Part shown: positions 1-34,304 of the stretch, piece after piece | Numbering within the stretch: the first letter of the stretch is position 1 | Layout of the letters: every line of letters starts with the position of its first letter | The notes under the pieces: generated by a model | Told to the model about the DNA's origin: nothing | What the model saw: the letters and a program-made list of their open reading frames with translations, nothing else | Database searches by the model: none | Position numbers and translations under genes: made by a program | NCBI GenBank assembly: GCA_040386775.1 | Contig: JAZKEU010000013.1 | Location: 41,701 to 76,004, forward strand | DNA: 34,304 bases | Direction of reading: 5' to 3' | From: Bdellovibrionota bacterium | GTDB lineage: Bacteria > Bdellovibrionota > Bdellovibrionia > Bdellovibrionales > JAEYZS01

Positions 1-1323
<1,323 letters not shown>

Positions 1324-1337
<14 letters not shown>

Positions 1338-1983
1338 AACGGACAGTTTAGGAAATAAGTACGCAGAACACTATTTAGATTCTCAGCACCAAGATGCTAC
1401 AGGCAAACACGGAGTTTGGTTGTTCATGGTAACTGAGCTAATGATGTTTGGTGGTTTGTTTGTAGCTTACGCATTATTTAAAAATATTTATCCAGAAGTT
1501 TTCCACGCGGGTCATAAGTTTTTAGATTGGAAAATGGGAGCGCTCAACACGATCGTTCTTCTTTCTAGTTCTTTAACTATGGCTTTGAGCATTCACTATG
1601 TTCAAAAAGGAAAACCAAAAATTGCGATGGGGCATTTGGCATTCACATTTCTTTGTGGTGCTGCCTTCATGGTGATTAAGTATTTTGAGTACTCACATAA
1701 AATTCACGAAGGGTTAGTTCCTGGAAAATTCTTTCACTACGCAGAAATGGGTGGAGAACCAGTAAATTTAGCTCTTTATTTTGGTCTTTACTACATGATG
1801 ACGGGTCTTCATGGCATCCACGTTCTAACGGGGATGTCTTTGATTGCTTGGTGTTTTTTTAAAATTAAACGTGGTGATTACAGCCCGACATATTACACTT
1901 CCCTCGAAGGCGTTGGACTTTTCTGGCACGTTGTCGATTTGATTTGGATTTATTTATTCCCTTTACTCTATCTAGTGATTTAA
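1324..1983 (+). CDS. ctaE: Cytochrome c oxidase subunit III
   Basis: Structural subunit III of the terminal oxidase, 219 residues, with about five membrane helices. It binds lipid and stabilises subunit I. The N-terminal [20 protein letters not shown] and the C-terminal [19 protein letters not shown] and [19 protein letters not shown] segments are typical of the family, including the conserved FWHVVDLIW ending. The ATG overlaps the end of ctaD, and a GAGGGG Shine-Dalgarno lies within the ctaD coding sequence just before it, so translation is probably coupled. The length suits the short bacterial five-helix form rather than the seven-helix form. Confidence 0.96.
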
Positions 1984-1995
1984 TGGAGATATAAA

Positions 1996-2424
1996 ATGGC
2001 ACAAAACGGACAACACCATATTACACCGCTTAAAACTTTCTTAAAAGTTTATGCAACTTTAGTTTTTCTTACGGTCTTTACTGTTTATACAGCGACTCAA
2101 TGGCACATCGGTGTTTTGAACACGCCACTTGCCATGTTGATTGCTACAGTTAAAGTTCTTATCGTTATGTTCTGGTTCATGCACTTGAAGTACGATACGA
2201 AGCTAAATAAGGTTACAATCTTCTCTGCCTTTTTCTTCTTATTTGTATTCTTCGGATTCTCAGCCTTAGATGTTTTCACTAGATACAACATGGAAGACAC
2301 AAGCATTGCGGCTTTAGAAGCAAAAGTAGAAACTGGTAAAACTACAGCTCCAGTAGAAACAAAACCTCCTCAAGAAGTTATTAAAACTCCAGAGGAACCA
2401 GGCCAGGGACCTGCTGCACACTAA
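1996..2424 (+). CDS. ctaF: Cytochrome c oxidase subunit IV-like protein
   Basis: Small membrane subunit of the oxidase, 142 residues, family COX4_pro/CtaF. Three hydrophobic helices are visible at roughly residues 14-34, 40-62 and 72-94, the second containing VLIVMFWFMHLKYD, which is characteristic of the family. The C-terminal 45 residues are a hydrophilic Glu/Pro/Lys-rich tail not needed by the core fold. A GGAG Shine-Dalgarno sits just upstream of the ATG, and the gene follows ctaE by 12 bases. Its position between ctaE and ctaB supports an assembly or structural role in the same oxidase. The gene symbol is by analogy with the caa3 operon of Bacillus. Confidence 0.85.
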   Translation: MAQNGQHHITPLKTFLKVYATLVFLTVFTVYTATQWHIGVLNTPLAMLIATVKVLIVMFWFMHLKYDTKLNKVTIFSAFFFLFVFFGFSALDVFTRYNMEDTSIAALEAKVETGKTTAPVETKPPQEVIKTPEEPGQGPAAH

Positions 2425-2430
2425 TCATTA

Positions 2431-3330
2431 TTGAAACAATTACTTGACCGAACAATTTGGGAAATAACAAAACCAAGAATCGTTAAGATGGTTCTCATCA
2501 CGGGGGCTCTTGGTTATGCGTTAGGTTTTCCTTTTGAATATAATTTTTCTTACTTTCATTTCATTTTATTTTTAATTGGTTTGGGTTCTATTAGCGGTGG
2601 AAGCCTGGCTTTAAATTCTGCGCAGGAATGGCAACATGACATTAAGATGGACCGCACCGTTGAGCGACCAATTCCAAGTGGGTTGGTTTCTCCTAAAAAA
2701 GCTTTTGGTTTCTCTGCGTCTTTAATTATTTTCGGACTTCTTGTTCTTTATTACGTTCAACCACTGACTTGTCTGATTGGCTTTCTAACAGTATTTTTTT
2801 ATAATTTTATCTACACCGTCATTTTAAAAAGAAGATCACCTTTTGCTGCTGTCCCTGGAGCTATACCTGGAGCTGCGCCAGTCTTGATGGGATATTCCGC
2901 TATAAATACAAATATTTTTAGCTCAGATTCCATATATGTTTTTCTACTTATGTTTTTATGGCAGATGCCGCACTTCTGGGCCCTAGCTATTAGGTATATG
3001 GATGATTATGCAAAGGGTGGGTTTCCAGTTCTGCCAGTAAAATTGGGCAAGCAGCGCACTCTTTACCATATGGGGCTTTATTTAATTCCATATATTGCGT
3101 TAGCTGTAATGTCTCCATGGTTTGTGGAGACGGGCTACGCATATTACATCTTGGTATTGCCTCTTGCTGTTATTTCGGTTTATGAATTTTATAAATTTTT
3201 AGAATCCAGAGGTGAAAAAAACTGGGTTCGATTTTTTGTTTGGATTAACTTAAGTATGTTAGCGTTCTTGGCTGCTCCAGTTTTAGATCGCTGGGCTTTT
3301 TATTTTTTCAAAGGAATCATGAGGCAGTAA
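2431..3330 (+). CDS. ctaB: Protoheme IX farnesyltransferase (heme O synthase)
   Basis: UbiA-superfamily prenyltransferase (COX10/CyoE) that adds a farnesyl group to heme B to give heme O, the first step to heme A. It is 299 residues long and multi-pass. The first substrate-binding loop reads NSAQEWQHDIKMDRTVERP, which keeps the D-x-x-M-x-R-T-x-x-R-P core but has Glu where many homologues have the first Asp. The second conserved loop contains MPHFWALAIRYMDDYAKGGF. The start must be TTG at 2431: the ctaF stop at 2422-2424 is in the same frame and no ATG precedes the essential ITKPRI segment. No clear Shine-Dalgarno is seen, so coupling to ctaF termination is likely. ctaA follows with no gap. 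Confidence 0.95.
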   Translation: MKQLLDRTIWEITKPRIVKMVLITGALGYALGFPFEYNFSYFHFILFLIGLGSISGGSLALNSAQEWQHDIKMDRTVERPIPSGLVSPKKAFGFSASLIIFGLLVLYYVQPLTCLIGFLTVFFYNFIYTVILKRRSPFAAVPGAIPGAAPVLMGYSAINTNIFSSDSIYVFLLMFLWQMPHFWALAIRYMDDYAKGGFPVLPVKLGKQRTLYHMGLYLIPYIALAVMSPWFVETGYAYYILVLPLAVISVYEFYKFLESRGEKNWVRFFVWINLSMLAFLAAPVLDRWAFYFFKGIMRQ

Positions 3331-4215
3331 ATGGGTGCGTTAGTTGAAAATAAACTTCTAAAAAATTTCTTAAGAACATTAATTATTCTCACTTTCATTT
3401 TAATTTCCCTCGGCGGCGCAGTAAGAGCGATGAATGCAGGTCTTGCTTGCCCGGATTGGCCGCTTTGTTTTGGGAAACTAATTCCTGATTTTCATGTGCA
3501 AGTTTACTATGAATTCATTCACAGAGTTCTAGCGGGCTTTGTAGCTCTTTTGACTTTTGGTTTAACGGCGTATTTTCATATCAAGAAATTTCCTAAGAAA
3601 ATCCTTAAGACCAGTTGGTTTGGTGTTTTGATTCTTTTGGTCCAAATTGTATTTGGTGGTTTAACAGTACTTAAGCTTTTACACTTTAGTGTAGTTACAG
3701 CTCACTTGGTTTTTGGAATGTCATTTCTATGTTCGCTACTATGGCTTTATTTCCAATTGTTTGATGAATCTAATCAGCTTCTAGAAAAAACACCCAAATC
3801 ATTTCATGCTGTTCTCGTGGTAGTTGCAGGAATGCTATTCTTGCAAATCATTATTGGTGGATTGGTTTCTACAAATTACGCAGGTCTTACTTGCGAAGGG
3901 TTTCCGCTTTGCAATGGTGAGTTGATACCCACACTTTCAGGGCTTGTAGGATTGCAAGTAAAGCATAGACTTTGGGGATATATCACCGCTCTTGCAATTT
4001 TCTCATTCACACAGTTAATTTGGAAAAATAGAAAACAAAAATGGATGGATCCAAAAAATGTAAAGTACGGCATTTGGTTATCAGTACTGGTAATTATTCA
4101 AATCGGCGTAGGCGCAGCCAACGTCATCTTCCAAATTCCACCAATCATTACAGTAATACATCTAGCACTAGCAACAACCCTAATGGGCCTAATGCTAAGA
4201 ATCCTAAAAAGGTGA
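3331..4215 (+). CDS. ctaA: Heme A synthase
   Basis: COX15/CtaA-family membrane enzyme that oxidises the C8 methyl of heme O to a formyl group, giving heme A for CtaD. It has 294 residues and about eight helices in two homologous halves. Four heme-ligand histidines are visible: H64 (EFIHR), H125 (TAHLVFG), H212 (VKHRLWGY) and H276 (VIHLALA). Two cysteine pairs lie in the external loops, C40/C46 (ACPDWPLC) and C188/C194 (TCEGFPLC), the arrangement known from Bacillus-type CtaA. The ATG directly abuts the ctaB stop. The stop codon lies inside a 23-bp inverted repeat that forms the operon terminator. The last 20 codons are unusually rich in CTA leucine codons. Confidence 0.96.
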   Translation: MGALVENKLLKNFLRTLIILTFILISLGGAVRAMNAGLACPDWPLCFGKLIPDFHVQVYYEFIHRVLAGFVALLTFGLTAYFHIKKFPKKILKTSWFGVLILLVQIVFGGLTVLKLLHFSVVTAHLVFGMSFLCSLLWLYFQLFDESNQLLEKTPKSFHAVLVVVAGMLFLQIIIGGLVSTNYAGLTCEGFPLCNGELIPTLSGLVGLQVKHRLWGYITALAIFSFTQLIWKNRKQKWMDPKNVKYGIWLSVLVIIQIGVGAANVIFQIPPIITVIHLALATTLMGLMLRILKR

Positions 4216-4283
4216 GCCGCACCTTTTCCTCAGTTTTGTGTCATTTAACGCGCATCTTTGGAAAAGGTGCGGCTCACCTTTTA
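4206..4283. terminator. Large bidirectional stem-loop between ctaA and the CNNM gene
   Basis: Bases 4207-4229 and 4260-4282 are a perfect 23-bp inverted repeat with a 30-base loop. T runs follow on both strands, so it can end ctaA transcripts rightward and CNNM transcripts leftward. Each arm is itself a short hairpin, AAAAGGTG-N5-CACCTTTT. The arms contain or touch both stop codons (ctaA TGA at 4213-4215, CNNM TAA at 4281-4283). The right arm, extended to 4256-4282, recurs exactly at 15241-15267. Confidence 0.8.
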
Positions 4284-5327
4284 TTCTAGGGTGAGTTTGC
4301 GGCGGGCTTTTGAGGCGAAGATTCTTCGGACTGTTCCGTCATCGTCTTCATCGAAGATATCGCCAACGATTTCTTCGATGATATCTTCTAGAGTTACAAT
4401 CCCAACTCTCTCTGCGATGGATGAAACTACAATGAACATATGATTTCGTTTCTCTTGCATCATCCTTAGGACCCTAAGAACCGCATCGTTAGAGTGTACA
4501 TTCACAGCTGGACGAACAATACCTTGCCATCTTAATTCTCCGGATTCTTTTAGAGCGACAAACTCTTTTGTATGTAAAATTCCGAGAACGTAATCGTTAT
4601 CGATGACAGGTAGACGAGTATGGCCAGAGTTAAGAACAACTTGAAGAACGGTGTTCATATCGTCTGTGTGTCTAATGTGATTTACCTTTTCCCATGGAAT
4701 CATCACATCTTTGATTTGTTTTTTTTCAATTTCTACCATGTTAATTATAAATTTTTGATGAGTAGGGGAGAAAGAATCAATTTCAATTGAAGTATGAGAA
4801 GTTGTTTCCGGAGCGTGAGATTTATGAAAGAAAATTCTGAGAATTTTTTTTGTCGACCATTCAAGTGCTGTCACTACTGGGGATAACAGCCTATCAAACA
4901 CGAATAATGTTTCAGCCCCTTTAAGAACAATTTTCGTTGGATTTCTGAGAGCTAAAGTTTTAGGAACCAATTCACCTACAACAACATTCAAATAAGTAAT
5001 TGGAAGTACGACCAATACAACTGCGATCACTTCTGCAGCAGTTTCTCTAAGCCCCCAGGTCTGCATAAAGTAAGGAACTATTGTGCCTGTAGCGCCAACG
5101 CCACCAATTGCGGCAGCAATGGCACCAACTAAGGTGATTCCTATTTGGATAACGGATAGAGTTCTTTCTGGATGTTCTCTAAGACCAACCAGACGTTTTG
5201 CAGACTTATTGCCTTCTCTTGCTAATTTCCTAAGGGAAGATTTTGGAACGGAGACGAACGCCATTTCATATGCAGCAAAGATGGCATTTAAAACTAAGCA
5301 GACTAAAACTATGATTATCTCTTCCAT
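4281..5327 (-). CDS. CNNM/DUF21 membrane protein with paired CBS domains
   Basis: Member of the CorB/CorC/HlyC (COG1253) family of inner-membrane proteins linked to Mg2+ or other cation handling. Residues 1 to about 190 form the DUF21 transmembrane domain, with four hydrophobic segments and the family motif GELVPKTLALRNP near residue 120. A CBS pair follows at about 203-330, with MIPWEKV, TRLPVID and VGIVTLEDIIEEIVGDIFDE. At 348 residues it ends soon after the second CBS domain, so the usual C-terminal CorC_HlyC transporter-associated domain is absent. The ATG has no Shine-Dalgarno, and a promoter-like -10 lies only about 13 bases upstream, which would give a nearly leaderless mRNA. Substrate unknown. 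Confidence 0.9.
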   Translation of the reverse strand: MEEIIIVLVCLVLNAIFAAYEMAFVSVPKSSLRKLAREGNKSAKRLVGLREHPERTLSVIQIGITLVGAIAAAIGGVGATGTIVPYFMQTWGLRETAAEVIAVVLVVLPITYLNVVVGELVPKTLALRNPTKIVLKGAETLFVFDRLLSPVVTALEWSTKKILRIFFHKSHAPETTSHTSIEIDSFSPTHQKFIINMVEIEKKQIKDVMIPWEKVNHIRHTDDMNTVLQVVLNSGHTRLPVIDNDYVLGILHTKEFVALKESGELRWQGIVRPAVNVHSNDAVLRVLRMMQEKRNHMFIVVSSIAERVGIVTLEDIIEEIVGDIFDEDDDGTVRRIFASKARRKLTLE

Positions 5328-5339
5328 AAAACGGATTTC

Positions 5340-5369
5340 ATATTCTCAAGGCTAGGGTTAAGTGGTCAA
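5340..5369 (-). promoter_or_regulatory. Candidate sigma-70 promoter of the CNNM gene
   Basis: On the minus strand TTGACC (5369-5364) is followed after 18 bases by GAATAT (5345-5340). The expected start site is about 5333, only some six bases before the ATG at 5327, which would make the transcript nearly leaderless. The -35 is close to consensus; the -10 is only fair. Confidence 0.4.
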
Positions 5370-5399
5370 TTGTTATCTGCGTATCCTAAAGGTGCGAAA

Positions 5400-6194
5400 T
5401 CAATCCCAAGTGAGTAGGGTGTTGTTAATGGAAAGATGACAAAGTGCAAAGTCATATCGAGTAGGGTCGTCGACGTCCAGCTTCTTTAAAAACTCTGTGA
5501 TCTCAATTGCAGTTTCAAGATCGGCTACATTTCTAGCTGTGATTTGCAGAGATTTAGCTTGCTTAAAAACATGAGTGTCTAGGGGAACAATCAAGTTTTT
5601 CTTGGAAAATGTTTTCCATAATCCTAAATCAGGTTCTGTATCTCGAACCATCCATTTTAAGTACAAATTCATTCTTTTTGAAGCGCTTCCTAGTTTTGGA
5701 TCGGGAATAAAGAAATCAAAAGATTTTTTAGGCTTTTTATTTTTAGGAATGAGAGCATAGAAATTTTTTCGAATGGCAATGAGAAGATCTGCTGTATTCT
5801 TGTATCGAGAAGGATTGAGAAATTTTTCGATAGATCCATGATCTGTATAAATTTTTTGTAAAACTAAAAGCATAATGAGGATGTCGTGAGCATCATTAAA
5901 TCGGTGCTTCCAGTTCTTCACATGCTTTTTAAGATCGGATTCTGTCTGTTCGACAAGCCATTCTGCGGGGTTGTCTCCCATGGGATCAATTAATGCGTGG
6001 ATGTTTCTTTTGACCTGCACAATGCGTCCATAGGCGAGAATAGAGCAGATGAAAGAGACAAGTTCTTTATCTCTGGGATTTTGAAACTTTAAGGCCGGTT
6101 CTAATGCATCGGCAGAGATTTCGTTATTCAAAAGAAAATCTTCGTGAGCTTTCTCTAAAGTTATTCTAAGTCGTTTAATTTTTTGAAGTGTCAT
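5400..6194 (-). CDS. DUF2400 / TIGR02757 family protein
   Basis: 264-residue soluble protein of the widespread but functionally uncharacterised TIGR02757 family, which is thought to share the helix-hairpin-helix DNA glycosylase-like fold. Recognisable family blocks are NPRDKELVSFICSILAYGR near residue 40, KHRFNDAHDILIMLL near 95, RMNLYLKWMVRDTEPDLGLW near 175, LIVPLDTHVFKQAKSL near 200 and VDDPTRYDFALCHLSI near the end. It starts with ATG at 6194, 14 bases after the stop of the upstream membrane protein gene, so the two are probably co-transcribed. No biochemical role is known to me. Family assignment is firm. Confidence 0.88.
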   Translation of the reverse strand: MTLQKIKRLRITLEKAHEDFLLNNEISADALEPALKFQNPRDKELVSFICSILAYGRIVQVKRNIHALIDPMGDNPAEWLVEQTESDLKKHVKNWKHRFNDAHDILIMLLVLQKIYTDHGSIEKFLNPSRYKNTADLLIAIRKNFYALIPKNKKPKKSFDFFIPDPKLGSASKRMNLYLKWMVRDTEPDLGLWKTFSKKNLIVPLDTHVFKQAKSLQITARNVADLETAIEITEFLKKLDVDDPTRYDFALCHLSINNTLLTWD

Positions 6195-6208
6195 ATTATT
6201 CTTTATTT

Positions 6209-8137
6209 CTAATGGAAGAGTGATCGGCAGGAATTCGTATGCATCAGTACCGCTTCGCTGAAAGAGGCAGATTTTGAAGACTTGCGTTTTGGTTTTTCAG
6301 AATAATTAGGCGCAAGATTTTCATGCAGAGTCACCGCTTTTTTTGCTTTCCAATCTCTGTATTTAACAAATGCCCAGGTTAATGCTCCAGCGGCAGCAGC
6401 AGCGAGGCCTGCTTCACCAGCCATAGTTACAAACTCTGTTCCTGTTCTCTTTCCAACTTCATAAGCTATGGTGCTCGCGGCAGCGATGATGGCCACGGCC
6501 TTACCCAAATTTCTATCCAGGTAAACCCACGTGAAGATTCCGCTAAGCCCCAGCACACCTAAACCTGTGATTCCAGCATACTTTAACGCATCAATCCCAG
6601 TATAAACACCCGTGTTTGTCGCGACAGCACTCGCTACGGAAATGATAGATGCGATAAAGAAATATTTTTTGTATCTTTCTCTGACTCTAAATTCTTGTTC
6701 GTGCGTTAATTTATTTAAATCAGATTTTGATAAATTAAATATATTTATGCCCAAGAGTCTTTCAGATTCCTGCGCTAAATCTCTTTGAACTGCGGCATCA
6801 ATTCTGTTGGCTTTAACTTTTTCTACGAAATTCTGAATTGTAGCACCTGGTAAATATGAAGCAATTTTAGTAATGGCGGCAAATCTCATTCTAGTTCTTA
6901 GTTCGTCTTCATGGATAACCTTTGCTAACGCTTCTGGATTATTTAAATAAATATGTCTTCCAGATAACTTACCTGCAAGTTCTGCAATATCCGCATTCAT
7001 TCCGGCTTCAAGCTTAGGTCCCCTTAATTTTTTTGTGATCAATACATCCCAAACGCCTTGCGAGGCTGTTGATGCAAGTGCCGTTACAAATGTAGAGATA
7101 ATAGCGACTTTGATATCTCCGGAATAAATATCCCAAGCTGGCATTGCAAGATAAGGTACAGTTAAGAATAAAGCCTCCGTCGCGTACCATTTGTACCACA
7201 TAGCGGCCCCAGGAAATCTTTTTTTAATCATGTAATAAGCAGATTGTACAATAACTCCCGCGCCAGCGGTTCCTGCAAGCAATGCTGCCCCTTCTACTGA
7301 AACCAAGCCATCTGATTGAAGTCCGATTAAGGCTGGAGATAAAAGCATATAAGTTTCAATTGAGCCTAAGTAATTTCTGACTCCTTTTTCCGGGGTAGCT
7401 TTGTTATGTTCTAACCATCCAGTAAATTTTTCGATAAATAAGCCAATCGAACCAGATCCGGCTCCAAGGACCCCTGCAAGCGCAATTGAAACTGGAATTG
7501 GAAATCCAGAACCGTAATGAAAGCTAACATAAGCGGAAGTACCACTGCCGGCAACGCGTGCGAGAGACCAATAGATATCACTCTTGCTTGTTTTATCAAA
7601 AAGATGAGCAAAGAAACTCTTAAATTTAGCTGCCTTAGAAGAATCAATTTTTACATCCACTGTATTTGTTTCGTTATTGATGTCTTTTAGAATCTCCAGA
7701 ATTTCAGTAGCAGTAAGGTCCACATTTTTTTCATTTTCATCAGCGATGTGTACGAATTCAAATTTTGTATTTGGATTGAGTCTGTAAGCCTCTTCTATTT
7801 CTGATTTGAGTTGATTTAAAACTTCTAAAATTTTTTCTGAATCTTCAGCTTTGAATTGACCACGAATAACATCAAGATCAATGGTTTTTCCATTTTGCAG
7901 TCCGGTGGTGTTTATAAATTGCAGAGCACCTGGGTCAACTCCAATTGTGTTTATTTCTTCAGGGGATAACGCTTCTGAAAAATTAAATCTTTCGGCAGGA
8001 ATGTCATCTAGTGCTTTGTCCGAGGGATTATTAGCAAAAAGATTTTGTGGAATTGTGAGCGAAAGGATCAATAGCAAAGCTGTGCATTGCTTTAAAAATT
8101 TATTTAATTTTCTACTTAACCCTGAACAATTACCCAC
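6209..8137 (-). CDS. Exported multi-pass membrane protein with CRSLF-His C-terminus
   Basis: Hypothetical protein, 642 residues. It starts with GTG at 8137 behind an AGAGG Shine-Dalgarno. A signal peptide is visible (hydrophobic ALLLILSLTIP, probable cleavage after LFA near residue 35). Residues 40-170 look like a soluble, acidic alpha/beta region. From about 190 onward there are Gly/Ala-rich hydrophobic helices in two blocks, separated by a charged stretch at about 370-490. The basic, serine-rich tail ends in SCRSLFH. The same plan and a similar ending (CARLFQ) occur in the protein at 30001-31434, so the two look like distant paralogues. I do not recognise a function. Cell-envelope location is inferred from the signal peptide and helices. 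Confidence 0.8.
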   Translation of the reverse strand: MGNCSGLSRKLNKFLKQCTALLLILSLTIPQNLFANNPSDKALDDIPAERFNFSEALSPEEINTIGVDPGALQFINTTGLQNGKTIDLDVIRGQFKAEDSEKILEVLNQLKSEIEEAYRLNPNTKFEFVHIADENEKNVDLTATEILEILKDINNETNTVDVKIDSSKAAKFKSFFAHLFDKTSKSDIYWSLARVAGSGTSAYVSFHYGSGFPIPVSIALAGVLGAGSGSIGLFIEKFTGWLEHNKATPEKGVRNYLGSIETYMLLSPALIGLQSDGLVSVEGAALLAGTAGAGVIVQSAYYMIKKRFPGAAMWYKWYATEALFLTVPYLAMPAWDIYSGDIKVAIISTFVTALASTASQGVWDVLITKKLRGPKLEAGMNADIAELAGKLSGRHIYLNNPEALAKVIHEDELRTRMRFAAITKIASYLPGATIQNFVEKVKANRIDAAVQRDLAQESERLLGINIFNLSKSDLNKLTHEQEFRVRERYKKYFFIASIISVASAVATNTGVYTGIDALKYAGITGLGVLGLSGIFTWVYLDRNLGKAVAIIAAASTIAYEVGKRTGTEFVTMAGEAGLAAAAAGALTWAFVKYRDWKAKKAVTLHENLAPNYSEKPKRKSSKSASFSEAVLMHTNSCRSLFH

Positions 8138-8474
8138 ATAGCCTCTGAAGTAGCTCTTAAATTAGTCTTAAGAACGAAGTGTAAGTATAAATTAAGCCTT
8201 GGAAATAATCTGTTTGAAATTTGTTATTTGAAATAATTTCCTACCAGAGAATTAGAATTTCTTTGGTAAAAGAGACGAGAAATGTCACTAAGTTAGCTTT
8301 ATGTACACTACATAATTTTGTTTTTGCTCTCACATAAAATTTGCTTATGGGTGTGGGGAATTTTGGAAGTAATTCAGTGTAAGTCAAAGTGGGCTTAAAA
8401 AAGATTCCTAGTATAGAATTCTACAGATTTTCAAAGGTGCCCGCGGGCACCTTTTAGAAAGAACGATTTATTTT
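8138..8474. other. 337-bp AT-rich intergenic region
   Basis: Lies between two leftward genes. It holds the palindromic hairpin at 8433-8454 (annotated separately) and the leader of the 6209-8137 gene. A TATACT-like -10 is present on the minus strand near 8185, but I see no convincing -35. I see no small ORF with a Shine-Dalgarno. Confidence 0.5.
8433..8454 (-). terminator. 22-bp perfect palindrome downstream of the OMP gene
   Basis: Perfect inverted repeat with half-site AAAGGTGCCCG, about 20 bases past the stop of the leftward beta-barrel gene. The stem is GC-rich, but only three T residues follow on the minus strand. It may act as an intrinsic terminator, or be another member of the AAAGGTG/CACCTTT hairpin family seen at 4206-4283 and 15241-15267. 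Confidence 0.6.
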
Positions 8475-9011
8475 TTAGAATTGAAAAAGGATTCTCGCGA
8501 GAACTGTGTAGTAGTCATCAACGATTTCAACACCATTTACTTCTGAACCAAACATTGAGTAGTAACGAGCTTGAAGACCAATGATCAAAGCTCTTTTCGT
8601 GAATACGTCAGCTCCTGCACCAATGAATAATCCAAAAGCAGTATCATCAATTGTTCCAACTTCATTAGTTACAAAGGCTACACCACCAGTGATTCCATAA
8701 TAGAATGGTTCATAACTGTTTACATAATATTGAACGCCAAGGTTGAAGTCTTTGTGATCTAATTTATCGTGTGAACTTTGCATGTACATCAATTCAAAGC
8801 TCAATTCATCTTCAATGCTGTAACCAAATACACCACCAACACCGATAGCATTCTTTGAAGAATTATTAGAATCTTCTCCCGGATCGCCAGTCAGGCCAAC
8901 GTTACCAACAACGGCACCGAGTTTAAATGTGTCGGCTTTTGGGCCTTCAGAAAAAGCTTTAGGTGATAAAGCTAGAATAGAAATGAACGTAAATAAAAAT
9001 AGATTTTTCAT
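8475..9011 (-). CDS. Small outer-membrane beta-barrel protein
   Basis: 178 residues when begun at the ATG at 9011, which has a GGAGG Shine-Dalgarno 6 bases upstream; the in-frame ATG 18 bases earlier has none. A signal peptide MKNLFLFTFISILALSPKAFS is followed by alternating hydrophobic/polar strands, for example LSFELMYMQSS, FYYGITGGVAFVT and ALIIGLQARYYSMFG, and by a C-terminal VLARILFQF ending in Phe, the classical outer-membrane barrel signature. The fold is probably an eight-stranded OmpA/OmpW-like barrel (outer membrane protein beta-barrel domain). It carries no enzymatic motif; role unknown, probably a structural envelope protein or small porin. Confidence 0.82.
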   Translation of the reverse strand: MKNLFLFTFISILALSPKAFSEGPKADTFKLGAVVGNVGLTGDPGEDSNNSSKNAIGVGGVFGYSIEDELSFELMYMQSSHDKLDHKDFNLGVQYYVNSYEPFYYGITGGVAFVTNEVGTIDDTAFGLFIGAGADVFTKRALIIGLQARYYSMFGSEVNGVEIVDDYYTVLARILFQF

Positions 9012-9089
9012 GTGTGTCCTCCGGGTCATTGCCCAAAGGAAAAATTCTAAGCGGGAAAATCCGAAACTTCATCGAAAATACGATATGTC

Positions 9090-9121
9090 AAAAAAAAACC
9101 CCAAGCGTTAGCTTGAGGTTT
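9090..9121 (-). terminator. Intrinsic terminator of the PhaR-like gene
   Basis: On the minus strand the stem CCTCAAGC / GCTTGGGG closes a TAAC loop and is followed directly by nine T residues. It lies about 25 bases after the stop of the 9147-9689 gene. This is a textbook rho-independent terminator. Confidence 0.9.
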
Positions 9122-9146
9122 CTTCGTTCCCAGATCGAAACTTGAG

Positions 9147-9689
9147 TTAGTTGCTGAAGTTTCTGTTTGAATTTGGAAGTTCAGGAGTTGGTTCAAAGCT
9201 TGGATTGCTGTTTGAAGTTGTGTTGTCCTGAGCCTTGTTCTCTTGAGCCTTCGCAACGCGATTCTCTAGAGTTGATTTCATGTCATCAAAAGATCTAGGT
9301 CCTTTTTCAAGGAAATCTTTTACGATTTCTTTTACTGGAGTTTCTTTCTCTTCCGGAGTGAAAACATCAAGTTTAGCTAGGTAGCTAGACATGCTTCCGT
9401 TTCCGTGTTGGATGATATCTCTAAGAACATAAAGAGGAGCGTAATCAGCTGCTTTCTTTTCTGCTTCGAAGATGATTTGTGACAATGTTGAAGCTGTAAT
9501 GTCTCTTTTTGTCTTATTGTCGATCACAGTTACTTCTTCGCTAGCACGAATCATCTTAGCGATGTCGTCTAGTGTCACGTAACAGCTTTGCTGTGTATCA
9601 TACAGCTTTCTGTTTTGATAACGTTTGATAATCTTTGGTGTCGTAGTTGTGTTAACTTGTCTGTCTGTCATTTGGGCTTGTGTTTCCAA
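9147..9689 (-). CDS. phaR: PhaR-type polyhydroxyalkanoate synthesis regulator
   Basis: 180 residues. Residues 20-85 match the PHB/PHA accumulation regulator DNA-binding domain (PHB_acc_N): KRYQNRKLYDTQQSCYVTLDDIAKMI, then VIDNKTKRDITASTLSQII. A PHB_acc-like segment follows, and the C-terminal 45 residues are polar and Asn/Pro-rich, probably disordered. PhaR proteins bind DNA and PHA granules and repress phasin genes. No PHA synthase or phasin gene is nearby, so the target here is open. The start is TTG at 9689 with GGGGAGG just upstream; the ATG at 9671 is about 22 bases from that site. It is monocistronic with its own terminator, and divergent from the 10004 gene. Confidence 0.85.
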   Translation of the reverse strand: METQAQMTDRQVNTTTTPKIIKRYQNRKLYDTQQSCYVTLDDIAKMIRASEEVTVIDNKTKRDITASTLSQIIFEAEKKAADYAPLYVLRDIIQHGNGSMSSYLAKLDVFTPEEKETPVKEIVKDFLEKGPRSFDDMKSTLENRVAKAQENKAQDNTTSNSNPSFEPTPELPNSNRNFSN

Positions 9690-10003
9690 GTAGCCTCCCC
9701 TGTTACGTTAATTAATTAGTTTAGCTGCTCTTTATTTAGACTGCTAAATCTAATTATGTTGTTGTTAATTATGGGGTTTCCATTTACTTCACCGCTCTCA
9801 ACTCTTGATTTCACTCTCAAATTGGAACACTGAGGCGTTAATTACCTGGGGACAATAGGTCTGGTCGTCACAGCTTGTCAAGTATTCAACTGATGAATAT
9901 CTAGGACGAATAACGCGTAGCAAACTGATAAAAATGAGCAGATTACGAAATATGAACAATTATTGTTCAAGTTTTCACAGAAACAGTCCGAAAGTCTAGA
10001 TAT
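9690..10003. promoter_or_regulatory. Divergent intergenic region (314 bp) with promoter and palindromic operator candidate
   Basis: Separates phaR (-) from the GspG-like gene (+). A rightward promoter is plausible at TTGTCA (9875-9880), 17 bases, TATCTA (9898-9903). Downstream, bases 9953-9969 form a perfect palindrome, TGAACAAT-T-ATTGTTCA, positioned like an operator between that promoter and the 10004 start. For phaR I see only AT-rich sequence without a convincing promoter. Confidence 0.5.
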
Positions 10004-10468
10004 ATGGTAAATGAACGCTCATTTGATGAACTTAGTAATAGTAAAGAAAATCAGCAGTTTAACACTTTTGATGTGTTATCTATATTTCTTTGTTTTATGC
10101 TCGTTGTTTCAATTGGAGGCGTCTTATTTAGTAGTCATATTGAGCAGAAAAAGACCTTTGTCGCTAAAAATTACGTGGAAAATCTTGCTCAAGAACTCAT
10201 TATGAAACCAGTAATTTCTTCTATGGATTCGAACTTGAGAATGCCGGCTTCCGAATTAAATTTAGAATTAGATCCGTGGGGAGCTGCATACAAATACAGT
10301 GTAATTAAGAACTCTTACGGTCTTCCAATTTACGTTGTTGTTTTATCTGGTGGGCCAAATAGTACTTTTGAAACTGAAGTGATAGATACGATGCAATTTT
10401 CTCAAGCAAAAATTGAAAATGTTCAGTTTAAAGGCGACGACATTGGCTACATTAAATCATTTAGATAG
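10004..10468 (+). CDS. Single-pass membrane protein with GspG-like C-terminal domain
   Basis: 154 residues: a short cytoplasmic N-terminus, one membrane helix at about residues 23-44, then an extracytoplasmic domain. The segment LDPWGAAYKYSVI followed by IYVVVLSGGPN resembles the DPWG-x-x-Y-x-Y core and the S-x-GPDG calcium-loop region of the type II secretion major pseudopilin GspG. However, the prepilin peptidase motif (G-F-T-L-x-E) is missing and the N-terminus is not pilin-like. No other secretion genes are nearby. The start ATG lacks a clear Shine-Dalgarno. It could be a minor pseudopilin-like protein or an independent use of the fold. Moderate confidence in the similarity, low in function. 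Confidence 0.65.
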   Translation: MVNERSFDELSNSKENQQFNTFDVLSIFLCFMLVVSIGGVLFSSHIEQKKTFVAKNYVENLAQELIMKPVISSMDSNLRMPASELNLELDPWGAAYKYSVIKNSYGLPIYVVVLSGGPNSTFETEVIDTMQFSQAKIENVQFKGDDIGYIKSFR

Positions 10469-10623
10469 AGATTCAGTGATAAAATTCAATCTGCTTAAAA
10501 TCAGCTCAATCGATGTGATCTATCTCTCTACTTCTGTCCAGTCCGGATAATTGTTACAGGACTTTGATTGTCTTAAGCGTAAGCAATTTGCCTCCGAAAA
10601 GTTTCTTAATAGAGAGGCTCATT

Positions 10624-12474
10624 GTGATTAAAAAACAAAATACCGTTCTGAAATTAGCTGTGATCTTAATAATTTTTCAAACAGTTGCATGTTCGATTCT
10701 TGAAAAACAAGATCCGCCAACAAACGCTGTTGGGGAAAATGCTGTGTTTGGTGTGGATAGAGCTCCAGCATTTGTTGATACGAAAGCGATGGAAACAAAA
10801 AAAGATGAACCCCTTGTAGATAAACTCTCAATGGAAACTCAAGCGGATTATCACTTTGCTCTTGCTGAAACTTATAGCTTTGAAGGACTTTCTCAAAAAG
10901 CCATCGAAGAGTTCAAGGCGACTTTGATCTACGATCCAAACTCACAAATTGTAAAACTTAGACTTGCAATTGAATATGTGAAACTGGGTTTAATTTCTGA
11001 AGCGGTAAAAGCAGCAGAGGAAGTTGTTAGGAAAGACCCAAAGCACACAGAAGCGAAACTTCTTTTAGGTGGCTTGTATTCAACACTGAAGCTTTATGAC
11101 AAATCCATTACTCAGTATAATGAAGTGATCAGAATCGATGCCACACAGGCGGCAGAAGCCAACCTTTATCTTGGTGCCATCTACGCAGAGAAAAATGATT
11201 TAAAGAAAGCCCTCAGTTATTTTGAAAAAGTAGGAAACAGTGGTAATAAAAAATTCAAACACTTGGCTTACTACTATATAGGAAGAATACATGTTTATGG
11301 AAATAAAAATAAACTTGCAGAAGAATCTTTCAAGAAAAGTATCAGTGCAAAACCAGATTTTACAGATGCAGTTCTCGCCCTAGGATCTGTTTTTGAAGAT
11401 ACAAATAAGACTGCAAATGCTACGCAACTTTATAGTTCTTATCAAGAGCAGTATGGCCCCGATGTCACTATTGCCAAAGCTTTATCTCAAATTTACTTAG
11501 AAGCGGAAAATTATGAAAAGGCTTATAACCAATACGAAATCATTCAGGCGGCAGAGCCGGAAAACTTAAATATCAAAATTAGATTGGCACTTTTGGATAT
11601 TGAAAAGAAAGATTATTCAGTAGCAATCAGAAGATTAAAAGAAATTTTAGCTTTAGCTCCAGACTCAGACAAAGTGAGATTCTATCTTGCAGCTGTATTC
11701 GAAGAGTTGAACCAAAATAAAGATGCGATTGAACAGTTCGAAAAAATTCCTACGGCCAGTCAATTCTTTGCAGAATCTGTAGTTCATGCGGCATACTTAT
11801 ACAGACAATTAGGTGACGCTAAAAAAGCGATGAGCCTAGTTGAGAAGGCAATCGAAGCTAAAAAAGATTATCCTCAATTTTATGCACTTCAGGCCTCGCT
11901 CTTTGATGAACAAAAGAAATTTGTTGAAGCCGAAAAAGTTTTAGCAAAAGGTACAGATCTATTTCCGGAAAATGAGCAGCTTCTGTTCTTTTTGGGCTCT
12001 ACACAAGATAAATTGGGCAAGAAGCAAGAGACCGTAGCGAATATGAAGAAAGTGTTAAAGCTGAATCAGGATCATATTCAAGCGATGAACTACCTCGCGT
12101 ACACTTACGCAGAACTAGGAGTAGAATTGCCAGAAGCGGAAACTCTTGCACGTAAGGCATTGAAATTAAAACCAAATGATGCTTATATTAAAGATACTCT
12201 CGGTTGGATCTTGTACAAACAAGGCAAGCTGAAAGAAGCAGTTCTAACTTTAGAAAATGCTCATCAGATGAATCCAGAAGAGAGTGTAATTGCAGAGCAT
12301 CTTGGAGATGCGTATTACCAGTATCAGTTATTTACAAAAGCAAAAGACATGTACGAACGAGCAGCTAGGGTAGAAAAAAATGAAGACAACGTTAGAAAAC
12401 TCGAAACAAAAATTGATCAACTCAAAAAAATGCTTACGGACACTTACAAGCGCGTTCCTGCTTCTTCTATGTAG
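10624..12474 (+). CDS. TPR-repeat lipoprotein
   Basis: 616 residues when begun at GTG 10624, which has AGAGG six bases upstream; the open frame extends further up but without ribosome site or signal peptide. The N-terminus IKKQNTVLKLAVILIIFQTVACS is a lipoprotein signal with Cys at about residue 23. From about residue 75 to the end there are a dozen or so tetratricopeptide repeats, for example NIKIRLALLDIEKKDYSVAI and AYIKDTLGWILYKQGKLKEA. Such proteins scaffold protein assemblies, here on the periplasmic side of the envelope. Its 3' end overlaps the LolB-like lipoprotein gene, the same TPR-then-LolB order found in many Proteobacteria, which suggests a joint role in outer-membrane biogenesis. 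No catalytic motif. Confidence 0.88.
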   Translation: MIKKQNTVLKLAVILIIFQTVACSILEKQDPPTNAVGENAVFGVDRAPAFVDTKAMETKKDEPLVDKLSMETQADYHFALAETYSFEGLSQKAIEEFKATLIYDPNSQIVKLRLAIEYVKLGLISEAVKAAEEVVRKDPKHTEAKLLLGGLYSTLKLYDKSITQYNEVIRIDATQAAEANLYLGAIYAEKNDLKKALSYFEKVGNSGNKKFKHLAYYYIGRIHVYGNKNKLAEESFKKSISAKPDFTDAVLALGSVFEDTNKTANATQLYSSYQEQYGPDVTIAKALSQIYLEAENYEKAYNQYEIIQAAEPENLNIKIRLALLDIEKKDYSVAIRRLKEILALAPDSDKVRFYLAAVFEELNQNKDAIEQFEKIPTASQFFAESVVHAAYLYRQLGDAKKAMSLVEKAIEAKKDYPQFYALQASLFDEQKKFVEAEKVLAKGTDLFPENEQLLFFLGSTQDKLGKKQETVANMKKVLKLNQDHIQAMNYLAYTYAELGVELPEAETLARKALKLKPNDAYIKDTLGWILYKQGKLKEAVLTLENAHQMNPEESVIAEHLGDAYYQYQLFTKAKDMYERAARVEKNEDNVRKLETKIDQLKKMLTDTYKRVPASSM

Positions 12475-13042
12475 CCTGACATTCGCATCTTGTGCCTCGG
12501 TGCCTCGTCAGGATATGGCAGAGCAGGGGGAGTGGGAAGCTAGGGTGCTTGTAAAAGACAAGAAGCAGGCAAAAACATTTATAGTGAATGTAGATTTTAT
12601 TGCTGTGAAACCATCAAAGATGAGAATGGATATTACTACGCCTGTCGGTGTGCACGTCGCATCTATCACTATGGATGGCAATTCGATGACTTATGTTGTT
12701 CCTCAGAAAAAAGCGTTTTATCAAGGACAGCCAACTTCACAGGCATTTGCTAGAACCTTGAATTTTGCCCTAGATCCAAAGCTCATCATGAATGTACTTT
12801 TTGATCAACCTGTTCAACAAAAAGGTTGGGTTTGTAAAAAGGAGGGCGAAATTGTCTCGGAGTGTGCTCAGGGTAATTTCAAAATCAATTGGACAAATAG
12901 AAAATCGAAAGAAAAAACAGTGGTTATAAGTCATTCTCAATATCAAATTGAGTTAAAATTCCACAACTTCAAAGTACCCAGTACGGTGAAGGATGAGATT
13001 TTTACAATCAAGCAACCAGAAGGTTTTAGCAGAGTAAACTAA
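12380..13042 (+). CDS. LolB/LolA-like outer-membrane lipoprotein
   Basis: 220 residues. The signal peptide AFLLLLCSLTFASC has a lipobox (FASC) with lipidated Cys near residue 38. The mature part has the half-barrel pattern of the LolA/LolB superfamily: WEARVLVKD, MRMDITTPVGVHVASITMDG, MTYVVPQKKAFYQGQP, later KINWTNR and QIELKFHNFKVPS. LolB accepts lipoproteins from LolA at the outer membrane. Similarity is structural rather than strong in sequence, so the family call is an inference. The start ATG at 12380 gives a 95-base overlap with the TPR gene and an AGGG site upstream; a TTG at 12413 would shorten the n-region but has no ribosome site. The pair is probably translationally coupled. Confidence 0.7.
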   Translation: MKTTLENSKQKLINSKKCLRTLTSAFLLLLCSLTFASCASVPRQDMAEQGEWEARVLVKDKKQAKTFIVNVDFIAVKPSKMRMDITTPVGVHVASITMDGNSMTYVVPQKKAFYQGQPTSQAFARTLNFALDPKLIMNVLFDQPVQQKGWVCKKEGEIVSECAQGNFKINWTNRKSKEKTVVISHSQYQIELKFHNFKVPSTVKDEIFTIKQPEGFSRVN

Positions 13043-13118
13043 CCGTCTGACGAAGGTCTAGTTTCTCTCTTAACGCAAGCAGGACTTCCCTCTCATAAGG
13101 CATACTATTCATAGAGAT

Positions 13119-13143
13119 GACTTCGTTCGCAATGAGCGAAGTC
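13119..13143 (+). other. Leader hairpin before prkA
   Basis: GACTTCGTTC (13119-13128) pairs with GAGCGAAGTC (13134-13143), ten pairs including one G-T, loop GCAAT. It lies about eight bases before the GGAGGAGG ribosome site of prkA. No T run follows, so it is more likely an mRNA leader structure or stability element than a terminator. Confidence 0.45.
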
Positions 13144-13166
13144 AACCAGTCCGGAGGAGGATAGTG

Positions 13167-15233
13167 ATGACCGATTTCAAAAATCTGATTCAGAAACTTC
13201 AAGCCAAAGAAAATTTAAAAGCACTCAGCTGGTCAGGATCATTTGTTGAATATCTAGGAATGGTCAAAAAAAATCCAAAGATCACAAGAAACGCATATGA
13301 AAGAATCTATGACATGATTATGGGATTCGGAACTGATGAATATGTGGATGTGAAAAAGAAAATCACGAGATACAAATTCTTTGATGATGAATTGAATAAC
13401 GGAGCAGACGCAGTATTTGGGTTGGACGTTTCGCTTATGAAATTGGTGAGTGCCTTTAGATCGGCGGCGATGGGCTATGGGACAGAGAAGAGAGTCATCC
13501 TTCTTCACGGACCAGTGGGTTCTGCGAAATCTACAATTGCGAGATCTTTGAAAAAAGGATTAGAGCACTATTCAAAAACTGACAGCGGAGCATTCTATAC
13601 ATTTGAGTGGATTGACGATCCAAAGGATCCGCATGGTTTGCTGGGCGAGGGAGTTGATACTTATCAAACACCAATGCACGAAGAACCGCTTCTACTTATT
13701 CCAGACACCATGAGAGAGCAGTTCTTGCAAGAATTGAACAAAGGCCTTGATGGAGACTATAGAATCCAATTGAAAGGCGACTTGTGTCCTGCGAGTAGAT
13801 TTATTTTCAAAAAACTCATGGAAAAATATAACGGTGACCTCAACCGTGTTCTAGAATTTGTAAAAGTAAAAAGATTACTTCTTTCGGAAGCAGATAGAGT
13901 AGGTATTGGAACGTTCCAGCCTAAAGATGAAAAGAACCAAGACTCAACGGAATTAACTGGAGATATCAACTATCGCAAGATCGCTGAATATGGATCAGAT
14001 TCGGATCCAAGAGCTTTTAACTTTGACGGGGAATTTAATATCGCTAACCGTGGTATTATTGAGTTTGTCGAGGTTCTAAAGTTAGATGTGGCTTTTTTGT
14101 ACGATCTTTTAGGAGCTTCTCAAGAACATAGAATTAAGCCAAAGAAATTTGCACAAACTCATATTGATGAAGTGATTCTGGGTCACACGAACGAGCCCGA
14201 GTATAGAAAACTTCAGAACAACGAATTCATGGAAGCCTTAAGAGATAGAACGGTAAAGATCGATATTCCGTACATCACAAAGCTTAAAGATGAAACGCGC
14301 ATTTATCAAAAAGATTTCAATTCGCAAAAGATTCGCGGAATTCACATCGCACCATACACAATTCAAATGGCAGCAATGTGGGCGATCATGACAAGACTTG
14401 AGGCTCCGAAGAAGGCAAACCTCTCTAAACTTCAAAAACTAAAGCTTTACGACGGGAAATCTTTAGCTGGGTACACGGAAGACAACGTAAAGGAATTAAG
14501 AAAAGAAGCTGTGAGAGAAGGTCTTGATGGAATTTCACCAAGATATATTCAAGATAAACTTTCAAACGCATTTGTAAGCAATAAACATGGCGAAGTGGGT
14601 TGCGTAAATCCATTCATGGTGATGAATGAGCTTGAAAGCGGACTAAAGCATCACTCGCTTATCTCTAGCGAAGAAAAGAAAGCGCAGTACAGAGAGCAAC
14701 TTCAAGTTGTAAAACAAGAATATGAAGATCTTGTGAAATCGGAAGTTCAACGTGCAGTGAGCGCCGATGAGGGTGCGATGTCACGTCTATGTGGAAACTA
14801 CATCGACAACATCAAGGCCTATACACAAAGAGAAAGAGTTCGCAACCAATTCACGGGTCGCGATGATGAGCCGGATGAAAGATTGATGAGAGCCATCGAA
14901 GAAAAAATTGAAATCCCTGAATCTAGAAAAGATGATTTCAGACGAGAAATCATGAACTACATTGGAGCTATTTCTTTAGAAGGTAAAAAGTTTGATTACA
15001 AAACAAACGAAAGACTTCATAAAGCTTTAGAGCTAAAACTTTTCGAAGATCAAAAAGATAGCATTAAGCTAACAACTATCGTTTCCAATGTTGTAGATAA
15101 AACAACGCAAGAAAAAATAGATGTGGTGAAGACAAGACTCATTAAAGATCACGGTTATTGTGAGATCTGTGCTTCCAATGTATTGAACTATGTGGCTAGC
15201 ATTTATGCTAGAGGGGATGCGAAAAATTCATGA
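13167..15233 (+). CDS. prkA: PrkA-family serine protein kinase
   Basis: 688 residues. Ortholog of PrkA/YeaG, an AAA+-like protein with reported serine kinase and ATP-dependent protease activities that acts in stationary-phase, nitrogen-stress and sporulation programmes. The N-terminal AAA domain has Walker A GPVGSAKS at 115-122 and [20 protein letters not shown] soon after. The conserved [20 protein letters not shown] and [12 protein letters not shown] blocks are present, and the PrkA C-terminal domain follows (for example [16 protein letters not shown]). I choose ATG 13167, six bases after GGAGGAGG, over the GTG three bases earlier. It leads the prkA-yeaH-spoVR set. Cytoplasmic. Confidence 0.96.
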
Positions 15234-15240
15234 CGCAAAC

Positions 15241-15267
15241 CTTTGGAAAAGGTGCGGCTCACCTTTT
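15241..15267 (+). repeat. 27-bp hairpin repeat between prkA and yeaH
   Basis: Exact copy of 4256-4282, ending in the AAAAGGTG-N5-CACCTTTT hairpin. Here it sits inside an operon, 7 bases after the prkA stop and directly before the GGGAG ribosome site of yeaH (15268-15272). It may uncouple expression of the two genes by partial termination, mRNA processing or masking of the ribosome site. Confidence 0.75.
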
Positions 15268-15276
15268 GGGAGTTGA

Positions 15277-16383
15277 ATGTCTGTAAAGCAAGATCAAAGA
15301 AGATTTAGAGAGATCGTTAAGGGTAAGATCAAGGAAAATTTTAAGAAATATATTACCCATGAAGAGATGATCGGAAAAAGAGAACAGGAGTATGTGAAAA
15401 TTCCTATTCCGCGGATTAGTATTCCTACATTCAAATATGGGCCAAAACAGCAGGGCGGCGTGGGGCAAGGTCAAGGGAAGCCTGGTGATGCAGTTCAGGG
15501 TGATCCGCAAAATGGTGAACCAGGACAGGGTCAGGCAGGCGAGGGCGAAGGGCAACACTTATTGGAAGTGGAAGTGAGCTATGATGAGCTTGCAGAAATT
15601 CTAGGAGGCCAGTTAGAACTTCCGCGCATTGAGCCCAAAGGCAATAAGAGCATTGAGAGTATGAAAACAAAGTACACAGGATTGAGACCCATTGGTCCTG
15701 AGTCTCTCAGAAATTTTAAAGCCTCATTCAAAGAAGCTCTCAAAAGACAAATCATTTCTAAAACCTACGATCCAGATAAGCCAATCATTGTTCCGATTAA
15801 AAAAGACATGCGCTATCGATCTTTCAAAACTGTTCCGCAGCCAACTTCCAATGCCGTTGTATTTTATATTATGGATGTTTCAGGATCGATGGGCGAAGAG
15901 CAAAAAGAAATCGTAAGGCTTGAGAGTTTCTGGTTACACACATGGATTAGAAAGCACTACAAAGGACTACAAACTCGATTCATCATTCACGATGCATCGG
16001 CGCAGGAAGTGGATGAAGAAACATTCTTTAGAACCAGTGAGTCGGGTGGAACCCTGATCAGTTCAGCTTACAATCTCGTCAAAAAAACCATCGATGAAGA
16101 ATATCCTATCGATCAATGGAATATCTATGTTTTTCACTTTAGTGATGGAGACAACTGGTCGTCTGAAGATACAAGATATTGTATAAAGCTTTTACGAGAA
16201 GATCTGTTGGGAAAAGTAAACCTCTTTGGTTATGGTCAGGTAGAAAGCCGCTATGGGAGCGGTCAGTTCATGAAGGATTTAGAAAAATCCATGGGAGATG
16301 AGCAAAACTTTGTAATGAGCCGAATTGCAAACCGCGATCAAATTGTGGACTCCATTAAAACATTTCTACAAAAAGGAAATTAA
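15277..16383 (+). CDS. yeaH: YeaH/YhbH family protein (DUF444)
   Basis: 368 residues, partner of PrkA and SpoVR in E. coli and many other bacteria. The DUF444 features seen are the N-terminal [19 protein letters not shown], a Gly/Gln-rich low-complexity linker at about 58-92, and a C-terminal von Willebrand A-like domain with the MIDAS-type DVSGS motif (D200, S202, S204) and HFSDGDNW later. Biochemical role is unsettled; it probably binds a metal and forms a complex with the other two proteins. The ATG follows GGGAG by four bases, and the stop abuts the spoVR start, so it is translationally coupled to spoVR. Cytoplasmic. Confidence 0.95.
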
Positions 16384-17895
16384 ATGAAAGGTCTTCCACC
16401 AGAACTAGTTGCAGAACAAATAAGAGTAGAAAAAATGGCCAGAGGCTACGGCCTTGATTTTTTCCAAACGGTATTTGAGATGATCACTTATGATCAAATG
16501 AGTGAGTTTGCAGCGCAAGGTGGGTTTCCCTCGAGATATCCTCATTGGAGATTCGGGATGGAATACGAAAAGCTCTCAAAAAGTTATGAATACGGATTAT
16601 CCAAAATTTATGAAATGGTGATCAACACGGATCCTTGTTATGCCTACTTAATGGAAGGCAATATGTTTGTCGATCAAAAATTAGTTATGGCCCACGTCTA
16701 TGGTCACTGCGATTTTTTCAAGAACAATCAATGGTTCTCTAGAACAGACAGAAAAATGATGGACACGATGGCAAATCACGGAACGAGGATTCGTAGATAT
16801 ATGGATCGTTATGGCTATGATGTTGTCGAAGATTTTATTGATAAATGTTTATCCATAGAAAATTTGATTGATCGCCATTCTCCCTATTTTTCTGGCAGCA
16901 CTTCAAATCAAAATTCCTCTAGAAATCAAGAACCGGTAAAGCAAGAAGTTACTCCTCTAAAAAATACCGGCGCAGGTTATATGGATAAATACATCAATCC
17001 GCCAGAATATCTTGAAAAGCAAAGAGAAGAGATTAAAAAAACGGAAACGACAGAAAAAAAAGTACAAACTGAGAGAGATGTTCTCCATTATTTAATCAAA
17101 AATTCTCCTCTAGAAGACTGGCAGCAAGATATTTTGTCTATCATTCGTGTCGAATCCTATTACTTTGCTCCTCAAGGAATGACCAAGATCATGAATGAGG
17201 GTTGGGCTTCTTATTGGCATACAACCATGATGACAAATGGCCTACTTACGGACGGCGAAGTAATTGACTACGCCGATCACCATAGTGGAACAACGGCAAT
17301 GGCGCCGACAGGATTTAATCCTTACAAAATAGGCATCGAACTGTTTAGAAATATCGAAGAAAGATGGAACAAAGGTCAATTTGGTCGTGAATGGGAACAG
17401 TGCGAAGATTACACTCAGAGAAAAAACTGGGATAAGAAACTAGGATTAGGTCGTCAAAAGATTTTCGAAGTGAGAAGAAACTACAACGATGTCATGTTTA
17501 TCGATGAATTTTTAACCGAAGATTTTTGCATCCAAAATAAAATGTTTGTTTATAAGTACAATCAAAGAACAAATGAGTACGTAATCGATACTAGAAATTT
17601 TGCAGAAGTGAAAAAGAAATTATTATTCCAATTAACAAATTTTGGTCAGCCCATCATTGAAGTGATGGACGGAAATTATGAGAATAAAGGTGAGCTTCTA
17701 TTGAGACACTTGTATGAAGGTGTGGATTTGCAGCCAGACTATATGAAAGAAACGATGAAAAATGTCCAAGAAATATGGAAACGCCCAGTGAATTTGATGA
17801 CCATTATGGATAATCAAGAGAAGATATTCCGCTCGGATGGAAGTGAATTTAAAGAAATAACATTAAAGGATCTTCCAAAATCCAGTCAGGGCTAA
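16384..17895 (+). CDS. spoVR: SpoVR family protein
   Basis: 503 residues, close to the usual 500 of SpoVR/YcgB. In Bacillus SpoVR affects spore cortex formation; in enteric bacteria YcgB belongs to the YeaG-YeaH stress network. Conserved blocks seen: EMITYDQMSEFAAQGGFPSRYPHWRFG near residue 30 (shown as motif region only), MVNTD-type VINTDPCYAYLMEGN, VYGHCDFFKNNQWF, and the strongly conserved MNEGWASYWHTTMM plus HHSGTTAMAPTGFNPYKIG in the middle. The C-terminal domain has ELLLRHLYEGVDL. It begins on the base after the yeaH stop and is followed 2 bases later by a secreted protease gene. Presumably cytoplasmic. Confidence 0.95.
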   Translation: MKGLPPELVAEQIRVEKMARGYGLDFFQTVFEMITYDQMSEFAAQGGFPSRYPHWRFGMEYEKLSKSYEYGLSKIYEMVINTDPCYAYLMEGNMFVDQKLVMAHVYGHCDFFKNNQWFSRTDRKMMDTMANHGTRIRRYMDRYGYDVVEDFIDKCLSIENLIDRHSPYFSGSTSNQNSSRNQEPVKQEVTPLKNTGAGYMDKYINPPEYLEKQREEIKKTETTEKKVQTERDVLHYLIKNSPLEDWQQDILSIIRVESYYFAPQGMTKIMNEGWASYWHTTMMTNGLLTDGEVIDYADHHSGTTAMAPTGFNPYKIGIELFRNIEERWNKGQFGREWEQCEDYTQRKNWDKKLGLGRQKIFEVRRNYNDVMFIDEFLTEDFCIQNKMFVYKYNQRTNEYVIDTRNFAEVKKKLLFQLTNFGQPIIEVMDGNYENKGELLLRHLYEGVDLQPDYMKETMKNVQEIWKRPVNLMTIMDNQEKIFRSDGSEFKEITLKDLPKSSQG

Positions 17896-17897
17896 CG

Positions 17898-19082
17898 ATG
17901 TTATTTAAAATTTTTTCCGTCTTTTTATTTTTAAGCGCGAGTATTTCCCTTCAGGCAGGAAATTTATGTCCTGCTATTATTGGACCTGCCGCTAAACTTA
18001 CTGTGTTGGCGGCTGAAGTGCTCTGTCACTCATCAGCTTTAGGCGTTCCCCAAAACGTAGAAAATTCTTTGGGAACTGCGTACCGCTTGACTAAAATTTC
18101 GGATAAAAAAATCAAAATAGAAATCAACCCAACTTTTTACGCTAAAAAATCTGAGTTACAAGAAAGTCTTTGGCAGTTTGCTTCTAGGTCGTTAGAAACT
18201 CAGAAAGAATTTATTCAGAAAATGAATATTTGTTTTGATCGCTTTAAGCCATTTCTGATTGGACCAGAAGGTCAAAGTTTGGAAATAGCAGCAACTGAAG
18301 ATAAAAAAGTTCCAGCTATACAAATCAAGATCAGGCCTCAAGAGAGTCGAAGCTCAGTGAAGCAATATAGTGAATCCATACCTTGTGAGACGATACTCCA
18401 TGAAGTTTTGCACGTGTTGGGTTTAGAAGATGAGTATCCAGAGACAAAGGCGGGTTTCAATAAAGACCCAAATGAAAATCGCTATAACTATGTTAGAGAG
18501 AATCCGGAGGTTGTAGGGTTTGATTGTCGTGCCACAGGACCCGAGTATTCAATTATGTATGACGAAGTTTCTGCTCTGGATTCTGTTCTCCCTTTAGAAG
18601 AACATACGACGAAAACTTGTGTTTGTACTCAAAGTGAGAAAGTTTGTGAAAATATCTTCGTAAAAAATAGAAAGAAAATTTCGGGGGGTAGCCAGTGTCC
18701 CAAGGGTTATACGGCTAGAATATCTAGTAAAATTCAAAGATCAAAAATTGATCAGATGAAATTCAGTGGTTACTCTGACGAGGACATAGAATTAAATCTC
18801 AGTATTGAAAGTGAAGAAAAAAAAGAATCTAAATTGCCTAGTTTGTATTATTTAAAAAATGGAAATACCGAATTTGACTTAGTCACCGTTAAAAAACTTA
18901 AACCTCAGAGAAAATCTTTGTTAATGCCTGCACATTTTAGAATGGTCACAAGCCCCAACTGCTTTTTGAAAAATCAAAATTATCTAAAATGCACGGAAGG
19001 TGCTTACAGAAACTCTATGGTTCATGGCAGTTGCTCGGCTGAAGTGAAGAAATGCCAGTCCAATATTGACTGGTTACATTGA
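17898..19082 (+). CDS. Secreted metzincin-like zinc metalloprotease
   Basis: 394 residues with a signal peptide (MLFKIFSVFLFLSASISLQA). The active site reads HEVLHVLGLED: H168, E169 and H172 bind zinc and catalyse, and D178 fits the third ligand of the HExxHxxGxxD type. A probable Met-turn, EYSIMYDEV with Met220, lies about 40 residues further on, as in metzincins. Several cysteines (for example TCVCTQSEKVC) suggest disulfides in the exported protein. It starts two bases after the spoVR stop, so it is almost certainly in the same transcript, an association I do not know from other prkA-yeaH-spoVR loci. The C-terminal 130 residues match no domain I recognise. Substrate unknown; periplasmic or extracellular. 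Confidence 0.82.
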   Translation: MLFKIFSVFLFLSASISLQAGNLCPAIIGPAAKLTVLAAEVLCHSSALGVPQNVENSLGTAYRLTKISDKKIKIEINPTFYAKKSELQESLWQFASRSLETQKEFIQKMNICFDRFKPFLIGPEGQSLEIAATEDKKVPAIQIKIRPQESRSSVKQYSESIPCETILHEVLHVLGLEDEYPETKAGFNKDPNENRYNYVRENPEVVGFDCRATGPEYSIMYDEVSALDSVLPLEEHTTKTCVCTQSEKVCENIFVKNRKKISGGSQCPKGYTARISSKIQRSKIDQMKFSGYSDEDIELNLSIESEEKKESKLPSLYYLKNGNTEFDLVTVKKLKPQRKSLLMPAHFRMVTSPNCFLKNQNYLKCTEGAYRNSMVHGSCSAEVKKCQSNIDWLH

Positions 19083-19271
19083 AATACCCGGCAGTGCTAT
19101 AGTTGATTTAAAACGAATTTAATCTTTTTAACGGCAGTTATCTTCCGAAATCCGGTTAAGGTATGAATTTATTTTAGCCTCAGAGCTTAAAAAGAAAATT
19201 AAAGGAAATTAATTTAAAGTTTTGGTAATATCCTCCCACTTAAACCTGAAGAGTCGGAGAGGGTTATCTGC

Positions 19272-19871
19272 ATGGTCAATTTGGACATCGTCACTATCGA
19301 AGATATGCTCACGCAATCGGTACCTGTTAAAACAAAAGGGTGTATGTTTTGTGAGTTGGACGAGAGTCTGATTGTCGAAGAAACATCGCACTTTTATCTT
19401 ATTAAAGACAAGTTTCCTATTTCCGAAAATCACGTGATGATAATATCTAAAGAGCATTTTGGATGTGTTGGTGAACTGCCGAGTTCATTGTTTGGTCAGA
19501 TACATTCACTGAGAGAAAAATTAGTGAGTTACTTTAAAACTCCTAATTTTATTGGCTATGAACACGGGAGGGCCGGGCATTGTGTAAAATTGAAAGGCTC
19601 GGAAGTGACCTGTCACCACATGCATTTGCACTACCTTCCTCTAGAAGTGAATATCAGAAATATTCTCAAAGGTAATTTCACGGAAAAACCAATTCAATTG
19701 GATGATATAAAAAATCATTATGAAAGATATGGGGAGTATTTGTATTTTGAAGATGTCAATCGACAAGGATTCTTTTATCCGGCCCATCTTCATGTCGAGT
19801 CTCATCTATTGAGAACGTTGGTCTGTGCTTCTGCCAATTTGTCTCATAGGTCAGACTGGGAGAGGTTGTGA
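19272..19871 (+). CDS. HIT (histidine triad) family protein
   Basis: 199 residues. The histidine triad HMHLHYLP (H116, H118, H120) is at the end of a domain that begins with GCMFCEL (C24, C27), the zinc-type N-terminus seen in many HIT hydrolases. HIT enzymes hydrolyse or transfer nucleotidyl groups from phosphoramidates, dinucleotides or ADP-linked compounds. About 75 extra residues follow the triad, with another His-rich stretch (PAHLHVESHLL), longer than a minimal HIT protein. The ATG has GGAGAGGG upstream. The stop overlaps the next start (GTGA), so it is coupled to the aminotransferase-like gene. Substrate unknown. Confidence 0.83.
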   Translation: MVNLDIVTIEDMLTQSVPVKTKGCMFCELDESLIVEETSHFYLIKDKFPISENHVMIISKEHFGCVGELPSSLFGQIHSLREKLVSYFKTPNFIGYEHGRAGHCVKLKGSEVTCHHMHLHYLPLEVNIRNILKGNFTEKPIQLDDIKNHYERYGEYLYFEDVNRQGFFYPAHLHVESHLLRTLVCASANLSHRSDWERL

Positions 19872-21022
19872 TCTATTTTGATAATGCTTCTACTTATCAC
19901 CCGAAAAGCCCAAAAATACCGGAAGCCATATCTCAATATTTAAATCAAATCATTGCCAGCCCTGGTAGGGGTGGACACAGTCACGGTCAAATGGCAGGTC
20001 GGCTCCAAGAGGAAACGAAGGAAGTTCTTCGCGGTCTATTCAATGCCGAAAGAACGGATCAGTTTCATTTTTGTGCAAATGCGACTCATGGATTAAATTT
20101 CATTATTCAGAGTTTAATAGGCCGTGGTGATCATGTTGTTACATCCGCTTTGGAGCACAACTCGGTTTTGCGACCCCTCAAAAAAATGTCCCATGATCGG
20201 CAAGCGGAGATAACCATTGTTCCTGCGAGCTCAGAAGGAAGAGTAGACCCGGAGAATATTATAAGCTCCACACGACCAAACACAAAGCTGGTGGTGTTAA
20301 ACCACGCTTCCAACGTGCTGGGCACAGTTCTGCCGCTCGAAAAAATTCTTAGATTTTGTAAGGATAAAGGCATTTCCACTTTAGTAGATACTTCACAAAC
20401 TGCAGGAAAAATAAAAATTGATCTTCAAAAATTGCCCATGGATTTTATGGTTGCAACTGGTCACAAAGCACTGCGTGGCCCCTCCGGTATCGGTGTTATC
20501 TACACACGAAGAATTGATTTGTTGAGTCCTTTGATCGTTGGCGGAACCGGAGGAAATTCTTTATCCTTATGGCACCCTGAAAATCCCCAGCATATTTTTG
20601 AAGCGGGAACGCCCAACTATTTAGGCATAGCTGCTTTAAAAGCCTCTCTTGAGGATTTTGATATTGAGTATGCAGATTTACCCAAGGAACTTGAAATTAT
20701 AAATTATATTCAGAAAGAACTTAGAAAGATAAACGGTGTTACGTTATACGGCTGTTCCTCTTTGGAAAATAGAATTCCAATTGTGAGTTTTAATATAAAT
20801 GGTTTGAGCTCCCAGAAAGCCCTTGCGATTTATGATGAAACTTATGGAATTATGTTGAGAGCGGGGCTGCACTGCGCTCCCATTGCCCATCAGATGATAG
20901 CGAGTTTACCTCATGGAGCTCTACGATTGAGTTTGGGACATGCAAATACGATGGATGAGGCCGCAACTTTTATTGAATCGACCCAAAACATAGTCGCTGA
21001 AAATCAAAGCGGTACTCTGTAA
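19868..21022 (+). CDS. Aminotransferase class V, cysteine desulfurase-like
   Basis: 384 residues, fold type I PLP enzyme. It begins IYFDNASTYHPKSP as in the cysteine desulfurase branch. K200 in ATGHKALRGPSGIG is the PLP Schiff-base lysine; D174 and Q177 in VDTSQTAG fit cofactor contacts; C336 in RAGLHCAPIAH is the persulfide-forming cysteine, placed as in SufS-like and TIGR01977-type enzymes. It should remove sulfur from cysteine or act as a related C-S lyase. No Fe-S assembly genes are nearby, which argues for a dedicated biosynthetic role. The GTG start overlaps the HIT gene by four bases, and the transporter gene begins on the base after its stop. Confidence 0.9.
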   Translation: MIYFDNASTYHPKSPKIPEAISQYLNQIIASPGRGGHSHGQMAGRLQEETKEVLRGLFNAERTDQFHFCANATHGLNFIIQSLIGRGDHVVTSALEHNSVLRPLKKMSHDRQAEITIVPASSEGRVDPENIISSTRPNTKLVVLNHASNVLGTVLPLEKILRFCKDKGISTLVDTSQTAGKIKIDLQKLPMDFMVATGHKALRGPSGIGVIYTRRIDLLSPLIVGGTGGNSLSLWHPENPQHIFEAGTPNYLGIAALKASLEDFDIEYADLPKELEIINYIQKELRKINGVTLYGCSSLENRIPIVSFNINGLSSQKALAIYDETYGIMLRAGLHCAPIAHQMIASLPHGALRLSLGHANTMDEAATFIESTQNIVAENQSGTL

Positions 21023-21907
21023 GTGGATATTGCTGTCGGTATCACCCTTTTGTATGCTTTTATCTCCGCCAGTTTCAGGGGAGTCATATCCACCATCGAT
21101 AGATATCAATTTGGGGTCAGTCGCCAATCTGTAACTTTCACGAACATATACAATAATGTATTGGCTTTTATCATTTCCTTAGTCGTATGCATTTTTTTTG
21201 GAGATGTTCATCGGGTTCTCCCTTTTCTTGGCAATATTAAAATTATACTGTTTAGTTTTATATTGCAATTGGCCGCTCATGCTTTTTCCTACGCTTTTAA
21301 GCATATGAAAATTCCCGCCGTAATTATTTTTTCGAAGATGGCAGATTTATTTATTCCTATTGGAATATTTTTATTTTCTTCGATTTGGAATTGGAGCGAC
21401 TTTTTATTTTCGGTAAGTACTTTTCTAGTGTGTGTGCCTATTTTTATTTTTCAAAATAAAAAAGGTCATATTCATTTATTTTCTGCTTTGGCGGTGCTTT
21501 TTGTATTGGTGATCCAAGGTTCTTTTTCTCCTTGGTTCATGTCGGGAGTTTCATCTGATTCTTGGATTCATTACACCGTCGCGTTGATTTTTTGGCGTCT
21601 TGTTTTTAGTTTATTGGGCGTGATTAATAATTCGAAAGAGTTCTCTATGCATCCCACTTGTTCTAAAAAATTTAGAAAGTATTTGTCTATAATGTTGGTG
21701 CGTTCAGTTTTAACTCTTGGAGCTCAGGCCTTTTTAGTTTTATCATTGAGTCAGGAAAGACCAGTGCTGGCCTGGCCCGTACTGAATGCGACGGGCCTGA
21801 TATCCGTAGTTTTTTCTTCTTTAATTCTACGTGAGCATGCTGGAAAATATGAGATTCTGGCGGTGATACTTATTGCTATACTGGGATTGTTAAAAGCTTT
21901 GGTTTAA
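21023..21907 (+). CDS. EamA/DMT-like multi-pass transporter
   Basis: 294 residues, almost entirely hydrophobic with about ten predicted helices arranged as two halves of five, the layout of the drug/metabolite transporter superfamily. Helix-ending features such as KMADLFIPIGIFLFSS in the first half and LNATGLISVVFSSLILREHAGKYEILAVILIAILG at the end (second EamA repeat region; the REH-x-x-K-E element is typical) support this. It starts at GTG directly after the aminotransferase stop. The order suggests import of a precursor or export of the product of the HIT/PLP enzymes. Specific substrate not predictable. Confidence 0.75.
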   Translation: MDIAVGITLLYAFISASFRGVISTIDRYQFGVSRQSVTFTNIYNNVLAFIISLVVCIFFGDVHRVLPFLGNIKIILFSFILQLAAHAFSYAFKHMKIPAVIIFSKMADLFIPIGIFLFSSIWNWSDFLFSVSTFLVCVPIFIFQNKKGHIHLFSALAVLFVLVIQGSFSPWFMSGVSSDSWIHYTVALIFWRLVFSLLGVINNSKEFSMHPTCSKKFRKYLSIMLVRSVLTLGAQAFLVLSLSQERPVLAWPVLNATGLISVVFSSLILREHAGKYEILAVILIAILGLLKALV

Positions 21908-21962
21908 ATAGCCAAGTACATTAAATAAATTCGTGCGAAAAAATTATTTGAGGAGTAGTAGA

Positions 21963-22265
21963 GTGCAAAAATTAGTTCGAGATCTAATTCCAGATTTGAT
22001 CAAAAAAACAGATGGAGAAGCCAGCAAACATAAAATTAGAATTGCTTCTAATGCGGAGATGCCCGATTTATTAAAAATGAAGCTGGAAGAAGAACTCAAA
22101 GAATATTTAGAATCGAATTCCGTAGAAGAATTAGCAGATTTAGTTGAGGTCGTGAGGGCCATTTTAGATCATAATGGTATACATTGGGATGATTTTGAAA
22201 AAACAAGGCTCGAAAAAGCAAAGGCTCGAGGAATTTTTAAAAAGAAATTTGTTTTGTATTTGTAA
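21963..22265 (+). CDS. MazG-like nucleoside triphosphate pyrophosphohydrolase
   Basis: About 100 residues from GTG 21963, which has GAGGAG seven bases upstream; the longer frame start at 21933 would place the ribosome site inside the gene. The pattern QKLVRDLIPDLI, then KLEEELKEYLE, then VEELADLVEVVRAIL, then RLEKAKARGIFKKKFVLYL is that of the house-cleaning phosphoribosyl-ATP/NTP pyrophosphohydrolase group (COG4997). The EExxE and ExxD metal-binding residues of the MazG fold are present (LEEELKE, ELAD). It hydrolyses a nucleoside triphosphate to monophosphate and PPi. It lies 55 bases downstream of the transporter, possibly in the same operon. Confidence 0.82.
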   Translation: MQKLVRDLIPDLIKKTDGEASKHKIRIASNAEMPDLLKMKLEEELKEYLESNSVEELADLVEVVRAILDHNGIHWDDFEKTRLEKAKARGIFKKKFVLYL

Positions 22266-22278
22266 AGAAATGCCAGCC

Positions 22279-22299
22279 GAGTTGGGTTGGATCCAACTC
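22279..22299. other. Stem-loop between convergent genes
   Basis: GAGTTGG (22279-22285) pairs with CCAACTC (22293-22299) around a 7-base loop; the inner part GTTGGATCCAAC is also palindromic. It lies between the convergent MazG-like and GcvH-like genes and may help end transcription, but no T run follows on either strand. Confidence 0.4.
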
Positions 22300-22354
22300 T
22301 AGAGGCTTGAACCCCCGTAGAGGATTCAATAAATTTATTATAATTAGGACAGAG

Positions 22355-22711
22355 TTACTCGTCTGTCTCTTTATCAAAGAGCGCATCCAAGCTGGCCTCA
22401 TCCGTAGCTTCGATTTTATATAACCAACTGTCATAGGGATCATCAAACAACAGAGAATTGTCTTCCATCACTTCGGCATTCACTTCGATCACGCTACCGT
22501 TGACAGGTGAATAAAGTTTGTAGGTTCCATCTGGAGTTTCGATTTCGCCGCACACATCGTCTGCCTCGACCTCTTCGCCTTCGGAGGGAAGATTCATTTC
22601 TTGAATTTTATCGATTTCACCTAAAGCTTCCTCAGTCATACCAACGAGTACGGCATTATCCTCTATCATAATCCAATGATGTCCCATGTATGTGATGTGT
22701 TCGTTTTTCAT
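22355..22711 (-). CDS. GcvH-like protein lacking the lipoyl lysine
   Basis: 118 residues with the fold pattern of glycine cleavage H protein: HHWIMIEDNAVLVGMTEEALGEID, then MNLPSEGEEVEADD, then LYSPVNGSVIEVN and DDPYDSWLYKIEA. In true GcvH the segment is E-S-V-K-A, and the Lys carries lipoate. Here the matching residues are E58-T-P-D61-G, so the attachment lysine is replaced by Asp; K65 lies four positions later and is not in the usual turn. It therefore probably does not serve glycine cleavage in the normal way, and no gcvT or gcvP gene is near. It may be a degenerate or moonlighting carrier-like protein. Good AGGAG site six bases before ATG. The C-terminus is very acidic. Confidence 0.85.
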   Translation of the reverse strand: MKNEHITYMGHHWIMIEDNAVLVGMTEEALGEIDKIQEMNLPSEGEEVEADDVCGEIETPDGTYKLYSPVNGSVIEVNAEVMEDNSLLFDDPYDSWLYKIEATDEASLDALFDKETDE

Positions 22712-22762
22712 GCAGTACTCCTAAAAAGTTCATTAGCTAACTTTAATTATTAGATGAAAAAA

Positions 22763-22793
22763 ATTATATGGCATTAACTGTAAAAAATGTGAA
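22763..22793 (-). promoter_or_regulatory. Candidate promoter of the GcvH-like gene
   Basis: On the minus strand a perfect -10 TATAAT (22768-22763) is preceded after 19 bases by TTCACA (22793-22788). The start site would be about 45 bases before the ATG at 22711. Spacing is slightly long. Confidence 0.45.
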
Positions 22794-22830
22794 GTCATTT
22801 TTTGGTTGAGATCTAAATAGGCACCCTGAG

Positions 22831-22859
22831 TTGCGCTTTAAATCTATGTTTGTTATACC
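22831..22859 (+). promoter_or_regulatory. Candidate promoter of the GGCT-like gene
   Basis: TTGCGC (22831-22836), 17-base spacer, TATACC (22854-22859), about 33 bases before the ATG at 22893. It is divergent from the GcvH-like promoter. Confidence 0.5.
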
Positions 22860-22892
22860 TGCCGCTTCGTTTGAGTCTAGAGGGGGACAATA

Positions 22893-23519
22893 ATGATAGT
22901 CGATACACAAGATGTTAAATCATCTGAAATGAATATCTTCGTCTACGGATCGTTAGCTCGGGGCAACATACATTACTCTAAGTTCTTCAATGAAGAGAAC
23001 ATCACTCCAAATGTATTTGTTAAGGGCTCTGCGTATCGTTTAGAGGTGGGATATTCCGTGATTTCTACGCAAGGATCACAGCGGGTTCCGGGAGATCTAA
23101 TCAAATGCAATAGAAGTGATGTGCTTTTGAGTTTGCTAGATCAATTTCATGGATTTTCGTTCAAAATACCGGAAAAGAGCCTTTTCCTAAGAATGGAGAC
23201 GGATGTTTATCTGGATAATGGATTTACGGAAAAAGCTTACGTTTATAGCATAAATCCGCTAAAACTTCCGAAAACAGCGAAACTTATAGAAAGTGGCAAC
23301 TGGATGGAGGACTTTGCGCAGAATCCTCCTCTCACCGAGAAACTCAAAGATCGTGAGAAAGAATACATTAGAAAGCTTGGAAATTCTTCTGGTAGAGACA
23401 TCGTTCCCATTCAATTGGATCTCTACAGAGGATTGATGAACATGGGAATGATTGTAGATAAAGGAAGAAGGCTTGCCCTCTCAAAACTCGGACAAGAAGT
23501 CTTTAGGTACCTCGAATAA
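22893..23519 (+). CDS. Gamma-glutamylcyclotransferase-like protein
   Basis: 208 residues. The GGCT/AIG2-like fold begins at MNIFVYGSLARGN (YGSL loop at 18-21), with VKGSAYRLEVGYS and LFLRMETDVYLDNGFTEKAYVYSIN strands. In active GGCT enzymes the loop after the LD motif carries the catalytic Glu (E-G); here it reads LLDQFHGF with H86 in that place, so cyclotransferase activity is doubtful. A C-terminal helical region at about 145-208 (GRDIVPIQLDLYRGLMNMG, then [17 protein letters not shown]) looks like a separate small domain, perhaps winged-helix. AGAGGGGG precedes the ATG. The end overlaps the possible trmL start. Confidence 0.78.
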   Translation: MIVDTQDVKSSEMNIFVYGSLARGNIHYSKFFNEENITPNVFVKGSAYRLEVGYSVISTQGSQRVPGDLIKCNRSDVLLSLLDQFHGFSFKIPEKSLFLRMETDVYLDNGFTEKAYVYSINPLKLPKTAKLIESGNWMEDFAQNPPLTEKLKDREKEYIRKLGNSSGRDIVPIQLDLYRGLMNMGMIVDKGRRLALSKLGQEVFRYLE

Positions 23520-23982
23520 TCTCTTTAATGTGGTTCTCATAGAACCCGAGATACCCAATAATACCGGCAACATCGGCCGCACCTGCATTGGTGCGGCAAG
23601 TTCGCTTCATTTAGTCGGAAAGCTTGGCTTTGAGATTGATGATAAGAAATTAAAGCGCGCAGGACTAGATTATTGGGTCCATCTAAACTGGCAGCATCAT
23701 AAAACTTTCGAAGATTGGCTCGCGATTGTTCCAGATAAATCACGCATGCACCTCTTTACAACTAAGACCACCAACTCCATATTTGATGCAGAGATTAAAA
23801 AAGGAGATTGGTTGGTTTTTGGAAAAGAAACTAAAGGCCTTAGTCCAGAAATCCTACAAATGTTCCCTGATCAACTTGTGACTTTGCCAATGCATGGTCC
23901 CATCAGAAGTTTGAATCTCTCGAATGCTGTATCCATTGGTCTTTACGAAGGAATTCGGCAAATAACTCATAGACAGTCTTAG
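23473..23982 (+). CDS. trmL: tRNA (cytidine/uridine-34 2'-O)-methyltransferase
   Basis: SPOUT-family SAM-dependent enzyme that methylates the ribose of the wobble base in tRNA-Leu. All three family motifs are visible: [19 protein letters not shown] at the start, [13 protein letters not shown] in the middle and [20 protein letters not shown] forming the knotted SAM site near the end. Length up to 169 residues is normal. The start is uncertain: TTG 23473 has AAGGA seven bases upstream and overlaps the previous gene by 47 bases, while GTG 23530 would begin immediately at the first motif with no ribosome site. I favour TTG. Cytoplasmic; co-transcribed with the GGCT-like gene. Confidence 0.93.
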
Positions 23983-24032
23983 TTTGTGAGAGTAAATTTT
24001 TTGATAGGGTAAACAGTAGCAGTGCAAAAACA

Positions 24033-24053
24033 TATACAGTAAAACTATACAGT
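24033..24053 (+). repeat. Short direct repeat in the secA leader
   Basis: TATACAGT occurs at 24033-24040 and 24046-24053, 13 bases apart, and the second copy runs into the GTGGA ribosome site of secA. It could be a protein-binding site or chance in AT-rich DNA. Confidence 0.35.
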
Positions 24054-24062
24054 GGAAATTTG

Positions 24063-26780
24063 ATGATACAAAAAGTTCTCGCCAAAATTTTTGGCACTCA
24101 GCACGAACGTGAAATGAAAAGGTTGCAGCCACTAGTTGATACAATCAACTCGTTTGAACCGGCGATAAAAAAACTCACCGACGATCAGTTAAAAGCAAAA
24201 ACTCCAGAGTTTAAAAATAGATTAAAAAATGGCGAAACGCTCGATGATATTTTGCCAGAAGCTTTTGCAGTTTGCAGAGAAGCATCGATTCGTGTCCTTG
24301 GAATGAGACATTACGACGTTCAGATGATTGGTGGTCTTGTTCTTCATCAGGGCAAGATTGCCGAGATGAGAACAGGTGAGGGCAAGACTCTTGTTGGAAC
24401 ACTTCCTGTTTATCTGAATGCTCTTTCTGGAGAGGGTGTTCACGTTGTAACGGTGAACGATTACTTGGCCAAGCGTGACTCGGCATGGATGGGTCAGCTT
24501 TACAATTGGTTGGGCCTTTCAGTGGGTATCATCGTGCATGAATTGAGCGATAGACAAAGACGCGATTCTTATAATTCTGATATTACTTACGGAACAAATA
24601 ACGAATTTGGTTTTGACTATCTTAGAGACAACATGAAGTTTGATCTTAAGGATTACGTACAAAGACCATTCAATTACGCTATTGTCGACGAATGCGATTC
24701 CATTTTGGTGGATGAAGCAAGAACTCCATTGATCATTTCTGGTCCGGCAGAAGATTCAACAGACAAATATGCGACCATCAATAAAATCATTCCTTCTTTA
24801 AAAAAAGATGTTCATTTTACGATTGATTTAAAGTCAAAAACTTCCATCTTAACTGAGGAAGGCAACAATAAAGTTGAAGAGCTTTTAGGCTTAGACAATC
24901 TGTATGATCCACAAAACATCGAACTTCTTCATCATGTAACCCAAGGCTTGAGAGCGCATCACCTATATAAAGTGGATGTGGACTATATGATCAAAGATGG
25001 TCAAGTGATCATCGTGGATGAATTCACAGGAAGATTGATGGAGGGGCGCCGTTGGAGTGATGGACTTCACCAAGCAATCGAAGCCAAAGAAGGCGTAAAA
25101 GTTAAAAACGAAAACCAAACTCTTGCGACAGTAACTTTCCAGAACTATTTCAGAATGTACAAAAAACTTTCTGGTATGACGGGAACTGCCGAAACCGAAG
25201 CTGTGGAATTCAAAAAGATTTATAATCTTGATGTGGTTGTGATTCCTACAAACAAGGGCATTCGAAGAGAAGACCATGACGATATTATTTTTAAAACAGA
25301 ACTTGCAAAATTCAAAGCCATTGCGCTTGATATTCAGAAGAGGCATGAATCCGGGCAACCTGTATTAGTCGGTACTGTGAGTATTGATAAATCAGAAAAA
25401 CTCAGTCAATTTTTAAAAAACTTAGGCGTAAAGCATAACGTGCTCAATGCTAAACATCACGAAAGAGAAGCGGAAATCGTGGCTCAGGCGGGACGTAAAG
25501 GTGCCGTGACCATTGCCACGAATATGGCGGGCCGGGGAACAGATATCGTGCTCGGTGGTAACATAGAATTCTTAGCAAAAGCGCATCATGCAACTGATGA
25601 ATCTGCTGATTACGAAACGCTGCTGAAAAAATATAAAGAAACAACGTCGAAAGAAAAAGAAGAAGTGATTGCAGCCGGTGGTCTATACATCATCGGTACT
25701 GAAAGACACGAATCCCGTCGTATTGATAATCAGCTAAGAGGTCGTTCGGGTCGTCAAGGTGATCCGGGTGCTTCTCAATTCTATCTTTCTTTGGATGACC
25801 AATTGATGGTTGTGTTCAATGGAGAGAGAATTAAAAAAATCATGACCACGCTCAATGTACCGGAAGATGAACCCATCACGGCACCCATGGTGACTCGTGC
25901 CATTGAGGGTGCTCAGAAAAAAGTAGAAGGTCATAACTTTGATATCCGTAAACACCTATTGGATTACGACGATGTTATGAATCAACAAAGAAGTTCTATC
26001 TACGGAATGAGAAAAAGAGTTTTGGAAGGTGGAGAGCCCTTAGAGCAAATCACCAAAGATATGATGGGGGATGTGACGTCAGATATCCTGGACGTTTTTG
26101 TTGATGAAAAAACGAAGCCCCAAGACTGGAATCTAGAAGGTTTGAATTTAGCTCTTACGCAGCAGTTTGGAGTCAGTCCGGAATTCAAAGAGTCGGTAAC
26201 AATCGAAGATATTTTAGAGAGAACAAAGAACTTAGTGCTTTCTCAATACGAAAAGCAAAAAAACGAATTAGGTCCATTCTTCGAACAAGCGCAAAAGATG
26301 ATCGCGCTTCAAGCCATTGATCAAAAGTGGAAAGAACATTTGCAAAGGATCGATCATTTAAGAGAAGGCATTAACTTAAGAGCTTATGCTCAAAAAGATC
26401 CTCTCATTGAATACAAAAAAGAAGCATTCATGACTTTTGAAGAAACAAATCGTTCTATCAAGAGTGATGCTTTGGAAAAATTATTTAAAATTCAAGTTCG
26501 TCATGATTATGTTCAGCAAGCTGAGCAATCGGACGATGTTGGCGAAATTAGCGAAGAAGTGCTTCAGGGATTGGCGCCTCGCAAGCCACAAAGAATGTCG
26601 ATGTCACATGATAGTGCTCAAGGATTTATTGGACAGGCTCAGCCTACGGCTCCAAGGCCAAATGTACCTAAAAATATTCAACCTATGACAAACCAAGGGC
26701 CAAAGGTGGGAAGAAATGATCCCTGCCCTTGTGGTAGCGGGAAGAAGTACAAAAAGTGTCACGGTGCTAGCGAGACTTAA
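24063..26780 (+). CDS. secA: Preprotein translocase ATPase SecA
   Basis: 905 residues, the motor of the Sec export pathway, working at the inner membrane with SecYEG. Walker A MRTGEGKT at about 102-109, DEAD-type [16 protein letters not shown] at about 208-223, the preprotein cross-linking region, [12 protein letters not shown] of motif VI, and the helical scaffold [19 protein letters not shown] are all present. The C-terminus carries the zinc motif [14 protein letters not shown] that binds SecB and phospholipids. The ATG at 24063 is chosen over the TTG three bases earlier because GTGGA lies seven bases before it. The Walker B DEVD is DECD, a mild change. Full length and apparently intact. 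Confidence 0.98.
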
Positions 26781-26838
26781 AGATTAGGTCTCAAATGTAA
26801 AACTGATTTTTTTACTGGTCTTTTTTGAAGGAAGAAAA

Positions 26839-27447
26839 ATGAATCAATGTCCAGTTTGTTCCAGCGAGATCCAAGATGCTTTTGGTCTGGTGGAATGTCC
26901 AAGCTGCCATAAAATACTATTTGCAGACTTTGATGGGACATTAAAGATTCATGATGATTCTTCTGCGGGCTTTGATGCTGCAGAACAAGATATTCCGGTG
27001 CATGAGTTGAATGAAGAAGTGAGTGATCAAGATTTCAATACCAATTGGAATTTGGTAGACAATATGAAGCCTGAACAAGGACAAGAGCCTGAACCAGAAC
27101 CAGAACTGGAAGAAGAGGCGCGTCCGATTCAAGTTTTGTCATCAATCGAAGAGATCAATCGATTTGCGAGTTCTGCCGATTCGTCTCTCAAGCAAGGTGC
27201 TTTAATCTATAATCTCACGATTAAGAATATAGACACACAAGAATTAAAAGATGAAATTTTAGAAGTATTGAAAGAAAGTAAGTTGGGAATTGATATTAAA
27301 AAATTGAAATTCGCATTACCTATTTTAGAGCTTAAAGATTTAAATCCTATTAAAGTGTCGGTGATTGTTTCTAGAATCAAACACCTTTCGGTGGATGTTG
27401 AATGGATACAAAAATCTATAATCACAAACGAGGAGAGTGAAGTATGA
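26839..27447 (+). CDS. Zinc-ribbon protein of unknown function
   Basis: 202 residues. The N-terminus has CPVC at residues 4-7 and CPSCHK at about 20-25, a zinc ribbon. A long acidic, Glu/Pro-rich linker (residues 45-95, including EQGQEPEPEPELEEE) leads to a C-terminal alpha/beta domain from about 103 (GALIYNLTIKNIDTQELKDE, then LKDLNPIKVSVIVSRI). The C-terminal half looks like a small ligand- or protein-binding fold, but I cannot name it. A GGAAG ribosome site precedes the ATG. The stop overlaps the next ATG (ATGA), so the two proteins are made together. Cytoplasmic. Confidence 0.72.
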   Translation: MNQCPVCSSEIQDAFGLVECPSCHKILFADFDGTLKIHDDSSAGFDAAEQDIPVHELNEEVSDQDFNTNWNLVDNMKPEQGQEPEPEPELEEEARPIQVLSSIEEINRFASSADSSLKQGALIYNLTIKNIDTQELKDEILEVLKESKLGIDIKKLKFALPILELKDLNPIKVSVIVSRIKHLSVDVEWIQKSIITNEESEV

Positions 27448-27917
27448 TGAAATTACTCTTGGTCTTCTCATTTTTGGGCTCTCCGGTATTCGCTACGGGA
27501 ACTTTTGCTAAGCACGATGGAAATTTGTTGCAGCTGCAGGGCAAGGTGAACGCAGACGAAAAATCAATAGTAGATCTGATCAAAGAAAAAAATGAATCTC
27601 AAGATCCTGCCAAACAGCATGAGATTGTTGCTGAGATTAAAAAACTTATGAAAAGTCGTCGTGAGAATATAGAAAAGTATAATAAAGAATATTATCACGT
27701 AGAATATGAGCACCCAGGACAAATGGATTCTCCTGGTTCAGGCAAGAAAGAAGAAGAAAAAGATGCGCACGGAAAGAAAAAAGAAAGCGAAGTTCCAGAA
27801 AAAAAGAAGAACCGATACAAGAGATATGATGAAAAAACTATAAAAGAATTTGAAGATGAAATAAATAAAGTTTTGTCTGATGTTTATGGAAATATAAAGA
27901 AAAAATACAACCAGTAA
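27444..27917 (+). CDS. Small exported, highly charged protein
   Basis: 157 residues with a signal peptide (MMKLLLVFSFLGSPVFA, cleavage before TG). The mature protein is largely helical and very rich in Lys and Glu, with a low-complexity run at about 95-135 (KKEEEKDAHGKKKESEVPE) and a C-terminal helix KEFEDEINKVLSDVYGNIKK. I recognise no family. It is translationally coupled to the zinc-ribbon gene by ATGA overlap and lies 42 bases before the aminopeptidase gene. A periplasmic, possibly coiled-coil role is inferred. Confidence 0.65.
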   Translation: MMKLLLVFSFLGSPVFATGTFAKHDGNLLQLQGKVNADEKSIVDLIKEKNESQDPAKQHEIVAEIKKLMKSRRENIEKYNKEYYHVEYEHPGQMDSPGSGKKEEEKDAHGKKKESEVPEKKKNRYKRYDEKTIKEFEDEINKVLSDVYGNIKKKYNQ

Positions 27918-27959
27918 GAATATAAAAAATAAGAAATTGTAATCATTTAGAGGAGCACC

Positions 27960-29480
27960 ATGGATTTCGAAATCGTAAAAAAAGGTCAAGAGTTTAAAGA
28001 TAAAATTGAATTGATTGTTGATATTTCCTATGACGAGACAATCGCAGAAACACTAAAGAGCATCGAGGCTAAAGACTATTCCAAAGAATTAAAAAAGCGC
28101 ATCAACGACAAGGTAAAAGAGTTTAAGCAATTCAAAAAATATGAATACTACAAGAGTTTTCATTTTCAGACAGAAGCGGGAACCCATCTGATTGTTTTGG
28201 TTTTAAGAAAAAGTATTAAGTCTTTTGAGATTCAAGTGGCGCTAAGAAAATCTCTCTTAGAGACCCTGAAAGAACTTAAGGGCAATGTGATCTTAAATAT
28301 TGATGAAATTTCTAAAGCTCATCAAGAGGCAGTTGCGGATTTCTACGCCACTCTCACTAAAATTGGAGAATGGAAGTCGCCTGTTTACGGTAAAAAAGCA
28401 AAAGAACAATCTTCTGAGAAAAAGAAAGAAACAAAAAAGAAAACTTTTATTCAATCTCAAATAAAAGACAGCGATCTTCAATCTATTACCTCAAAAGGTT
28501 CAATTCTTGGTGAGGCTAATAATCTGGTGAGAACTTTGGCTTCTATGCCGTCGAATGTTTTAAATCCTTTGAAGTATCAAGATATTCTTCAGGAACGCGC
28601 ACAAAAAGGAAAATACATTTATAGATTTATCGATGTTAATAAACTTCAGAATATGAATGCCGGATCTTTCTTGGCGGTACTGAGCGCAGATCCCAAATCA
28701 GAAGGCGGAATTGCGCATCTGACATACAAACCTAAGAATAAATCTCATGGAAAAATCTGTTTAGTGGGTAAAGGTTTGTGTTTTGATACTGGCGGTTACA
28801 ATGTGAAGACTGGCACTTACATGTACACGATGCATAGAGATATGACAGGATCTGCAGTAGCCTTGGCTTTATTTGAAGCTTTGATTCAATTGCAATTGCC
28901 TTACGAAATTCATGGACTGTTGGCTATTGCGGAAAACCACATTTCACCAACGGGATACAAGCCCAATGATGTCGTGGAAGCCATGAACGGGGTTAGTATC
29001 GAGGTTGTAGATACCGATGCTGAGGGCAGAATGGTTCTCTGTGATACTCTTTGCTATGCTTCAGAATTAAAACCTGACGTTATCATTGATTATGCAACTC
29101 TAACGGGAGCAGCAGTGAGATCTATTGGTACAGCGAGGTCAGCAGTTTTTTCTAATAACAAAAAATTAATAAAAACAGCAACAGAAGCTGGAGATACGAC
29201 CGGCGAGAGAGTTTGGTCATTTCCAATTGGTGACGACTATCGTGAGATGATAAAATCTGAGATTGCAGACATTAAGCAATGTCAAAACGTACCGGGACCA
29301 GATCATATTTTAGCGGCAACATTCTTGTCTGAGTTCGTAGAAGAGAGTATCCCTTGGCTGCATGTGGATTTATCTTCTGAAGAAAATACGGGTGGCCTAG
29401 GAATTGTTGATTCTGATGTTTCAGGATTTGGCGTAAGATTGGGTCTTGAAGTTGTAGAGAAGTTCTTAGCTTCGAAATAA
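27960..29480 (+). CDS. pepA: M17 leucyl aminopeptidase family protein
   Basis: 506 residues. Dinuclear zinc aminopeptidase that removes N-terminal residues, especially Leu, from peptides. The C-terminal catalytic domain has the metal ligands and catalytic residues: K271 and D276 in GKGLCFDTGG, K283, D294 in HRDMTGSA, and D353/E355 in DTDAEGRMVL followed by the conserved DYATLTGA segment. The N-terminal 180 residues are a divergent macro-like domain with a Lys/Glu-rich linker at about 145-162. GAGGAG lies seven bases before the ATG. Likely cytoplasmic, used in peptide turnover, which suits a peptide-rich predatory lifestyle. The stop sits inside a 12-bp inverted repeat. Confidence 0.93.
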   Translation: MDFEIVKKGQEFKDKIELIVDISYDETIAETLKSIEAKDYSKELKKRINDKVKEFKQFKKYEYYKSFHFQTEAGTHLIVLVLRKSIKSFEIQVALRKSLLETLKELKGNVILNIDEISKAHQEAVADFYATLTKIGEWKSPVYGKKAKEQSSEKKKETKKKTFIQSQIKDSDLQSITSKGSILGEANNLVRTLASMPSNVLNPLKYQDILQERAQKGKYIYRFIDVNKLQNMNAGSFLAVLSADPKSEGGIAHLTYKPKNKSHGKICLVGKGLCFDTGGYNVKTGTYMYTMHRDMTGSAVALALFEALIQLQLPYEIHGLLAIAENHISPTGYKPNDVVEAMNGVSIEVVDTDAEGRMVLCDTLCYASELKPDVIIDYATLTGAAVRSIGTARSAVFSNNKKLIKTATEAGDTTGERVWSFPIGDDYREMIKSEIADIKQCQNVPGPDHILAATFLSEFVEESIPWLHVDLSSEENTGGLGIVDSDVSGFGVRLGLEVVEKFLASK

Positions 29481-29490
29481 GCTAAGAACT
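29461..29490. terminator. Shared stem-loop spanning both convergent stop codons
   Basis: AGTTCTTAGCTT (29461-29472) and AAGCTAAGAACT (29479-29490) are a perfect 12-bp inverted repeat with loop CGAAAT. It contains the pepA stop (29478-29480) and reaches the stop of the lipoprotein gene (29489-29491). The structure suits transcript ends on both strands, although T runs are weak. Confidence 0.65.
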
Positions 29491-29923
29491 ATTCCACTGG
29501 CGTAAAAGTACTGTCATCTTTCTTTTTAGATGTTTCATTTAAAATAGAATCATCGATGACAGGCTTTTGATTTTCACGATCTCTAGCTTTTACGGTTTCT
29601 TTTAAACTTTGTTCTACCATTTTTTCTTTTTTCTCGATGTCTTTGATATCAACTTCTTTGGCATTTCTAATTTCGATGACCTTTTCGCTATCAAGAATAA
29701 CGTCTTTGTAAACCAATTTATCTTCTGATTTTGAGTAAAAACGGTACGTCCATATATTTTTTCCATCTTGGAATTTAGATCTCAGCGGTGAACCCACCTT
29801 ATCTAGAACTTGAGCCTTGTCTGTGCCGACATTGATTTGTTGAAAATCTTGGTAAGGATTATGGGAGCAGGAAAATATAGAAAAACAAACTAATAAAAAC
29901 GTAAAGAAAAGTACATGTTTCAT
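29489..29923 (-). CDS. SmpA/OmlA (BamE-like) domain lipoprotein
   Basis: 144 residues. Lipoprotein signal MKHVLFFTFLLVCFSIFSCS with Cys19. Residues 23-75 match the SmpA/OmlA domain: YQDFQQINVGTDKAQVLDKVG, then SPLRSKFQDGKNIWTYRFYS, as in BamE, the lipoprotein of the outer-membrane protein assembly machine. After it comes a Lys/Glu-rich tail of about 60 residues that BamE lacks. It could be an authentic BamE or one of the paralogous small SmpA-domain lipoproteins. The only BAM-like gene here; outer membrane facing the periplasm. The GGGGA site is nine bases before the ATG. Confidence 0.8.
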   Translation of the reverse strand: MKHVLFFTFLLVCFSIFSCSHNPYQDFQQINVGTDKAQVLDKVGSPLRSKFQDGKNIWTYRFYSKSEDKLVYKDVILDSEKVIEIRNAKEVDIKDIEKKEKMVEQSLKETVKARDRENQKPVIDDSILNETSKKKDDSTFTPVE

Positions 29924-30000
29924 AAATGATTCCCCGTATATTTAATTACTTCAATACAAACGTTATTTAAGTAGCATAAAGAAGTCAATAGGCTTGTCCA

Positions 30001-31434
30001 TCACTGAAATAGGCGTGCACACATTGTTATATGATTATGTCCTCGAAGTGCTCTATCATTTTTTATAGAAGCTTTTAATTCTTCCACGCGATTTTTTGCT
30101 TCTAGAGCTGCTTGTTTTTCTTTAGCAATTCTTGCATAGTGGGCAGCTCGAATTCTAAAAAATCTCTGCCATTTTTCCTTTCCAATTTCGATTAAATCAT
30201 GCTGAGCGATTTTTTCTACACGGTGAGTGAGATATTTATAAGATAATAAAAGTCCGGTATATACTACAAGAGCTGTGCCTTGGAGAGTGCTGATTTCAAT
30301 AATTCCGTTATCAAAAAATATTGGATTAGCTGCCGCGGGCCCTACCAATATTGGACCAACCGCTCCGACCATTGAGGCAGTACTAATTCCTGCCCCCAAT
30401 AAAATACTATAAATAATCATACGGCGATTTGCGACATCACTTAGTCGATTCGTTCTTTCTGTAGCACCTGCTGTTTCAACAAATCCTGACGTGAGAGTGT
30501 TGGTTAAGAGCTGACGCTGAGTCATGCCGTAGGATGGGCCGGCGAGATGAGACCCCATTAAATAATAAATTTCTCCAATACCCAATCCCATCAGTGTTAG
30601 CCTTGAGAGGGTTTGTCTTGTTGAAGATTTAAATGTGAATTCATCAAAGATATTGAATCTAAATAAATTTGCAATGGTACGATGATAGTATAATGATGTT
30701 CCACCGATGAGTGCGCGCATTGCTGCCATTGTCAGCGCAAGACCTGGATCCACATTTCCCAATGTGACCATAGCTACTGTTGCAAATGCTGTTGCACCTA
30801 ATGAAACACGAACTAACCCTAGATCATCCGCGTTTGGCTTTACAAATTGATTTCTTAATATTTTTTTAGAATTTGAAATCGTTTCTTTTATATTTATCAA
30901 TTTTCCGTACTTATCTTTTGTATCCCACCAGAGTTCTTTAAAACCACCTGCGGCTTTAGCTTCAGCTTTTTCAAGAATATATTTTTGAGCTTCATCGGGA
31001 ATATCGATAATTAAAGCTTCACGTCCTTCTAAAGCCATTTTTTGTTTTAAAATTTTAGCAGCATTGCGAGTCGAAGATAGGGTGAGAATAAAAATAACTT
31101 TTTCTCCAGACTCTCTTTGAAGATGATAAATTTTTTCTTTGAATCCATCGCCCCAATTCGAACCGAATCTGCCAACTTCTCCCTGAACATCAATTCTATT
31201 TCCATTTTTATCCTTGAATCTGAAGAAGAATGAAGTGACTTGTTTGAAAATAGATTTCTTTTTTTCCGGGCCAACATAAAGCATGTTGGGAAGCGTGTAA
31301 TCCTTTGGCATTTTTGGAATAATAGTTTCTTCTAGAACAGCTGTAGGTTGAGCTACACGTACACTCGTATCGTCAGCGCGCACGCTTTGAGATAGGAGAG
31401 TAAGAATTTGAAATGTAATGATCAGCTTTTTCAT
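30001..31434 (-). CDS. Exported multi-pass membrane protein with CARLF-Gln C-terminus
   Basis: Hypothetical protein of 477 residues with a signal peptide (MKKLIITFQILTLLSQSVRA). An alpha/beta-like soluble region follows (about 40-160, with GEKVIFILTLSSTRNAAKIL), and then a run of hydrophobic helices from about 205 to 405, ending with a charged coiled-coil-like tail and the sequence HITMCARLFQ. The plan matches the 642-residue protein at 6209-8137, including VRVSLGATAF here beside ARVAGSGTSA there and the Cys-x-x-Leu-Phe ending. Function unknown. It has a weak ribosome site. Likely inserted in the inner membrane or exported. Confidence 0.72.
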   Translation of the reverse strand: MKKLIITFQILTLLSQSVRADDTSVRVAQPTAVLEETIIPKMPKDYTLPNMLYVGPEKKKSIFKQVTSFFFRFKDKNGNRIDVQGEVGRFGSNWGDGFKEKIYHLQRESGEKVIFILTLSSTRNAAKILKQKMALEGREALIIDIPDEAQKYILEKAEAKAAGGFKELWWDTKDKYGKLINIKETISNSKKILRNQFVKPNADDLGLVRVSLGATAFATVAMVTLGNVDPGLALTMAAMRALIGGTSLYYHRTIANLFRFNIFDEFTFKSSTRQTLSRLTLMGLGIGEIYYLMGSHLAGPSYGMTQRQLLTNTLTSGFVETAGATERTNRLSDVANRRMIIYSILLGAGISTASMVGAVGPILVGPAAANPIFFDNGIIEISTLQGTALVVYTGLLLSYKYLTHRVEKIAQHDLIEIGKEKWQRFFRIRAAHYARIAKEKQAALEAKNRVEELKASIKNDRALRGHNHITMCARLFQ

Positions 31435-31604
31435 CTATTAGCGCCTACGTCCCGAAGACCCGTGATTCAGATCTATATCCTTAGCCCACCTTGCTTTAGA
31501 GCAAAACTAGTACCTATTTTGACTGCGCAAAATTTATGAAAAATGAGGCTTAAATGAAATACGGTAGAGCCCAGGTAAAATAGCTCTAAGTATTTGAAAC
31601 TGCT

Positions 31605-31892
31605 ATGAAAGTCTTGCAAAACGAGAGACGTAAATTGTCATTTTTAGGCCAGCTTTGGTGCGAAAGTGGGATCGTCACCGGTGGGGCAATGCGAATATAT
31701 CGAAAGGCACTGGATTCTAAACTGAGACCCATTTTTGCCATAGAAGTCCGCCTAAACGATATGGCCTGGGAAGTAAAAGATTGTCTTAAGAACATAATGA
31801 AACTGCACGGGCACCAAGTTCGAAAAGTTTTACCTGGTGCAAATTTTTGCACCACTTATGGTGCAATTCTGTTGAAGTTCGCGGCCGATTAA
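31605..31892 (+). CDS. Possible small protein, 95 residues (weak)
   Basis: Open frame with no Shine-Dalgarno and no recognised family. The middle (FAIEVRLNDMAWEVKDCLKNI) has protein-like composition, but an open frame also exists on the opposite strand. Its end runs through the GGTGCAAA palindrome and overlaps the leader of the TIGR02147 gene. It could be a real upstream gene, a decayed gene, or chance. Listed for completeness. Confidence 0.25.
   Translation: MKVLQNERRKLSFLGQLWCESGIVTGGAMRIYRKALDSKLRPIFAIEVRLNDMAWEVKDCLKNIMKLHGHQVRKVLPGANFCTTYGAILLKFAAD
31836..31866 (+). promoter_or_regulatory. GGTGCAAA palindrome with a third half-site
   Basis: GGTGCAAA-TT-TTTGCACC is a perfect palindrome at 31836-31853, and a further GGTGCAA lies at 31860-31866. 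It is 41 bases before the regulator start, so it may be an operator for autoregulation, or an attenuator-like hairpin. Confidence 0.45.
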
Positions 31893-31906
31893 GCAATAAC
31901 GCCCTC

Positions 31907-32695
31907 ATGCAATTCAATAAGGAAACACACATTGATTTTCGACGCTTCCTGCAGGAAGAATTATTTCGTCGATGCGATAAAAACAAGAGCTACTCGCTTA
32001 GAGCGTTTGCACTTGCACTCGGAATGAACCATGCAACGTTGTCTTCGATTCTTTCAGGTAAACGGCCATTGACTACAAAAGCTATTGTTAAACTTGCGGC
32101 CGCTTTGAACTTATCTTCTAAGGAAACTCAGCGATTCATTAAAGCTCAGGATTTTCCATTAAAAGCCTCTACTGAGCGGCGGCAGAGAGAGCATCAAATT
32201 CTAAGTCTCGATGTATTTCATGTTGTTGCCGATTGGTATCACGATGCAATTTTAGAGCTAACTCGCACTAAAAACTTTCAGCCAGACTCTAAATGGATCG
32301 CCAAAACACTAGGGCTTTCTCGAATCGAGGTTCAAGCAGCAGTTGATCGTCTCGTGCGCTTAGAGCTTCTTGAAATCGAAAACGATAAATGGACCGATCT
32401 TTCTCGTAATAACACGACAAACTTTAATAATGATTTATCGTCTGCGGCACTTAGAAAACTTCAGCAGAAAGTTCTTGAGCTCTCTTTAATTTCCCTTCAA
32501 GAGCTTCCGCGCACTGAGCGCGATCATACGTCTCTCATGGTGGCAATGCAACGCTCTGATCTTCCGGAAGTTAAAGAGAGAATTAAAAAATTTCGCTTCG
32601 AATTAGTTGAATTTATAGAGCGCAAATCAGTAAAGCCAGACTCGGTTTTCCAATTTGCATTCTCCGCATTCCCATTAACTAAAAAAGAAACCTAA
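31907..32695 (+). CDS. TIGR02147-family transcriptional regulator
   Basis: 262 residues from ATG 31907, which gives the usual short N-terminus before the helix-turn-helix; the open frame begins 60 bases earlier without support. Residues about 28-70 are an XRE-like helix-turn-helix: YSLRAFALALGMNHATLSSI, then LSGKRPLTTKAIVKLAAALN. A C-terminal DUF4423-type domain follows (WYHDAILELTRT, then AALRKLQQKVLELSLISLQE, then IKKFRFELVEFI). This family is strongly expanded in Bdellovibrio and Fibrobacter and often sits beside the gene it controls, here the secreted protein starting 14 bases downstream. No ribosome site is clear. Confidence 0.9.
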   Translation: MQFNKETHIDFRRFLQEELFRRCDKNKSYSLRAFALALGMNHATLSSILSGKRPLTTKAIVKLAAALNLSSKETQRFIKAQDFPLKASTERRQREHQILSLDVFHVVADWYHDAILELTRTKNFQPDSKWIAKTLGLSRIEVQAAVDRLVRLELLEIENDKWTDLSRNNTTNFNNDLSSAALRKLQQKVLELSLISLQELPRTERDHTSLMVAMQRSDLPEVKERIKKFRFELVEFIERKSVKPDSVFQFAFSAFPLTKKET

Positions 32696-32709
32696 ACAAG
32701 GAGTATAAG

Positions 32710-33618
32710 ATGAAAACCTTCACCCTAATAGCAGCACTTTTATTAAGTCTAGCCGCGCACGCATCTAAAGATCGTGGTGGCGGAGATATGTGCGAAGACC
32801 GAATTAAAACTGTTCGAGCCGATATAGGTGCATGGATCGATAGGGGGGGGCCTCAGTCACTACGGCTTCCTGCAGGAATTACAGTGGTAAGTTATTCTTC
32901 AGAGATGAAACGTGCAATTGAGAAGTCTCAAATCGAGTGCGTTTCAAAAGGTGACAGAAATTATCCTGTTGAAGTATTGGGGCGCTCGAAAGTTTGTCGC
33001 TTTGATTCTAATGAGATGTTGATCACTTGTGACTTCGCGAAAATTTCAGTAACGAGTGAAGAAGAGTTCTATCGACTTGTTCATCACGAGCCTGCAGGCC
33101 TTGCTAAAATCGAAAACCCGGACGGTGCCGATAGCAATTATGAAATCTCAAATCAGTTATCTCGTTTCTTAGTCGATACTGTTGTGAAAAGACTTGCTGT
33201 TACTCCCGCCGTTTCAAGTGAGGACGATGATACGTTACGCAGCTCCACGAGGCATGCATTTGCCGCTTCTGGACTCTACTATTGTTTCAATCACTATGGA
33301 GACTCAATAAATGAGGGTTATCGTGCTTTCGATAAAATTTTGGCCAATAAATCTACAACCATTCAATTAGTTAAAGATAAAAAGCGACCTCGCATTAATG
33401 CACACCGTAGTTTTCAAGAGTACAGTGGACAAAATGGGAAAATGCAAATCGAGTTTCTTCTAAGCAAGGATTTAAAATCGATTTTGTCTATGAAATTTGT
33501 GAGCGGTGAGGTACGAAGTCAGGCCATAAACACGGGAACGATTGAAGTCCCGAAATATGAAACTCAGAGCTATCTTTATATTTTACAGAAAGGCTCTTGC
33601 CGAAAAGCTGGATTCTAA
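32710..33618 (+). CDS. Secreted protein of the Bdellovibrio LVHHE type
   Basis: 302 residues with signal peptide MKTFTLIAALLLSLAAHA. The mature N-terminus KDRGGGDMCEDRI and the segment EEFYRLVHHEPAGLAKIENPDG followed by YEISNQLSRFLVDTVVKRLAV recur in many Bdellovibrio secreted hypotheticals as I remember them. Cysteines at about 28, 77, 97 and 107 may pair. The HHE is not an HExxH zinc site; function unknown. An AAGGAG ribosome site lies just before the ATG. A run of eight G residues at 32843-32850 within the gene could slip. Transcribed with the regulator and ended by a strong terminator. Confidence 0.78.
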   Translation: MKTFTLIAALLLSLAAHASKDRGGGDMCEDRIKTVRADIGAWIDRGGPQSLRLPAGITVVSYSSEMKRAIEKSQIECVSKGDRNYPVEVLGRSKVCRFDSNEMLITCDFAKISVTSEEEFYRLVHHEPAGLAKIENPDGADSNYEISNQLSRFLVDTVVKRLAVTPAVSSEDDDTLRSSTRHAFAASGLYYCFNHYGDSINEGYRAFDKILANKSTTIQLVKDKKRPRINAHRSFQEYSGQNGKMQIEFLLSKDLKSILSMKFVSGEVRSQAINTGTIEVPKYETQSYLYILQKGSCRKAGF

Positions 33619-33674
33619 GAAGGCAAGTTTTGACTAGAGCACTACCGCTGGCTCCAAGATAGACTGATTCTAAG

Positions 33675-33698
33675 TCACTTCAATTATGACTGAAGTGA
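33675..33698 (+). other. Stem-loop after the secreted protein gene
   Basis: TCACTTCA (33675-33682) pairs with TGAAGTGA (33691-33698) around an 8-base loop. No T run follows. It lies 20 bases before the strong terminator and may stabilise the mRNA 3' end. Confidence 0.4.
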
Positions 33699-33718
33699 GT
33701 CACCAAACAAACTGACTT

Positions 33719-33746
33719 AAAAACGGGAGTAAAATCCCGTTTTTTA
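33719..33746. terminator. Strong bidirectional intrinsic terminator
   Basis: Stem CGGGA / TCCCG extended by six A-T pairs, loop GTAAAA, with T runs on both strands. It ends the rightward secreted protein operon and the leftward protoporphyrinogen oxidase gene. Confidence 0.9.
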
Positions 33747-33770
33747 TTGATAGCCTGTCGTACTCTCATC

Positions 33771-34304
33771 TTAAATTTTAGCAACCAACTCGAAGGATTT
33801 TCGAATGCAGTCGTTGATGGAAACTCCGCCCAGCATCTGAGAGTTCAAGTGGACGCCTGGAACTTGAGACATTTTCTGTGAAAGCTCATTCATAAAATCG
33901 ACTTGATCCACATTGTATTGGGAAATTCCAGGAGCATGATTCCAGATCCAGAATTGATCTACGGCAGGAAGCTTTCCTAATATTTTTTCTAGATCTTTTA
34001 GAGCAATATCAAAGGAAGCTTGGGTCGACATTTTCATCACTTCGGGTTTAAAAACTCCACCCATCATAACGGTAATTAGATCTTTATCCTCAGGGCAACG
34101 ACCCTCGAAAATATCTTTAGGATGTAAGAAACCGAGAATATTTAAATTCTCATTAGGAGAAATAAGGGTACCAAAGCCTTTAAAATTTATTTTTTCTTTA
34201 AAAGCAAAAGTCACAGTTCTCACTGGAGCAATAGGATACTTCTTAAATTGAGCAAGGAGTGAGGGATCAAGAAACTCAATGGCCACGCCAGGAATTTCAT
34301 TGGC
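33771..34304 (-). CDS. hemY: Protoporphyrinogen/coproporphyrinogen oxidase, C-terminal part (cut by window edge)
   Basis: The frame is open to the last base, so the N-terminal part with the FAD-binding Rossmann motif is outside. About 177 residues are visible. They match the C-terminal half of HemY-type FAD enzymes that oxidise protoporphyrinogen IX or coproporphyrinogen III in heme synthesis: GFGTLISPNENLNILGFLHP, GRCPEDKDLITVMMGG, the WNHAPGISQYNVD substrate-side block, and the terminal LNSQMLGGVSINDCIRKSFE FAD-contact motif. No other heme gene adjoins in the window. Which porphyrin it prefers cannot be told. Confidence 0.85.
   Translation of the reverse strand, partial: ANEIPGVAIEFLDPSLLAQFKKYPIAPVRTVTFAFKEKINFKGFGTLISPNENLNILGFLHPKDIFEGRCPEDKDLITVMMGGVFKPEVMKMSTQASFDIALKDLEKILGKLPAVDQFWIWNHAPGISQYNVDQVDFMNELSQKMSQVPGVHLNSQMLGGVSINDCIRKSFELVAKI

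Follow-up and report, generated by a model that had tools for sequence, protein, structure and literature searches.

By analogy, the closest functional precedent for the locus described here is thmA-C, a three-gene S-nucleoside (4′-thiothymidine) cassette of Photorhabdus for which an NTPase serves as the resistance gene (PMC12691670). Both are small gene sets that occur in changing contexts, and thmA-C is linked to a sulfur-containing nucleoside (PMC12691670). thmA-C, however, encodes a radical SAM enzyme together with a nucleoside kinase, the two genes that define thmA-C-like clusters, whereas the present cassette falls outside that definition: it comprises a desulfurase, a histidine-triad (HIT) protein, a drug/metabolite transporter (DMT), and a MazG-like protein. 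MccH histidine-triad hydrolases, whose clade is defined by Lys in place of the third triad His (HxHxK), likewise tie a HIT protein to a nucleotide antibiotic with a transporter nearby (PMC7157772). In contrast to MccH clusters, the locus studied here encodes an HxHxH protein together with a desulfurase, and no adenylating MccB-like gene was seen alongside. HINT1 acts on nucleoside thiophosphates, converting (d)NMPS to (d)NMP and H2S (PMC8775712), so sulfur borne by a nucleotide is within reach of HIT chemistry. Published gene lists for ascamycin and nucleocidin include sulfotransferase/PAPS genes and lack a HIT protein or a desulfurase. Our survey of the literature on HIT proteins together with desulfurases found no account of a pathway that combines these genes.

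The locus lies in a 34,304-nucleotide stretch of a Bdellovibrionota genome (here, the window), which contains the following features:

17898-22354, no strand assigned: lineage-specific insert between SpoVR (ends at 17895) and a GcvH-like gene (22355-22711)
19272-19871, forward strand: HIT protein, 199 amino acids, CWF19/CwfJ-like HIT subfamily with a C-terminal extension
19868-21022, forward strand: class V PLP enzyme, 384 amino acids, SufS-type cysteine desulfurase clade, TIGR01977-like
21023-21907, forward strand: drug/metabolite-transporter (EamA-type) membrane protein, 294 amino acids, ten-helix DMT fold
21963-22265, forward strand: MazG-like all-alpha NTP pyrophosphohydrolase, conserved start at 21963 within a reading frame that opens at 21933

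The open reading frames and junctions are as the initial annotation had described them: the HIT stop and the PLP enzyme start share a 4-base overlap (GTGA, 19868-19871), and the PLP enzyme stop codon (TAA, 21020-21022) abuts the GTG start of the transporter gene (21023) with zero spacing. The first GTG of the MazG-like frame, at 21933, is 25 bases past the transporter gene. The start that fits its relatives is the GTG at 21963 (VQKLVRD..., compare MKKLVRD...), where the protein probably begins; with that start the previously given distance of 55 bases holds. On this spacing, the genes for the HIT protein, the PLP enzyme, the transporter, and the MazG-like protein form one tight unit. Promoter and terminator scans yielded no more than shuffled sequence did. 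Neither a Fe-S scaffold gene nor a thiamine gene turned up among the window proteins examined, as had been claimed, and the window set contained no kinase, phosphoribosyltransferase, radical SAM enzyme, or ATP-PPase that could build or rearrange a nucleoside. Sulfamate nucleosides of the ascamycin and nucleocidin type were rejected as products, since the window proteins examined included no PAPS/sulfotransferase or AcmN-like gene.

The identity of the HIT protein is well founded: it matched Pfam PF01230 with 26.9 bits (cut-off 21.5), and its triad is intact (H116-M-H118-L-H120-Y-L, or HMHLHYL), in agreement with the HxHxHxx definition. Further motifs are an N-terminal CxFC, an EHG (residues 97-99), and Cys114, two residues ahead of the triad. 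A Cys at most four residues before the triad was present in 11 of 11 members of this HIT subfamily versus 0 of 15 other HIT proteins. Positions 9-188 of the subfamily profile align to residues 328-512 of CWF19L1 (E = 6.8e-14), indicating that the C-terminal extension is homologous. CWF19-like protein 1, a eukaryotic CwfJ-type HIT protein, is the solved structure that best matches the subfamily along almost its entire length, the extension included. The eukaryotic protein is seen in spliceosome structures, whereas the bacterial forms sit in small-molecule-like operons. A role in MccH-type microcin C immunity was rejected, because HxHxH is found in the window protein and in all aligned members in which the region is intact.

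The PLP enzyme belongs to the class V family (Aminotran_5, E = 1.7e-80). Its best NCBIfam model was TIGR01977 ("cysteine desulfurase family"), at 363.7 bits just under the cut-off of 377, so that it is related to this family and not filed under it. Alignment of the SufS-type cassette homologs indicates that the Schiff-base Lys200 (TGHK) and the catalytic Cys336 (RAGLHCAPIAH) are invariant; the window protein thus keeps both catalytic residues of a predicted cysteine desulfurase, and the cysteine desulfurase-like label given at first is borne out at this level. SclA and TIGR01977 class V enzymes share its SufS-type clade, with catalytic Lys and Cys in place, but the score against the SclA model was far below threshold (289.5 bits versus 525), and SclA adjoins selD and yedF, whereas SelD had no match in the window genome (98% complete). 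The desulfurases of Dnd/Ssp phosphorothioation (DndA, SspA) showed distant class V similarity (156-165 bits); unlike in those systems, no other Dnd/Ssp component lies beside the window enzyme, whose partners are the HIT, DMT, and MazG-like proteins.

An extra desulfurase of this kind could be engaged in ordinary sulfur housekeeping (Fe-S assembly, tRNA thiolation, or selenium metabolism) with neighbors unrelated to its work, a view favored by the multifunctionality of class V desulfurases and by the selenium-linked, SclA-type relatives in its clade. We regard this explanation as improbable. The genome has its own SufS adjoining SufD (suf operon), its own IscS-type protein adjoining MnmA (mnmA), and a third NifS-like protein, the names SufS, SufD, and MnmA coming from reading of the sequences and not from a family scan. 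Fe-S partners (SufBCD, SufE/U, IscU) were not found as neighbors of the PLP enzyme. A Fe-S or tRNA sulfur role was therefore rejected on the separate SufS and IscS paralogs, and a selenium role on the missing SelD. In addition, the HIT, DMT, and MazG-like neighbors are co-conserved across phyla, and the whole cassette is a recent insert, both of which argue against housekeeping. This reading is largely excluded, and the expectation that the PLP enzyme would not turn out to serve ordinary Fe-S assembly stands.

The labels of the two remaining proteins also hold, on structural modeling, motifs, and relatives near or over Pfam cut-offs; no EamA or MazG model in Pfam reached the window proteins themselves. 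The Lactococcus relative of the transporter scored 28.1 against Pfam EamA (cut-off 28.2). An AlphaFold2 model of the transporter family (pLDDT 78.5) predicts a ten-helix DMT fold, for which the top Foldseek matches were LicB, SLC35B1, CST, and the YddG entry 5i20, with LicB and SLC35 structures the best. The family carries the motif RGxISxIDRYQxG. In the MazG-like protein, alignment shows that the metal-binding motif EExxE..EExxD is kept (E53, E54, and E57; E66 and D69), and the Streptomyces relative scores over the PRA-PH cut-off.

We then considered how the cassette came to lie in this genome. In three relatives (two genomes of the same family and one of the same order) the GcvH-like gene comes right after SpoVR, with a single unrelated open reading frame between them in one of the three. 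This empty site implies that the cassette, which by this comparison is a recent insert, arrived by horizontal transfer, beside a metalloprotease-like open reading frame (17898-19082). Among 98 order-level relatives, there was no HIT homolog above 45 bits and no transporter homolog above about 19 bits; the best HIT match (28%) was a HIT-methyltransferase fusion in one genome (G035). A 291-genome sample of the phylum added no member to the HIT subfamily beyond this distant fusion. A phage origin was rejected, with no phage-record match to the window or Streptomyces HIT protein; three viral-contig scans contained no relative.

The genes might be chance neighbors, brought in on one insert without joint function, as the insert is lineage-specific and its metalloprotease-like frame is apparently unrelated. 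This explanation is highly improbable: members of these families sit next to each other in Bacillota, and partly in Actinomycetota and Alphaproteobacteria, in differing orders and mostly with overlapping ends. On a 37-kb Lactococcus lactis plasmid (pUC06C), PLP enzyme, HIT, and DMT genes lie side by side with one 4-base overlap and one junction of zero spacing, encoding proteins 36%, 27%, and 32% identical, respectively, to those of the window. Adjacency beyond chance is thereby confirmed at the level of gene order, and for the HIT-PLP pair the chance reading is already refuted by these neighborhoods. The association of the MazG-like gene rests on the Lactobacillus bombicola, Enterococcaceae-like, and Streptomyces loci described below.

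The neighborhood of HIT, class V enzyme, and EamA genes recurs beyond the window, so that the outcome named at the outset as refuting (a neighborhood found only here) did not occur. In Lactobacillus bombicola the order is PLP-HIT-MazG-DMT, with genes that overlap and are broken by several stops, and a second Lactococcus plasmid likewise carries a decayed copy. Another Lactobacillales genome (L097) has PLP-HIT-DMT, its PLP frame split by an apparent frameshift. Two Enterococcaceae-like genomes (L098 and L099; the label is read from flanking genes) have PLP-HIT-MazG followed by two glycosyltransferase genes, a HAD hydrolase gene, and a PTS EIIC gene, adjoining a divergent Rgg-type regulator. The Enterococcaceae-like and Lactococcus loci thus each lack one of the four cassette genes. 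On Streptomyces plasmids (Mg1, NBC_01278), genes for a dCTP-deaminase-like protein, the HIT protein, an unknown protein, and a desulfurase of the NifS type lie near one for a MazG-like protein and one for an exo/endonuclease-methyltransferase protein. In Rhizobium leguminosarum pRL1, a NifS-type desulfurase gene and the HIT gene overlap by 4 bases amid PRPP-synthase-like, TrpD-like (phosphoribosyltransferase-like), PfkB, Tmk-like (dTMP-kinase-like), RidA, and methyltransferase genes. No DMT gene was identified at the Streptomyces and Rhizobium loci.

A desulfurase gene or its remnant stood beside the HIT subfamily gene in 10 of 13 loci, the exceptions being Amphibacillus cookii, Parabacteroides, and G035. 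The subfamily is rare in the partial genome samples searched: 4 strong matches were found in 396 genomes of one order and 2 in 105 genomes of one family, and samples of 398 and 389 genomes each held none besides the center genome. A single-protein HIT query in the first genome-contig scan gave no match. These surveys show, as far as gene neighborhoods can, that HIT and desulfurase genes form a stable core, usually translationally coupled, that MazG-like and DMT genes are its frequent partners, and that the cassette travels on plasmids or as a small island. By the same surveys, the four-gene set is rare and horizontally moving, with relatives in lactic acid bacteria and partial counterparts in streptomycetes and a rhizobium.

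Phylogenetic analysis indicated that the desulfurases of these loci are of two unrelated types. The window and Bacilli cassette PLP proteins fall in the SufS-type clade, where they form a moderately supported group (80/84) with a protein of Vibrio nigripulchritudo, separate from the selenium-linked SclA-type enzymes. Those of Streptomyces and Rhizobium group with IscS/NifS (support 100/100). Two unrelated desulfurase types with one HIT subfamily suggest that the pairing arose more than once, by independent recruitment, and this repetition suggests that desulfurase activity is what the pairing requires.

We propose, with a probability of roughly 40%, that the locus is a mobile biosynthetic cassette for a small, exported, sulfur-bearing, nucleotide-derived metabolite. 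Gene content, catalytic residues, conservation, coupling, and horizontal transfer are shown at the sequence level; every reaction, every substrate, and the direction of transport we infer. The PLP enzyme would take sulfur from cysteine onto Cys336 as a persulfide. The HIT protein would bind a nucleotide, form a nucleotidyl-His118 intermediate, and transfer or cleave the nucleotidyl group, so that, together with the desulfurase, it may put sulfur on the nucleotide part or release that part, with Cys114 beside the triad as a candidate sulfur-relay residue. The MazG-like enzyme could convert NTPs to NMPs, either as supplier or as self-protection against an activated triphosphate of the product, and the DMT protein would move the product across the membrane. 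Because the window set contains no nucleoside-building gene, such a pathway would have to start from a common nucleotide and alter it in one or two steps. The initial annotation, which is supported in part, had likewise invoked a sulfur-containing, nucleotide-linked molecule that crosses the membrane. The first part is strengthened by the association of the HIT subfamily with a desulfurase of another, unrelated type in Streptomyces and Rhizobium, where nucleotide genes surround the pair. As to the second part, a transporter is in the unit, but it does not always accompany the HIT-desulfurase pair.

The main rival is a resistance or detoxification cassette directed against a sulfur-bearing, nucleotide-type compound, which we consider possible, if on the unlikely side. 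HIT enzymes are usually hydrolases, and this fits detoxification equally well. The component roles would be as follows, each as tentative as the whole: the HIT protein would cleave a toxic nucleotidyl conjugate, the MazG-like protein would destroy an activated triphosphate, the PLP enzyme would desulfurate or cleave a C-S bond, and the DMT protein would pump out. MccH-clade HIT hydrolases do confer microcin C resistance by cleaving a phosphoramide bond (PMC7157772), and the plasmid location, sporadic distribution, and frequent decay of the cassette are in keeping with such a role, as is the survival of the transporter alone in many genomes, including Amphibacillus cookii, where it is intact despite a broken HIT gene. 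Detoxification, however, leaves no obvious part for a desulfurase with an intact catalytic Cys. It also sits poorly with the Rhizobium pair, which lies within a biosynthetic-type cluster, with the Enterococcaceae-like pair, which precedes glycosyltransferases and stands beside an Rgg-type regulator, and with a window triad that is HxHxH and not the HxHxK of MccH.

A special case of the biosynthetic reading is synthesis of a nucleoside 5′-phosphorothioate, in which persulfide or sulfide from the desulfurase would intercept the HIT nucleotidyl-His intermediate to give NMPS. HINT1 runs this chemistry in the hydrolytic direction (PMC8775712), the HIT subfamily conserves a Cys next to the triad, and the HIT-PLP pair is translationally coupled. 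Against this, hardly any known natural product contains a P-S bond (PMC6429109), the scheme names no energy source for forming the nucleotidyl-His intermediate, and Cys114 as acceptor lacks structural backing, the predicted HIT structure (pLDDT 45.6) being too poor to place it relative to the active site. We therefore find this case doubtful. Equally doubtful is its bolder form, in which HIT protein and desulfurase act as a joint sulfur-transfer enzyme that places persulfide onto the nucleotidyl-His to yield a secreted 5′-phosphorothioate-type or other thio-nucleotide; if true, it would amount to a new way of making a P-S or thio-nucleotide bond, serving as a mobile chemical weapon, as a signal, or as a shared good.

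If the biosynthetic reading is correct, it adds a small mobile set of genes for making a nucleotide metabolite that contains sulfur, in which a HIT protein is partner in a sulfur pathway, from hosts so far not mined for such compounds (Bdellovibrio-like predators and dairy lactococci). Small cassettes of this kind may be expected to escape tools built on large biosynthetic genes. Because two unrelated desulfurase types occur with a single HIT subfamily, a HIT role in sulfur chemistry can be tested directly. Finally, the transporter without the enzymes persists in many genomes: among 16 transporter-bearing genomes tested, the HIT subfamily was present in 2, and both copies were interrupted by stops. 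Such transporter-only genomes could belong to cheaters that import a shared product, or to strains that are merely immune to it.

The cassette (HIT, class V PLP enzyme, DMT transporter and MazG-like genes) lies within the same insert as an additional ORF, the product of which has a signal-peptide-like N-terminal start and returned no match in a Pfam search.

17898-19082 (window): ORF of 394 aa with a zinc-metalloprotease-like motif, HEVLHVLGLEDEY

Four loci in other genomes are listed below.

L105, 6355-11641, Parabacteroides distasonis plasmid: HIT-subfamily (CWF19/CwfJ-like) locus
L006, 532-2067, order-level relative G035: subfamily HIT domain and methyltransferase-like C-terminal half in a single fused protein
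L104, 642-11365, Rhizobium leguminosarum pRL1: gene cluster of nucleoside type, lacking annotation
L043, 117-11559, Vibrio nigripulchritudo plasmid: PLP protein of the SufS type, close to those of the cassettes

On the Parabacteroides plasmid, the HIT gene is flanked on one side by a 539-aa ThyX-like/AAA-ATPase pair and on the other by a PRA-PH (MazG-like) gene, which is followed by dihydrofolate reductase. The pRL1 cluster contains desulfurase, HIT, methyltransferase and dioxygenase-like genes, together with PRPP-synthase-like, TrpD-like, Tmk-like, PfkB, inositol-phosphate-synthase-like and RidA genes. At the Vibrio locus, no HIT protein was found; the PLP gene neighbors two orotidine-phosphate decarboxylase-like genes and one dTMP-kinase-like gene, as well as an adenylation/ACP pair and a MATE exporter.

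In two genomes labeled Enterococcaceae-like from their flanking genes (L098 and L099), the gene order is PLP-HIT-MazG-glycosyltransferase-glycosyltransferase-HAD-EIIC, with a divergent Rgg-type regulator, and the insertion lies beside the same core genes in each of the two genomes.

The cassette-type DMT transporter also occurs alone, without a HIT partner, in numerous genomes of Bacilli, bee-gut Lactobacillus included (L046-L067); in some of these (L. kimbladii, L. kullabergensis) it is present twice.
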